From Symbiodinium sp. CCMP2592 (Eukaryota; Sar; Dinophyceae; Suessiales; Symbiodiniaceae): a stretch of DNA of 64,000 nt. How positions within the stretch are numbered: position 1 is the stretch's first letter; the number at the start of each line of letters is the position of its first letter. Below, piece after piece: positions 1 to 64,000 of this stretch. Where the stretch lies: positions 1,215,920 through 1,279,919 of the forward strand of contig CAJNDT010006124.1 in the NCBI GenBank assembly GCA_905221615.1, written 5' to 3'. The notes below the pieces were generated by a model. That model ran no database searches. It saw nothing but the letters and a program-made list of their open reading frames with translations, and was not told the origin of the DNA. A program made the translations under genes and the position numbers.

Positions 1-873
1 ATCGCGCAACGAGACCCCGTTCCAGAGGCCGGCCGTGGCCGTCTGGTTGTCGGCTTTGTTGTTGTTTGTTCTGTCTTTTTTGGGTTGAGGAGTTTTGGCT
101 TTAAGGGTTCAACGCTTTTGAGTTTGATGCTGCAGGTTGTAAGGTTTATATAGGGGTTGAGGTTGAAGGATGTAGGGATGTGCAGAGAACAGCGATCCCT
201 TGCTGGGGATCTTTATGAAAATGACAGAAAGGCTAGCAGCAGTAGTAATACTACTAGTATCAATAGTTTACGAAGAAGACTAATACTGATGTTGACACGA
301 TATTAAGACATTACATACGGATACTGATACTAATACGAGTTTGAGTACCAAGCCTAGTGCGAATACTAATGCTATATATAGTCACTAAAAATGACTAACG
401 GCTGGTGGTTCAGAACTACTAATACTAATTCTAACGCTAAGTCTCATGCCCTCTCTAATTGCTGATACTGAATACTAAATACTAACAGTGAAACTATCAC
501 GAATATTAACTAATAGCGAATAGCTAGTAACTAATAACGACCAAGCAATAGCTAATAATGCATATGGCTACCAACGAACAACAAACAACTACATACTAAT
601 AAATTTCACCAGCTACTAGGTACCAGCTACTAACTAACTAATACCTGGAGATACCCTGCGCCACTTATTTCCGGCCTTTTGCAAAGGACGGATAAATCCA
701 GCCTCGCAAAAAATCCAGACGCTTGCAGAACCCGGAAAATCTTATTTCCAATGCTCATGAGAAATCCCTGTGGCCATTGGAAAGCTGCATATTCAATGCC
801 TTTGGGCCTTTGAAATCTGAAGCTTGAATGCCTCTGGGTCCTTGAAATGGGGCTATGGGATAGCTTTAACGCT
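1..873. repeat. CTA/CTAA-rich degenerate satellite, no gene
   Basis: From about 225 to 645 the sequence is dominated by ACTAATA, CTAACTA and CTACTA words without a strict period. It then changes abruptly at about 645 to ordinary sequence containing repeated AAATCCAG-type words. No coding frame with protein-like composition is seen. A similar CTA-rich stretch, in the same strand orientation, lies beyond the other side of the four-gene block at about 13.65-13.85 kb. Confidence 0.6.
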
Positions 874-2735
874 CTATGAATATCGGTCTTTTGCGTCGAA
901 GATTGCCAGATGCGCCGTAATCAAGTATCTTTGCAGCGTCCTCTGCATTAGCAGCTGCGATCCTACCCTCCGGCTCAATCGGGCGATTCGGCCCACCATG
1001 TCTTCATCTAATTGCACCGATGAATGGAGCAAGTTCGGCACCCAGCGACAGGATCGAGAAAGCAGGAACATATCCCTGAACCCATGATGCAGGTAATGGG
1101 ATTTGGGCATCAGCGGATATCGCAAACGATTTTCTCGTAGAGTCCACTCAGCTAAACGGGCGTAGCAGGCGAGAAACCGAAGCCCTGCTCGACCAGCCTT
1201 CCCAGCCTCGTCCGATGTCATCCAATAGCCAGAGTTGTAGCAAACATGAAAACACAGATTGGCAGCAGCCACACCCTCAAGTGCCAACTCGGTGACTTCA
1301 GTCACGGCGTATCGTCGCTGTCGTAAAAAGTGTTCCAGAAAAGCCATGAGCACCCGTGTGTCAGAAAATTTTGACCACGATCCAACAGGGCAGGCTTGGA
1401 GGCCTGACTCCATTCCGAACAACTCCTTATCGATTGCTCCGTGATGCAAGGTGAGCTTCGAGGTTTCACGCCATTTTTTGTAGGCATCGTTCATCTCTTG
1501 CAGTCTCACTTCGAGGTTCTCGTTTGTGTCCATACATTGAAGGATTTCAGCAGCAGTGGATGCCACCATATTCTTCCCCATCCCACCATGAAAGTTGTGC
1601 CAGGCATCAAACATCAACCATTTCGGAAGCGATTGATCGTCAGCTGAGCAGCCAAGCCCTGCGAAAAAGGGTGGCAATTCGGGCCATGGTGGCACGTCCA
1701 GGACTGTATGCGACCACTCGGGATGCATATTGAAATTCTCGAATGGAATAGACGGGGTCCCCGCCATGCAAACCCAACATATTCCATGTCCAGCAACATC
1801 GCCGGCTTTCTTTTCGACTCGAGCATAGCTTCGCTGCAGGTGCCCAACCTTCGCAAGAAAGGGATTGTCGCCAGTCAAACCCACACATGTTGCATGATAC
1901 AGCTTGCCGTTGTAGATGAATCCTTCGGTTTGTAGTCTCTTGTACGAAGCAGAAATTCGAAAGGCTATATCATCCCATACGGGCTCGGCTGTTTTCCCAT
2001 AAATATGTTTTGGCACCGCCACGTGCAAAAATCTTGAGGTCAGGCTCCCGCCCATATTCATCCCCATCCGCTCAGCCCGGGCATCCTCGGAGTGGCTGGA
2101 GTTGAAAGGAGCTGTGCCTTGTCCAGTAGCACCCCTCATAGTCCACAGCAAGATTCCCTTCTTGCGCTTTCCTCTCCCTTCATCCCCGTGCGAATAGAAA
2201 GGAATTGTTCTTGAAAGAGTAAGCTGACCATCTGATGCAGCTTTGAATACCCAATGATCAGGAAAAACCTTTGAAAATCGGCTCCAGAACTCAAGAAGAT
2301 TGGTTAGATCAGGATGAAGCAAATCCAACTTGCCATGCTCGGCGAGAGTACATACCATCTTGAAAGGATCGATCCATGGAATCATGGTGCTGGCCGGACC
2401 AGCCTCGATGGTATCAATCTCAACATCCAGAGTGAGTCCAGCGGTTCTAAGCCTCATGATGCTCGCGATTTGTTTTCACATCCTAAAGATGACCCAAACA
2501 TCAAAATCGGAACCCACTCTTACATGGAATGCTGGAATCTGTTGACTAGCAGCTCTTTGAAGGCATTGTGTTCGGCTCGGTGTTGGCTCCCTCGGGCTAT
2601 ACGGCCAAAGATTGATTTTTTCGAAGTGGGGTTTTCCTCTTCTCGCCTGGACACAGCATCTTCCCAAACGCTTGCACCGGTAGCCTCGGAAACGTTTCTG
2701 TTGGCAAGGTCTGGATTTATTTCGGGAGCATGCAT
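874..2735 (-). CDS. 599-aa large-domain protein, dinoflagellate-type family of unknown function
   Basis: Two exons: 2735-2524 and 2461-874. The 62-nt intron starts GTAAGAG; an acceptor 9 nt further on (AGG context) also keeps frame. The ATG at 2735 follows an in-frame TAA. The protein is dense in conserved-looking residues: GDEGRGKRKK near residue 163, a paired-cysteine ICWVC near 298, WHNFHGGMGKN near 358, and a C-terminal SVQLDEDMVGRIARLSRR near 552. No signal peptide or membrane segment is evident, and the first 70 residues are polar. The His/Asp/Gly-rich motifs suggest an enzyme or nuclease-like fold, but I cannot name one. From memory, similar proteins occur in many copies in dinoflagellate gene sets, as expected for a mobile-element-borne or amplified family. 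It is the last of four co-oriented genes. Confidence 0.75.
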
Positions 2736-3539
2736 ATCTTATTTGGATAGTTGAACTAGGAGAATATCAACTAACTTATATAAGGATTCCTTAAACTGAG
2801 GCTTCAGGTGTCTGGGAGCTTAACTGACAGGGCTGCATATGTTGAGTGCAAAGCTAAGCCTTCGCGAGTTGCTGGGTTTCTGAAAATCCTGGACCCCTAA
2901 GCCCTCTGAACCCGCATAAGATCCCTTAACCCCCTAAGCACCTCCCTAAACCCTCTGGGCCCAGGCCTTGTGAGCAGCATTTACATACACAAATGCCCTA
3001 TAAAACAAATGACTTCTTCCTGGGGTTGCACCAGACCGACTATAGTCGTATAAACCCTACCGACTTTATTGGGATTGCTTCGGGATATCTACATTCTTTT
3101 AAAAAACTACAAACCCAGAACCCGATTCTAAGTATCCCATATCCTGAAGCCACACCCCTTGGCCACATCTTCGGCGTCGGGGAGCTCCTCGCGAAAGAGC
3201 TCTCGCCACCTGAAGGCGCTGCCGAAAATCACCTGGCATGGTAGAGGGTCTTAAGAGTTCAGCTTCAGATTTCAGCTAAGTCTAGCAGTAACAGTGCATC
3301 TTTTTTGAGCTCGTCTGGCAAGCTTCCCCACGGTTATGACACCACAGAAGTGAGAAGTAGCACGCATGCCACCCGTGCACAGCATTGCTCACATGTCCCC
3401 AATATTGTGTGTATGTAATAATATACATGCATGTAACTGTATGTGTATGTATGTGCGTATGTGTGTATGCAATCGCTTATGCACGGGATCTCAGCATGAA
3501 GGCGACAGTTCTCGACAACAGTCACCCAAAACGTGAAAC
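2736..3539. other. Intergenic spacer
   Basis: Separates two minus-strand genes. It contains scattered CCCTAA words (about 2895-2950) and a TATG/TGTG microsatellite at about 3405-3475. Open frames across it have microsatellite or random composition. No promoter or terminator motif can be supported. Confidence 0.5.
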
Positions 3540-6500
3540 CTACTTCTTGGCCCTAGCCTTACCCTTCGCAGCAGCTTTCGCTGCATTCTTTGGGGTCGCA
3601 GCACCCTTCCCGGCAGCCGGAACAATCTTTTTGCTTTTGTCGATGTCCCGGATCTGGGGCCTGAATGTTTTGAGGGGGGCACTAATTGAGTACATACTGT
3701 ATGCCACGGTGCTGGTGATCTTGCTGTGCTGAGTTGGTGACAGAGCCAGGGCCTCTTCGGACGTAGCCTTCGAAACCCTCGGGTGTTGAAGTCTCGCGAC
3801 ATTGAAAAAAAAAATAATTGCAACTCAGGGACTGCGCGCTCGCCTTTTTGATGGCCTCCTTCACCGCATTCCTCGCTCATGAGCTATCCACAACTTTAAA
3901 ACGTTGGTTTGGGCCCCAATGCGAACAAGCTGCTTCATATTTGGCTTCGGGGAGGAAGTGATGGATTTCTGCTGGGCCAGAAGATTGGCCAATACATCGT
4001 AAGATGTCTCCATAGACTCAGCCGAGGTTTCCAGCTGTTTGGCATACCTGTTCCGGGTGGCGAAAGAGAAAAAGTACCAGTAGGAAAGACTCGTCTACGG
4101 GCTACCGAAGGCCTGTCGTGGGCTGGCGTTGGGTCGGGATTGTACGGTTTTCGCAACTTGGCGACGCTGTCGTGCAACTTTGCGATGCGGGCCAGCAAAT
4201 CACTCATCCCTTTCTCGATTGTGTCGGTGACGTCCTAAGCTTGGGTCAGTACAAGAGGTAATTATGTGGGCTCGTAGCATCCTAGCACTGATTCGAGTTT
4301 GACGATGCAACCCTATATATCACAACTAGTTAAGGAAAAGCATAATAATATATGAAGTTGATGATCCTCCTCGGTGATGCGCTTGGCTTTCTCATTCTCC
4401 CGATTGGCGTCCGGCTGATCATTGTCCCAGCCGTCCAAATTGCCAGCATCTGGCAATGCCTTATCAGCCTCTTCAGGAACCTCGGTGCCTGTCCCACTGG
4501 TTTCGTTCCTGGTAACCACCCTCGTGGAGTCTGTGACTTTGCCTGTCCAAGAACTCTCCACCCAATGCTGAAGCTTCTTCGGGTTGTACTTGTATTTCCT
4601 GGCGTAGAACTTTCAGCGAGGTATTTTCAAGATAGGACCCGGGATTATACATGGTATACAACGTGCCTCCTCAGGTCTGGCTTGTCCTTCGTGTATTCCA
4701 CGACATCCTTGATGTCGGCCCTTACTTTGTTTTGGGATTCTGGGGTGGGTCCTATGAACTCAAGTGACACTGTGGTTTCGAAACATTATAAGGCTTGAAC
4801 GGACTCATCTTCAGGACACTGTTCATTGCGCTTTCCGTGTACCATCCAGCCAGGATCTCTCTCGTTTTGGACTTCTCGCGTTCCACAAACTTCGTGACTT
4901 GGTTGCGGAAACTTCCCTCGGCTGCTCGAAATGTATTTTTAGGGAAATGTGCACCACTTGCATTGGGGAAAGTTTATTATGGAAACTGATTGGTTCCAAG
5001 CGTCCTTTTGGAAGTGTGCCGCGAGGAGCATCTCTGTGAGTGCATCACGGTTGTCGGAATCTTTATACAAAGTAACAGCCGATGGCCCTCCCAAAGCTTT
5101 CTTCTTTTTCCCGTCCGTACAGGCTCGCCGCACCCGCTGAGCGATGGCACTCTCCGAAAGCACCTTAAAGTACACTACATGGGATCTATATAAAAAACAT
5201 GACAAAGATATTTGTCCTAAAGATCAGCCAGAGGGCTTTGCCAGTTTTGGGGTCATGGATCACTCCCCACCTGCCACTGTTCGTGACCTCGTATACCTTG
5301 ACTCCTCTCCCCTCATCATCTGACTCCTCAGAAGCCTCCTCAGAATTCTGCTCATGATCCGGCGGGGGGGACCTGGGACGGGCACGTGCTCGCAAAGGTG
5401 CAGCCACTGGGCGAGCTGCTTGGGAACCCTCCTCCTGAAAGGCGTTCTGCCTCTGCATGTTTTTGCGACACGATGGTTTGGGGGCTTCGCTTGATGGCCT
5501 GACGGCACTTGGGGCTTGGCTGGTGGCTAAGCTGCGGGATCGGCTAGCATCCTCAATCATTGCTTGCGATGGGGCTTGGCTTGGGGCTCGGCTCGGACGT
5601 CGCCTCTGTGTGCTAGTGGGGCGCACAGAGTTGGGGGGCTCAGAGTGGGGTGTCGGGGTTGCAGGAATCACTGGCTCAAGCTTGGTATTGGCCTTAGCAG
5701 CCCTCTTGGCTTGCAGCTTCGCAAGCTGCTCTTCCAAAAGCTCTTGTTCCCGCCTGAGCTCCGAATCTGAATCCTCTGTGTCCGGGGCTGGGCTGGGAGG
5801 TTGCTTACATGCTCGCGGCTTTTTGCTGCTGCCTCTTCTCTCCTGACAAAAGGAATATTGCCGTTCAACATAACCACAGGCACATTTTAGATGTGAGCAC
5901 AGTTTGACTTGGGTGTGTACATAGCCAAATGGAATAGTTAGATAGCCCGACAAAGACACAACGTGTAGATGTGTACATATGTGCTTTTGGGTGTCTCTTT
6001 ATCCTTCTCTTTCTGTCTTTCTCTCTATCTCTTGCTCTCAACCTACATCAGTTCTATTTCGATTCATGATGTATCGAAATAGAACTGACATCCATCCATG
6101 CAGGCACACATACCCTTAAGACGTGCACGTTCACAAAAGGCTCATGCAGACACTCATTGATATGGATAGAGAACTACAAATCCTGAAACCACGAAGTGCT
6201 AATCATTCCGATAAACGGAATACGAACCGGGCCTTGGAAGTTGACTTCGGTGATCCGTGCTTGCGCTTCGTCGGCTTTTGGGGGCTACCAGGGGTTTCGG
6301 ATGGGTTTGTGAGACTGAGGGATTCAGCAAGGGCTTGCCCTTTGGATGAAGCAGCCGGTGACGTGAAGCTGCCCTTGTCATTTGCTGCTGAATCAAAGCT
6401 TCCCTGCAATCTTCGCCGCACAAACCGATCATCAGTTTGGGCATGGCCCGCCATTCCAATGACATCCTGACAAGCAGCTTACTATCGAGCTAGAGAAACA

Positions 6501-6861
6501 CCCAGAGAACCCCACAAAACCAACAGCATCACTATCCTCGGAAGCGTGGCCGGCAGGTGGCTTCGGATCGTCGGCCCTTGCAGGCCCGTCTGGTGACTCA
6601 AGTCCGGCCATTTCATTCTCCAGGTCCTGTAGGAAAGTTTAAGAGGGGTCTTGGTTTATTTATATTGTTGTGATTTAGTATAAGTCTGTATCACTTACAA
6701 CAGCATTGTACGGGTCGAAATCTTCTTGGGTCCTTCAGTTGGTTCTGTAGGGTCTCGTCCGGCAACTCAGACTTGCACTTCACAAGATGTGCCATCCCTA
6801 CACCCAGCTCGCTGCAACTCCACTGCCTGGAGTGAAGTTGCTTCGGCTGAGACTTCCCCAT
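3540..6861 (-). CDS. 726-aa multi-exon protein with basic/acidic linkers and a helical core
   Basis: Thirteen exons close in phase: 6861-6779, 6732-6699, 6626-6516, 6466-6233, 5842-5204, 5163-4987, 4916-4805, 4751-4663, 4609-4367, 4234-4155, 4047-3931, 3871-3838, 3767-3540. Donors are GT, GC and GA; most acceptors are AG|G. Residues 155-367 are low complexity with a charged heptad stretch (ELRREQELLEEQLAKLQ) and S/P/R-rich and acidic segments. They lead through 'GKALWLIFR' into a compact region at 368-493 (VLSESAIAQRVRRAC, RNQVTKFVEREK, KVRADIKDVVEYTKDK). Residues 575-640 are coiled-coil-like (LLARIAKLHDSVAKL). The C-terminus is an Ala/Lys tail. The long positive tail and acidic linkers suggest a nuclear protein. 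The first exons and the 40-nt intron at 5203-5164 are the least certain parts. From memory, the 368-493 region recurs in dinoflagellate proteins of unknown function. Confidence 0.65.
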
Positions 6862-7902
6862 TTGCTGGAGTCCTAGGAATATATACAGGTTTCCTAACAG
6901 CAGCCTCGAGAGAAGTATGCAATTGTACATAGTCAGAGATAAGGGTAACTTTGACTAGTGCCAGGCCACCCCAAATGAGCCCATGGAGTCCCTAAGTCAC
7001 AACCACGATCTCCCTTAAAAGCTCCGCGGTGTCCCGCGGAAAAAAAGTGTCCGCGTTTGCTTTTTGATTGCGTTTTTATTGGGATTCCATATTGGGTTTT
7101 TTTGCTTTTTTATTGCGTTTTTTTGGGTTTTGATTGGTTTCTGTTTGCTTTTCGGTTTTTGGGAATCACGATAAATCCCAATAAATATCAACATTTTTAT
7201 CAACATTCAGGGTCCCTATCTAGTGCGGTTTCCAGGAACTATTTTTTGGGGTACATCTGGTTTCCTTAGGGATATAAAAACCGCGGAATAGTTTCACCAA
7301 AACCGCGGCCAAACCCCAATGAGAATTATAAAGTTGTTCCCGCAGTCCGAACCAGAAGCCTGGATTCCAGGTATCCCCGCGGGCCGTTCCCGCGGCCCGT
7401 CCCCGCGGCCCGTCCCCGCGGCCCGTCCCGCGTCCCGTCCCCGCGCTCCTGTGGGCCTTGTTTTTAGGTTTTGCGGGAATCCCGCAACTATGGTCAGAGA
7501 TTATTATCGCCCTGGGAATGCTGACTGGGGTCCTAGTAGGGTTGAACGAGCATCAGAGAATGAAACCCGACAGATTAAAACACACTAATACCATCTCACT
7601 TTGTGGCGGGGACCAGGAACAAGAAGGGGTTCAATGGGTTTGCACTCACATCACTCTTTGTCACTTGAGATCACAGCCGGTGCTTGCCATAGCAGCTATG
7701 CCATGCCAGCAATTGTGCAATCTTGCAGAGCACTAGCAATCACTAGTAAGAATCATCCAGGCACCTTCTTCAACACTAGGATCATGTAATGCCAGCTGCA
7801 TATAAGGCTTAAGGCAAGGACGATTCTTCCAGTTGCATGTACGAATTACTGCAGCCGTGCACTTTGTAGCTAGCACTACAAAGCAGCCATTCTGTCCACA
7901 CA
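6862..7902. other. Intergenic spacer with T-rich tract and GC-rich minisatellite
   Basis: About 7040-7170 is a TTTTTGG/TTTTGCT-rich stretch containing several degenerate copies of a short unit. About 7376-7445 is a minisatellite of a CCCGCGGCC-type unit, roughly 13 bp and about five copies. No convincing exon was found between these and the end of the upstream gene. Confidence 0.5.
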
Positions 7903-9466
7903 TCAGACCGTGGAGGGCAACAAGGGACGAACCCAATCCGGAAGCATCAAATTTGTATTGCCCCGGAGATACACCAAAACCTCACCCATGGAAGCTTCTT
8001 CCCAAATGTCACCCAAGCCCTCGTGGCACTTCATATCCATCAGCTGCTCGCGAAGGCCCAGCAGTCTGCGGGGCTCGGGTTTGCCGCTTGCCTGGGCCTT
8101 GAACCTGTGCTTCAGGGTCACGATCTTCATCCCAAAGCGTAGAGGATATCGCCTGAGCAAGGGAGTTTGATTGGGTTGTAGGGTAATATAGGTTTTGGGG
8201 ACACGGGGACTTGACGGGAATGGTGTTGTCTCAGCACATAAGACCCGGGCTCGGTTCCTTTGAGTTGCTTCGTGCCACAATATCTACGTCTCCCGTCGGC
8301 ACCACGATACCGTTTGGTAGTCTTCCCCTGCAAGCTTCGACGAACTCGTTGCCAAGAGAATAAGCGACCCTTATCGAAGGCTGCGATAGCTGAGGAGTTG
8401 GATATAACTGTCGACGGCTTTGCCGTCGGTGAGTCGAAATGTGCCATCCAGAAATTCGTCCGGAAAACCTTAGCATTTCGAAGTTCTTACATAAATAACA
8501 AGTATGCAACTTCATCTGCAACATCTATACGATGACTCCGATCATACATAGGAAGTGACACTGATCTGGCGGCAGAGCCAACGAACCCGGGGGTGATGCA
8601 GCATCCATGATGTTCGCGGTTGCTCCAGGACGAACACTCCGCCGATGCTAACACAGAGGAGCATGAGTAGCACACTCCTGCCCAGATGGATACACGTGCA
8701 AGGATGTTTGAGCGAGTAGGGTAATACACTAGTCACAAACAGCACTGAAATTACCCCGCCTAGCCACCAAGCAGTTGGATTCCATGACGCTTCGTTTGGA
8801 CACGTCACCCATCGGCAATAAGAAAGATCGCCTGCTGGTGCCCATGTTCACAGTGCTGCTGCTACTGCACTTCACACCGAACCAAGCGATACAATCATCT
8901 TCCACACACTGGAGCATCGTGATCGTAGCAAGCCTGGGATGGTTTGTGTTTGGAGTTCGTGGTGTGATCTTCTCACTGTCATCATGCACGGACAAGTATT
9001 GGTTGCAACCGTGGTGCCCCATTCCAGCCGGAGTCAGTAGATCCAAGTAGTTCTGTTTATCCGGGGGTCCAGCATAATGTAGGATATCCAGAGGGCAGCC
9101 CAGCAACCCCGAGGATGTCATGCATGCAGTTGCCATACCAGATCCACTGAATAACTCCACCCATTGGAAAACCTTACTTGTACCACGAACTTAGAAAACG
9201 ACAGACGACAGCACAGCAGTTTGACATGCAGCAGACTAGCCGAGAGTCGCGGTCCAAGTGAGGCCCAACATTCTGCGACCAAAAGAGCAGCAGTATACAT
9301 AGTATGAAGACCTCGAAGCAATCATTCCCAACCCTGTGCAAACATATCCAATTGGCCCAAACCCAAACTACAATCGATCTTCCTGCTGGCTTGAGGCATT
9401 GGGGGCATCAAGCACCCGAAGCCGGGCGACGAGCGAGGCCATGGATTCCGAAGTCCACGGTTTCAT
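7903..9466 (-). CDS. 335-aa methyltransferase-like protein (motif order resembling C5 cytosine methyltransferases), function unproven
   Basis: Six exons close in phase: 9466-9380, 9172-9018, 8933-8760, 8677-8560, 8468-8245, 8152-7903. Introns are 82-207 nt with GA, GC, GC, GT and GT donors, and every acceptor is AG|G. Exon 2 has ELFSGSGMATAC (about residues 35-46), like the AdoMet-binding motif I of C5 methyltransferases. Exon 3 has FGVKCSSSS (about 99-107), at the place of the catalytic Cys motif. Exon 4 has FVLEQP (about 154-159), at the place of the ENV motif. The rest (FWMAHF, KTTKRYRGADGRRRYCG, YLRGN) matches no classical target-recognition region I know. The ATG exon (MKPWTSESM) is chosen because it is open, in phase and protein-like. 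The methyltransferase reading is inference from motif order only: the ProCys and Glu-Asn signatures are altered, so it may be inactive or a different fold. Confidence 0.7.
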
Positions 9467-9673
9467 GGTACCCCAGAGGACAATAAGAAACTATATAGAT
9501 CGAGGGCCCGATAACTATTGAAATTTTAAGCTACACATGACTAATAGGCGGGGCCCGGAGATAGGTTGCACAGCTTCCAAAAACACTGCGGGTGGCAAGA
9601 GTACAGGTGCCAACTGTAGAACATCTCAGACAGCTCCATCTTCTAACTTTGATCAAGCATGCCCCAAACAAGG

Positions 9674-12600
9674 CTAGCCGGCCTCGAATCTCCTTGATCT
9701 TCTGCTTGCGGATGATGCCTTGCTGCTGTCGAACAGCACGTTGAAGACTGACTGACCTGCGTAGGGAGACTATGTGGTCAACAGTCCCCATAACTACTTG
9801 CATTATTAGATTTGTGGTGAATTCTTCGCTTAATGCGATACAAAGGGCTACAAAGGGCTTCATAGGGTTTGATAATTATATACATTTCGAACATAGTATC
9901 GATCAAACTCGTCCTCCAGTTGAATGTGCTTCTGCTTCAAGCCGCCGAATCGTGCTACTTGTTATAACAATATATTCCTTTTCGAAACCATGAACCCCGA
10001 TTGCTTTAAATCACAAATAGCCCATGCGGGCTCTAAACACTTGAAAGGGCTTGGCATGGGTGGGGCCACGTGCTTTGCAGGTGGCGACGATCTCGCAGCG
10101 AGCAACCTTTTTGAGGACCGCCAGGCTCAGAGGGCGCTCAAGCTTCTGATGAACAGATTCAGCGGCAAGCAGCCTCACTCCCGAAACTCAAGTAACCTCT
10201 TAAGTGCTTTGTAATTCTTTTAAAGCCCATATGGATAACGACAATTAATTGCACATAGGAGTGAGGGTGTCCAGATTTCGGCTTTATGTCCGGGCAGCAT
10301 CCAAAAGACGCTGCTTGCAAGCTTCGAATTTCTCCAGCGCTTCCTCGTCATCCAAGACGTGAAGATCCAGGGCCTTAGCTACCCCTGAACCCTAACGGTA
10401 ACCCAAATAACAGAATCGTCGAAGGCAACAGAGGATCCCAGAGGCCTGGGTTTTTTGACAAAGGCACAAGCTGCTTCATGGGAATCCACATGGACTGCAT
10501 ATCAAGTTTCGCTCCACCGATGTAGGCAGCCTTAGCCAACTATTATTTTGGTTAGGATTGACTAAACTTGGTAACTCAACAAGAAAGCAGGCAATCAGCC
10601 ATAACAGTATGTGCCCAGCTGCTTGGGTTCCACCTGAATCCAGCAATCCGAATGCAGGCCTAGTCCAATATGCCATTAGCTTGTGCCGGGATCTCTCCGA
10701 ACGGTTGTACTCGTGAACGAACGCTTTGATCTCCAACTCCTCCTATAGCAGGTAGCACAACAAGCCACAAGCGAGCCAAGAGACACAAGGAAAACATTGC
10801 TCAATACTCCCCGCTCCTCAGTCCGGGTTCCTGGAGGCTTGTTTTTCTTCTTCTTCGGGGTCGCTTTCTTCTTGGGGTTCTTCGGGGTGGCTTTCTTCTC
10901 CGGGGTGGCCGTCTTTTTCGGCCGAGGGGTCATTCTGACTGTGATCTTAAGGCCTGGGTTTCGCTTTGGGGTTGCGGGCTCATCCTCATCCTCAGCGGCC
11001 TCCTCATGTTCGGGCGGGGTCCTCAGGGCTGCTGCTGCTGCTGCTGGCCTTTTCATTCTCCCCCCTCTGCCTCTGCCCCGGCCCCGGCCCCGTCCTCGCG
11101 GTTTCTCCTTGGGGGCCTCATTTTCCTCTTCCTCTTCCTGCTGGGCCCCCGCCTCCGGTCCAGCATCTTTTTTGCGAGCCTTGCCCTTCGCTTGGGCAGC
11201 CTCCTTTCTCGTCTGGTTCAGGGCCAACTGCTCCGCTCGTAAGACAACCTTAATAAACAAAATCAGCAGGTAGATCAACATCCAATCCCCCACGACCCTT
11301 CTAAAGCCCGAAAGCAGGAGCTGGCTCATCATCGCCGGTGACCTGTGTGTCCTCCTGGTCTATGTCAGAGCCTGTAGGGATAGTTTATATTTCGGGTTTG
11401 GTGTGACATATAGGGTTACAGATATTATCTCGGCCATGCTTCTTATGTATGTATGTATGTATGTATGTATGTATGTATGTATGTATGTATGTATGTATGA
11501 TTATGTATGTATGTAATTAAGTATGTAAGTATGTCCGTCCGTATGTTCATATTTACATAGACATGTATGTACATACACATGTAAAGGTGTATTTAGGTGT
11601 ATATAGATCATGCATGTATGCATGCCTGCCTTTGGGTATGTATGGCTGATTCATATACCACCCAATATAAACAAATATATATATATATATACACATACAC
11701 ATAACTGTTGCCCTTTCAAATTTTACTAAGTCCCTCTACGTATTTTTACTGAGTGTGATGGGTGTGCGTATTTGGGACGAGCCTCTATCAATGGTGTCGC
11801 GGGCAGCGACCTTCTCCGCCCGCTGTCGAGCGTGTCTCTCCGCAATCCTGGGATATCAGATGGATGCTCAGGATATTCGAAATATTGCAAGAAGTGGTGG
11901 ACAAGCATCATGAGCTTCAACCGCTCGATGTCGGCTGACAGCTGGGCACGTTTTCCGATCTTTGCCAAAGTAGTATCGGAGGGGCCACCCGTGATTACAC
12001 AGTCATCTTCATCATCATCTGCTTCGAAGTGATGGGTTTTGCGCTTGGGGAGTGTCTTGGCAGCGGTGTGGGTGGGCGGCTTGGGGCGGCTTTCCTCAGG
12101 CTCATTCTCAGCATGGTGGTCGCTTGCATTCACCAACTCGGGATAGCCAGCCTGGGAAGGAGTCAAGCAATCCTCGAATGCACCAAATCCTCAAAATCCA
12201 ACTTGACCCACAAAATCCCGCCTTGTCGCCGAAAGCGGCGACCACCCGACGATAGTCTGCATCCTGAGATATGAGAAAGGTCAGATGGATCAGCCCTTAG
12301 CTAGAGCAAGTAGGGAGGGAACCAACAAAAACGCAAGTCTCTCTATTTAGCTGAGGTTCGCGAGCAACCCTCTCAGACTGGAACTGTTTTTTCACCATTG
12401 ACAGAAGACTCTTAAGGTTCTTGGCATCAGAGATGCAAAGCGATTGCACATGCTCGGGCACCACAAAGTCGGCCGGCATTTTCGGAAAGCGTCCTTTTAC
12501 CGCCCTTTTGTGAGAAGCTTCGTACAACTTCAACCATATGGCCTCTAACTCCGAAGCGATCATTTCCATGCTCGGGATCTTCAAAGATTTAGCTGCTTTC

Positions 12601-12797
12601 ATCTGGATGATGATGGGAATGAGGAACATGTCATTCATAACAGCTGTTTCTTGACTCACCGCCACAGTCCTATCTCCCGAAGCCGGTGTCACCAAGGCAG
12701 TGGGTGCCTCCATCGACATTCGGTCCCGAATCTCGTGATTGCAAAACCAAGCGGAGCCCAAGCCAGTCAAAACGACTGCTTCGATATCCAGCGCCAT
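9674..12797 (-). CDS. 603-aa multi-exon protein with nuclear-type basic and acidic regions
   Basis: Ten exons close in phase: 12797-12333, 12263-12222, 12151-11750, 11248-10808, 10742-10674, 10530-10468, 10373-10291, 10173-10070, 9957-9893, 9751-9674. The first 155 residues form a globular, hydrophobic/helical domain (DIEAVVLTGLGSAWF). An acidic DDDEDD patch lies near residue 200 in exon 3. Exon 4 (304-450) is strongly basic, with a GRGRGRGRGRG run, an Ala run and Lys-Pro clusters (PKKKATPKKKK) typical of nuclear or nucleic-acid-binding proteins. Later exons are short helical pieces (LDLHVLDDEEALEKFEACK, VHQKLERPLSLAVLKKVA). It ends with SASRRSRRFEAG. No known enzyme motif is visible. The stop lies 207 nt before the start of the next gene on the same strand. 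Exon 2 (42 nt) and the last exon are the least certain. Confidence 0.6.
11440..11700. repeat. TATG tetranucleotide and AT dinucleotide microsatellite in an intron
   Basis: About 18 consecutive ATGT units at 11446-11520 run into degenerate ATGT/ACAT sequence and an (AT) tract at 11674-11690. It lies in the intron between two exons of the minus-strand 603-aa gene (11249-11749). Confidence 0.85.
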
Positions 12798-13651
12798 GGC
12801 GCTTGTTTGATCTTGAAAAACTGAAGTAGAAATCGCACAACCGATCGAAAGTAAGAATACCTGCAACACTGACGACCAATGAAGCTGAAGGCAGAACCCT
12901 GGCATCATGAGCAGGGCGAGGGTGGGCGCACCTTTTCCGGGCCACCATGGCCACAGGCACAGGAACGCCATTGCTGCCAGTAGCATTGCATTGTTGTTTG
13001 CTGCACATGTGACATATTCTTGTCTTGCAGTGTCCCGCTCCCAGACCGGGCGATTTCTTCATAGTAAATTAAGTTTTAAACCCCTACGGCGATGCATAAA
13101 ACTTCTAAGCCAGGATACCCCCTACTTGATAAACACCTGTATAAAAGCCTAGCCCCAAAACCCGAACAACATAGGCTACATTGCAGACATATTTATATAC
13201 ACATGTAAACCCTAAAGAAGCCCTGCCGCGAGCCACGGCGAGCGAGAGGCAGCGGCCTGGTCACAGGTTTTAAGGTCGGCCGGGTTCCGAAGGGTGGGGT
13301 TTAGGCTAGTATATAAACATATTTATGCATGCATGCATGCATACGTACTTGGTGAGAAAGGGCCAAAACAAGTAGGCTCATATTGTGCACACACGCACAC
13401 AGACAGCATGATAAAGATGTGTCGTTCTACACATGTAGGATCTGATAATTTCGAATGGAATGTGTACTGGAGCCTTCTTAATACGACTCAGAACCTCAAG
13501 TACTATAGTCCCCAACCAGCTTCACCTAAAATGTGTCCGCTCTAGCTGCCCCCGAAAAACATTTAATAAACCAAAATACGCCCTTTTATCATGGAAATCC
13601 AGAATTTTCCGAAAGGCTGGAAAAATCCAGCCGCTAGGATCTTCAGGTAAA

Positions 13652-13695
13652 TACTAACTACTAACCACTAACTAACCAGCAACTGGTAAGTAGTA

Positions 13696-13768
<73 letters not shown>

Positions 13769-13798
13769 GTACTACTACAACTGCTACTACTACAACTG

Positions 13799-13842
<44 letters not shown>

Positions 13843-13852
13843 GCTACCATTA
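13652..13852. repeat. CTA/CTAA satellite with long (CTA)n tract
   Basis: Begins with ACTAACTACTAACCACTAAC and becomes a nearly perfect (CTA)n run of about 150 bp with a few CAA and CTG interruptions. It mirrors the CTA-rich stretch at 225-645 on the far side of the four-gene block. Confidence 0.85.
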
Positions 13853-14799
13853 CCCCCGCCGCTGGCTGTTTGGAAATGGCTCAAATCGTTGTTCCTCGTC
13901 TTACAACTTCTGACACCGCACTCTCAACTCCCAAACCCCTGAAGCACAAATCCTTGCACCCGCAAATCTACAGCCAGGTGCCGTAAATCACTCACAACCT
14001 GAACCCCACAGCCCATCCATACCCACAAACTTCTGGTAATTACCCTCTTAGATCCCCGAACAGAACAGAAGCCCTGATTGAGGGACGCCTTACATGCTGC
14101 TTCAAAGGCACCTGAACCCTAAACCTCAAGCAAAGCTCCGCTCTTCACCAGGCCTTTCGCCATTGGGGGCAGATGCGCAGGCATTCCCATCCCGGGAGGG
14201 GTTCCCTGTTCAGAATGTGGGGCAGGGGTCGGAATTACTTGCAGTATTCCCTTGTAGTGCTAAGTATGCCCACAAACCCTACTTTAACTATTCATTCAGC
14301 CTTCAAATGTGAAACTCACAGGAAGCCAGAGGGAACATTAGTTAATGGATTGAGTCCCCATTTTAAAGGTCAGATTCGGGAAAGACATTGGGCATCCAAT
14401 CATGAGTTTATGGTTTACGGCTTGGGGTTGAAGATCTGTGAAAATGGGACTGCCCATTTACAGTATGTGTTCGTATTGCCTGTACTTGTGTATGCATGTA
14501 CGCCTGTGTGCATGCATGCATGCGCATCTCCATCTGCATATGAACATGCCATTTATGAGTTTAACAACTTCGTTCTTCGCTGCATCAAACCAGGTATTAC
14601 TTGTTCAGGGCTCAGTATTGTAAGGTTCGGACTGGGACTTGCATCAGGATTGCGGCGTTTGTTGTTTTCGGACGGGCCGCGATAGTGCCGTCACTCTGTG
14701 AACTGGCATGCACTGTGGGCTCCGTGAACACTTGCAGACACAGTGCTCCAACGACCTCATCGACATTGTGACATCTTAGACAGAATTAACTTAAATGCA

Positions 14800-15275
14800 A
14801 ACATAAACATAGCTATAAACACATATTTCCATGTATGTATCCACTATATATAGATACACATGCACATGTCTTTGTATATCTATGTACATGCATACAGATA
14901 CACATATGCGTATACATACACATACACATATACATATACGTACACATATACATGTACATATGTACATACATACATGCATACATGCATACATACATGTGTA
15001 TATATGTATGCACACATGTATTATATATATATAAACATTCAATTGTGCATATATGTATATATCTATACACACACACACATTCTTTTAATATACCTGTATG
15101 TGCATATATGTATGTGTATATATATATGCATACGTACATACATGCCTACATTCTACATACAAACATACATACATACATACATAGACACATACATTGTTTA
15201 TATATGTATATGTGTACATACCTTTGTACATACAAGTACTTTTACATTAACATACACACACACACACAAGTCCGT
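14800..15275. repeat. ATAC/ACAT microsatellite
   Basis: Long degenerate run of CATA, TACA and CACA units with short AT tracts, ending about 90 bp before the start codon of the RCC1-like gene. All overlapping open frames encode only Tyr/Ile/Cys/His/Thr/Met microsatellite peptide and are not genes. Confidence 0.85.
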
Positions 15276-15364
15276 GAACCTCTATAGCAGCTACGGATTT
15301 AGCAAGTATTGCATCAACTCCTGCTTGGCGTAGAAGTTTCCGCCGTCCGTTGCTGCCTCACACC

Positions 15365-16699
15365 ATGTCATCGCTTAACGTGGAAGTTTCACTGCTGAGT
15401 GGCAAGACGGCTACTCTGCAAGCAGACCTGGAAGAAGAGGTGAACATGTTGCAACTTCGAGCGCAGTCCGCCCTTGGTGTCGCGAAAGGGCGGCTGGTGG
15501 ACTCGTGTGGAAACACTCTGGATGCTTGTGCATTGGTCAAGAACTCCAGGTTGCAGAATGGGGATTCGCTTACCCTACACATATCTAAAGTCCACGTGTG
15601 CGGCAATAATGCAGCTTTTGCTGCGATTCTTGGAGATGCATCCGTCGTGACATGGGGTCATGCTGGCGCAGGTGGTAGCAGTAGCGCTGTGCAGGATAAG
15701 CTGCGGAAAGTGCAGCAGATCCAAGCCTCTGCCATGGCTTTTGCTGCAGTTCTTGATGACGGATCCGTTGTGACCTGGGGTAATGCTAGCTTTGGTGGTG
15801 CCTGTAGTGCTGTGCAGTCTCGGCTTCAGAACGTGCAGCAGATTCACGCTTCTTCCGGCGCTTTTGCTGCCATTCTTGGTGATGGCTCTGTTGCCACCTG
15901 GGGTGATGATGAGTGTGGGGCTGACAGCTACGATGTGCGAGATCTGCTGAAGAATGTGCGGCAGATCCAAGCCTCCGACGTGGCTTTTGCTGCCATTCTT
16001 GATGATGGATCGGTCGTGACATGGGGGGAACCTGAGGGTGGCGGCGCCAGCAGTGCTGTGCAGGATCAGCTCAGGAATGTGCAGCAGATCCAAGCCACTC
16101 GACAAGCTTTTGCCGCCGTCCTTCACGATGGATCTGTTGTGACCTGGGGTGCTGCTCCTTTAGGTGGCGACAGCCGAGCTGTGCAGCATCAGCTGAAGAA
16201 AGTCAAGCAGCTTAGGGCCTCGGGCAGTGCTTTTGCTGCCGTTCTTGACAGCCGATCTGTCGTGACCTGGGGAAAACCGGACGATGGTGGCGACAGTAGT
16301 GCCATGCAAGATAAGCTGCAGAATGTGCAGCAGGTCCAAGCCACCAGCTTTGCCTTCGCTGCCATTCTTGGCGATGGAAGCGTCGTGACCTGGGGTTTTC
16401 ATTCCCGCGGCGGCGACAGCAGTGCTGTGCAGCATCAGCTAAGGAACGTCCAGCAGATCAAAGGCTCCGACTGCTCCTTTGCAGCCATTCTGGACGATGG
16501 TTCAGTCGTGACCTGGGGTGATGCTGGTTATGGTGGTGACAGTAGTGCTGTGCAGGATCAGCTGAAGAATGTGCATCAGATCCAAGCCGGTCGCTTTGCT
16601 TTTGCCGCCATTCTTGGCAATGGCTCTGTTGTCACCTGGGGTGATGCTCGCCACGGTGGTGACAGCAGTGCGTTGCACAATCAGCTGAGGACTGCGTAG
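15365..16699 (+). CDS. Ubiquitin-like plus RCC1-like repeat protein, copy 1 (444 aa, intronless)
   Basis: Residues 4-75 read as a ubiquitin-like domain (VEVSLLSGKTATLQADLEEE, then LQNGDSLTLHI). Nine repeats of 45-50 residues follow with core 'FAAILxDGSVVTWG' and linker 'GGDSSAVQDQLKNVQQIQAS', which should form a beta-propeller of the RCC1 type. RCC1-fold proteins act as exchange factors or, with a HECT domain, as ubiquitin ligases. No HECT domain, membrane segment or signal peptide is present, so a scaffold or sensor role is more likely, and this is inference. I start at ATG 15365 because the domain begins there; the open frame runs only five codons further upstream and has no earlier ATG. 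The last repeat stops soon after its VTWG motif. Very similar to the gene at 50386. Confidence 0.88.
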   Translation: MSSLNVEVSLLSGKTATLQADLEEEVNMLQLRAQSALGVAKGRLVDSCGNTLDACALVKNSRLQNGDSLTLHISKVHVCGNNAAFAAILGDASVVTWGHAGAGGSSSAVQDKLRKVQQIQASAMAFAAVLDDGSVVTWGNASFGGACSAVQSRLQNVQQIHASSGAFAAILGDGSVATWGDDECGADSYDVRDLLKNVRQIQASDVAFAAILDDGSVVTWGEPEGGGASSAVQDQLRNVQQIQATRQAFAAVLHDGSVVTWGAAPLGGDSRAVQHQLKKVKQLRASGSAFAAVLDSRSVVTWGKPDDGGDSSAMQDKLQNVQQVQATSFAFAAILGDGSVVTWGFHSRGGDSSAVQHQLRNVQQIKGSDCSFAAILDDGSVVTWGDAGYGGDSSAVQDQLKNVHQIQAGRFAFAAILGNGSVVTWGDARHGGDSSALHNQLRTA

Positions 16700-19428
16700 C
16701 GGACTTTGTAAGTACTGTCTTGGCAGCTGTAGCTGCGCAACATACACCTGGAAGCCCATCAGTCTCGACACAATGCTGGCATTGAATCTCGGGTGAGTGT
16801 TTATTCCACATGCCTTCAGGGACACGGTTTTCCCACCTATAGTATGTACAGAGTTCATTCAACTGTGAGCTCTTTCATCGGCTTAAAAATTGTGCACGTT
16901 GTCTAGGGAGCCTTAACGGTGTGCGTAGAACTCGCGTAGTGTCATTGCAGGGGCCACTTTTACAGGGATCCTTAGGCGGTTGAACTTTCAGGACAGATAC
17001 CCTAAACCATAAACCCCAACCCCTAAACCCCTAAACCTTTGAGCACTTGGAACTTTCAGGAGAGATCCGCATTTCTCTTCTCAGACCCTGGACACTTGGA
17101 TGGTCCGATCCCTGCCAGTCCGAGGCGGGGGCCTCAGGATCGGACAACCCTTAACGGGGCCATATTAAACTATTATATCAAAATTGTTTAATATTTGTTT
17201 AATATGTTTGTTCAGTATTTGATTAGTATTTTTTAACATGATAACAGTTCTATAAGGGTACTGTAGGGTTGAGGGTTCAGGGTTTTAGGATCTGGTTCCA
17301 AGAAAGGGTTCTGTAAGGATTCTATAGCGGTGTAATTCAGGTAACATACGTGTACAGTTACTTACAACAGAAATCATATAATGTTGTTATATCTAATAAA
17401 GTTACTTACTAAGCCCAATACAACGATCCTCCATGTCAGGTACCCAGCATATACTTTTCGCCTTTCATGAGTGTTCCTTTGTAGGTACTCTTGCTGTACA
17501 CCGCTTGCTCTGCTACGTGGGTGCTTGGACCAGGTTATGGGGTTATGACCTGAAAAGTTGATTTTCCCGCTTTTTTTAGGTACCTCGGTTACGCTGGGAA
17601 GCACTGCAAAGCATTAAACACCTAACCCCTAAACGCGACCCTAAACCTAAACCCGAAGCCCTTCGCAAGCGCAGATCTGTTCTCATCACTGAGGCGTGCC
17701 CAGACCCATCCAGACCTTCTTCGGTTTAGGGTTCAGGGTTGATAGTTTTTAAAGCATCAGTGGACTTAGCAATTAGTAACTTTAAGATTATACATTAACT
17801 ATAATGGGGACGGTAACTAGTCTTATAGTGATATACGTATATACTATACCGGTACACGGATTCTCACGGCATTCTACACAGCTGTAGTGCTTGCGTCTGA
17901 GTGCACTGCGTGAACAAAGAAGCCGCAGCACTGACAAATCTTATTCCACCAGGGTTCCTTTAAGGCCCCTATCCTAGTGACAGTTTTCCCATTTCGCCTC
18001 ATCAAGCTTCGGAACCTTGAAAAGGCTCGCGTTTCAATCCACGTTGTTGACTAAAGACTTTCTTGATGTGCAGACTCAGGTCGCTAAATTGCATAGTTCC
18101 CGTCACAAGCTCAAGGCAGTGACCAATTCTTGGAAAAACGAAAACAGGGTGTTCACACATCGATGCTTCAGGCGCCAGGCAAGCATGTCGCCAAAGAGTT
18201 CGAGATCGACCAGCCGCTCGCAGTCACCTGTGCGCAGGTCTCAGCACCATTTGGTTAGAGTTCATGGCGCAGTGCGTTTCAACTCACATCCTGGCCGGAC
18301 GAACTTCAGTTTTCTTGTAGTTGCGCCGATTCCATCAAATCGAAATATATAATATACACCGAACACTTGCTGTACTGCATCCGCTCTGGTGTTTTGTCGG
18401 TGCATGAGGCCCTGCAGACCCTGATGCATAGGTACCCGCAGCATCGCACAGCAGATGTCATGGCCACACGACGCTGCCCGAGGAGAACCATGAGTACCCA
18501 GAGGCTCTTTGGGATTACCTTCTAGGATTCTATATGTGTTCCCCAAAAAGGAACTACTTTGGGGCCTATGGGTAGAGGCAACACAACAGGCAACCTAAAT
18601 CCGACACCTATTCTGTTCGAGACTCTGCACCTATATAAACCTCAAACCCTAAGCCCTAATTCTAGACCTGAAGAAGCAATTCGGGTGATTCCCTTGCCTT
18701 TAATTAACCTACCAACATGGTTTAGGATTTAGGGCTTCTTGCTGGGTCCCTTTATATAAATTCCATGTTTATCTGATAAGGGCTTACAAAAAAAGGGTGG
18801 TTGTGGTAGCTGGTAGCTGAAGGTCCCGAACGAGTCTGAAAAAAACACCCAGGCACAAACGGCTGTATGTGGCTGCGACGGGACATCGGAGGCCAGTTCA
18901 TGCTGATTAAGTACCCGGAGAGATCAATATCCCGTATTTCAGGTATATACGCTAAATTACAGTAGGATTCCTGATCCGACTTAAGGTATATTCCTTGACC
19001 AGTGGATAATAGAATCCCCTAAACCCTGAACCCTATAGATCCCTTAAAGGTACCCCAGGTATTCCTTAATTAATCAAGGGAAATTGAAGTCTCTGGGTAC
19101 CCGTTGCTTAGCATTCTGCCCCCTTGCCTCGGCTGAGGGACTCAGAGCATGGCAGTCCTAGTTTGGGTTTAGGGTTTAGGGTATCGGATCACTATCGGAT
19201 CATAAGGGAATTATGGAATATTCCTCTTAAGCCATATCAGGGATCCTCCTATAGTATAAGATAAATTCCGTAATTAAGGGATAATGGAGTCTTTGGTGTC
19301 TTAGTTTATCGGATCATTCATAAGCAGGATGCTTACTCAGCATTGGGCATGCCGGACCCACACGTAGCTACCAGGAAAAGGTATAGCTCTCCGATGCCTA
19401 TTCCACGGACGGAGCGTCCCATAGATGT
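16700..19428. other. Repeat-rich intergenic DNA
   Basis: CCCTAAA/TTTAGGG words, several short inverted repeats and low-complexity stretches. At 18175-18280 a plus-strand frame reads Ser/Arg-rich (SPKSSRSTSRSQSPVRRS) behind a CCAG acceptor-like site and could be a small exon, but nothing supports joining it to a gene. Degraded copies of the GACTCCAATATCCC inverted-repeat family lie at about 18925-19010 and 19190-19300. Confidence 0.4.
18497..18572. repeat. Inverted-repeat element, family CCCATAGGC (internally shortened copy)
   Basis: The right half has the family end GGGGCCTATGGG preceded by GGAACTAC. The left end CCCAGAGGCT has lost part of its arm. Flanked by TA on both sides. Confidence 0.6.
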
Positions 19429-19527
19429 GGGTGGTTGTCAAAAATAGGGTCCCTTTCTGGGTCCCTAATATAGTACGGCACCTAATATTTAGGGTACCCA
19501 AAAGTGGCCATAATTTGGACAACTACC
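19429..19527. repeat. Inverted-repeat element, family GGGTRGTTGTCAAAAT
   Basis: Ends are GGGTGGTTGTCAAAA and its inverse (TTTGGACAACTACCC). The internal 'TAGTACGGCACCTAATATTT' block is shared with the copies at 23706 and 52110. Confidence 0.8.
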
Positions 19528-20110
19528 CATGTGGCATCACAGAAAGACGACTCTGAGTTTCGGGCCACGGGTGTGGACGGCTCGGGGGCCAGGGCGGTAA
19601 TCTCTCCGGCAGCTCGTAGGTTTGGGGCCGAAAATTTGCAAATCTTGCTTCTTAGGGCTCCTTCTGAAAATTATAGCATAATATGCCACCAGACCTCATT
19701 CTAATTATTCCGGCCCCTACACTGAACGCCATAAAGACCCGTCATAGAATCCTTGATACACCCCTTTTTGAGGAATGCTGGAAAGAAACCCTTATATCAA
19801 GCCCCAAACCTAAACCGCCACTTTCAGTCAGGGTTCTCTCTGGCGATCCGGGCGGCGCACTCCGCACCGCGTACCACAATTTGGACCAGGCAAGCTCCGG
19901 GTTACATGTATACCCTAAGACCCCAAGTATTATACAAATAGTACATACTTTGGGGTCTGGAGTCTATAAATACTACCTACTTTGGGCTATTTAGAGTCTT
20001 AGGGATAGGATGTGTAGGATTTAGGGCTGGATGGACGGGATTACTGAAAGTTGTTGGATGTTGACTCCGAGGCTTGCGCTTCGCCTGAACCCCGGAAGCA
20101 AACTTCCCTA

Positions 20111-20209
20111 AGGGTCCAAGTGCCCAAATAGGAGGGTTTCAAGGTCCAGAAACTATTCGGAGTATGGATTTTGTGACCTAAAACCCTCCTATTTGGGTAC
20201 TTGGACCCT
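20111..20209. repeat. Inverted-repeat element, family AGGGTCCAAGTRCCCAAATAG
   Basis: Arms of nearly 30 bp (AGGGTCCAAGTGCCCAAATA and its inverse) pair with one mismatch, a G/A change at position 12. The right end was later hit by the LINE fragment that follows, which duplicated it. Confidence 0.85.
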
Positions 20210-20217
20210 CTGGGCTT
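20198..20217. repeat. Target-site duplication, left copy
   Basis: The 20-bp string TACTTGGACCCTCTGGGCTT occurs here and again, identically, at 21603-21622, on either side of the LINE fragment. Confidence 0.8.
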
Positions 20218-21602
20218 ATGGGGATGCGAGTTTTACTCTATGAGCCCTCTTGTCACGATGGCGATTTTGTGTCCAGTCCAGCTTGATCCTGAGTTTGGGG
20301 CGGCTTACGAAGGACTGCGCACTGTTATGCGGATTATGCGAGTACCGGACATAGCGGCGGAAATCCGCAGGAGGTACCACTGTACTCCTTCGGCGGTGGT
20401 GGATGGTCCTATACGCTACGGTTGCAAAACCTTCGTGATGTGTCCATCTTGTCAACCAGGGTCAATGAATTGATGGCGGGTGAGATCGATGAAGGGTTGT
20501 GGTTACATCAACTACGCGATGAGTGGCGAGCCTACTCGTGGCAGAAGGTGAGCCAGGAAAGATCTCAACATTATGCGGGTGCTGGGAGGGTGGATCGTGT
20601 GCGTACACTACTTTACCACCGGAAACTGGAGGAACGCGCGCGACAAGGCGATGAGGATGCATGGGCCAAACTTGGAGTTTTGCGTCGCATCATTGCAGGA
20701 GGCTTGATGACGCCAGAGCGGGCGTCGCGGCACAAACGACAGGATTCCAATCGTATGTGCTCTTGCGGTGCGGAGGAGGAGACCATCATGCACGTTTCAT
20801 GGCGATGTGCCTTATATGCGGAGGAACGAGCGCACGTGTTGGAGTCTCTGGGGTGCAGGATTGAGGATTTGCCAATATGCTTTACGTATGCGATGGTGGT
20901 ACCGGAGGACTTTTACTTGAACGATGACGTGGTACTCTTAGTTCAAGGATTCCTTGTTGACGTATGGCAGAAGCATATTGTCAGGTGGCATGCGGGGGGG
21001 ACTTGGAGGACAAGAGACGTAACTTTCCTACGTGGGAGATTGCTGAACGAGGTATTGTGGAGAATGGGCATTTGCTGGCACCGCGTACTGAGGGCGGCTT
21101 TTGGTGCCGTTTATGTGGGAAGTTTACCTCCAATACTCAGCATGTTCGACTCAAGATTACGAGCAAACCGTGCACACAACGAGGTGGCCCTGTTTTGGCG
21201 TCTGAAGGTTTTCTGTCCAACGACAACCCGCTCGACCAACTGGAGCGGGAACTCAACATGAAATATAATCGAGCCAAACATCTGCTTCACTGGAACCGCA
21301 AACTTGGCAAGACTATAGGCGCACCGGATGAGGGCCACTTAGTGGCGCTGGAAGGACCGCACCCCTAACCTACCACGTACTCTATGTTCTATGTGGCGTG
21401 CTGCCAAAGCAAAGTTTCGTATCACCAAGAAGACAGCTTTATCCAAGTTACCGCGAACGCGGTACTTTTCTGAACGTGCTGATGCCAATTTATCTTTTGA
21501 TGATGTTCCACTTCTGGATCCCCCGCGGGTTGGGGTAGGATGAGTTTTCACCGGTGACGAGCTCATGTGCGGCAGGCTATGCAGCTCGTTCAAAACACCA
21601 AC
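20218..21602 (+). pseudogene. 5'-truncated, frameshifted non-LTR retrotransposon (LINE) ORF fragment
   Basis: Only the C-terminal part of a LINE polyprotein is present. It reads in three successive frames. First comes a segment from about 20245 to 20420 (LDPEFGAAYEGLRTVMRIM). Next is a segment from 20422 to about 20990 ending in a zinc-binding reverse-transcriptase motif (MCSCGAEEETIMHVSWRC). Last is 21000-21368 with a second Cys/His motif (WCRLCGKFTSNTQH). The second frame change falls at a run of G at about 20993-21000. The frame breaks and the missing RT catalytic core mean the copy is dead. The 20-bp flanking duplication fits target-primed reverse transcription. No poly(A) tail is visible before the right duplication. 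Family identity rests on the Cys/His pattern and overall composition. Confidence 0.8.
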
Positions 21603-21622
21603 TACTTGGACCCTCTGGGCTT
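21603..21622. repeat. Target-site duplication, right copy
   Basis: Identical to 20198-20217 and marks the 3' boundary of the LINE insertion. Confidence 0.8.
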
Positions 21623-21886
21623 GAATAGGTAGGAGAGGAAGAGAGGATAGCGGAGTGGGGGGTATAGCTCGACCCTAGAATGAGGTTCTTGCCGAGTTTG
21701 TTTTGCTAGGTTAGGCTTTATTTTAGGGCTTACGGGCCACTATAGAATGTCACTGTAGTGGGGCAGCACCCAATGTATATGGTACTCGTGTTCTATCTGT
21801 GTCTGCTCAACGGCGACGGTTTTTCTTGGCGCAGGCATGACTTCCTGCACTCAACGGGACCCTGAGACCCTTTAAGCTGATTATTA

Positions 21887-22000
21887 CCCTAAGGCTCCAT
21901 GTATTTTATCTTTATCGGAGATACTTCGGCCCGAAAGGGGTCCCTATTTTGGTACTTTAAGGCCTAAGTATATGCTAAATGGGTACATGGAGCCTTAGGG
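21887..22000. repeat. Inverted-repeat element, family CCCTAAGGCTCCATGTA
   Basis: Ends CCCTAAGGCTCCATGTA and its inverse (GTACATGGAGCCTTAGGG). A second copy is at 37366, and degraded relatives are near 41280 and 62745. Confidence 0.8.
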
Positions 22001-22129
22001 TTAGCTATTATGAAAATCCTGCACTCCCCTCACCCCCCTCCCCCCGGAGCCAGCGAACCCTTAACTACCAAGAGTTCAAAGACAAACCACATCCCTGGTA
22101 AATCTCACCACAGCCACTAGACTATCATA

Positions 22130-22215
22130 GCCTCAATCCTTGAGAGTAATGTATAGGGAATCCCAGCACTATTTGGCCTCAATCCGGTTTCCAACTTTAC
22201 GGGGATTACTGTAGC
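22130..22215. repeat. Inverted-repeat element, family TTGGAAACCGGATT (one arm degraded)
   Basis: Shares the core 'AGAGTAATGTATAGG' and the end GGTTTCCAACTTTACGGGGA with copies at 36388 and 39437. The left arm is poorly preserved. Confidence 0.6.
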
Positions 22216-23329
22216 TGACCCTGAGACCTGCTCCATTTCAAAACCCACGGCCACCAGGCGAAAAGTTTGATGGAGGAAATGAACAAGAAGGCAGGCCAGG
22301 GTTCAGGGTCTTGGTGTTTAGGGGTTAGGGGTTTAGGGTAAGGGCATATGCAGAGCAGATACTAGGGTTCTATATCGAAGGTTCATGTAGTTTAGATAAG
22401 GCTTCAAGCTGGCAGAGTAGCGGCTGGCTGTAGGGTTTGCAGGTGCTTCTTGTGCGGCTTTGGAGCTTTAGGCTTGTCTTGAGCTTCACGGTCCTGCAAC
22501 CTTCAACCACCAAAAACCCTAAACACTAAAACCCTAAACCCTTGCTTGGTGCTGGGACCGGCGAGGGTGACACGGCTTGTGATGTCAGTGATGAGGATCT
22601 ACGTGGTGGTACTTGGCCGGATGCAGGGTTGAACCAGGGTGACGACTGAGGGCAGCCAGGGACATCACTTGCCTGAAGCTGAACGGGCTGCTGGGGAATG
22701 CTAGTTTTCTTGAGGGTTTATGGACCGCTTTCCCAAACTTGGGATTCTGTTCTTCCGGACGGAAAAAAGCGTTAAAAAAAAAACCCAAACCCTAAACCCC
22801 CTAAACCCCCTTCTTCTTAACAGGGTTCATACCACAGCGCCTGATTAAGAAAGAGCACTCGGGCTGCGTTTCTTACGCAGGAACCCTTACGGGAAGCCTT
22901 TCAAGGCACTAAGAACTCTGGAGACCTGGCAACCCTCATACCCTAAACACTAAAAGCCTATAAACCCTAAACCACCAAAAAATTGCTCTAAGCACTAAAA
23001 GCCTAAACTCTAAACCACCAAAAACCTAGACCCTAAACCCTAAACCCCCTAAACCCCCTAAACCCCCTAGACCCTGAGAGTGGCTGCTCCCCCCTAGTCA
23101 CGCAAAAAACAGGCGAAGGAGAGGTCGGCTGCAGCCATGGTCGGAAGCTGAGTGGCGCCTTGAGGGGTTTGAGGGGTTTAGGGTTTTAGGGTTTGGGTTT
23201 AGGTTTTAGGGTTTGAGGGGTTTAGGATTTAGGGTTTGGGTTTTAGGGTTTAGGGTTTGAGGGGTTTAGGGTACAGGGTTAAGCCTAGTGGTGCCTGTAG
23301 TTTAGGAGGCTCCATACAATGAGATACAC

Positions 23330-23475
23330 ACCCATACTTTGTATATGTATACATATACATAAACATATATATATGTATATATGCATATGTATTATACATA
23401 TATATATATATATATATATGTACATATTTATATATGTATAGTCATACTATTTTTTGTCTTTATTATATATATACA
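23330..23475. repeat. AT/ATAC microsatellite
   Basis: Alternating TATA, ATAC and ATGT runs. Confidence 0.85.
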
Positions 23476-23705
23476 TAAGTATATCGTATAACTTGAGTGT
23501 ATTAGGCTCTCCAGTTGAGCCATCCCCTGATATACCCAGATATCCTAAACCCTGAACCCTTCAAGAACAAAGTTAATGCCCTGTAAGCCCTAAAACCCCC
23601 AACACTAAAACCCTAAACCCTAAATCCCTAAGCCTAAAGTCCTAAACCCTAAAGCCCTAAACCCCTAAACCCTGAAACCCTAAATCCCTAATTCTAAAGC
23701 CCTAT

Positions 23706-23794
23706 GGGTAGTTGTCAAAAATAGGGTCCCTATTATAATGCGGCACCTATTATTTAGAGTACCCAAAAGGGGACCTTAATTTTGACAACTACCC
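23706..23794. repeat. Inverted-repeat element, family GGGTRGTTGTCAAAAT
   Basis: GGGTAGTTGTCAAAAATAGG pairs with CCTTAATTTTGACAACTACCC at the other end. Confidence 0.85.
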
Positions 23795-23817
23795 CTGTAA
23801 GCCTTCTACACCCCCAG

Positions 23818-23868
23818 GCTTCGGTCGAGCAAGCCCGGCAGCGCGCAGCAGCCGCCAAGGCGTTCGGA
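23818..23868 (+). other. Candidate micro-exon (17 codons)
   Basis: Behind a CCCCCAG|G acceptor and before a GTCACA donor lies a GC-rich, phase 0/0 segment reading ASVEQARQRAAAAKAFG. Composition is sharply unlike the surrounding CCCTAAA DNA. It probably belongs to an intron-rich plus-strand gene whose other exons I cannot join with certainty. Confidence 0.4.
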
Positions 23869-23916
23869 GTCACAGGGCTTGGTTAAGGGGGTTTAGGGTT
23901 TAGGGTTAAGGGTGTA

Positions 23917-24006
23917 CGCATAGGCCCCAAAGTAGTTCCTTTTTGGGGCTCATAGAAAGAATCCTACAAGGCAATCCCAAACAGGAACTACTTGGGGGCC
24001 TATGGG
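23917..24006. repeat. Inverted-repeat element, family CCCATAGGC
   Basis: Arms CGCATAGGCCCCAAAGTAGT and its inverse. TA precedes the left end. Confidence 0.8.
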
Positions 24007-24349
24007 CAGGGGCAGTCTTCAGATTTTTTTTTTGGAGGGGGGGGTGCGTGCTTTCTACTCTTACATGCACATGGTTCGTTTCGGGCATCCTGCGTTGCAC
24101 TCAGCGCAGCATGCTGGAAAGAGGCAGTGTAATTCCATGGCAACGATACGGGTTCAATCAATTTCCATGAGTTTGTCATGTGTCTGGAAAGTAGATGTTA
24201 ACTTGCCATATAAGAAAGGGTCTTGGGATATGTTTCCTGTTCAGTCGTTTTCGTCCTGTTCAGTCGTTTTCGTAACCATCATGTTCGGTCATGGATCGTC
24301 TTGGGCAGGCAGCTGGAGAGCAGCTCGAAAACGGGCTGGGAGGAGGTTG

Positions 24350-24574
24350 CTTGGAGGTTCATGGGACTTAGTAAGTACAGTTATAAGTACCTTAACTGGG
24401 GTTATAACCACTAATAAGTATAGCTACCTAGTTTATAACCATAAGGTAAAAGCCAGAAAGTTGGAATATGATTATCCTAAGCCCTTTATGGTAAATTATA
24501 GGGTATCCTACCATGAAACCATATTCCAACTTTCTGGAGTTCCCTATAGTTCCTAAGTCCCATGAACCTCCAAG
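24350..24574. repeat. Inverted-repeat element, family CTTGGAGG (host of a nested element)
   Basis: Ends CTTGGAGGTTCATGGGACTT and CCTAAGTCCCATGAACCTCC are perfect inverses over most of their length. The element is about 100 bp longer than its relatives because another inverted-repeat element sits inside it. Confidence 0.85.
24453..24537. repeat. Nested inverted-repeat element, family CCAGAAAGTTGGAATATG
   Basis: 18-bp perfect inverted arms CCAGAAAGTTGGAATATG. Inserted inside the CTTGGAGG-family element, so it is the younger of the two. A second copy is at 39979. Confidence 0.85.
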
Positions 24575-25025
24575 TGGGAGTGGGTTGGGAGGAGCTCTGG
24601 AGCAGCTTGCGGACAGGTCGGGAGAGGGATCGGCCTCGGGAGAGGCCAGTGAATAGGGTCTTGGAGCTCATGAAACCCTAAACCCCAAACCCTATACCGT
24701 GATGAGACTATAATTACAATAAGGAGCCCCCAATGGTAGTATAGGTAACTATCTTATAAGGCCCCTATATCAACTGCTTCCTAGCCCACTCCCCAGCTGC
24801 TTCCCAGAACAGTACTCCCAACCCACTCCTCAAGTGCTTCCAACCCACTCCCGAATCTTTCCCATCGCCACCCCATCATCTTATATAGACGGAACTCCTC
24901 CGCACCGAACACATGAAAGACTCCCTGACAAATGCGAAAACCCTGCACCCCCTGAACCCTACCCACAATCCCCTAACCTCCTAACCCAAAATCGCTAGAC
25001 TCCGGCGAGCTAGGTGTCGCTGAAC

Positions 25026-25271
25026 ATGACAGCTGTGTTCCCGCTGTTGTGGATGATGGCAACAATCTCCCTTCCAGCACTAGCCAACGACTCCAACATC
25101 CCCTGATAAATGAATATACATTAAATTATAATCGGATCCCCTAATATGATTCAAGCTATATATTCCTTAATTAAGGGATGTTGGAGTCTCGGGGTAAACG
25201 ACCCCGCCTCAGAACCCCCACTCGCACAGGCAGCAGCGGCTGCTTGGACCTGAAGATTGGCACATCAGATG
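25026..25271 (+). CDS. Candidate 5' end of a secreted or membrane protein gene, split by an inverted-repeat intron (partial)
   Basis: ATG opens a classical signal-peptide-like segment (MTAVFPLLWMMATISLPALA) followed by Asn. The reading then meets an inverted-repeat element starting GACTCC. If that GA is the donor and the AG at 25211-25212 is the acceptor, the second exon (25213-25271, NPHSHRQQRLLGPEDWHIRW) is open and in phase. It ends at a good GTAAGC donor. Exons: 25026-25088 and 25213-25271. No downstream exon can be joined reliably. The signal peptide is seen directly; the splice reading is inference. Confidence 0.35.
25089..25194. repeat. Inverted-repeat element, family GACTCCAATATCCC
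   Basis: GACTCCAACATCCCC pairs with GGGATGTTGGAGTC. The interior shares the 'AGGGATCC...ATATTCC' layout of the copies at 33446 and 47101. Confidence 0.8.
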
Positions 25272-25295
25272 GTAAGCGTAATTCCCAAACTTTAG

Positions 25296-25410
25296 GTCCT
25301 CTAGGACCCAGAGTCGGCCCTTATTCCCTTTTTTGGGGTTTAGGTTCCCTTATAACCCCCTTTAAGCCAAAAAGGACCCCCTTTTTAGTAAATCCTTGGT
25401 AGGGCTCCCA
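25296..25410. repeat. Repeat element, family CCCTTATTCCCTTTTTT
   Basis: Shares GGCCCTTATTCCCTTTTTTG and GGTTTAGGTTCCCTTATA with copies at 44462 and 54227. The ends (AGGWCCTAG and CTAGGT) are only weakly inverted. Confidence 0.75.
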
Positions 25411-25615
25411 GTTTGGGATAAAGGTAGGTGGGGTAATCCCAAGAGCAGACGCATTATAGAAGGGATTCTTAATCCTAGCCCGAAGCTCCAGACCCCGAAT
25501 TCTAGATGCCATAGGGGCCTTCATAGTTACCTATACTAATCTTGCGGGGTTCCTTATTAATAATATAGTATAGTGGGCCCCAAACCCTATTCAAATTAAA
25601 AAGGCGCCTATACTA

Positions 25616-25715
25616 CCTATAGTCTCCATTGTAGTTCCTTTTGGGGGGTTACCTTTTAGGATCCTCACTATATAATTGGTTAAACCAAAAAAAGGAACTA
25701 CAATGGAGACTCTAG
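25616..25715. repeat. Inverted-repeat element, family AGTCTCCATTGTAGTTCC
   Basis: Left AGTCTCCATTGTAGTTCC pairs with GGAACTACAATGGAGACT. Related to the copy at 32522 and, through the GTAGTTCC block, to the CCCATAGGC family. Confidence 0.85.
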
Positions 25716-25795
25716 GTATGTGCGGTTTTCAGGGTATCAGGCCAGGAGCTTGGCACAGGGGTCTAAGATAGGGACGGTTTAGGGATTAGGGTTCA

Positions 25796-25905
25796 CTTAA
25801 AGGATCATGGGACTTAGTAACTAGGGTTATAAATAAGGTAACCATACTTATAACCCCAATTAAGGTACTTATAACCTTACTTACTAAGTCCCGTGATCCT
25901 CCAAG
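25796..25905. repeat. Inverted-repeat element, family CTTGGAGG
   Basis: Left end CTTAAAGGATCATGGGACTT, right end AAGTCCCGTGATCCTCCAAG, right flank TA. Confidence 0.8.
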
Positions 25906-26916
25906 TAGGGATTAGGGTTTAGGGTCCAGGGTTTAGGAATGACTAGAGTATGGTTTCGGGGTAGATTACAGAAGGATCAGACGGAAACCCAAGGAATAGT
26001 TTTAGTGAGCATTAAGGCACCTACATAATCCCTGAATTGAGGAGTATATCACAAGCAGTAGGATACCTAATAAGCTTTATAAGACATATTCGTTAGTTAC
26101 GGGATATGTTCGAAGGACTACATGGCCCAGAAAGACCGGCTTTGTAGTTGAAGTGCTCAAAGTTTTAGATTTTCAGCCCTTTCCTTCTGTAGGTTTTCGG
26201 GCTCATAGGGGGTAGATGGGAGTAGGGTTTAGGGTGTTTGGTTGTGTTTAGGGTTTGGGGCGGGCTCTGGATTTTAAAAGCTGCTTCAGAGTGCAGGCTT
26301 TTAACGTAGCCTTCAGGGTCTATCTACCTATACTAAGGTTCCTTCAGTGGTTCTGCAAGGGTGGGTTGTTTCGCCCTCGAACTATTGCGATACTGCGATA
26401 CGAGTTCACAACCGTCATGTTGCTACTGCTTAAGACTGCAGCAAGCTCCTCGTCGCTGATGCGAAAATATGTGTGACAACAACTGTGCTCTCTCACTGAT
26501 TCAGTCTCACTCTCTCACATCCCCTGCCATCGCCTGGAAATGCACTGAGAGCCTTTTTCGAAACCTTGCGAAATGCTGACAGCTGGGTGCTCCGCCTTGC
26601 ACAGTTGCAGGATAGTAGGTGGCTTCGGACCTTCCCTGCAGAAATAGCACCTGGCGTCTTGTGCTGGTCGGCACCACAACGATCCGAAATCCGCAGACAC
26701 ACCGGGAAGCTTGCTCAGATAAGGAACGTGACATCGGCAATGCACGGCCTGCATTACTAGTCTACGTGGCTGTGCCCATCAGTCCCTTGTTATTCAAGGC
26801 GCTGAATTCCTGGCAGAACCCTAACCAAGAACCCTAAACTCTAAAAGCCTAAATTTCAACCAATACGCTTCGTAAGACCTTAGGACGAAACTGGAGTCTA
26901 GGACGCTGGCAGAATA

Positions 26917-27036
26917 CTTGGAGGTTCATGGGACATACTAAGTACAGATATAAGTGCCCTAATTTGGATTAGAAGTACAGAAAAGTGTAGTTGCCCTAAT
27001 TGTAACCCTAGTTACTAAGTCTCATGAACCTCTAAG
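26917..27036. repeat. Inverted-repeat element, family CTTGGAGG
   Basis: CTTGGAGGTTCATGGGAC pairs with GTCTCATGAACCTCTAAG. TA on both sides. Confidence 0.8.
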
Positions 27037-27844
27037 TAGGATTCAGGTTGCAGGATAGTTGGTCTTGGCTGATGGAGAATTCTCCAGATGTTGGCTCCGC
27101 TGGTATTGCCATCTAATGATCTACGTTTGAGCTTCATTTGTACAGCACAAATGTCCTATGTTTTGACTGTTTCTTACTTCTCTACCCGGGACGTTTTATG
27201 TGTCTGGCCCGTTGTGCTACATAGTGCCAGTGCTGGTATGTCGTGCCAAGGAGACGGGAGCAATTCCAGATGATCTTCAGGCCTCTGCAGCCGTCACTCA
27301 GCCCTTACCGCCACATTTCAGAGTCTAAGAACTTTTCGCAGAGGTCTTGCAGCCGCATGCAAGTACAGTATATGGGGACTACAAGAGGGCACCATAGATG
27401 AGCTGTATATGGGTTCGCAGTAAAATGGAGGATAGTTGGGAGCCCGGAGAAGCCACCTGTCCTGCACCCGAAACCCTAAGCAACTCGAGTCAGCACAAGC
27501 CCCTGCGTTGGATGTTCAAGGCTGTGGCTGATACCAGAAATTCCGTGGGGTGAGATTTGGCTCCCTTCAGCCGCAGGGAGAGAGTGTTTGTGTGAGGCTT
27601 TGCAAGGTTTCGTGGTGATTTGTGAAAGCCTTGGCCACGTCTTCGATGCTGAACCCTCAACCCGATGTAGTCGGCTCTTTTTAAAAAATCCCTAAAGCCC
27701 TAAACCCCTAAACCCTGAAGCCCTATAAACCCTAAGTTGGCCCTAAATCCCTAAATGCCAAACCCTCCTTCGACTCATCGTCGACGAGTTGAAGCTTCGA
27801 AGGCCCCTGGGCCGGCTGAGCGCTTCAGAAGTAGCAGGCCAGAG

Positions 27845-28620
27845 AGGGTTGCTTTAAAGAGGTTTACGGGTTTAGGGTTGCTTTAAAGAGGTTTAGGGTT
27901 TAGGGTTGCTTTAAAGAGGTTTAGGGTTTAGGGTTGCTTTAAAGAGGTTTGGGGTTTAGGGTTGCTTTAAAGAGGTTTGGGGTTTAGGGTTGCTTTAAAG
28001 AAGTTTAGGTTTTTTTAGGGTTGCTTTAAAGAGGTTTAGGTTTTAGGGTTGCTTTAAAGAGGTTTAGGGTTTAGGGTTGCTTCAAAGAGGTTTAGGGTTT
28101 TTTAGGGTTGCTTTAAAGAGGTTTAGGTTTTAGGGTTGCTTTAAAGAGGTTTAGGGTTTAGGGTTGCTTCAAAGAGGTTTAGGGTTTAGGGTTGCTTTAA
28201 AGAGGTTTAGGGTTTAGGGTTGCTTTAAAGAGGTTTAGGGTTTAGGGTTGCTTTAAAGAGGTTTAGGGTTTAGGGTTTCTTTAAAGAGGTTTAGGGTTTA
28301 GGGTTGCTTTAAAGAGGTTTAGGGTTTAGGGTTGCTTCAAAGAGGTTTAGGGTTTTTTAGGGTTGCTTTAAAGAGGTTTAGGTTTTAGGGTTGCTTTAAA
28401 GAGGTTTAGGGTTTAGGGTTGCTTCAAAGAGGTTTAGGGTTTAGGGTTGCTTTAAAGAGGTTTAGGGTTTAGGGTTGCTTTAAAGAGGTTTAGGGTTTAG
28501 GGTTGCTTTAAAGAGGTTTAGGGTTTAGGGTTTCTTTAAAGAGGTTTAGGGTTTAGGGTTGCTTTAAAGAGGTTTAGGGGTTTAGGGTTTAGGGGTATAG
28601 GGTTTAGGGTTTAGGGGTAT
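27845..28620. repeat. TTTAGGG-derived 28-bp tandem array with higher-order structure
   Basis: About 25 copies of a 28-bp unit combining GCTTTAAAGAGG with GTTTAGGGTTTAGGGTT. Variants (TTCTTTAAAG, GGGTTTTTTAGGG, GCTTCAAAG) recur in the same order 255 bp apart, showing block duplication. It ends in plain TTTAGGG sequence and the AAGAGGTCTA unit at 28672. Confidence 0.9.
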
Positions 28621-28679
28621 AGGAGTTTAGGGTTTAGGGGTTCAGGGTTTAGGGGTTTAGGGTTTAGGCTTTAAAGAGG

Positions 28680-30174
28680 TCTACAGGGGCTACTATAAGG
28701 GATACCATACGGGTACTATTTATAAGGGTACTAAAATGTAGGGGGCATAGGGTCTTGAGGGTTCCTTATTATAACTATCGTATAACCGTTCTTCAGTGTT
28801 TGTAGGGTTCCTGTAAAGAGGTCTATAGGGGCTACTATAAGAGATTCTATAAGGATACTATGATATAGGGGGCCTTAATAATTGGAATAGGGCCGCGGCA
28901 GATCCGTTCTTTAAGGTTAGTTAAGGGGTTTAGGGCTTGTAGGGCTTATGGGCTTTATGGGGCTCATAGGCTTATTAGGGCTTATAGGGCTTGTGGATGT
29001 TTATGGGCTTTATGGGGCTTACAGGGTTTACGAGGTTTGTGGGTTTATAGGGCTCATAGGGTTTATCCGGCTTGTGGGGTATTTTGCTTTTTGTAAGGCT
29101 CATAGGGTTTGTTGAATTTACATAGGTTCATAGCGTTTAAGGGTTTTAGGGTTTAGTGTGCTCTTAGGGTCTGTAGGGTTTACCTTTAGGGTTTCGGTCA
29201 GTTTGGCAGTCCGGGCGTTAAGGCTTCGTAGGGTTTAGACTGAAGGGTTTCGGGGGGTGATAGGGCTTCTTAGGGTTTAGGCGTTTAGGGTTTGGGGGGT
29301 TTAGGGAGGTGTCTCTAGGGTTGAAAGTATTTTGGGGTTCGGGGTCTGGCTGTTGAGACTTTTTTCATACTGTAAGGCATTTTGGGGGGGTGCTAGAGGG
29401 GTTGTGGCCTAGCATTCAGAATTCAATAATTTTGAGGAGGTTGGCTCCTTGTTACTAGAGTCATACTACACAATTTTCAAGAACCTGTTTTCAGGCCATA
29501 AGACTATGCGGCATATGGGTACTTCCCCAAGTTCGGGTCCCTTTAGGGCTCCTGTTTCGCCGTACTGTCTTGGTGATCTAAAAAGCGACCCTAAGTAGAT
29601 ACAGAACTTTAGGCTTCAAAGGGGGTCCAGCATGGACCCTTAGGAGGCTCCAATGCGAAGCGACCCAACACGGTTTGGGGTTTAGGGGTTTAGGGTTTAG
29701 GCTTTAGGAACATCCGACCCGAAAAACAGAGTGGAGGAAAACTCTATCCCTTATGATACACATACAACTAGGCAGTCGTATCAGAAAGGCCCCTCTAGGA
29801 CCCTCTAGAGGGATCCGCTGAGGAATGTCTGCGCCTAGCTTGAAGTCGATATCTGGGTTCGTCGAAGGCATTGGCCTGCGCCTCTGAGCACTACTAGTCA
29901 CGAGCACCAGCAGAGCGCAAGATTTGCGCCAACACCGACAAACCAGTTGTATGGCAGCATCTCAAATCCGCAGCGGCGAAGCCGAATCTACAAGAAGTGC
30001 CACGGCCAGATGCACCTTTCCTGTCAGCATACAGGCAGACAGACCCTCTACCTGGTGATCTTCTGGATCTTTCACTTGGTCTTCAGCGGATTGCTCCACT
30101 TCGGTCGTATGTTGCCCCAATTTGAGAAGCCTTTCGGGCCTAGGCTTCAAACTCCCAAAAGAAATCCCCAGCAG
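28680..30174. other. Repeat-rich DNA with possible degraded coding remnants
   Basis: Consists of GGGGCTACTATAAGGGAT-type units (28690-28900), then GGGCTTATAGGGCTT-type T/G-rich repeats (28900-29330). At 29704-29907 and 29962-30150 both strands have open stretches of protein-like composition, but no family is recognised and frames cannot be joined. Confidence 0.4.
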
Positions 30175-30283
30175 ATTACTTAGGGGTACTTAGGATTTGT
30201 TTTTAATTTTTTGGTTATTATAATCCCTAAGAAACAGCTATTTTTTAAAATTTTTGGTAGGGTTCTAAGTTGAGTATAGATTA
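30175..30283. mobile_element. 101-bp introner-type element, second copy, with ATTA duplication
   Basis: The element proper is 30179-30279 (101 bp), beginning CTTAGGGGTACTTAGGATTT and ending GTTGAGTATAG, flanked by ATTA at 30175-30178 and 30280-30283. It aligns along its full length with the insertion inside the RCC1-like gene at 50456-50556, including the shared core TTTTTTGGTTATTATAATCC. No clear host exon pair is seen here. Confidence 0.8.
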
Positions 30284-31722
30284 GGTACATGTCCTTCTTC
30301 CAGCTATAAGCCCAACCTACGTCCGTGGAGCCTGCATAGAGTGGTGGACCACGGCTTGGCTAGCCAGAAGAATTCAGCCCCTCCACAGCTGGAAAGCTAT
30401 GCGTAGGTATCCTACATCGGGCATGTCATGATCTGCTCTTGAACAACATGTCGGTGTGCAAGTGTAAAAGCGCCATACAAGCACTTCCGTGTATTTCGTG
30501 AAAAATCCGAGTGAAGATGTCTGCAGCCCCGCAACCCTAAATCGCTAAACCCCTAAATCCTAAATCCCTAAGCCCCTAAACCCCTAAACCCTAAACCCCT
30601 AAACCCAAAACCGATAAACCCTAAATCCCTAAACCCCTAAACCCCTAAACCCTCAAGCTCTTCAACCGAAGCCCCACGGCGACGAGGCCGACGGCTTCGA
30701 CCGAGACCTCAAAGCTTCCCGGGGATTCTCTTGGGTCAAAGGCAGCTAGGGCTGAATTAGGGCTTTGAGGGTTTAGGGTTGAGGGGGCCTAGGACTAGGA
30801 TGTAGGGTTTAGGGCGTCGGGGGCTTGGGGTTTAGGGTTCAGCGGTTTCTCTAAGGTTTGTTCACGGGTCAAGGGGTGATTATCTCAGAGTGCTTGAGCA
30901 GGTTCGCCAGATCTTCCAACGAGGGCTCTAACTGGGTTACTATAAAGGGTCTAGGGCCAGGACAGGGACCTAAATGATTTGTTCTGATTATAATACGGAA
31001 ACCAAGGAACAATGCTGCTTTCTATTCAGGCTCATTCTATCCTAACACCGTTGCAATGCACATCACAGCAACCCCTACAGCAACCTTTATAGAAACCTTT
31101 CGAAAGATTTTTGTCATTCCAATGTCCTAATATTGCTTGCTTCGAACAAGGACTTGGTTCACTTAATTCTGCCTAGGGTTTGTCATTACAGATAGGGTGC
31201 GATACCTGAAAACCTTGTTCTGTTGACCTCAAGAAACTTGCCTCGCATGTTGTGTCCATCTGCAGCTGTTCGATATCGTTGGCTTCACTCCGCCCTCTTC
31301 CATGTTGTCTGAATCGAGAGCATTTGAAGCCCCTTGTTGTATCTTCAAAGCAATTGGTTTAGTTTCATCGCCACTTACATGTATGCAGTAGGCATTCTTC
31401 GTACATGTGTGGCCGGGAGAGGCTGAAACTCGAGACCGAGCTCTCCGGGTCCGGGTCCACCTGCCCGAGTATTAGGAAGGGTTCCTTGACGACTTCTTGA
31501 AGTACTCTATAAGATTTTATTCTGGCTTCATGGGCTTCGAAAGGCTTTACTACATGCACTTGTACGTCAATTGCATACATGGGCCGTTTCTACATACCTA
31601 CCATATTATGGTTGCAGGGGCCTCTTCAGTTGGTCTGACCTGACCAGGCAGCCGTCGGTGAAGTAAGTCCGGCATCCAGGCGCTGCAGTTTGTCTAGCTC
31701 TTTCCGAGTTTAGGGATTACCT
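30284..31722. other. Intergenic or intronic DNA with scattered CCCTAAA blocks
   Basis: CCCTAAA block at 30535-30650, then a GC-rich island at 30655-30760 that could hold a small exon in either of two plus frames. The remainder shows nothing recognisable. Confidence 0.4.
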
Positions 31723-31816
31723 GCATCCCCAAACCCTACAACATAGTAGGTTATGACACCTGAATTAGATGGTATAACCCCAAAAATGGTAGGTTGTTGG
31801 ATCCACAGGTAAGGCT
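31723..31816. repeat. Repeat element, family CCCCAAACCCTACAAAATAG
   Basis: Shares CCCCAAACCCTACAACATAG, TAGGTTATGAC and the end GGTTGTTGGATCCACAGG layout with copies at 32793 (opposite orientation), 35742 and 61299. Confidence 0.7.
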
Positions 31817-32521
31817 TTCAATATGTAAGCTTTTCAGTGGTCTGCTTGGCAGCTCTTCGTGCTTCATTTGGTGCGCATATGTCCAAGGAGAGAATGCTTC
31901 GATGGCCCTCGGGAGCCGTAAACCCTAGGCCGTTAAACCTAAACCCTAAAGCCCAAACCTAAACCCTAAAGCTTAAACCCTAAAGCCTAAACCCTAAAGC
32001 CTAAACCCTAACCCCTAAAGCCTAAAGCCTAAAGCCTACACCCTCACCCCTAACCCCTAAACCCTAAAACCCTGAGTACCAGGCGAGTTCGGACCCAGGG
32101 CTCAGAGCAACAGGAAGCCAAGCCCAAGCCACGCCTCTGCCACTCAGGGTTGGGCTCAAAAGGTTTTTGTTCAGGGCTTTTAAAGGCTTCGTGTTCCTTT
32201 AAAGGGATCTAGAATGTTTTGGGTTTAGGGTTTAGGGTGTTGTAGGGTTTCGGTCTTTAAGGGTTTAGTGTTATGAAGGGTTTAGGGTTTGTTTTAAGGG
32301 TTTAGGGCTCCTAGTGTTTGAGTGTAGGGTTTAGGGCGCCAAAGGGCTTAGGTTTAGGACTTAAATGGTTTAAAGCTTCTACGTGTTAGGGTTCAGGGCA
32401 CCAAGGGCTTTCGGGCAAAAGGCTTAGCTCGACAAGCGCTTGGATTTCTGCCAGGGCCCAGGGATAGAAAGGTCTGAAGGGATACGGTCCCGGGTTTAAG
32501 TTGTTTGCTGTTAATGCTTTA

Positions 32522-32620
32522 CCTAGAGTCTCCATTGTAGTTCCTTTTTTGGTTTAATCAAATATATAAGTAGGACCCTATAAGGTAATCCCAAAACAGG
32601 AACTACGATGGAGACTATGG
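32522..32620. repeat. Inverted-repeat element, family AGTCTCCATTGTAGTTCC
   Basis: AGAGTCTCCATTGTAGTTCC pairs with GGAACTACGATGGAGACT. TA precedes the left end. Confidence 0.85.
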
Positions 32621-32792
32621 ATTTAGTGGGTCAGGTCCTCTGTGCAGCCTGCAGCCGACAGGGCCGAGGAGGCCCAGCAATCAGGACCTGTAGCTCCAAA
32701 CCTTACCTGGGGATCCAAAAACCTACCGTTTTAAGGACTCCTTTAAGAGATTCCTATAAAGGGATCCATAGGGTTATGGGTTTTCGGGTTTA

Positions 32793-32895
32793 GGGGCTTA
32801 CCTGGGGATCCCCAAACCTACCGTGTTTAAGGGTTCTACCCTCTAATTAAGGGGTCATAACCTGCTATTTTGTAGGGTTTGGGGCCACAGGTACA
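32793..32895. repeat. Repeat element, family CCCCAAACCCTACAAAATAG, reverse orientation
   Basis: Begins CCTGGGGATCCCCAAACCTA and ends TTTTGTAGGGTTTGGGG. Contains CTAATTAAGGGGTCATAACC, which is also seen in the composite at 46436. Confidence 0.75.
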
Positions 32896-33445
32896 AGACA
32901 GCAAATTGTGGATGTTTGTCCTTACGGTTTGTTTGCCCCTAGAACCGTTTAAGTTTAGGCACATGGAGCCACAGGGTAGCTAACGGTATTCCCTGAGTTG
33001 CCTTACTTGAGGGCCTGCGGCTCAAATGTGGGTTCAGAGGACTCGGGCTGTGGGGTTCATGGGCAACGGCCGTGATTTTCTTCGGCAGGCTTGCAGCAGA
33101 GGACTGTGATTCTTGTGAGTGTCTTCAGGGCTGTATCCTGGGTCCGCTCGGATTCGGTTTCAGGGCCTCCTTCTTCTTGTAAGTATAGTAGAATGGGCCC
33201 CGAAACCCTATTCTAAAAATTCAGGCCCACAGATTCTGGAACCCTTATAGTCGCCGTTGTAGTAACCCATGACCCTGGGCATCAAAATAGCCCAAAAGCC
33301 TTACATAATATGGTCTTTGGGCCCAAAATCCTTAATATATAAGTCCTTAGATGCCTAGGATGAGCTCATCATGCCGAGATGACAAATTTGTCGTCGCCCG
33401 ACATTTCGGGGCAGCCAGAGCATGCCTGCAGGACTGGATCCCAAG

Positions 33446-33544
33446 GACTCCAATATCCCTTAATTAAGGAATATAGCTTGAATGATAGTAGGATCGCTAG
33501 TATGCTTTTAGGAGAATACTCTTTAATTAAAGGATATTGGAGTC
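33446..33544. repeat. Inverted-repeat element, family GACTCCAATATCCC
   Basis: GACTCCAATATCCCTTAATT pairs with AATTAAAGGATATTGGAGTC. Overlapping open frames on both strands result from its palindromic nature. Confidence 0.85.
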
Positions 33545-34144
33545 TCTGGGATTCCTGGATGCCCCAACCAGCAGCAGTGACCGTCCCGGTGATGCTGACA
33601 TACACATGCTGCATGGTGGAGATCATGATGATGACGGCAAAGGATGACGGCAATGATTGCAATGACGATGTTATGACGGAGCGTGTAGTGGCGATGCTCG
33701 CTTGTTGATTGCCATGCTGAAAATGGAGGAGGATTGCCATGACAGTGACAGCATCTGCATCTTCACGACCACGCTGATGACCTTAATGGGCTTAGGACTT
33801 CGGGCTCACAAAAAGTTTATATAGCTGAAGCGATGTTTGCGCAGCGGTTTTCAGGGTTGCTTTAGTTTAAAACTATGTCATGTTCATTACAGATAAGGTG
33901 GTGGATTTTTCAAGTTTAATTTGACTGCCCTGACAAGTATCATTTTTGGACGAGAGGGCGCTTGAACGGCAATTTCCTGAAGATTCCTGCTCCTCGTTGG
34001 ACGTCAGAACAAACATCGCAGCCTGACTGCGTTCACATTGTCGGAGAAGTGTCCGCAAAGCACCCTATACCAAAACCTCACACTCCTAAACCCCGAAGCC
34101 ACGAAACCCCAGTCCTAAAGCCTCCAAAGCCGCGGCTGTAATGT

Positions 34145-34325
34145 AGGAACCTGATTAAGAAATCCTGTGTCTATAACACCAAAATAATTATAGTAGGATT
34201 CATATAAGGAACCCTAATCAATTCCCCAGGTCTAAGGTTTCTTAATCAGGTTCAAAATAATTAGTAGGGTTCATATGAGGAACCCGAATCAAGGCCCAAG
34301 GTCTAAGGTTTCTTAATCAGGTTCC
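34145..34325. repeat. Inverted-repeat element, family AGGAACCTGATTAAGAAA, with internal tandem duplication
   Basis: Left AGGAACCTGATTAAGAAA pairs with TTTCTTAATCAGGTTCCT. The right half, about 80 bp ending in that arm, is present twice in tandem. A simple copy is at 58871. Confidence 0.85.
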
Positions 34326-35210
34326 TGCATTAGGGTCGACTGTACTCCAGGCCAGAGCCGGCCAGGTGCGACGATCTCTCGCGCCAAAGGCCAACCCGAG
34401 CTTTCCTGGCATACACCATATACTTTAAATCATTTTAGGGATCCTACCATAGTTAAATTAAGGTATATTCCGTAATGAAGGGACATATTAGAGTCTCTGG
34501 GAACTGCCTTCGTTCACAGAGCCATACCCCCCTGAAAACAGGAATGTACGGAAAGGTCGGCAACACAGGTGTCCGTGCCCTTCGATTCGTGCAGGAAAAG
34601 ACAAAGCTCTCAAAGCCTCCTCGAACCCCTCCTCAATCTCTTCGAGCTATCTCGGAGCCAGGCCCTTGAACTCGTTTCGTGATGCATAAACGCAGCAGCG
34701 TCTATTTTACCGTTTTGGTGAGAGAGTGTGTGTGTGCGGCTCCTGGTGCAGAATGATGAGTGTATGTTTGGGTTGTGTAGTTGAGGGACAATGATGTTAC
34801 CTCCATGTATTCAATGTATCCTCACACCGTATGAGACATCACTATATGTCAGAGAGCCTCAAATCGTAAACTCGACAGCACAGAGATTCAAGTCGTGCAA
34901 AAAGCCCTACAGCATACAGCCTCGAGCCGTTTCAAAAAACCTACTGTGCATCATATTGCTTCAAACTTCAGTCCGTGTTGGAAACCTACATCATACAGCC
35001 GCAACTCACAACCTACATTGCATCACATGGCCCCAAACCGGACTTCAGAACGCACCCAACAGCCTCAAATCGTTTTCCTATCCCCAGCCTTTGCCAGCCC
35101 TTTTCCTCTAATCTTCTCGGCTGCAGGGAGAAGATTCCTCCGCAGCCTCACAAGCTCAGGAGGCGCGAAGGGCTCCGCTCTACCGGACTTGGGGTTCCCT
35201 CAACCACCTG

Positions 35211-35318
35211 TAGGCTCACACCCTACCCCTTGGTTTAGGATATCTTCGTTAACTATAGAACAGATCCTTACCACAAAACTAGGTATCCTTAAACGGGGTA
35301 GGGTGTGAGCCTCTGGGC
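35211..35318. repeat. Inverted-repeat element, family AGGCTCACACCCTACCCC
   Basis: AGGCTCACACCCTACCCC pairs with GGGGTAGGGTGTGAGCCT. It directly follows a plus-strand island (35136-35210) reading GEDSSAASQAQEARRAPL behind a CTGCAG acceptor. Confidence 0.8.
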
Positions 35319-35741
35319 AGGGATGAGGGTTCAGGGTTTCGGCCAACCACAAAACCTAATGGCCTCACCAAAGGTTGATAAAGGTGCTATAGAGGTTTTG
35401 TGTTTGAGATCAGAGTCTTGGCAGTGTTGTTACACTTCAAGAGGATTGTTTGTTGTTTTTGTTGCGTGTAGACTTCAGCAAATTAGGGATCATATTTGTG
35501 AAGGTATTTATTAGGGGTTCCGTATTGGCTTAGTGCCAGGGGTGCAGGAGGTTAAGCGTTTTTGGTTTAGTTGTTTGTGTAGGGTATGTGCCATAATCGG
35601 AGCCCGATTCCCATAACCCTAGCCCCTGTTCTGTGGCTGACCATTTTCAGGCGTCACGGCACACAGCCGAAGCAAACTGAGTAGACCTTGGAGTGGAGAG
35701 TAGGGATTTATGGTTCGGGGTTCGGGCTTTATGTGTCCCTG

Positions 35742-35828
35742 TATCCCCAAACCCTACAAAATAGTAGGTTATGACCCCTTAGTTAGATGGTAGAACCTGA
35801 AAGCGGCAGGTTTTCGGATCCCAAGGTC
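35742..35828. repeat. Repeat element, family CCCCAAACCCTACAAAATAG
   Basis: CCCCAAACCCTACAAAATAG followed by TAGGTTATGACCCC, as at 61299. Confidence 0.75.
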
Positions 35829-36151
35829 GGGATCGCTGTGTCCTCGCAGGCAGCCAGTATGTACAACACTGCTAACTTTGGTCAGTGCATGTTCGGTCGG
35901 ACTGCAATTTGGAGGAGCAATCAAACAGAATCCACAGCTTGCGCTATGCCCCCAGATGTTTAAAACCCCGGAACCCTGAACATTCTAAACCTTACGAAAC
36001 ACTCCCGCAGACTCGTCAGTAGTGTAGAATCAAAATCTGTCGCTTCCTGAGTCTATGCATCTAAGCAGGTAGGGGCTACCCTAGAAGCTGTGGTAGCAGG
36101 TGTCTACAGGATTTCAAGAGCAGTAGCAGTAGCCCACCTTATAGTCAACCC

Positions 36152-36256
36152 AGGCCTTCCAAAATCTGTTACTTAGGAATATACCCCAAAACATATGGTT
36201 CTAGGGATACTACTATAATAGTAAGGGCTATTCCGTAGTTAAGTAAGTTTGGGAAG
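36152..36256. repeat. Inverted-repeat element, family AGGCCTTCCAAAATCTG
   Basis: AGGCCTTCCAAA with TTACTTAGGAATA at the left pairs with TATTCCGTAGTTAAGTAA and TTTGGGAAGGCT at the right. Confidence 0.65.
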
Positions 36257-36292
36257 GCTGCGAGCATGTGGATTTGACCCTAATCTTGTCAG

Positions 36293-36378
36293 GTGGCTCC
36301 CGTGCCTCCAGAGCCCAACGAGGAGGCAGAAAAGGCGCCACAGACAGCCGAACCAAAGCTGAGAGGAACCCAAACTAC
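36293..36378 (+). other. Candidate exon (Pro/Glu/Ala-rich)
   Basis: Bounded by a GTCAG acceptor and a strong GTAAGG donor. Reads VAPVPPEPNEEAEKAPQTAE onward with no stop and two bases left over. The donor abuts an inverted-repeat element, as expected if that element built the intron. Confidence 0.5.
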
Positions 36379-36387
36379 GTAAGGGTT

Positions 36388-36506
36388 TACGGTAATCCCC
36401 ATAAAGTTGGAAACCGGATTAAGGCAAAATAGTGCTCGGATTCCCTATACATTACTCTCAAGGATTGAGGCTCTGGGGTTTCCAACTGTTGGGCTTTTAC
36501 TGTAGC
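36388..36506. repeat. Inverted-repeat element, family TTGGAAACCGGATT
   Basis: ACGGTAATCCCCATAAAGTT and GTTGGAAACCGGATTAAGG at the left; the right end carries GGGGTTTCCAACTGTTGGGC and TTTTACTGTAGC. Full-length relative at 39437 in opposite orientation. Confidence 0.7.
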
Positions 36507-36758
36507 ATTTAGGGCTTCGGGTTTCCAGGGTTTAGATGTCGGCATAAGATGATCTAGGGTGTAGGGTTTAGAGTGAGCTCGTTAACGCGCGATAGCTTTC
36601 CTCCTACGAAAGGTTTGGCGGGGTTTGGGGTTTAAGGTTTAGGGTGTATGGAAGGAGTTTATTCTATAGGATTTATGGGACAGGGCCGCCAGGTACGTCA
36701 ACTCCGCTCTTTGCTTCTCCCAGTAGGGTTTTGGGGGATAGGAGTGAATTCGTAGCTG

Positions 36759-36823
36759 GGGTTCAGCGGACTTAGTAACTAGGGTTGTGAAACCTTGCTT
36801 ACTAAGCCCCATGATGCTCCAAG
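36759..36823. repeat. Short CTTGGAGG-family element, internally deleted
   Basis: GGACTTAGTAACTAGGGTT on the left and CTTACTAAGCCCCATGATGC on the right with only about 15 bp between them. Confidence 0.7.
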
Positions 36824-37365
36824 TAGTAGTTGTTGTTCAGGGGATTTTCAGTTGCAGCCTCAACAGTCAGGAGGATGTTCTTAACCTCTTCGTATGTGTT
36901 TTTAAGTAGAGCAAATCTCACGGCTTTTGAATCATGATTCGAGGAGCTGCGAAGCCTAAGTTAGGCCATCCTCCCACATCCTTGCAGGACGTCTCCGTGA
37001 CTGGGAGCCACCGAATCTTTTGAACATGAGGGGACCCTTTGTATAGGAGCCCTTGAACCGAACCTTCGAAGAATCCTGAAAGGAAACGTCTGTATAGGAG
37101 CCCTTACTGGAACCCTTACATCAGGGCTTTCGGGTCAAAGATCTAACCCGAAATCCTTATGTACATTTAAAAGGAAGAGAAAGTAGGTAGGCCTTTGGGA
37201 TGCGAAATGTTTTGCTAGTGCGCTGAAGAGGATCTCATGTGCGAACATTTTTCAGAGGCTTTAGCAGCCCAACCTCGGAAAGACCTGCAGGCATCCGTCT
37301 CGGCACCTTCGCGTGTGGCGGCGGTCAAGGTAGCTCCTGCAGACGTGGGTGTCCTTGGGTTTAGG

Positions 37366-37474
37366 CCCTAAGGCTCCATGTACCCATATAGTATAAACTT
37401 AGGCCTTAAAGTACCGATATCGGGACCCCTTTAAGCCTTAAGTATCTTCCATAAAGGTACATGGAGCCTTTGGG
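37366..37474. repeat. Inverted-repeat element, family CCCTAAGGCTCCATGTA
   Basis: CCCTAAGGCTCCATGTACC pairs with GGTACATGGAGCCTTTGGG. Confidence 0.8.
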
Positions 37475-37555
37475 AGGGTTAGGGGACCCTAAATTCTGGC
37501 TTTCGGCCGAGAACTTAGTGAGCCTGAACAGTGAGCCCTGACTCCCTAAACCCTA

Positions 37556-37675
37556 CTCAAAGGATCATGGGACTTAGTAACTAGGGATATAAATAGGGTA
37601 GACATACTTATAATTGCTTATAACCCCAATTAAGGTACTTGTAACCTTACCTACTAAGTCCCATGAGCCTCCAAG
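37556..37675. repeat. Inverted-repeat element, family CTTGGAGG
   Basis: CTCAAAGGATCATGGGACTT and AAGTCCCATGAGCCTCCAAG, with TA duplicated at 37554-37555 and 37676-37677. Confidence 0.85.
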
Positions 37676-37905
37676 TAAACCCTAAACCATAAACCCTCTA
37701 GATCCCTTTAAGGAGCCCTATACTTAGATCGCTTAAAGGAACCCTATAGATCCCTTTAAGGAGCCTTTTAAACACCAGGGAGTGCCTAAACCCTAAACCC
37801 GGCCCTGACACCGTCCCAGCGGCGCTCCGACTGTCTTTGCTGTGGGGTGCCAGGCGATGACGAGCGCAGCGACCTCGCAGGTCGGGGAGACTTACCTTTG
37901 GTTAG

Positions 37906-38125
37906 TATAAGGGTACTATAAAGGATCTATAAGGGTTACTATAAGGGATCTATATAAGGGTTACTATAATAAGGGTACTATAAGGGATCTATAAGGGTTA
38001 CTATAAGGGATCTATAAGGGTTACTATAATAAGGGTACTATAAGGGATACTATAAAGGATCTATAAGGGTTACTATAATAAGGGTACTATAAGGGATCTA
38101 TAAGGGTACTATAATATAGGGGCCT
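37906..38125. repeat. GGGTTACTATAAGGGATCTATAA tandem repeat
   Basis: Irregular array of about ten units made of TATAAGGGTACTATAAGGG and ATCTATAAGGGTTACTATA. The same words recur near 28690, 28815 and 46860, so the array probably expanded from an element end. Confidence 0.85.
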
Positions 38126-38139
38126 TGATAATCCTATAA

Positions 38140-38229
38140 CTTACCTTCTGTTAGTAGGGAATGGAGGAACGGGGTACAAGTATAACTACTATTGGTACCA
38201 TTCTTCCATTCCCTATAACCAGAGGTAAG
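38140..38229. repeat. Inverted-repeat element (CTTACCTTCTGTTAGTAGGG)
   Basis: CTTACCTTCTGTTAGTAGGG and AATGGAGGAAC are mirrored by CTTCCATTCCCTATAACCAG and AGGTAAG. Single copy in this window. Confidence 0.75.
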
Positions 38230-38676
38230 GAGAACAACCGCGGGAGTTTAGGGTTTAAGGCTTTGCTCCGGGCTTCTGGCAGGGGTTGAACTGGGTATTT
38301 GCAGGAGTTCTACACGGATGTAAAAGGTTACCCAACGGCAGTACGTGGTGAATGGTTCGATAGGGGGACCGGGGTAGCAATGCTGGTATCAACGGCGGTG
38401 GAGTGGTTTCGGCGGTGGTGCGTCGCCATAGAAGCAGTTGCTATTGGAGTTGCAGCAAGTGTTTTGGTTGTGGTGCCATGCTGGCGGTAAACCCTGAACT
38501 CTCTGCCCCTGCTGCCCAGAGCCGAAATTGGAATCCGGATGTGCGAAGCAACACCAGAGCACATGAAGCCAGTGGCTCAAAACCAGAAAGCAAAAAGCAA
38601 AGGGAGGTTGGAGTCAATCGCGCTGCCCTGAACTTCTACTGTAGCATTGTGCGCCATATGGTGCTTCATTGCCCAG

Positions 38677-38775
38677 AGGGTCCAAGTACCCAAATAGTAG
38701 GGTCTCAGGTCCCAAGATCCATACTCTGAAAGGTTTTTGGACCTTGAAACCCTACTATTTGGGTACTTGGACCCT
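38677..38775. repeat. Inverted-repeat element, family AGGGTCCAAGTRCCCAAATAG
   Basis: AGGGTCCAAGTACCCAAATA pairs with TATTTGGGTACTTGGACCCT; same interior as the copy at 20111. Confidence 0.85.
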
Positions 38776-38796
38776 TAGGGTTGTCTTAGTAAGCAG

Positions 38797-41694
38797 GCTG
38801 CCGAGAGCAGCCGCTCGGCGCTTCAGCAACGGCGGAAAGCGCGAGAGCAGCGTCGCAAGGACAGCGCTCCACGTGGAATTCGCTAAACTTACTATATATA
38901 TATATATATATAGTATATACGATAATATACTATAATGTATTACACTATATTATGAGTCGGTAGAGTTGAGGGTTTCGGGTACGGAGGGAGGCTTGAAACC
39001 CTAGTGCCCATATGGATGCCCCTCAGGGGGATCTTTTGGTTTTGGCAGGATACCTCCTGCGTACCTGCAGAAAGCTTATGTTCGAAACAGACCCTCGAAG
39101 GACTTCAGCACTGACATAGTCTTTGTGGACTTGTGGAAAGATGCCTCCAATAAACGCGCTTGACCCCAAAGCCTAAACAGGTACTTCCAACGTCTTCTTT
39201 GACGCTCATGTGACTTAGTACGTAAAGTTATAAGTTCCCAAATTGGAGCTAGAAGTAAATATAAGTCCAGTAACCTTCTTGGTAACCTCCTGCAACAACG
39301 GGGGGGTTCTCGGACGCAGGAATCTGCTCGCGAGGTGGTACATGTGCCCTGCACGCCACCTATGACCAAAATCTTCGCCAACCCACAACTCTAAAACTGA
39401 ACCCAATATCCGGTAAAGAGTCCTCATAGGTGCAGGGATATACAGTAGAAGCCTAAAAGTTGGAAGCCCCATAGCCTCAATCCTTAAGAGTAATGTATAG
39501 GAAATCCCAGCACTATTTGGCCTTAATCCGGTTTCCAACTTTATGGGGATTACTGAGGTCCCTAGACCCTAAACCCTAAACCCCTAAACCCTAAACCTAA
39601 AGTTTCCTTTAAAGGAACCCTCATAGATCCCTTAAGTGGGGAATCTGTATATGGTTTTCCAGTTATTACAGCTCTGGAGCAGACAGTCGGGATCCTTTTT
39701 TCAAGGCCATTCACGGTTCATACGGCTGATATAAATCCTGCCTTACCCGTAATAAGGACTATACCATAATTCCCATTGCTTAGGGTTCTTAAGGTAATGC
39801 AGGATGTATATCATCAACCGTACTGAGGGTTTCCTTATGTTCTGAATTCTGAACCCCACTCAGAAGGAAGGCAGAGGCAGCAACCGTGGAGGACCTCCAT
39901 CTCTTGTCCATCTGAGCTGAACCATCAGTGGGATCTTAACACCAGATCCCATAGACCCTAAATCCGTTACAGGGAACTCCAGAAAGTTGGAATATGGTTT
40001 CATGGTAGGATACCTTATAATTTACCATAAAGGGCTTAGGAGAAGGGGCTTAGGAGAATCATATTCCAACTTTCTGGCTTTTACTTTACAACCGTAAGGG
40101 TGATGCACTTGTAGCTGGGAAAGGTCACCAATAATTAATGGGCAGGGATTGTGCTAAATGCCAGCTGCTTAGGAGGTGATGAAGGTCCTTGATGCCGACG
40201 GCGACGGTGTCATTACAAAGTCGGAGTTCCAGCAACTTCAGGTGCCGGTGGGGGGATTAGGATTGTGGAATATTTATCGCCATCATTGGTTCCATGATAT
40301 CAAACTCGTCATACCTAGTGACCTAGTGACACTCTACATAGTACGGGAGCAGGAAAGGGGCATTGAGCAAAAAGGTGACTGATAAGAAGTATGGTGCAGG
40401 TTTATGTGGTTAAGCAGTTGCATGAAGAACATTCACTGTTAACGGTTATTCGTAAACAGAGAAGAAGTGACCGCTTTGCTTCCGGCCTGAAAAGTATCAT
40501 GGACCTTGAAAGTAAAACCTGGGTGTCGTGCCTGCAGCCCGCGACAGAGCCACTAAAGCCAATGTACGTTCAAGGCTCACGGGTCCTTGGAGGTTCATTG
40601 ACGGGACTTAGTAACTACAATTAGTTATAAGTATAGTTATCTTAATTATAACCGTAGTTACCAAGTCCCATGAACCTCTAAGTCAGGACAGAAAGGCAAC
40701 TTCCTCATCCACAAACACCTCTAAGCTGAAAGACCCCAATCCTCCAAGGCCTACCCAAAGTCCAAGCCGAACAAAAAACCTGCAGCGTTCACGCCGCGCA
40801 AATTTCCAGGCATACTAGCCGTGTGAACATATTGTCGACGTTCCAAGAACCTGCGTCAAACGGGATAAATAGAAAGAACATCTGTTCAAAACCGGAAGTA
40901 TATGCTGGCCTGTGAGAGACTCCAGACTTAGTAGTCTTAATGACCGTACTAGCACTTGCATACCAGATTTGTAGAGCCCTGGCGCCAAGCCCCGGCCCCA
41001 GGCGGACAATCCTGAGCTGGCCAAGGCCGTTTAGGGTTTAGGATCGTCCGCAATGATATGTTCGAGGGGCGTCTTCTGCATGTATTCTAGCGGCTTCAGG
41101 CGTGGCGGGCTTGTTCGTTCAAAAGGGGTACAACGCCTAAAGAATCTTGACACGCAACTCGTGTAACTTCTTCATAACCCTGAACCCCAAACCCTAAACT
41201 CTAAATCCCTAAATCCCTCAACCTCAAACCCTGAACCCCAGATCCTAAACCCTACAACCCTGTGCGAGGCTTCTCCGGGCTCTCCGTCCCCAGGGCCCTA
41301 AGGGTCCATGTACTTTAATTTGTATATACTTCTGGCTACATAAGAACCCTTTGAGGCCAAGTACATACCGGAGCATAGTTACATGGAGGTTAAAAAGCGC
41401 TTTAGTAAATACCATAAACCCTAATAGCACCTGACTCGAGCCCTTGTACTGCCCCTGTAGAGACTTTATACGGAACCGGTGGGCCCATATACCCCGATCC
41501 CTAATCCCTTATTACCCTTAACAGCAGCCTCGTAGAATCGTAGAACCCTGGCGTGGGACCTCTTTAAGGATGCACGGCCCAATAGGGTATTGCTAGGTGG
41601 ACATGAGCAAGCTCGATGCTGATGGTGATGGCCAGATCAGCAAGGAAGAGCGACTCGGTTCCATATTTATCGCTCACTCGGAGGCTCTTCTGAA
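38797..41694 (+). CDS. EF-hand calcium-binding protein, partial, intron-rich
   Basis: Exon chain in phase: 38797-38859 (AAESSRSALQQRRKAREQRR, basic helix), 39071-39139 (AYVRNRPSKDFSTDIVFVDL, then WK), 40173-40241, 41002-41028 (ADNPELAKA, 27 nt) and 41597-41694. The third exon supplies a canonical EF-hand loop, DADGDGVITKSE, whose entering helix runs across the junction (DLWK|EVMKVL). The fifth supplies a second loop, DADGDGQISKEE, ending at a GTAAGA donor with two bases left over. Both loops have Asp at 1, 3 and 5 and Glu at 12, so they should bind Ca2+. The loop spacing is 32 residues instead of the usual 36, so one more micro-exon may be missing. Introns of 0.2-1.0 kb are filled with inverted-repeat elements. 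Start and end are not determined. The two loops are certain; the joining is inference. Confidence 0.6.
38885..38950. repeat. TA microsatellite
   Basis: (TA)n run and TATAATG variants inside a candidate intron of the EF-hand gene. Confidence 0.85.
39437..39557. repeat. Inverted-repeat element, family TTGGAAACCGGATT
   Basis: Left TACAGTAGAAGCCTAAAAGT, interior CCTTAAGAGTAATGTATAGG, right CCGGTTTCCAACTTTATGGG. Confidence 0.75.
39723..39820. repeat. Inverted-repeat element, family CGGTTGATGATATAAATCC
   Basis: CGGCTGATATAAATCCTGCC pairs with CAGGATGTATATCATCAACCG. TA on both sides. Lies in a candidate intron. Confidence 0.85.
39979..40077. repeat. Inverted-repeat element, family CCAGAAAGTTGGAATATG
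   Basis: CCAGAAAGTTGGAATATGG pairs with ATATTCCAACTTTCTGG. The interior carries a short duplicated GGGCTTAGGAGAA. Opposite orientation to the nested copy at 24453. Confidence 0.85.
40586..40682. repeat. Inverted-repeat element, family CTTGGAGG
   Basis: CTTGGAGGTTCATTGACGGG pairs with AAGTCCCATGAACCTCTAAG. Confidence 0.8.
41278..41400. repeat. Degraded CCCTAAGG-family element
   Basis: CCCTAAGGGTCCATGTACTT on the left; the right arm is only recognisable as TTACATGGAGGTTA. Confidence 0.55.
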
Positions 41695-41699
41695 GTAAG

Positions 41700-41799
41700 A
41701 TTCGCAGTAGTACTGGTAGTCGTCGGTGTAGTAGTCGTGGTGTAGCAGTGCCGCAGTTGTAGTTTTTGTTGTGGTGGTGGGGTCGTCGTCGTCGTCGTC

Positions 41800-41848
<49 letters not shown>

Positions 41849-42208
41849 GTGTTGTTGTAGTAGTTGTTGTTGTCGTAGTGAGTGTGTGGTTGTGGTAGCG
41901 GTAGCAGTAGCAGTAGCAGGAGGAGGAGTAGTACTGCTGATGGACAAAGTCCTGCATTACCCATTATACGGAATATACCATAGTTCCCATAATTTAGAGT
42001 CCTTAGGGTCATGCAGGACTTTGTCCATCAACAGTAGTAGCAGTACTAGGCCTGTTCCTGGGCCTATAGGCCTAGTCCTAGTCGCAGTCCGAGGGCCCTA
42101 GCCCGCAGTGGCAGTGGCAGTCGTCGTCGTAGTAGTCGTCGTAGTCGTAGTCGTAGCCGTCGTAGTAATAGTCGTCGTCGTAGTAGTATAGTAGCAGTAA
42201 TAGTAGTC

Positions 42209-42260
<52 letters not shown>

Positions 42261-42300
42261 TAGTAGTAGTAGCAGCAGTAGCAGTAGCGGCACAGCAGTG
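41700..42300. repeat. GTA/TCG trinucleotide microsatellite complex split by an inverted-repeat element
   Basis: (GTA)n, (GTC)n and (GTT)n runs at 41705-41930 and 42110-42295. The peptides on either strand (poly-Ser, poly-Thr, poly-Leu, poly-Tyr) are microsatellite readings only. Confidence 0.9.
41934..42034. repeat. Inverted-repeat element, family CGGTTGATGATATAAATCC, inside a GTA microsatellite
   Basis: CTGCTGATGGACAAAGTCC pairs with GGACTTTGTCCATCAACAG, flanked by TA on both sides. The outer arm differs from the other copies (GACAAAGTCC instead of ATAAATCC), but the interior is shared. Confidence 0.8.
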
Positions 42301-42930
42301 TCATATGCCTGGTGCAGGCTTGACAAAGCCATGGACTCTCCGGCTCGTTTATTTGCATCGCGTCCATTCCTACCTCTGCTCGCTTGCGGTTTACCATATC
42401 TTCCAATTTCGCTCCCGATTCTGACTTCACGTACTAATGTTGCAAGGGCGCCAATGAGCATTTCTTAATAGCGTGAGGTATGCGGGTCGGTCTATGCTTC
42501 GCTTTCGTGATGTCTGTCCGAACTTGGACTAAAGTCACATCGCTTGGTCGATCCAAAGCGCCCCGCCCCCTGCTACGAACTACCAACGGCAGCAGGCAAA
42601 AACATCGGCCAGCGATTTTGAGTTTTGAGGGCCCGGCTTCTTTGTGCATTTGCACGAACTCTCACACACATCGACTGGCACACCCGGTTTTTGGGTTTAA
42701 GGTAGACCCGAAAGCTTTTAAACACTAAACCCTGCGCCCGGAACCCCCTACCCCTGTGTCGTCCAAGTAGAGTGCACCTGGAAGCCAGGATTGGGATGGC
42801 GACGGACAGGGAAGCCAGGTGGGGAATGACTTCCAGTCCAGGGTGTCACGGTTGAAGGAGGGCGGTCATTGGCAAAATGGCCACTGTGTAGGTGAGGGAT
42901 GCTGATCATTGAAATGGGGTTAAATATCTA

Positions 42931-43020
42931 CCCATAGGCCCCATAGTAGTTCCTTTTTGGGATAACCTTATAGACTTCTAAATATCATCCCCAAAACGGA
43001 ACTACTATGGGGCCTATGGG
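42931..43020. repeat. Inverted-repeat element, family CCCATAGGC
   Basis: CCCATAGGCCCCATAGTAGT pairs perfectly with ACTACTATGGGGCCTATGGG. TA duplicated on both sides. Confidence 0.9.
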
Positions 43021-43109
43021 TAGTAGGGTTCACTGTTTTGGGTTTAGAGTTTGGGGTTAGGGTGGGATTGGTGCTGTGTGGGATGCGGAGTTGGGGCCAT
43101 ACTTCTGAT

Positions 43110-43220
43110 ACATGGGAGTTTCCGAGAATTAGGGGTACCTTATTTTGCAGTCCTTATCAGAAGGATCCTACTAATTAGGGTACTATATCAGGGTCCCCTG
43201 TTCTCGGAAACTCCTATATG
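43110..43220. repeat. Inverted-repeat element, family GGGAGTTTCCGAGAAT
   Basis: CATGGGAGTTTCCGAGAAT pairs with GTTCTCGGAAACTCCTATATG; a relative lies at 63001. Confidence 0.85.
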
Positions 43221-43396
43221 AGCAAGTCTTAAGTTCAGATGTATTGCTGCTGTTTCTTGCTATCTACGAGCCTTTGCAATTCTATTGAAGAGAAGGTTTA
43301 CGGTATGGCTATAAGCCTTGAGTTGGTGTATTAGGCCTACAAAGGCGTTTGAGCGAGTGCTAGGATGGTGAGAGAAGCCGCATAAGTTCCTTCCAG

Positions 43397-43450
43397 GGCG
43401 CCACGATTTTCGCCGCCGTGGCCAACATCTTCGGCGGCCAGGAGACATGG
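43397..43450 (+). other. Candidate exon
   Basis: GC-rich island behind TTCCAG reading GATIFAAVANIFGGQETW, with GA and GC donor options after it. It may follow the EF-hand exons, but the phase to the 41694 donor does not close directly, so an intervening exon would be needed. Confidence 0.35.
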
Positions 43451-43587
43451 CTCCGGGGTTTAGGATTCAGAGCTTAGGGGTAAGAGTTCAGGCTCTGGGG
43501 TTTAGTAGGGTTTTGGGTGCAGATTTAGCGGTTTAGCTGGCTGGGGCACACAAGCCACATAGCCTGAGCCCCTGGCGTTCGACACCC

Positions 43588-43830
43588 TTACCATCCGTCC
43601 GTCCGTCCGTCCATCGATCCATCCATCCGTCCATCCGTCCATCCATCCATCCATCCGCCGTCCATCCATCCATCCATCCAGCCAGCCAGCCATCCATGCA
43701 TCCATCCATCCGTCCATCCGTCCATCCGTCCATCCATCCAGCCAGCCAGCCATCCATCCATCCATCCATCCGGGCATCCAGCCATCCAGCCATCCATGCA
43801 TCCATCCGTACATTCATGCATACATGCGTG
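43588..43830. repeat. CCAT/CCGT tetranucleotide microsatellite
   Basis: About 240 bp of ATCC/GTCC/AGCC units. All overlapping frames are low-complexity Trp/Met/Asp or His/Pro/Ser peptides and are not genes. Confidence 0.9.
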
Positions 43831-43879
43831 AGTGTGTCAGTTAGTATGGCGTTCTGCCCACAACCCCCCCGTGCTGCAG

Positions 43880-44140
43880 GAGAAGCAAGATGAACCGGCA
43901 GAAGCGAAGGAAGAGGAGAAGAACAACGAACCAGGGGAAGCGTCCAAGGAGAAGAAAGAAGAGACCATGGAAGAGAAAAAGGAGGAGAAGAAAGAAGAGG
44001 CAAAGGAGGAGCGGCAGGAGGACAAAAGAGACGAGATGGAGGTCACGGAGCAGAAGCCCTCGGAGGCAAGCGCCCCAAAGCCAGAGGATAAGACGGAAGT
44101 CAAGCCTGAAGAAGATGCAAAGCAGGACAGCGGGAGCCCT
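43880..44140 (+). CDS. Lysine/glutamate-rich exon (87 codons, partial gene)
   Basis: CTGCAG|GAG acceptor and a CCT|GTTTCG donor bound an 87-codon phase 0/0 exon. It is almost wholly Glu, Lys, Ala and Pro ([20 protein letters not shown], then a run of [14 protein letters not shown]). Such a segment would form a highly charged helix or a disordered region. It lies downstream of the EF-hand exons on the same strand and may be part of the same gene. The Lys/Glu bias could also come from an expanded GARGAR tract. Confidence 0.5.
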
Positions 44141-44461
44141 GTTTCGGCTCAGCGGTTAAAGTTTCAGTATATATTGTTTAGGGTTGAGACTTTGGGTAGA
44201 GGATGGTTTGGTGTTAGAGGATTAGGTACGGAGGATCCGAAGAAAGGGTTGCGGGCCGTGGGTTTAGGCTTTAGGGTTTTTTTGCGGGGGGTTCCTTGAC
44301 GATTTGGCTCACAAGGCTTCTGGGCTTCGAAAATTTCGTGAGTGCAGGGTGCCAGGCTTTCCGCGGGTCGTCTTCGGACTTATAGGGTTAGCAGGAGTGC
44401 ATTAACGAATTCACTGAGCCGGGGAAATGGGAGCCTGCGCTCATGTCATCATGCGTAGCTA

Positions 44462-44582
44462 GACTAGGACCTAGAGTAGGCCCTTATTCCCTTTTTTGCA
44501 GGTTTAGGTTCCCTTATAAAACCCCTTATTTAAACCAAAAAGGGCACCCTTTCGATTCCTAGGTTACTCCTATAGGTCTAGC
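44462..44582. repeat. Repeat element, family CCCTTATTCCCTTTTTT
   Basis: GGCCCTTATTCCCTTTTTTG and GGTTTAGGTTCCCTTATAAA as in the copies at 25296 and 54227. Ends ACTAGGACCTAG and CCTAGGTTACTC. Confidence 0.75.
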
Positions 44583-44804
44583 TTATGTCATGATGTGTAG
44601 CTCGACCTGCCAGGACACCGCCCATAACTAAGAATCCGACTTGATTGGACCTTTTGGGGTTCCTTTTTATGCCATTCCTTTTGTTTTGTTCGTCGGGCCT
44701 GTATACCGGTCAGCTATGGAACCCACCAAACGTCACGAGTATCATGGCAAGTAACCTAGACCTCTTTGGGCTCTCGCACTGAACAGCCGCGGCCTTAGGT
44801 CGAA

Positions 44805-44945
44805 CTTGGAGCATACTTACAGGTTCCTTAGGCTTTTACTAGGGTGATAAGCAAGGTCACTATGCTCAGAAACTTCAAACTACCACTTTATAACCCCAGT
44901 ATAGGTACTTACAACTGTACTTGCTAGGTCCCATGAACCTCCAAG
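44805..44945. repeat. Degraded CTTGGAGG-family element
   Basis: The right arm is intact (CTAGGTCCCATGAACCTCCAAG region); the left arm keeps only CTTGGAG and is followed by unrelated sequence. Confidence 0.65.
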
Positions 44946-45491
44946 TAAGGTCGAAGCCAAACCTGCAGTCTTGTATGCTATACACCCCAGACCCCCTTAT
45001 GGGTCCTTAACCATGCATGGACCATGGAACTCTAAACGCCAGCCCCCCCAAAAGCCCGAAAAGCCCGAAAAGCCCGAAAACCCCAAAATGCCACGAAAGC
45101 CCCAAAGCCCTTTACCACAGCACGAAAACCCGAAGCCAGCTTGGCCTAAACGGCCCCAAGCCCTGAACTTTCCGACGACATTCTCCGGCAGGCCAGACGT
45201 TTGGGGGGATGTGGTGGTATCATTAATTAGTTGCGGTTAGCACTATAGTTCCTTGTCGTCAAGCTAGGAGAACTCTCTGTGTGTGTGTTTTTGTGTGTAT
45301 CTGTACCGAACGATACATGCGCCATGCATACATGTGCTTTGGGCTTTCTCTCGGGTTCGCAGCATTGCACGCATTATGTTTGAACTGAGGTTATGTCTAG
45401 CCATCCGCCTATCTCTTTGCAATATTTGCAGCAGAAGACAAATCCCGAGTCCTCATATGTAGCTTAAACCCGAAACGACAAAGCCCGGTAG

Positions 45492-45572
45492 GAGACTGCT
45501 GAAGCGCCTGCGGTACCTCGGGCAAAGGCTCTTCCCAAAGCCATGTCGGCCGCCCTCGCACGGCATTTCGGG
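45492..45572 (+). other. Candidate exon (27 codons)
   Basis: GTAG|GAG acceptor and GGG|GTTTCG donor, phase 0/0, reading ETAEAPAVPRAKALPKAMSA then ALARHFG. GC-rich and unlike its surroundings. Confidence 0.45.
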
Positions 45573-46004
45573 GTTTCGCGATCTGCAGGGGGGCTAGTTT
45601 AAGGAAAGGGTGGTATCTAAGGTCATCTCAGGTTACGGCATTGGGGTTGCAAGCTCCATTGCCTTAAGGCTTTAGGATTTCGGGCTTTGGGGGTTTTCGG
45701 TTCTAGGGTCTGGGGGGGTCAGGTTTTCAGAGCGCCTCAGGGCATGAAAGTTTCGACTGAGAAAGCACATCCAGACCACGTTCGGAGACACTGATTGTCT
45801 TTGTTTGCAGTATGAAATACTGCTGAATCGAAACCGCAAGCCCTGACGAGCTGCAGCGATCCCTCCGAAACCATCGTAGTTCTTAATTATTGCGTTGAAA
45901 CGCATCAGACATCCACTTCCACTGCTTGACTTCTAGATTAGATCTGGGTTCCGGATTGAGCTTTAGGGCTTAGGGCCTTCAGCGTTTAGAGTCTAGATTC
46001 CCAG

Positions 46005-46067
46005 CAGTCGCATAAGCAAAGTCCGTTCCAAAGCCTTGGGAAGCTCAACAGCCAGGTGATGACGAAG
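46005..46067 (+). other. Candidate exon (21 codons)
   Basis: CCCAG acceptor and AAG|GTAAAC donor, phase 0/0, reading QSHKQSPFQSLGKLNSQVMT plus Lys. Confidence 0.4.
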
Positions 46068-46309
46068 GTAAACTTCGTCGCTGGCAGGCGGACATGTTCC
46101 AAATGCCGTTGGTAATACAAACAAAACTCCTTTGAGAAATACTAGAAGAAGAACAATCACTATAATGCTAGCAATAAACGCTAAACCCTAAACTCTAAAC
46201 TCTCTAATATTAATAACAACGAGCCAAAGTTTCCTTTGCTATCGGGCTTAGGGGCTCTAAGCCCACTTATCGTAGCCTAAGCCATCGAGCTGTAGGGTTG
46301 TAGGGTTTA

Positions 46310-46435
46310 CCTTAGAAGCTGCCCCCACCCTGTAATAGTGGTATAATAGGAATATAATAGGGCCCTAATATACTATTAATATAATCCTTATGGTCACTAT
46401 TACAGGGTGGGGGCAGCTTCTAAGGTTTACCTGGG
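46310..46435. repeat. Inverted-repeat element, family CCTTAGAAGCTGCCCCCACC
   Basis: Arms of about 28 bp (CCTTAGAAGCTGCCCCCACC onward) are perfect inverses. The flanks read TTTA on both sides, a possible 4-bp duplication. Second copy at 54730. Confidence 0.9.
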
Positions 46436-46464
46436 ATCCCAAAACCCTACCGTTGTGGGGCTTA

Positions 46465-46559
46465 CCCATCGGCTCCATAGTAGTTCCATTCTGGGATTAC
46501 CTTGTAGGATTGAAAAGATGAACCCCAAAAAGAAAAGGAACTACTATGGAGCCTATGGG
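46465..46559. repeat. Nested inverted-repeat element, family CCCATAGGC
   Basis: CCCATCGGCTCCATAGTAGT pairs with ACTACTATGGAGCCTATGGG, TA on both sides. Confidence 0.85.
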
Positions 46560-46600
46560 TAAGACCCTCTAATTAAGGGGTCATAACTCATAACCTACTA

Positions 46601-46701
46601 CGGCTGATGATCTAAATCCTGCATTACCTGAAGGACCCTAAACTATGGGGATTCAGGTATATACATGATTATGGGTAATGTAGGATTTATATCATCAACC
46701 G
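46601..46701. repeat. Nested inverted-repeat element, family CGGTTGATGATATAAATCC
   Basis: CGGCTGATGATCTAAATCCT pairs with AGGATTTATATCATCAACCG, TA on both sides. Confidence 0.85.
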
Positions 46702-47100
46702 TATTTCTACTTGTAGGAATTTCGTTCAGGCCAAGCCCAGACAGACCCTCGATATACCGCTTGGGCGAGGCACCGCCCCAAACCCTCAGTCCTCAGACCC
46801 AAACTGGGAACTCCTATATAATGTAGGGGCCTAAAAAGAGCAGGGTTCCTTTAAAGGGGTCTATAAGGGTTACTATAAGGGACACTATAAGGCTACTATA
46901 GTATCGGGTCCTGAAGAATTACCTATACTATTTTGGAGGTTCCTTGTTATATTTAAGGGCCCCCAAACCCCATTCTAATTATGAGGGCCCCTATATTAGG
47001 CCCGCAACCACCAAACCCTAAACCCTGAACACCCAAACTCTCAGTCCCTCGACCTGGCACTTGCAACACCCTAAACCCAAACTCTAGACCCTAAAATCCA

Positions 47101-47200
47101 GAGACTCCAATACCCTTAATTCAGGAATATTCATTAAATCATATTAGGGATCCTACTATAATTTAAGGTATACTCCTTAATTAAGGGATATTGGAGTCTC
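47101..47200. repeat. Inverted-repeat element, family GACTCCAATATCCC
   Basis: GAGACTCCAATACCCTTAAT pairs with ATTAAGGGATATTGGAGTCT. Confidence 0.85.
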
Positions 47201-47336
47201 TTCGAAACGCCAGAACAAAGAACCTTACAGAATCCAGTAAAACCACCTGAAAACCCTTCTAAGGCCCAAAACCTCCTGATCCCCCAAGCCCTCACCCCTA
47301 AGGCCCCTAAGCACTCTAAACCCTATGACACGCTTC

Positions 47337-47456
47337 CCCAGACCCCCGAAAGGATCTCGAAAGTGGATCCCCGAATATGGGGCCCTATACTACTAAGGGT
47401 ACTAAATAGGAACCCCCATTAAGGGATCTACTTTTTGGATTTGTTGGGGGTCTGGG
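47337..47456. repeat. Inverted-repeat element, family CCCAGACCCCC...GGATCC
   Basis: CCCCAGACCCCCGAAAGGATC pairs imperfectly with GGATTTGTTGGGGGTCTGGG. A related copy is at 56327. Confidence 0.7.
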
Positions 47457-47979
47457 TCTAGGACCCTGGTCCACGTTACAGAAACCTGTAAGAACCCAAC
47501 ACCCTTGCACTTCTTACATACATCCTAGAAGCCCCTAACCCCAAACCGTTGAACCCTTGAAGGAACGCTCACCCCTTAAATCTGACCCTAAATCCCCTGA
47601 AACCGAAACCCTAAACCCGCTAAATCCTATAAACCGTTACACCCCCCCCAAAAAACACTAAATTTTACCCTAAACCCCCCAACTGCTTGCAGGAAGGGCA
47701 GCCTGAGCCTCGCATTTCGGGGGGGGGGGGGGAATCGGAAGGCTTCAGGATTTCTCATACAATGCGAACCGTTTAAGGATTCCTTTAAGGCTTCCTATAT
47801 GGGATCCATAAGTGTGCCATAATGGGTTTGGGGTTTGAGGCTTGGGGTTTTGGGGTTGGGCATGAGTGCGGGTGCGCGGATGTTCCTAAAGCCTACGGTC
47901 CTTATTCTTTTCGCCTTTTTGTTTCCGATGAACAGTGATAGGCATGTTTAGAAGATCCAGGTTCTGTATATAGTCATAT

Positions 47980-48060
47980 ACATACCCATGTATGTATATA
48001 TATATATTATATATATATATATATATATGTTTATGTATATATGTATATATGTATACACAA
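47980..48060. repeat. AT/ATGT microsatellite
   Basis: GTATATATATATAT runs with ATGT variants. Confidence 0.85.
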
Positions 48061-48132
48061 GGACTGCTACTAGAAAGCAAAACCGAGTTCAGTGTTTAGG
48101 GGCTTCGAGCCGCTTCATTTAATCAAGCCCGC

Positions 48133-48466
48133 ATGACTATGTCCGAATGGACAGGAAAGCCGTTCCCCAGTAGACGCTTAAGGATAGTTCAGGGTCCCCG
48201 TTGTCGACGGGTCAGCACCGCAGTACGGATTATTCTCACGTTTGAGGATGCAGCATCATTGTTAACTTGACGTGATTGGGATGCGCGACAGTGCAAACCC
48301 TCATTTAACAAATACCAGCACTACTCCTCATGCTGTAAACATAGTGTATTACACCCCAAATCCTGGTTCCTATGATGAAGGCCCCTCTGTTAACCTCTTA
48401 GCCGCTGTTAGCCTGTTTGCCTTACATGACGCCCGCGACCGTTCATTTGTTTTAGTCGGCTCGTAA
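48133..48466 (+). pseudogene. Two abutting short open frames of unusual, repeat-free composition; possible endogenised foreign gene remnant
   Basis: A 45-codon frame (48133-48270, starts MTMSEWTGKPFP) is followed after one base by a 64-codon frame in the next phase (48272-48466; NIVYYTPNPGSYDEGPSVNL). It ends at a stop after FVLVGS. The segment lacks CCCTAAA words, uses T- and A-ending codons, and is open without splice sites. It therefore reads like a compact gene with one frameshift, not like host exons. Such islands can come from RNA-virus-like or bacterial sources. I cannot assign a family from the sequence, and chance open frames are possible. Confidence 0.3.
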
Positions 48467-48934
48467 ACACTTGGGCCAGGAAGTGGTGACGGGTGAGGGC
48501 AGTATGACAGTAGTCAGGGCAACATTATAGGGCCCTCAGCAACTTGTAACAATGTTCCTTGGGATCCTGAATAATTGCGGTTTTCATAGTAAAGCACAGT
48601 ATAGCATAGCGCAAGAAACCCGTAAACCCTCTGATTACCAGAGCACTGTTTCAGTCTGTCCTGAGCTCTACCTGGAGTAACCAATGTACGTTTGAACAGG
48701 ATAATGGTCCTAAAAACAAGTTAGTTGCACTTTGCAAGGGTACTGTGATTAATTACTCTCGGTAAAGCCGGGAGAATCCTAATGGAACCCTTAAAGGGGC
48801 CCTAATCCCTAAACCCTATTGCATCCGTAACGAAGAACTCTTGCAAGAGCCCTTGAAAGAACCCTAAACCCTAAACCCTGCCAGCAAAGCCTCGGCCGGA
48901 ACCGATGATCGTAACCGTAAACCCTAAACTCTTC

Positions 48935-49035
48935 CGGTTGATGATATAAATCCTGCCTTACCTTAAGGACCCTTAAGTGTGGGAATTATGGTATATTCCT
49001 TTTCAAGGGTGATGCAGGATTTATACCATCAACGG
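48935..49035. repeat. Inverted-repeat element, family CGGTTGATGATATAAATCC
   Basis: CGGTTGATGATATAAATCCT pairs with AGGATTTATACCATCAACGG. Confidence 0.85.
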
Positions 49036-49445
49036 TATAGCAAGCTTTTAAAAGAACCCGTTTCAGCAAAGGATCTCTTAAAACGGATCCCTTTAAGGGA
49101 TCCCTTCAAATCTGAAGGTGCCTTAAACAAATTAGAAGAGCCCCTCAAAGGAAACCTTAAACCCTAAATCCTTAAATCAGCCCTTTCAAGGAAACCCTAA
49201 ACTCCTAACTTTCAGCCCTTAGCCTTGGAAGAGCCCTTTAAAGGAAACCGTATACTTCAAACCCTTAAATGCTAACACTGGTCTAGAGCCCTACAGTACC
49301 CTTTAAAAGAAACCCCGAAACCCTAGCTTCCTTTAAAAGGAACGCCCAAACCCTAAACCCTTAAAGGAGCTCTTGAAAGGAGCCCTTAAAGCCTCAACCC
49401 TAAGCCTTAAACCCTCAGAAGAGCCCTTTAAATGGAAGCCCGGTA

Positions 49446-49564
49446 CTTGGAGGTTCAAAGGACTTAGTAACTAGAGTTATAAACAAGTATCTATACTTAT
49501 AATTACTTATAACCCCAGTTAAGGTACTTATAACTGTACATACTAAGTCCCATGAACCTCCAAG
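49446..49564. repeat. Inverted-repeat element, family CTTGGAGG
   Basis: CTTGGAGGTTCAAAGGACTT and AAGTCCCATGAACCTCCAAG, TA duplicated on both sides. Confidence 0.85.
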
Positions 49565-49797
49565 TAAACCCTAAACCCTTAAAGGGAAGCCCATCATAGA
49601 GCCCTATAGTACCCTTAAGGAGCCCCAAAACCCTAGCTATGAACGTCCAAGTAGAGAACCCTAATCCCTAATCCCTGATAGATCCCGATAGTACCCTTAT
49701 GGATCCCTTTAAAGGAACCCTTATAAATCCCGAAATCCCTAAACCCTCCGAAGAGCCCTTTAAAGGAAGCCCGGTAGAGAACAAGTAGACCCTCAAC

Positions 49798-49975
49798 CCT
49801 AAACCCTATAGATCCCTTTAAGGAGCCCTATAGATCCCTTTAAGGAACCCTATAGATCCCTTTAAGGGAACCCTATAGATCCCTTTAAGGACCCCTATAG
49901 ATCCCTTTAAGGACCCCTATAGATCCCTTTAAGGAACCCTATAGATCCCTGTAAGGAGCCCTTTAAAGGAAGCCC
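49798..49975. repeat. CCCTATAGATCCCTTTAAGGA minisatellite
   Basis: Eight consecutive copies of a 21-23-bp unit differing mainly in the number of A and C at the junction. Single copies of the same phrase occur at 37700 and 39610. Confidence 0.9.
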
Positions 49976-50255
49976 GGTAGAGAACCCAGGCCTGGCGGTC
50001 AGCTCGGGCGTTGACGGCACGGGCCTTGGGTTGAACTCCAGTCTGGCAGGTCCTTTCTCTACGGTTTTTTAGGGTTCATGTAGGGGTTTTGGGTTTAGGG
50101 AATCTATAGGGGTTTAGAGGTTTAGGAGTTTAGGATTTATAGTAACTGGATTTTGGATTTTAAGCTTGAGGATACGGTTCGATGTCAATGCTTACAGGGT
50201 CCAGACTTTCGGCATCGCCGCCGGCGGTTTTGTCTGTCTAAGCGCGAGCGCGCGA

Positions 50256-50257
50256 GC

Positions 50258-50312
<55 letters not shown>
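50256..50312. repeat. GT microsatellite
   Basis: About 27 GT units, 75 bp upstream of the RCC1-like gene's ATG. Frames through it (poly-Cys/Val or Thr/His) are not genes. Confidence 0.9.
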
Positions 50313-50314
<2 letters not shown>

Positions 50315-50385
50315 TGTTTGCACTTGATGCTCGGCATATATGGCTACTTTGCATGCAGTGGATGTGTTTGGCCCAAGCAAGTACC

Positions 50386-51966
50386 ATGTCGATCACTGTT
50401 GAGGTTGGCCTGCTCAGCGGCAGGACTGCTTCTGTGACAGTAGACTTGGATGACACTTAGGCGTACTTAGAAATATTTTTTTAATTTTTTGGTTATTATA
50501 ATCCCTAAGATACAGCTAAAATCTTAATTTTTGCTAGGGTTATAAGTTCAGTATAGGACAAGGTGGCAGCATTGAAAACTCGCGCAGAGTCGCTCCTCGG
50601 AGTTGGGACAGGGCGACTGCTCGACTCATCCGGGGGCCTTCTCGATGCAAACGTGCAAATCAAGACTATCAGCTTGCAGAATGGTGATTCGCTGACATTG
50701 CATGTGAGCAGAGTTCAGGCCTGTGGCAATAAGTCCTCTGTGGCCGCCATTCTTAGTGATGGAACTGTTGCGACGTGGGGTGCTTCCGACTGTGGTGGTG
50801 ACAGTAGTTATGTGCGGGCTCAGCTGAAGAATGTGCAGCAGATCCAGGCCTCTGGCAAGGCTTTTGCTGCAATTCTTGGCGATGGATCTGTCGTGACCTG
50901 GGGTCATGAGGCCAAGGGTGGTGACAGTAGTGCCGTGCAGCCTCAGCTGAAGAATGTACAGCAGGTCCAAGCCACTGAACACGCTTTCGCTGCGATTCTT
51001 GGCAACGGATCCGTCGTGACCTGGGGCGACAGATTGTTCGATGGTATAGGTGGTACCTGGCGCCGGGATCAGCTCAAAAATGTGCAACACATTCAAGCCA
51101 CAGCGTGCGCTTTTGCGGCCATTCTTGCTGATGGACTTGTGGTAACCTGGGGACTTTCTAGTTATGGTGGCGATAGCAGTGCTGTGCAGGATCAGCTGAA
51201 GAATGTGCAGCAGATCCAATCTTCTTACCATGCTTTTGCTGCCATCTTGAGCGATGGATCCGTCGTGACCTGGGGTGATGCTGGCTGCGGCGGAGACAGT
51301 AGTTCTGTGCAGGATCAGCTGAAGAATGTCGAGCAGATCCAAGCTAATGACTTCGCGTTTGCTGCCATTCTTGCTGATGGATCTGTCGTAACTTGGGGTC
51401 GTGCGGACGATGGCGGAGACAGTAGTGCCGTGCAGGCTCAGCTAACGAATGTACGACAGATCCAAGCCTCCCGCCATGCCTTTGCTGCTCTTCTGGGCAC
51501 TGGATCTCTCGTGACCTGGGGCCGTTTTGGCTACGGGGCTGCTGCTGTGCGGGATCTAGTGAATCCACTGGAGAATGTGCAGCAGATCCAAGCCACTGAC
51601 TTTGCCTTTGCTGCGATTCTTGCCAATGGATCCGTAGTGACTTGGGGTGATGCTCGCTATGGAGGCGACAGTAGTGCTATTCAGGGTCGGCTGAACAGTG
51701 TGCAGCAGATCCAAGCCTCTTCCAGTGCTTTTGCGGCCATTCTTGGTGACGGATCCGTGGCTACCTGGGGTAATGCTACCAGTGGTGGTGCAAGCAGCAA
51801 TGTGCAAGATCAGTTGAAGAATGTGCAGCAGATCCAAGCGTCTTCCAATGCATTTGCTGCCACTACTGCTGATGGATCTGTCGTGACCTGGGGTTCTGAT
51901 CTTGGCGAGGTTTTGGGCAGACCATCAGCACGACGGGCACAACCGGAGTTCTGTGTTTGTGTTTGA
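50386..51966 (+). CDS. Ubiquitin-like plus RCC1-like repeat protein, copy 2 (491 aa), one element-derived intron
   Basis: Exons 50386-50451 and 50557-51966. The first exon (MSITVEVGLLSGRTASVTVD) and the start of the second (DKVAALKTRAESLLGV) together make the same ubiquitin-like domain as the gene at 15365. Joining at a GA donor and an AG|G acceptor gives identical domain length with no frame change. Ten RCC1-like repeats of about 45-50 residues follow (FAAILxDGSVVTWGDA, then GGDSSAVQDQLKNVQQIQAS), predicting a beta-propeller. No HECT or other catalytic domain is present. The last repeat is followed by a short unrelated tail (LGRPSARRAQPEFCVCV). The intron is the 101-bp element plus one copy of its target duplication. 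Function is unknown; by family, protein binding or exchange-factor activity is possible. Confidence 0.88.
50452..50560. mobile_element. 101-bp introner-type element with GACA duplication inside a coding exon
   Basis: The element 50456-50556 starts CTTAGGCGTACTTAGAAATA and ends GTTCAGTATAG. GACA stands on both sides (50452-50455 and 50557-50560). The ends are imperfect inverted repeats (ACTTA-A in both arms). The element brings an in-frame TAG at 50458, so the gene works only if it is spliced out. Using the duplicated GACA, intron 50452-50556 has GA...AG borders and leaves GAT|GAC AAG GTG. Confidence 0.88.
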
Positions 51967-52109
51967 GCTCTATTGGCCGTCCGTGGGTTTCAGCAGGTCA
52001 ACCGTCACCTGCCTGCAACGTTGCCACGCCCGTATCCTGCAGTTGCAAAGTACGTCGGTGTGCTGGGCAAAAATTCTGCAGTGCCTCTGTTTTACAAGCA
52101 TGCACTCAT

Positions 52110-52219
52110 GGGTGGTTGTCAAAATTATGATCCTTTTTTGGGTCCCTAGTATAGTACGGCACCTAGTATTTAGGGTACCCAAAAAAAGGACCATAATTTT
52201 GAAATTTTGACAACCACCC
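52110..52219. repeat. Inverted-repeat element, family GGGTRGTTGTCAAAAT
   Basis: GGGTGGTTGTCAAAATTATG pairs with CATAATTTTG...TTTTGACAACCACCC; 10 bp near the right arm are duplicated. Confidence 0.85.
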
Positions 52220-52628
52220 ATATAGGTGCCAGAAAGACCACTAATGCTGTTCCTCATTGTTCTCACTGCAGCAACAGATAATCACTGTCGCCATGCCACG
52301 GTGCCAGGGACCGGGGCATGTGCACAGACGGAGATCTAGATGGATAGATAGAGAAGGAGGAGGAGGCAAGGAAGGTAAGTACTAGTAGGTAGGTCTGCCT
52401 ATCGTCATTAACACCGTCGTCATCACCATCATCGGCAGCATCATCATCTTCATCTTGAACATAACCATCATCGTCTCGCAGTCATCATTATCATCATCGG
52501 CATCATCATCACCACCACAACCATCATCATCACCATCTACGCAGAACCAAACGTGCTTCAGCATCCTGAGCCTTAAACTCTCAACCCTGGCAGGGTCTGT
52601 GTCGTGTCGCCGAGGAAAGGAGTTCCTG

Positions 52629-52767
52629 GCTGATTGTGGGACTTAGTAAGTAAGAACATAGGTACCTTAACTGGGGTTTAGGGTTTAGGGTTTAGGGTTA
52701 TAAGTAATTACAAGTGTTTGTTTACCTTGTTTATAACCCCAGATACTAAGTCCCATGATCCTTTAAG
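52629..52767. repeat. CTTGGAGG-family element with internal TTTAGGG tract
   Basis: The GGGACTTAGTAAG and CTAAGTCCCATGATCCTTTAAG arms are family-typical. The interior has three to four TTTAGGG units between ACTGGGG and TTATAAG that other copies lack. The outermost left arm is lost. Confidence 0.8.
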
Positions 52768-52969
52768 TAAACCCTCAACCGAGCGCCACAAAGTCGGTGC
52801 AGTTCTATCTTCTACCTTGGGGTCGAGAAGGTTTTTTGGGGGGTTCTAGGTGGTGTTTACATGGTTTTTCACGCGAGTTCAGGGAAAATATGGCAGTCCG
52901 TAAAACTGCTTCCTATTGTAGTCGGTTGTTTCATAGTACTGTACAATGTACCCCCGAAACTCTGCTCTA

Positions 52970-53080
52970 CGGTTGATGATGTAAATCCTGCATTACTGCA
53001 TTACCTTGAGGACCCAAAACTAGGGGAACTATGGTAGATGACCCCTATTATGGGTAGTGCAGGATTTACATCACCAACCG
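52970..53080. repeat. Inverted-repeat element, family CGGTTGATGATATAAATCC
   Basis: CGGTTGATGATGTAAATCCT pairs with AGGATTTACATCACCAACCG; TA on both sides; GCATTACT is locally duplicated in the left arm. Confidence 0.85.
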
Positions 53081-53154
53081 TAGTGCTCAAGGCCCCTGCA
53101 TGAAACCTGCAGAGCCGCAACTTAGGGCCTTGTAGACGCTCCCCGATGACTTCC

Positions 53155-53240
53155 CAGAGACTCCGATATCCGTTAACTAAGAAACATTACTAAAATTTAA
53201 GTAGGATCCCTAGTATGGTTTAAGCAATATTCCTTAGTTC
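53155..53240. repeat. Degraded GACTCCAATATCCC-family element
   Basis: GAGACTCCGATATCCGTTAA on the left and ATATTCCTTAGTTCAGGCAT on the right; the right end has lost GGAGTC. Confidence 0.6.
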
Positions 53241-53507
53241 AGGCATAGTCCATCGTACTTGTCGAAGCCTTGCACCCACGATCCAGGCCCTCAGCCTGCG
53301 ACCCCAAAACTACCCTCTCTTCTCACCACATACCACCTATCAAGTGCAACACGCCCTCTATGAAGGGGGCCCAGAACGGTTCTGGTATACCCTTCTTTAG
53401 GGCAGCTTGGACCCTAAACCCCTGGGAGTCTACACACACGTTGATGTACACTGACTACCCTGAGGTTAGCCCCCACATCCAAAACTCTAAACGCGGCGGT
53501 AAGCCTA

Positions 53508-53619
53508 CTTGGAGGATCATGGGACCTAGTAAGTAAGGTTACAAGTATCTTAATTGGGGTTATAAGTAATTATCAGTATGGTTACCTTATTTATAACCCG
53601 AGTCCCATGAACCTCCAAG
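53508..53619. repeat. Inverted-repeat element, family CTTGGAGG
   Basis: CTTGGAGGATCATGGGACCT and GTCCCATGAACCTCCAAG, TA on both sides. Confidence 0.85.
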
Positions 53620-54226
53620 TACGGTCACATTTTTGCTTAGGTCAGGGCCAGAGTCTTGGTTGGTTCTAGATGTTTCAAGTTCGGAGGTAGGGTTGCCTGT
53701 TTTGCTCCAATATCGGATGCTCTGTTCTGTTGTTCCTTGTTTGGGGACCGTTTTAAATTCCTTGGCGCGTACTTATATACCTTTGAGCAGACCTTGACTA
53801 TGTCAATTTCCAACGATGCATGGGCTGTCTCTTAGCTTAGGACTCAACTTTCAGACACTGTTATCCAAAGCCTAAAGCCTGAGCCCTAAGAGCCGGTGGA
53901 CCCTCGAACTTAAAAGTTGAACCCAATCCCATAACTGGTCAACCCTTATCCTACACCGGAACAAGAGACCACCAAACACAAGCCCAGGTGCCGCACTCGG
54001 GGAGGCGTCTCTCACGAATTTTCTGCAGCAGCGGACTGTGTAGCAGCTTTGTTAGGGTTTTGTTGTTTTCCGCGTTCCTGTTTGCTGACCGGGTTGCCCA
54101 GAGGGCTGGAGTCTTACTAGGAAAACCCAGCAACAGTAATTCGGTGGTGAACGGCAGTCGTTTGTGCTCCTTGTTGCCACAATCAGGGCACTCGACGTTG
54201 CCAGGGTTTAAGTTTAAAACATGGGT

Positions 54227-54343
54227 ATAGGACCTAGGGTGGACCCTTATTCCCTTTTTTAGGGTTTAGGTTCCCTTATAAGTCCATTTAAACCCAAAAA
54301 GGCACCGTTTTCTCATTCCTAGGTTACTCTTGGATCTAGTAGG
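54227..54343. repeat. Repeat element, family CCCTTATTCCCTTTTTT
   Basis: GACCCTTATTCCCTTTTTTA and GGTTTAGGTTCCCTTATAAG, as at 25296 and 44462. Confidence 0.75.
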
Positions 54344-54729
54344 TTCAAGGATCGAGATCTGGGCTGTGGCATCTGCCTGGTGTGAACTTGGTAGAGGTTA
54401 CGAGGTTCTGGGCTGGCATCGGGGATTGCGGTCTTAACGCCCGGGTCTCGTCGTGCCTCGGCTTTTCGTACACGTAGGGTTTAAGGTTCCTTTATTCAGG
54501 GATATTGGAGTCTCCGGCTGAAGATCAGAACTAAGCTGACCCGCACCAAGCCCGGTCAGCCTAAACTATAAAGGTTAGCCTTGATCTTCAATGATTCAAG
54601 AGCATTAATATCCCTGTAAGGCGTACTTCCCCAACAATAGGCCCCGTAAAGCCATCTGAAAGAGACTTTTGAGGAGACTCCTGAAGTAAAGTGTTTCAAT
54701 CCCTTGGAGCCCAAACCTGAACGGAAATG

Positions 54730-54831
54730 CCTTAGAAGCTGCACCCACCCTGTAATCGTCACTATAAGGATTATATTAGGGCCCTATTATATTCCTATTA
54801 TACCACTATTACAGGGTGGGGGCAGCTTCTA
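54730..54831. repeat. Inverted-repeat element, family CCTTAGAAGCTGCCCCCACC
   Basis: CCTTAGAAGCTGCACCCACC pairs with GGGTGGGGGCAGCTTCTAAG. Reverse orientation relative to 46310. Confidence 0.9.
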
Positions 54832-54939
54832 AGAAATACCCCAAAAACCTAACCTCTCTTTCAGCGCCCTCAACCCACAAGCTCCCCAGGCCCAATCAGC
54901 AAATCCTAAACCTCAAAGCCGATATACTCAAGAACCCTA

Positions 54940-55059
54940 CTTGGAAGGGCAGGGGACCTGGTAATTAGGTTATAAGTAGGGTTATAATTGGGGTAACTCC
55001 ATTCAGGGTACTTATATCTCTACTTATAACCTACTTACTAAGTCCCCTGCCCTTCCAAG
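54940..55059. repeat. Inverted-repeat element, CTTGGAGG family, compensated-arm variant
   Basis: CTTGGAAGGGCAGGGGACCT pairs with AGTCCCCTGCCCTTCCAAG. Both arms carry the same substitutions relative to other copies, so the inverted pairing is preserved. TA flanks. Confidence 0.85.
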
Positions 55060-55163
55060 TAAACCCTAATCCCTAAACAAAAGAAGCAAAACTCACAAAA
55101 CCATAAGCCCCTCAAACCCCTTTCGCAAGAAAAGCCTAAAAGTCTCTCCTTTCTTTGCCAGGC

Positions 55164-55235
55164 GAGTACCTCGGCCGCCCGTAAGAGGCGGGAGGCGCGA
55201 AACCAGAAGAAGCCGGATGGCCCAGTCGAGAGTCT
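55164..55235 (+). other. Candidate exon (Arg/Lys-rich)
   Basis: TTTGCCAG|G acceptor followed by ASTSAARKRREARNQKKPDG then PVES and a stop. GC-rich and unlike its flanks. Similar in flavour to the basic exon at 38797. Confidence 0.45.
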
Positions 55236-55480
55236 AAGGTTTAGGGCTTAGGGCTTAAGGTTAGGGCTTTAGGGTTTTAGGGCTTAAGGTTACGGGTTCA
55301 GGGTTTAGGGCTTTGGGGTTTTAGAGTTTAGGGTTTAGTTTATTGTTTAAGGTGGGTTATGGGCCGGGTGGGTAGGGTGAGAGTCTTAACCCTAAACCCT
55401 AAAACCCTGAATCCTAAAACCCAAACCCTAAAACCCCAAACCCTAAACCCCAAACCCTAAACTCCAAACCCTAAACCGTG
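55236..55480. repeat. Degenerate TTTAGGG then CCCTAAA blocks (inverted)
   Basis: A run of TTAGGGCTTAGGG/TTTAGGG-type words to about 55365 is followed by CCCTAAACCC words from 55390, so the two together form a loose inverted pair. Confidence 0.7.
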
Positions 55481-55655
55481 GTCTTGGGTACAGTCCTTAC
55501 ATGAACAGATCGCCGAAGAGCAGGGGTCTCAGACTGGGAGCACCTGCAGCCACGTTCTTAAGTTAATTACTTAAAGGGGCTCCTTAAAAGGCTCAAGAAA
55601 GGGATCTATGGGGTTCCCTATTGGGATCTATAGGGTTTAGGGCCTATAGGGTCTA

Positions 55656-55770
55656 CTTGGAGGTTCATGGGACTTGGTAAGTAAGGTTATATGTACCTTA
55701 ATTGGGGTTATAAGTAATTATAAGTATGGTTACCTTATTTTAGAACCCTAGTTTTACATGATCCTTCAAG
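55656..55770. repeat. Inverted-repeat element, family CTTGGAGG
   Basis: CTTGGAGGTTCATGGGACTT and CATGATCCTTCAAG (AAGTCC lost from right arm), TA on both sides. Confidence 0.8.
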
Positions 55771-56326
55771 TAAACCCTAAACCCTTAAAGGGAAGCCCAT
55801 TATCGAGCCCTATAGTAGCCTTGGAAGGAGCCCTCAACCCTAGTTACTAGGTCCCATGATCGTTCAAGTAGGGCGGAATTTTAGATGGAACTCCTTCGTG
55901 TAGGTTGGCAAGGTTTATCAAGGTTGCCGTTGACTTTAGGGTTTAGGGTTTAGGGTTTACCTTTCCAGGCAGGGCGGGTCACATGATAGGTCCTTCTTGT
56001 TGTTTATACCTGCCGGGTTTAGGTGGAGGGAGGACATAACCGTAGCCACTTCGGAATGTCACGCTGAATCAGGGGCACGGGGTAGGTGCCATACGAGTGG
56101 CTCTGGAGCTTCTGGTCCAGGCCATGTAAGCTGTACAGTGGGATGGTGCTTGTAAGGGTGTACGGTTCAGGGCTTTGGCTTGGGATTTCGGAGGTATGCG
56201 ATCGTTCTCTTTGACGCTGTATGCGCTGCAGCAGCGTTATGACCCAAAGAGAAGCTTCAGACCTCGCGAAGCAAGAAAGGCACAGCGTGATCTTAATTCC
56301 AAGACCTCGAGACCGTATTTTCGACC

Positions 56327-56427
56327 AACCCAGAATACCGGGAGGATCCAAAAAGTAGATCCCTTAATGCGGGCTCCTATAAAGTACCCTTAGTAGTACA
56401 GGGCCCCGATCCTCCCGGGGGTCTGGG
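56327..56427. repeat. Inverted-repeat element, family CCCAGACCCCC...GGATCC
   Basis: CCCAGAATACCGGGAGGATCC pairs with GATCCTCCCGGGGGTCTGGG; shares AAAAAGTAGATCCCTTAATG with 47337. Confidence 0.7.
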
Positions 56428-56959
56428 CAGACTCTGAATGTCTGAGCCCTGCTCCGAACACTTAGACCAGCCAGCATCCGGAGTGGTGACAATAGTCGAC
56501 CGAAGCCCGACACTCAAGACTACAGTGAGTACAGAGCCTTTGCGTTTTTTAAGAGTGTATCTAGGCTAAGCTGGGTGTATAGGTAATACCATGTATTAAT
56601 GAGACTCGGAATAGTGCTGATTAGTACTTGGGGTTCCTTATTCTGTTCGCGGTGCATTCTACCCTAAAACCCGGTTCTAATTGCTTGGGGTTCCTTGGTT
56701 TGTTTATGCAGCAATCTACCCAGAAACCCGATTCTAACTGCTACGGCCCGTATACGACACTGACCCTGCACTACGGCCAGTATACCCTAAACTTAACCTT
56801 AATCCACAAAGCCAAAGACATATTCCTTTCAAGCCCTAAACCCGAAGCACTGAGCATTTCGAGCCCTGAAAATTCCATTGACTGAGGGCTGCGAAGATGC
56901 CAACTCTACAGGCTGCCATCAGGGTTCCTCTCAGGGTTTGGTCTGAGGTTGCTCCCCAG

Positions 56960-57059
56960 AGGGTCCATATACGCTACTATTGTGGAATTAGGTCCCCAAA
57001 GCCATAATGAGGATGGTCTTCTGGGACCTAATTCCATAATGGTAGTGTATATGGACCCT
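56960..57059. repeat. Inverted-repeat element, AGGGTCCATATACGCTACTA
   Basis: AGGGTCCATATACGCTACTA and TGTGGAATTAGGTCCC pair with GGGACCTAATTCCATAATGG and TAGTGTATATGGACCCT. Its outermost 7 bp match the AGGGTCCAAG family. Confidence 0.8.
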
Positions 57060-57070
57060 TTGGGCTCTAG

Positions 57071-58870
57071 GATTCCTTTTAGGGGTCCACCATGCTACAA
57101 GTGACCACCAGGGCTTGTTACAAGCGTGCTCTACGGGTTATGGCACGATGGGTGTTTTAAAGGTGCTTCAAGTGGGGTGTGCACATAGGGGTTACTAACA
57201 CGGTTGCTGTAAGCCCCTAAACCCTATAAACCTAAGGGTTACTATACGGGTTCTATAGGTGTTCCCTGTAAGGACTCACTTTCTTCTTCTGCGGCAAGCT
57301 TAGGTTTCTGGTTTTGCGCTTCACTGGGTTAGGGGCGCGTTTATAATAGGTTTCGCTAGGTTTGGGAGAAAGTATGATAGGGCTTTCTCGCGTGTGCGTG
57401 TAAGGGTGTTCAAGTTTTCTCGTCAAAGGGTGCCAGACTCAATCAGCGGCTTTTGATTGTTGCGCGATAGGTGTTTTGGATGTAGCACACTCTATGGGAA
57501 CCGGATTATAGGAGTCTAGGCGCGAAGTTCGCTTGAGGGGCCCTACAGCGGCATTATTTCGGACATTATTTGTGACTGTGCCCAGGATAGTCGTTGTTAC
57601 GGTTATGTGTCGGAATGAAAGGATGTGGGTGAGGGTGGTCCTCACGATGATACCAGGAGTCACCGAAATGGGTGAATAATACGGCGATCATGCTTGGTTC
57701 TGTGCCGCAAAAATGTCATGTGTGTGTATCGGTGTAAATCTTTCTCTTGGCCTTCAGGATCTTGCTGTCTGAAATGCAGGGGCAGGTTGGAACTCTTGAC
57801 CCAATGCCCTCAAGTCCCACCTACGAGACTTCCTGGATTTCGAAGAATCGGTCGGTTTTCATGGGTTCATAGGACCGGCGTTCGGGCTGCGATATAGGGA
57901 CCTCAAGCGGGTACTCCTACTTCAGCGATGAACGATTCCTGCGTTCAGGCTGCGGTTTACAGGCACGCACATGAAGTTTTCCGTCGCCTCCATTGTGTTG
58001 AGACAAGTTATTATAGCGTGCTGGGCACGTTACGTGTTGAAAGTATTGAGGGATTTCGCGGCGATGGGATGTACATGGGAAGTGGCTTTCGGATTGTGGA
58101 ATTTCCGCAACTGTGCAGTTATTGAGACCGATACTGTTTAGGGTCTACATCTACTATCTGGGCCGGGAACAAGGTTCAGGACAGGTTAGGGTATGGGGCA
58201 AGGGAAGTCCAATGTGCCGCCTGGTCGAGGAAGATGCTGCAGGAGACGGTGGCTGAGCGCATCTGGGCGTGTCCGACGGCTAACCAGTGAGATTTAGGAT
58301 TCGGATACCAGTCACTCCATTTGTGCAAGGTCTTGATAAGCGTATAGAAACCTCGTGACTTTTTTTGCACCATGACTCAAGGGTGAGGCCTCAAAGTAAC
58401 ATGTTGCTGGATCATATCAGGGTTCCCCTCAAAGGACGTCTAAGGCTTGAGGTCAAGAATCTCCAGATAAGAAGTGCCTGGGGTTGGGGGATTGGGGCCT
58501 ACTGTGAATAGTAGACATTCTGCCCCCAAAGTTAAAGCTTTCAAGTATCTATTCAGGTGATACTTGTGCTGTTGAAGAATGGGGCTTCAAGGCTTTCAGT
58601 TCTGGCAAAAGCTTTGTAAGGTATAGTGCCTTTCCGAACCTCAATCCCAAAAGCAGTATATAAAGCCTGAGCCCCACACCGAACCCCAACCCTATGAACC
58701 TTATCGAAACCCGCAAACGCAATGGACAGCCGAAGACTCGCCTTAAACGTAGGCAAGGCTGTGCCGACAAACTTTACTTATCAGAGACGGGGATCTGACT
58801 CCTGATTGCTTTCGCTTGATGTCCGGGACGGACCGAAATAGTTGCCTTGGGGTCGCTTTTACGATAATGT
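57071..58870. other. Unassigned DNA
   Basis: Less repeat-dense than its surroundings. Several short open frames occur on both strands (for example 57928-58125 plus and 57439-57663 minus), but none has splice sites, motifs or composition that support a gene. Confidence 0.35.
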
Positions 58871-58976
58871 AGGAACCTGATTAAGAAACCCTGGGCCTAT
58901 ACCCCCAAAAAAAGTAGGATCCCTATGATATATACAGAGCCCTAATAAAGACCCGAGGTGTCTTCATCAGGTTCCT
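58871..58976. repeat. Inverted-repeat element, family AGGAACCTGATTAAGAAA
   Basis: AGGAACCTGATTAAGAAACC pairs with GTGTCTTCATCAGGTTCCT. Confidence 0.8.
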
Positions 58977-61298
58977 GCTGAAATACAAACTTAAAGAAGT
59001 CTAACCCTTCCTGCAACAGATGGGTGGATTCAGCTCTTTGTATCTCTCATCTCCTAACCCTCAACTAACCCTCTCTCTCCTTGTGTCTTTGTGTTTTCTC
59101 ACCGCTCCAGCGTCGGGAGTTGAATTGAGGAGCGGTTGCTTAGCTCTGTCAACACCTACCTGTTTAGGGTTCCTTATTGTTATCTCCTAGTAGAAGTCCT
59201 TTAAAAGGGTAGGCATCAGGGGTTCAGGTAAGGCCTTTACCGCAAGTCACGTTGTGCATCCATCTTGGAGGGAGGCCCAGGGCCCTCGTTTCAGTCCTTC
59301 GTACCGCTGCTCACCTGTAACCCGGTCGCAGTCCTGCCTAGTGCAACTGGAAGTACCTCCAAGTTCATCGATCGTGGAACTCTCAGGACTTATTTCGCTC
59401 TGTACCCTTTGCACTCAGCTACCGAAGCTGCTTTTCGTAAATCCAATTTAGGACTTCGCTTTGCTGCTCCACTCAGATCTTCGTCTCTGCTGTACAAATG
59501 GCTCGGGGCGGAGTGCGATGCCAAGCATCGCGCCAGCACAGCCACATTCGATTAGGCGTCTCGTTTTGTTCTGCCAATGTTCTACAGCAGTCATATGTCA
59601 CAATGCCCTCCTTCGTTTCAACAGGTCGAGGTAGCTATTCGGGTGTATGGGCCAAAGATCAAGCTTACTGTGTTTGTTTGGGTCTTTGGCTTGGAGTAGA
59701 GGCCCTCGCGCCCACGCGAGGCTCTTCAAAGGCAATTGGGAGAGTCCGGACAATCAAAGGATGCTACGGTTAAGGGGTTTAGGGCTTAGGGTTAGGCTGA
59801 CGGCGGAAAATTTACGAATTTCTCCTTGGGCCGGAAAAGCGACATCCCAACCTAAACCCCAAATCCTAGCCAGCTTTGCAAGAACGTCGCGCGGATGATG
59901 GGGGCCAGTTTGATGGACTTGTCCGAATATCGGCTCTGCCCACGAGAAACGAGGGGTTTCGGGCAATGTCATATGGGTTCATGGGGCCTTCTTTGTCGGA
60001 AAGCTTCATTATAAGTGTGATGCTAAGAGAGGGGTTGAGGCTTGGGGTTTTCGGGTATCGGCATCTAGGTTTTAAGGTTTCTGGGATGAGCTGTGGGGTT
60101 CGCTTACAGGCTGGATGTATTCACTCAAGGGTTTACAATTTAAATCAAGGCACTACTGATGCAAGGGCTGCTGCAAGGCCATGAGTATTATTATTACCTG
60201 TGGATTCACTCACTGACGATGCGTGAGGCTATAACTACCCGGAAGTTGTGGGGCCGTTAGTTACCTGTTTTTTGTACATAGGGTTTGGAGCCACAGGTTT
60301 GGTGTTTTACACATCATGTGTGATTAGCTGAAGCAGCAAAGGAGGGGCTACCCTTAGGCTGTTGTCTGAATCTGAGGTGGCTGATATTCAGCACCCACCC
60401 GTTAGAGTAGCCGTGAGTAGCCATGAGAGTAGGTGTTAGAAACAAATCTGGCACGACACACATATATGCCCATGAAGGCTTTCCGTGAAACCCTTTATGC
60501 CGATGTGGGATGTTTGGTTCCCCAATGTCCTGGGCTTGCTTTTTTGCCAGCGGCGCGGCCCCTTCTTTCCTTGGGCATATTGACTCTGAGTCCTGATGGG
60601 TTTGGTCTGCCATGGGCCAGGAATGATTCGTGTTGTGTGCACGGGGTGGAGGGTTCGGGGTGCCGTAGGCACATGTTGCGGTCGAGTGTTATAACCCTTC
60701 CGAGTAGTAGGCCATTGGATCCATAAGAGCGGATGATTCCTGTTTTCGTTGGGGTACCTCCAGGTAATTACATCGCCAACTGTCACCTGGCTTCCTCCCT
60801 GATTGGGGTCCCCCAAGCCATCACGCACCCTTGGTTCTTAGGATTTGAGGGTCTGGGCGCTTACCTTCAGTCCCAAACCCTAGTCTTTGTGCCCATCTGT
60901 GCAGAACAGCTGGATGTTCAAAAGTGGGCCATTGAACACGGGAGTGAGGTTGGTACCTGTAGATAGTAGTACTTCTCGTAATCTAGGAAGAGCAATAGCA
61001 AGACATAACCCAAGTTACAGGAAGAGTTGTCACTTGGATGATAGTACCTCAGAGGCAAGCATGTCATGTGGACAGCGGAAGCGAAGAGAGCGTCTCTGCC
61101 ATTCAGCTTGCGAGGTCCTAGGTTTAGGATGCAGGGTTTAGGGTTTAGGGACTCTCAGAGCTCTTCTCGGGGAGCTTCAGCCTTTCTTTTGCAGTGTCCT
61201 TCCTCTAGCCGTGGCAATGGGGCGCGCCATCGCCGCAGTTGCTTGGAGTTGGCTCCCGCAGGGCACTTACGGTTTGGGGCATTAGATTCTATCTTGTG
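58977..61298. other. Unassigned DNA
   Basis: Low density of TTTAGGG words and no listed inverted-repeat family. Short open frames overlap on both strands (59254-59560, 60436-60966). None shows a domain, so genes may be present but cannot be supported. Confidence 0.35.
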
Positions 61299-61384
61299 GC
61301 CCCAAACCCTACAAAATAGTAGGTTATGACCCCTCAATCAGAGGGTAGAAGAACCCTTAAGACCGTAGGTTTTTGGATCCCCAG
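61299..61384. repeat. Repeat element, family CCCCAAACCCTACAAAATAG
   Basis: CCCCAAACCCTACAAAATAG, TAGGTTATGACCCC and TAGGTTTTTGGATCCCCAGG. Confidence 0.75.
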
Positions 61385-61486
61385 GATTGAACTAGGCTTT
61401 TGTAAGGCTTCATGAGTTTACGGTCTGGGGGGTTGAGCTCCGAAGCCGTTCCTGAACGAACATGTCCGTTCCTGGGTCAGGAAGAT

Positions 61487-61588
61487 ACGGTTGATGATAT
61501 AAATCCTGCATTACCTTAAGGACCCTAGACTATGGGAATTACGGCATATCCTTATTATGGGTAATGCAGGATTTATATCATCAACCGT
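61487..61588. repeat. Inverted-repeat element, family CGGTTGATGATATAAATCC (best-preserved copy)
   Basis: 28-bp perfect arms beginning CGGTTGATGATATAAATCC, extended to ACGGTTG/CAACCGT, between TA dinucleotides. Confidence 0.92.
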
Positions 61589-63000
61589 AACACAGTCACC
61601 CTGACAAAAAGTAAGATGCTCTTGTGAACGCTGGCATGGTATGAGCAGGCTGCCGGGATGCAATCGACATATTATACTCTTCAAACTCAGGATCTACCTC
61701 GAGTAATCGATATACCCTTTAAAAAGACAATTGGAAATGACCCTAAGCTTTAGCTTCAGCACTTTGGCTAGCTACTTTGGTAGGGTTCGGGGCAGGTTGG
61801 CTCCAAGGAAGGCTGGAGGAAGGCACACAAGGACTACTTACAGAGATGACCAATCAAACTTGAGCAAAAGTAAGTTTAGTTGAGTGCCGTGGACTAAGAG
61901 CCTGGTGGGTGTATGCAGGAACTGGAGCCCTGAATCCCTAACACTCGAAATAGCTCCAGGTAGGTATTACGTGTCGACTTCAGACCCACGGTATTGTGTT
62001 ATTTGTATACTTGGAGTCTAAATGGGCCGAATCCCCGAACCCTAAACCACGAAAAGGTCTGCTTCCTTGGCGGATTGGGTTACCATCAGCGGAGTCCGCA
62101 TCTTGGTCTTGTGCAAAAGACTGCCTGGCAACTCAGACATGTGCTTCTGACAGGAGTGAAATGAAGTGCCATTTGCGACTGGCAAACCTAATCCGAGAGC
62201 CCCAAGTTCAAGTCCTAAAAACCTGAACTTGCCGTCTTCTTTGTGTAGACTTGTGGTTCACGGCATCGGTCATTGAAGAGTGGCAATCAAGAGCAAGATA
62301 TACCAGACGCAATCGCCGAGTTGCCTGGAGATGTACATCACGCCGATGCTTCGCGTTTGCTCTTGGTGTTTGGTTGAGGAGTTTGCTCGTGGATCTGAGA
62401 GGTAGGGTTGTGGCTTCTGGGTTTAGGGTTTTGCGTTGTGCTGTTTCGCACGCTGTCGGAACATTCCTCTGACAAATGCATGAGCAGTGTCCAAGCTGTG
62501 CCGAAGGGAAAGTAGACCCGAAGCTTCCAGCTCTGAGCCCGGGAACACGGACAGTAGAGGCGAAGGTGGAGGTGGAGATGTGTCATGGATGGTGTCGGGT
62601 TTGCTAAGGACGCCAGTGATGTAGACACTAGTAGGATCCGCGAGGACATTCAATTTATAAAGGATAGTGCCACTGGTTGAAAACACGTGAACCAGGACCC
62701 GGTGTCATATACTTGGGCCTGAACGGGGTTCCTGTGCAGGTACTTAAGGCCAAAGTATATTTTATGCAGTCTATGCGAAAGAGAGTACATGGAGCCTTCT
62801 GGAATTTTATATACCACATTTGTGACCGACCGACATTCAGCCGGTAATCCTGATCTATATCAATCCCTCGAGGTCCGAGATGCTTCGCATTTTCCCATAA
62901 ACTAGTCATAAGGCTATCACTTCAACATGCTTATAGACGACCCTGTAAATCTTATTTCGTTAAATCCTACATTTGACAAACCTTAAACACCTAGAAATCC

Positions 63001-63110
63001 ATATGGGGGGTTTCGGAAAATTGGGGTACCTTATTTTGGGATCCTTATAACAAGGATCCTACTATTTAGGGTACCATATTAGGGTCCCCTATTCTCGGAA
63101 ACTCCCATAT
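63001..63110. repeat. Inverted-repeat element, family GGGAGTTTCCGAGAAT
   Basis: ATATGGGGGGTTTCGGAAAA pairs with ATTCTCGGAAACTCCCATAT; interior GGTACCTTATTTTG shared with 43110. Confidence 0.85.
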
Positions 63111-63135
63111 AATAACCCTATGAAGCCCCTTCAGA

Positions 63136-63218
63136 CCCTCTGGTGCCAGATGGGCTTGGAGAGCACGGAGGAAGAGGAGTGGGCTTGCATCCCAGACTAC
63201 GGAGGGTTTACCGGTTAA
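63136..63218 (+). other. Candidate terminal exon
   Basis: CTTCAG acceptor, then TLWCQMGLESTEEEEWACIP and DYGGFTG to a TAA stop. The segment is protein-like and lies just after an inverted-repeat element. No partner exon can be joined. Confidence 0.4.
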
Positions 63219-64000
63219 GGGTTTAGTATTGAGGGTCTTAGGGTAAGGATGCTGAAGGTTTAGGGTTTAGTATCAGGAGGCTTGTGCTGCTGAGGGTACA
63301 ATCACGTCATCGGGGGCCTTTGATGCAAGTCCCACACCCTCCACGAAACCATAACCGCCCCAGCCATGATGACAGCGGGGCTTTCGAAACCCGGAAGCCT
63401 AAGATCGGGTTCTTGGATCTCTAAACTTAAACTCTAAACCCCAAACTTTATTGAACGGGTTCAGCGATGAACTCCAGCACCTCACCGCCACAAGACTCTG
63501 CGACCTCAAAGAAACCAAAGAGCCCACTGCCCAAGACCTGAGATAAATGAAGCAACTTCGGATGAAACGCATACGGTTTAGGGTTCATGGTTTAGGCATC
63601 GGGTTTGGAGCTGAAGGGAAAACATAGCCACAGGAACAAATCAAGCGCACTCACCATCTCTGAAGACCTATCACCTTAAACCCTACACCGCACCCCTAAA
63701 CCACCTGCTGTGAAAAACCATATGCTAAGGTCCCTGTAACTGCACGCACTCTATGGCCGCCTGGCGGTGGGGCCCGATGAGTGAAGTTTGCAGTTTAGGG
63801 TTCAGGGTTTAGGGTTAGGATTCTTGGGTTAGGTAATATAGAGGCCTAAATAATTTCAAACATTGCTCCGTAGGGCTTCTTACTATACATAATGCTGTAA
63901 AGGAGCCCAAACCTCTATTCTAACGATTAAGGACCCTACATTAAACTCGAATCCCAACGTCCCTAAACATCCTTATACCCTCAGGTTCCCTTTAAGGGGT
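63219..64000. other. Repeat-rich right edge with a possible exon
   Basis: TTTAGGG/CCCTAAA words throughout. A plus-strand island at about 63462-63545 behind GTTCAG reads Ser/Pro/Lys-rich (MNSSTSPPQDSATSKKPKSP) or, in another frame, DELQHLTATRLCDLKETKEP; neither can be confirmed. The last 170 bp carry GGGACC/AAGGGG words related to the element at 46860. Confidence 0.35.

Follow-up and report, generated by a model that had tools for sequence, protein, structure and literature searches.

A putative MITE-type introner in a ubiquitin–RCC1-type gene of Symbiodinium sp. CCMP2592, with a 5' splice site most likely supplied by the target duplication

We describe a short element that interrupts the ubiquitin-like domain of an RCC1-type gene within a stretch of 64,000 nucleotides from the genome of Symbiodinium sp. 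CCMP2592 (the window; all positions are given on its forward strand unless a strand or locus is named), and we consider it very probable that the best explanation is a MITE-type introner whose donor comes from the target duplication, so that the window copy would be spliced out. Most probably the 5' splice site comes from the duplication (GA–AG here) and the 3' AG from the element, as suggested by the GA and GT starts of the duplications beside those copies that lie in coding exons. Introners are among the leading explanations of bursts in intron gain, and a young, numerous family in one genome, with duplications that can still be read, makes the step from insertion to intron countable, both in the share of exonic insertions that have a usable donor and in whether the remainder are lost. 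The window copy, for which the same genome holds many uninterrupted paralogues, is a clean case, and the countable link between duplication and survival in exons is the part worth following.

The insertion and the interrupted gene

The gene (RCC1-like copy 2) is read from an ATG at 50386 to 51966, and the insert sits within its ubiquitin-like domain, the order at the site being GAT|GACA (50452–50455), the element CTTAGG...GTATAG (50456–50556, 101 bp), GACA (50557–50560) and AGGTGG. The initial annotation had described a 101-bp insert with GACA on both sides and an in-frame TAG, and the window sequence bears this out: with the insert left in, the frame reads DT*AYLEIFF*FFGYYNP*..., the TAG being the third codon counted from 50452 and further stops following it. 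Its claim that removal of one GACA together with the element restores an open frame holds equally, and deletion of 50452–50556 gives an open frame of 491 aa with zero internal stops. The element is AT-rich (CTTAGGCGTACTTAG...AAGTTCAGTATAG) and MITE-like, with closely similar copies elsewhere; alignment of the consensus ends places imperfect terminal inverted repeats at 50456–50472 (forward strand) and 50540–50556 (reverse strand). The left GACA, an exact repeat of the right, would carry the 5' splice site in its GA, the element would form the intron body, its end TATAG carrying the 3' splice site AG, and the right GACA would begin the downstream exon and give the acceptor AG|G. Five cuts yield an identical mRNA and, as read from the sequence, only the cut at the first base of GACA gives an intron ending in AG. 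Donors inside the element were rejected, as cuts leaving GACACTTAG in the exon run into the in-frame TAG.

The first coding segment (MSITVEV...DLD, 50386–50451) holds the N-terminal part of the ubiquitin-like domain and the sole ATG of the frame, and the second (50557–51966, with the stop at 51964–51966) holds the remainder of that domain and the RCC1 repeats. In Pfam, the excised protein matches RCC1_2 (E 3.4e-32) and, over residues 3–73, ubiquitin (E 0.0011, below Pfam's own cut-off). RCC1 repeats are present in all three proteins compared (excised copy 2, the post-insert frame, and RCC1-like copy 1, an uninterrupted paralogue with an empty site at 15365–16699), and Pfam gives no ubiquitin match in the post-insert frame or in copy 1; the match in the excised protein is weak support because copy 1, though uninterrupted, lacks one too. 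Between copy 1 and excised copy 2 the ubiquitin-like part has dN 0.35 and dS 1.26. The earlier statement that excision gives a domain of the same length as in this paralogue needs a small correction; by hand alignment the paralogue is one residue longer near the N-terminus, away from the join, and downstream of that residue the lengths agree. Elsewhere in the window, a lysine/glutamate-rich frame at 43832–44296 has a weak Pfam match to presenilin (E 0.0026, below Pfam's cut-off), which is probably an effect of composition.

The N-terminus of the excised protein matches Symbiodiniaceae proteins beginning MSITVEVGLLSGK. When it was compared with 120 listed relatives of the 2129 found, 82 of the 120 had an N-terminal hit, 68 extended 8 residues or more past the join in both directions, and 67 of these 68 were gapless within 8 residues of it; relatives with organism names are mostly Symbiodiniaceae. 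Within the same genome, a search with the excised 147-aa N-terminus gave 6002 first-look candidates (150 scored, 151 matches reported), and the ubiquitin–RCC1 gene family looks enormous here. Of the matches listed, all but the window copy extend from residue 1–3 to at least 138 without a stop, at 57–68% identity; the match to the window copy begins late, at residue 17, and contains a stop (TAG). These uninterrupted relatives and paralogues at the site argue that the gene is old and was uninterrupted, and that the insertion is new.

The element family and its copies in coding exons

That the insert is a transposon copy, as had been proposed, is confirmed by a search of the genome (1.098 Gb, 5383 contigs), in which further copies make up a family with 4-bp duplications and inverted ends. 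With the window copy as bait there were 2076 first-look candidates, of which the best 40 were scored and are 87–94% identical to it (excluding the window copy itself); a second family copy in the window (30179–30279) gave 1204 and the consensus 2210, 40 of each being scored. This second copy is 85% identical to the window copy and is flanked by the duplication ATTA/ATTA, with no coding context shown. The 88 hits read resolved into 74 distinct copies, 72 of them full-length with enough flank, in a sample picked by similarity. An exact 4-bp duplication is present in 51 of the 72 full copies; for the first 44 the figure is 32, far above chance, 1000 shuffles having given 1.2 on average and never more than 6. 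The duplications are AT-rich, and their fourth base prefers A. The consensus is 100 bp long, its outer ends are CT...AG, and its ends pair as imperfect inverted repeats at 11 of 17 positions, 8 of them consecutive (ACTTAGAA). Mean substitution from the consensus is 3.3% (44 copies, picked for similarity), and the element is young; the window copy differs by seven substitutions and one gap, two of these eight differences being private among the 44 copies.

A target duplication of fixed length (4 bp) and terminal inverted repeats, here imperfect, are the marks of MITEs and TIR DNA transposons, and on these features the family is MITE-like; its copy number is high. Six full non-bait copies occur in 274 kb of fetched, partly overlapping loci, and two copies in the 64-kb window, which suggests some tens of thousands of copies genome-wide, a rough figure from a biased sample. 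A scan of viral contigs with an inner 23-mer of the element gave 0 matches. The first half of the consensus (50456–50508 in the window copy) is itself a small inverted repeat (CTTAGGG...CCCTAAG), from which the element may be composite. Near position 531 of locus L033, a full copy beside a GC-rich open frame of 140 codons has flanks that do not match (CATC/ATGA), which may mark a deletion or rearrangement at insertion.

The 72 copies were ranked according to the open frame that crosses the excised join, and four of them, in unrelated genes, are backed by relatives that run through the join, namely the window copy and those at L049, L055 and L060. At L055 (GAAA), proteins P0121 (95% identical; located on a 2163-base contig that could be cDNA or DNA) and P0122 (90%) cross the join without a gap; at L060 (GTTT on the left, GTTC on the right) all 32 of 32 hits do so, several bearing MMETSP transcript names, as do 2 of 2 at L049 (GTTC). 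In all four the intron would start with GA or GT and end AG|G, and the element is sense to the gene. Exon context is shown for 4 of the 72 sampled copies, in a sample drawn by similarity, of which a subset was tested without gene annotation. Near-identical elements at unrelated exonic sites, empty sites, and boundaries that could serve splicing and would restore the frame are what characterizes introners. The scoring of family copies by exon context, which the initial annotation had suggested, gave four supported cases and two picks that failed. One of these, L032 (near 503), carries GACC as an exact duplication, with 131 aa in frame through the excised join, and a search for its relatives found none; it was also rejected as a duplicate of the RCC1 gene with the same insertion, the flank agreeing at 11 of 12 bases only and the translation differing. 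The other, L070 (GTTC), has a single relative, which diverges at the join. The L070 copy lies (near 1504) shortly past an apparent exon end, and that at L029 (near 510) about 20 codons before a stretch whose motif resembles a DnaJ J-domain; both copies may be just inside existing introns. A Pfam search of five copies' excised frames yielded no match below E 0.06.

Duplication start, exonic position and rival readings

Among the 72 copies, 16 have a duplication that starts G[TCA]. The exonic copies start GA or GT in 4/4 cases, compared with 12 of the 68 others that start G[TCA] (Fisher one-sided p 0.0018; 0.008 without the window copy), a test that is inflated because L060, like L032 and L070, was picked for testing partly by its duplication. 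Independent of that picking is the length of the longest sense frame across the join, which is greater in G[TCA] copies (16 vs 56, p 0.0015; 15 vs 55, p 0.0029, without both window copies). By thresholds, the excess is weak at 80 aa or more (7/16 vs 13/56, p 0.099), with p 0.026 at 100 aa, 0.012 at 120 and 0.020 at 140. Frames on the antisense strand of the G[TCA] copies are not longer (p 0.11), and no sense-frame excess is seen for A or T as the first base of the duplication (p 0.74 and 0.99); with C as the first base, sense frames are again longer (n=3 copies, p 0.026). Antisense use of the element gained no support, frames on the other strand being no longer for the duplications that would serve in that direction (9 vs 61 copies, p 0.24).

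Among non-G copies, 33 have a usable sense frame, and 12 of these were searched against the genome; their self matches stop at or soon after the join, or continue into the element with stops, and other matches are mostly repeat-like with stops. L045 (ACTA) has three stop-free matches across the join, and L058 (TTTA) one, at 42% identity and also over a seam between two query pieces; these matches are apparently dispersed repeats. Pfam on 859 aa of non-G frames gave nothing at E 0.1. Translated phrases such as WVVVKIMxxFWVP and LLGGSWGLVS, which recur at 51902–52210 (downstream of RCC1-like copy 2) and beside several family copies (L066, L058 and others), are another dispersed repeat. Taken together, the link between duplication start and exonic position is a good association, though not proof.

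These results bear on a simpler reading, in which a plain transposon insertion disabled a single gene of a large family and restoration of the frame on paper is trivial. Subtracting one duplicate and the element always restores the site, the loss of one copy is cheap where the family has 6002 first-look candidates, and the element is young, so no further damage need have accumulated; about 0.44 stops per 1% neutral divergence are expected in the 467-codon frame that is open downstream of the insert, and its intactness is weak evidence because the element is young. A neutral insertion would not, however, explain the excess of donor-capable duplications in exonic copies (the picking of which was partly biased), and for the genes at L055 and L060 the searches gave far fewer relatives (13 proteins and 32), with frames open on both sides, for which we judge this reading unlikely.

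That the upstream ATG segment is untranslated and the protein begins downstream of the insert would accord with the 467-codon frame open past it, but there is no ATG or M in that frame after the insert or join, and related proteins match at their start the 22 residues that precede the insert, which leaves a downstream start highly improbable. We give scarcely any credence to programmed DNA removal of the kind that acts on the internal eliminated sequences of ciliates: the insert is short, AT-rich and exactly bounded between direct repeats, yet 4/4 exonic copies start G[TA] and end AG|G, the splice-site rule of the clade, and we know of no DNA elimination in dinoflagellates.

Proposed origin and relation to known introners

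The initial annotation had held that dinoflagellates tolerate GC and GA donors, and this is correct for three Symbiodiniaceae genomes, in which donors are GT in 23.6–36.6%, GC in 43.6–58% and GA in 17.4–19.8%, and AGG acceptors make up 96.1–97.1% (PMC10666404, Table 2). The table shows different values for other dinoflagellates, such as 0.1% GA donors in Amphidinium gibbosum. Since GA is found in 17–20% and AGG in 96–97% in those three genomes, the putative GA donor and AGG acceptor of the window copy would be ordinary sites by their rates.

In the introner reading that we favour, a short non-autonomous DNA transposon would have inserted in an intronless RCC1-type gene and duplicated GACA, with the transposase presumably provided from elsewhere. 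The left duplicate would then supply the 5' splice site (GA here), the element the 3' AG, and the first G of the right duplicate would complete the AG|G acceptor, for which GACA fits. The CT...AG at both element ends could in principle allow use as an intron in either direction. Exonic copies without a donor-capable duplication would be lost to selection. The earlier proposal that the duplication supplies the donor thus gains from the family, from the empty sites, from three more exonic copies and from donor-capable duplications in 4/4 of these copies, and on such sequence grounds the window copy would be spliced. Its further proposal, that an intron is born in the same step as the insertion, is possible where the duplication has G followed by T, C or A (16/72), and not for the rest. 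We are evenly divided over a broader view, in which the MITE would be a latent intron and intron birth a lottery decided by two target bases (won in about one-fifth of insertions), with selection clearing the losers from exons, perhaps tens of thousands of copies lying probably mostly outside exons, and the first base of the duplication serving both as the donor G and as the G of the AG|G acceptor. If this were true, the rate of intron gain would be predictable from target-site preference alone.

The mechanism and the host group are already published, and what the window copy adds is a clear new instance, not a new principle. In the introner elements of Aureococcus and Micromonas, described by Huff et al. 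in 2016, transposon insertion with target duplication reportedly creates an intron at once; those introners are said to differ from the window family in host, ends and duplication length. As had been stated at the outset, introners are reported from dinoflagellate genomes (PMC9860276; PMC7789003; PMC11453091). In Farhat et al. (2021; PMC7789003), the introner elements of Amoebophrya resemble the window family in their dinoflagellate lineage, inverted repeats and direct repeats of 3–5 nt at intron edges, whereas Amoebophrya introns have highly varied splice sites and the exonic copies here have G[TA]...AG|G. Polarella glacialis, too, is a dinoflagellate with recent introner insertions, in many families (Roy et al., 2023, as summarized in a review, PMC11453091), and the sections of PMC10522408 on dinoflagellate introners offer nothing further beyond PMC7789003 and PMC11453091. 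By its description, the likeness is closest to introner family 1 of S. microadriaticum (published example spanning 86725–86839, 115 bp), where introners have 4-bp duplications and inverted repeats, the element carrying the 3' splice site and the duplication giving the 5' splice site (PMC9860276; Gozashti, 2022, Fig. 2B legend). The same source gives GA donor shares of up to 40% in introner families and enrichment of introners in genes in 161 of 175 genomes, to be set against an exon context in 4 of 72 copies here, of which a subset was tested.
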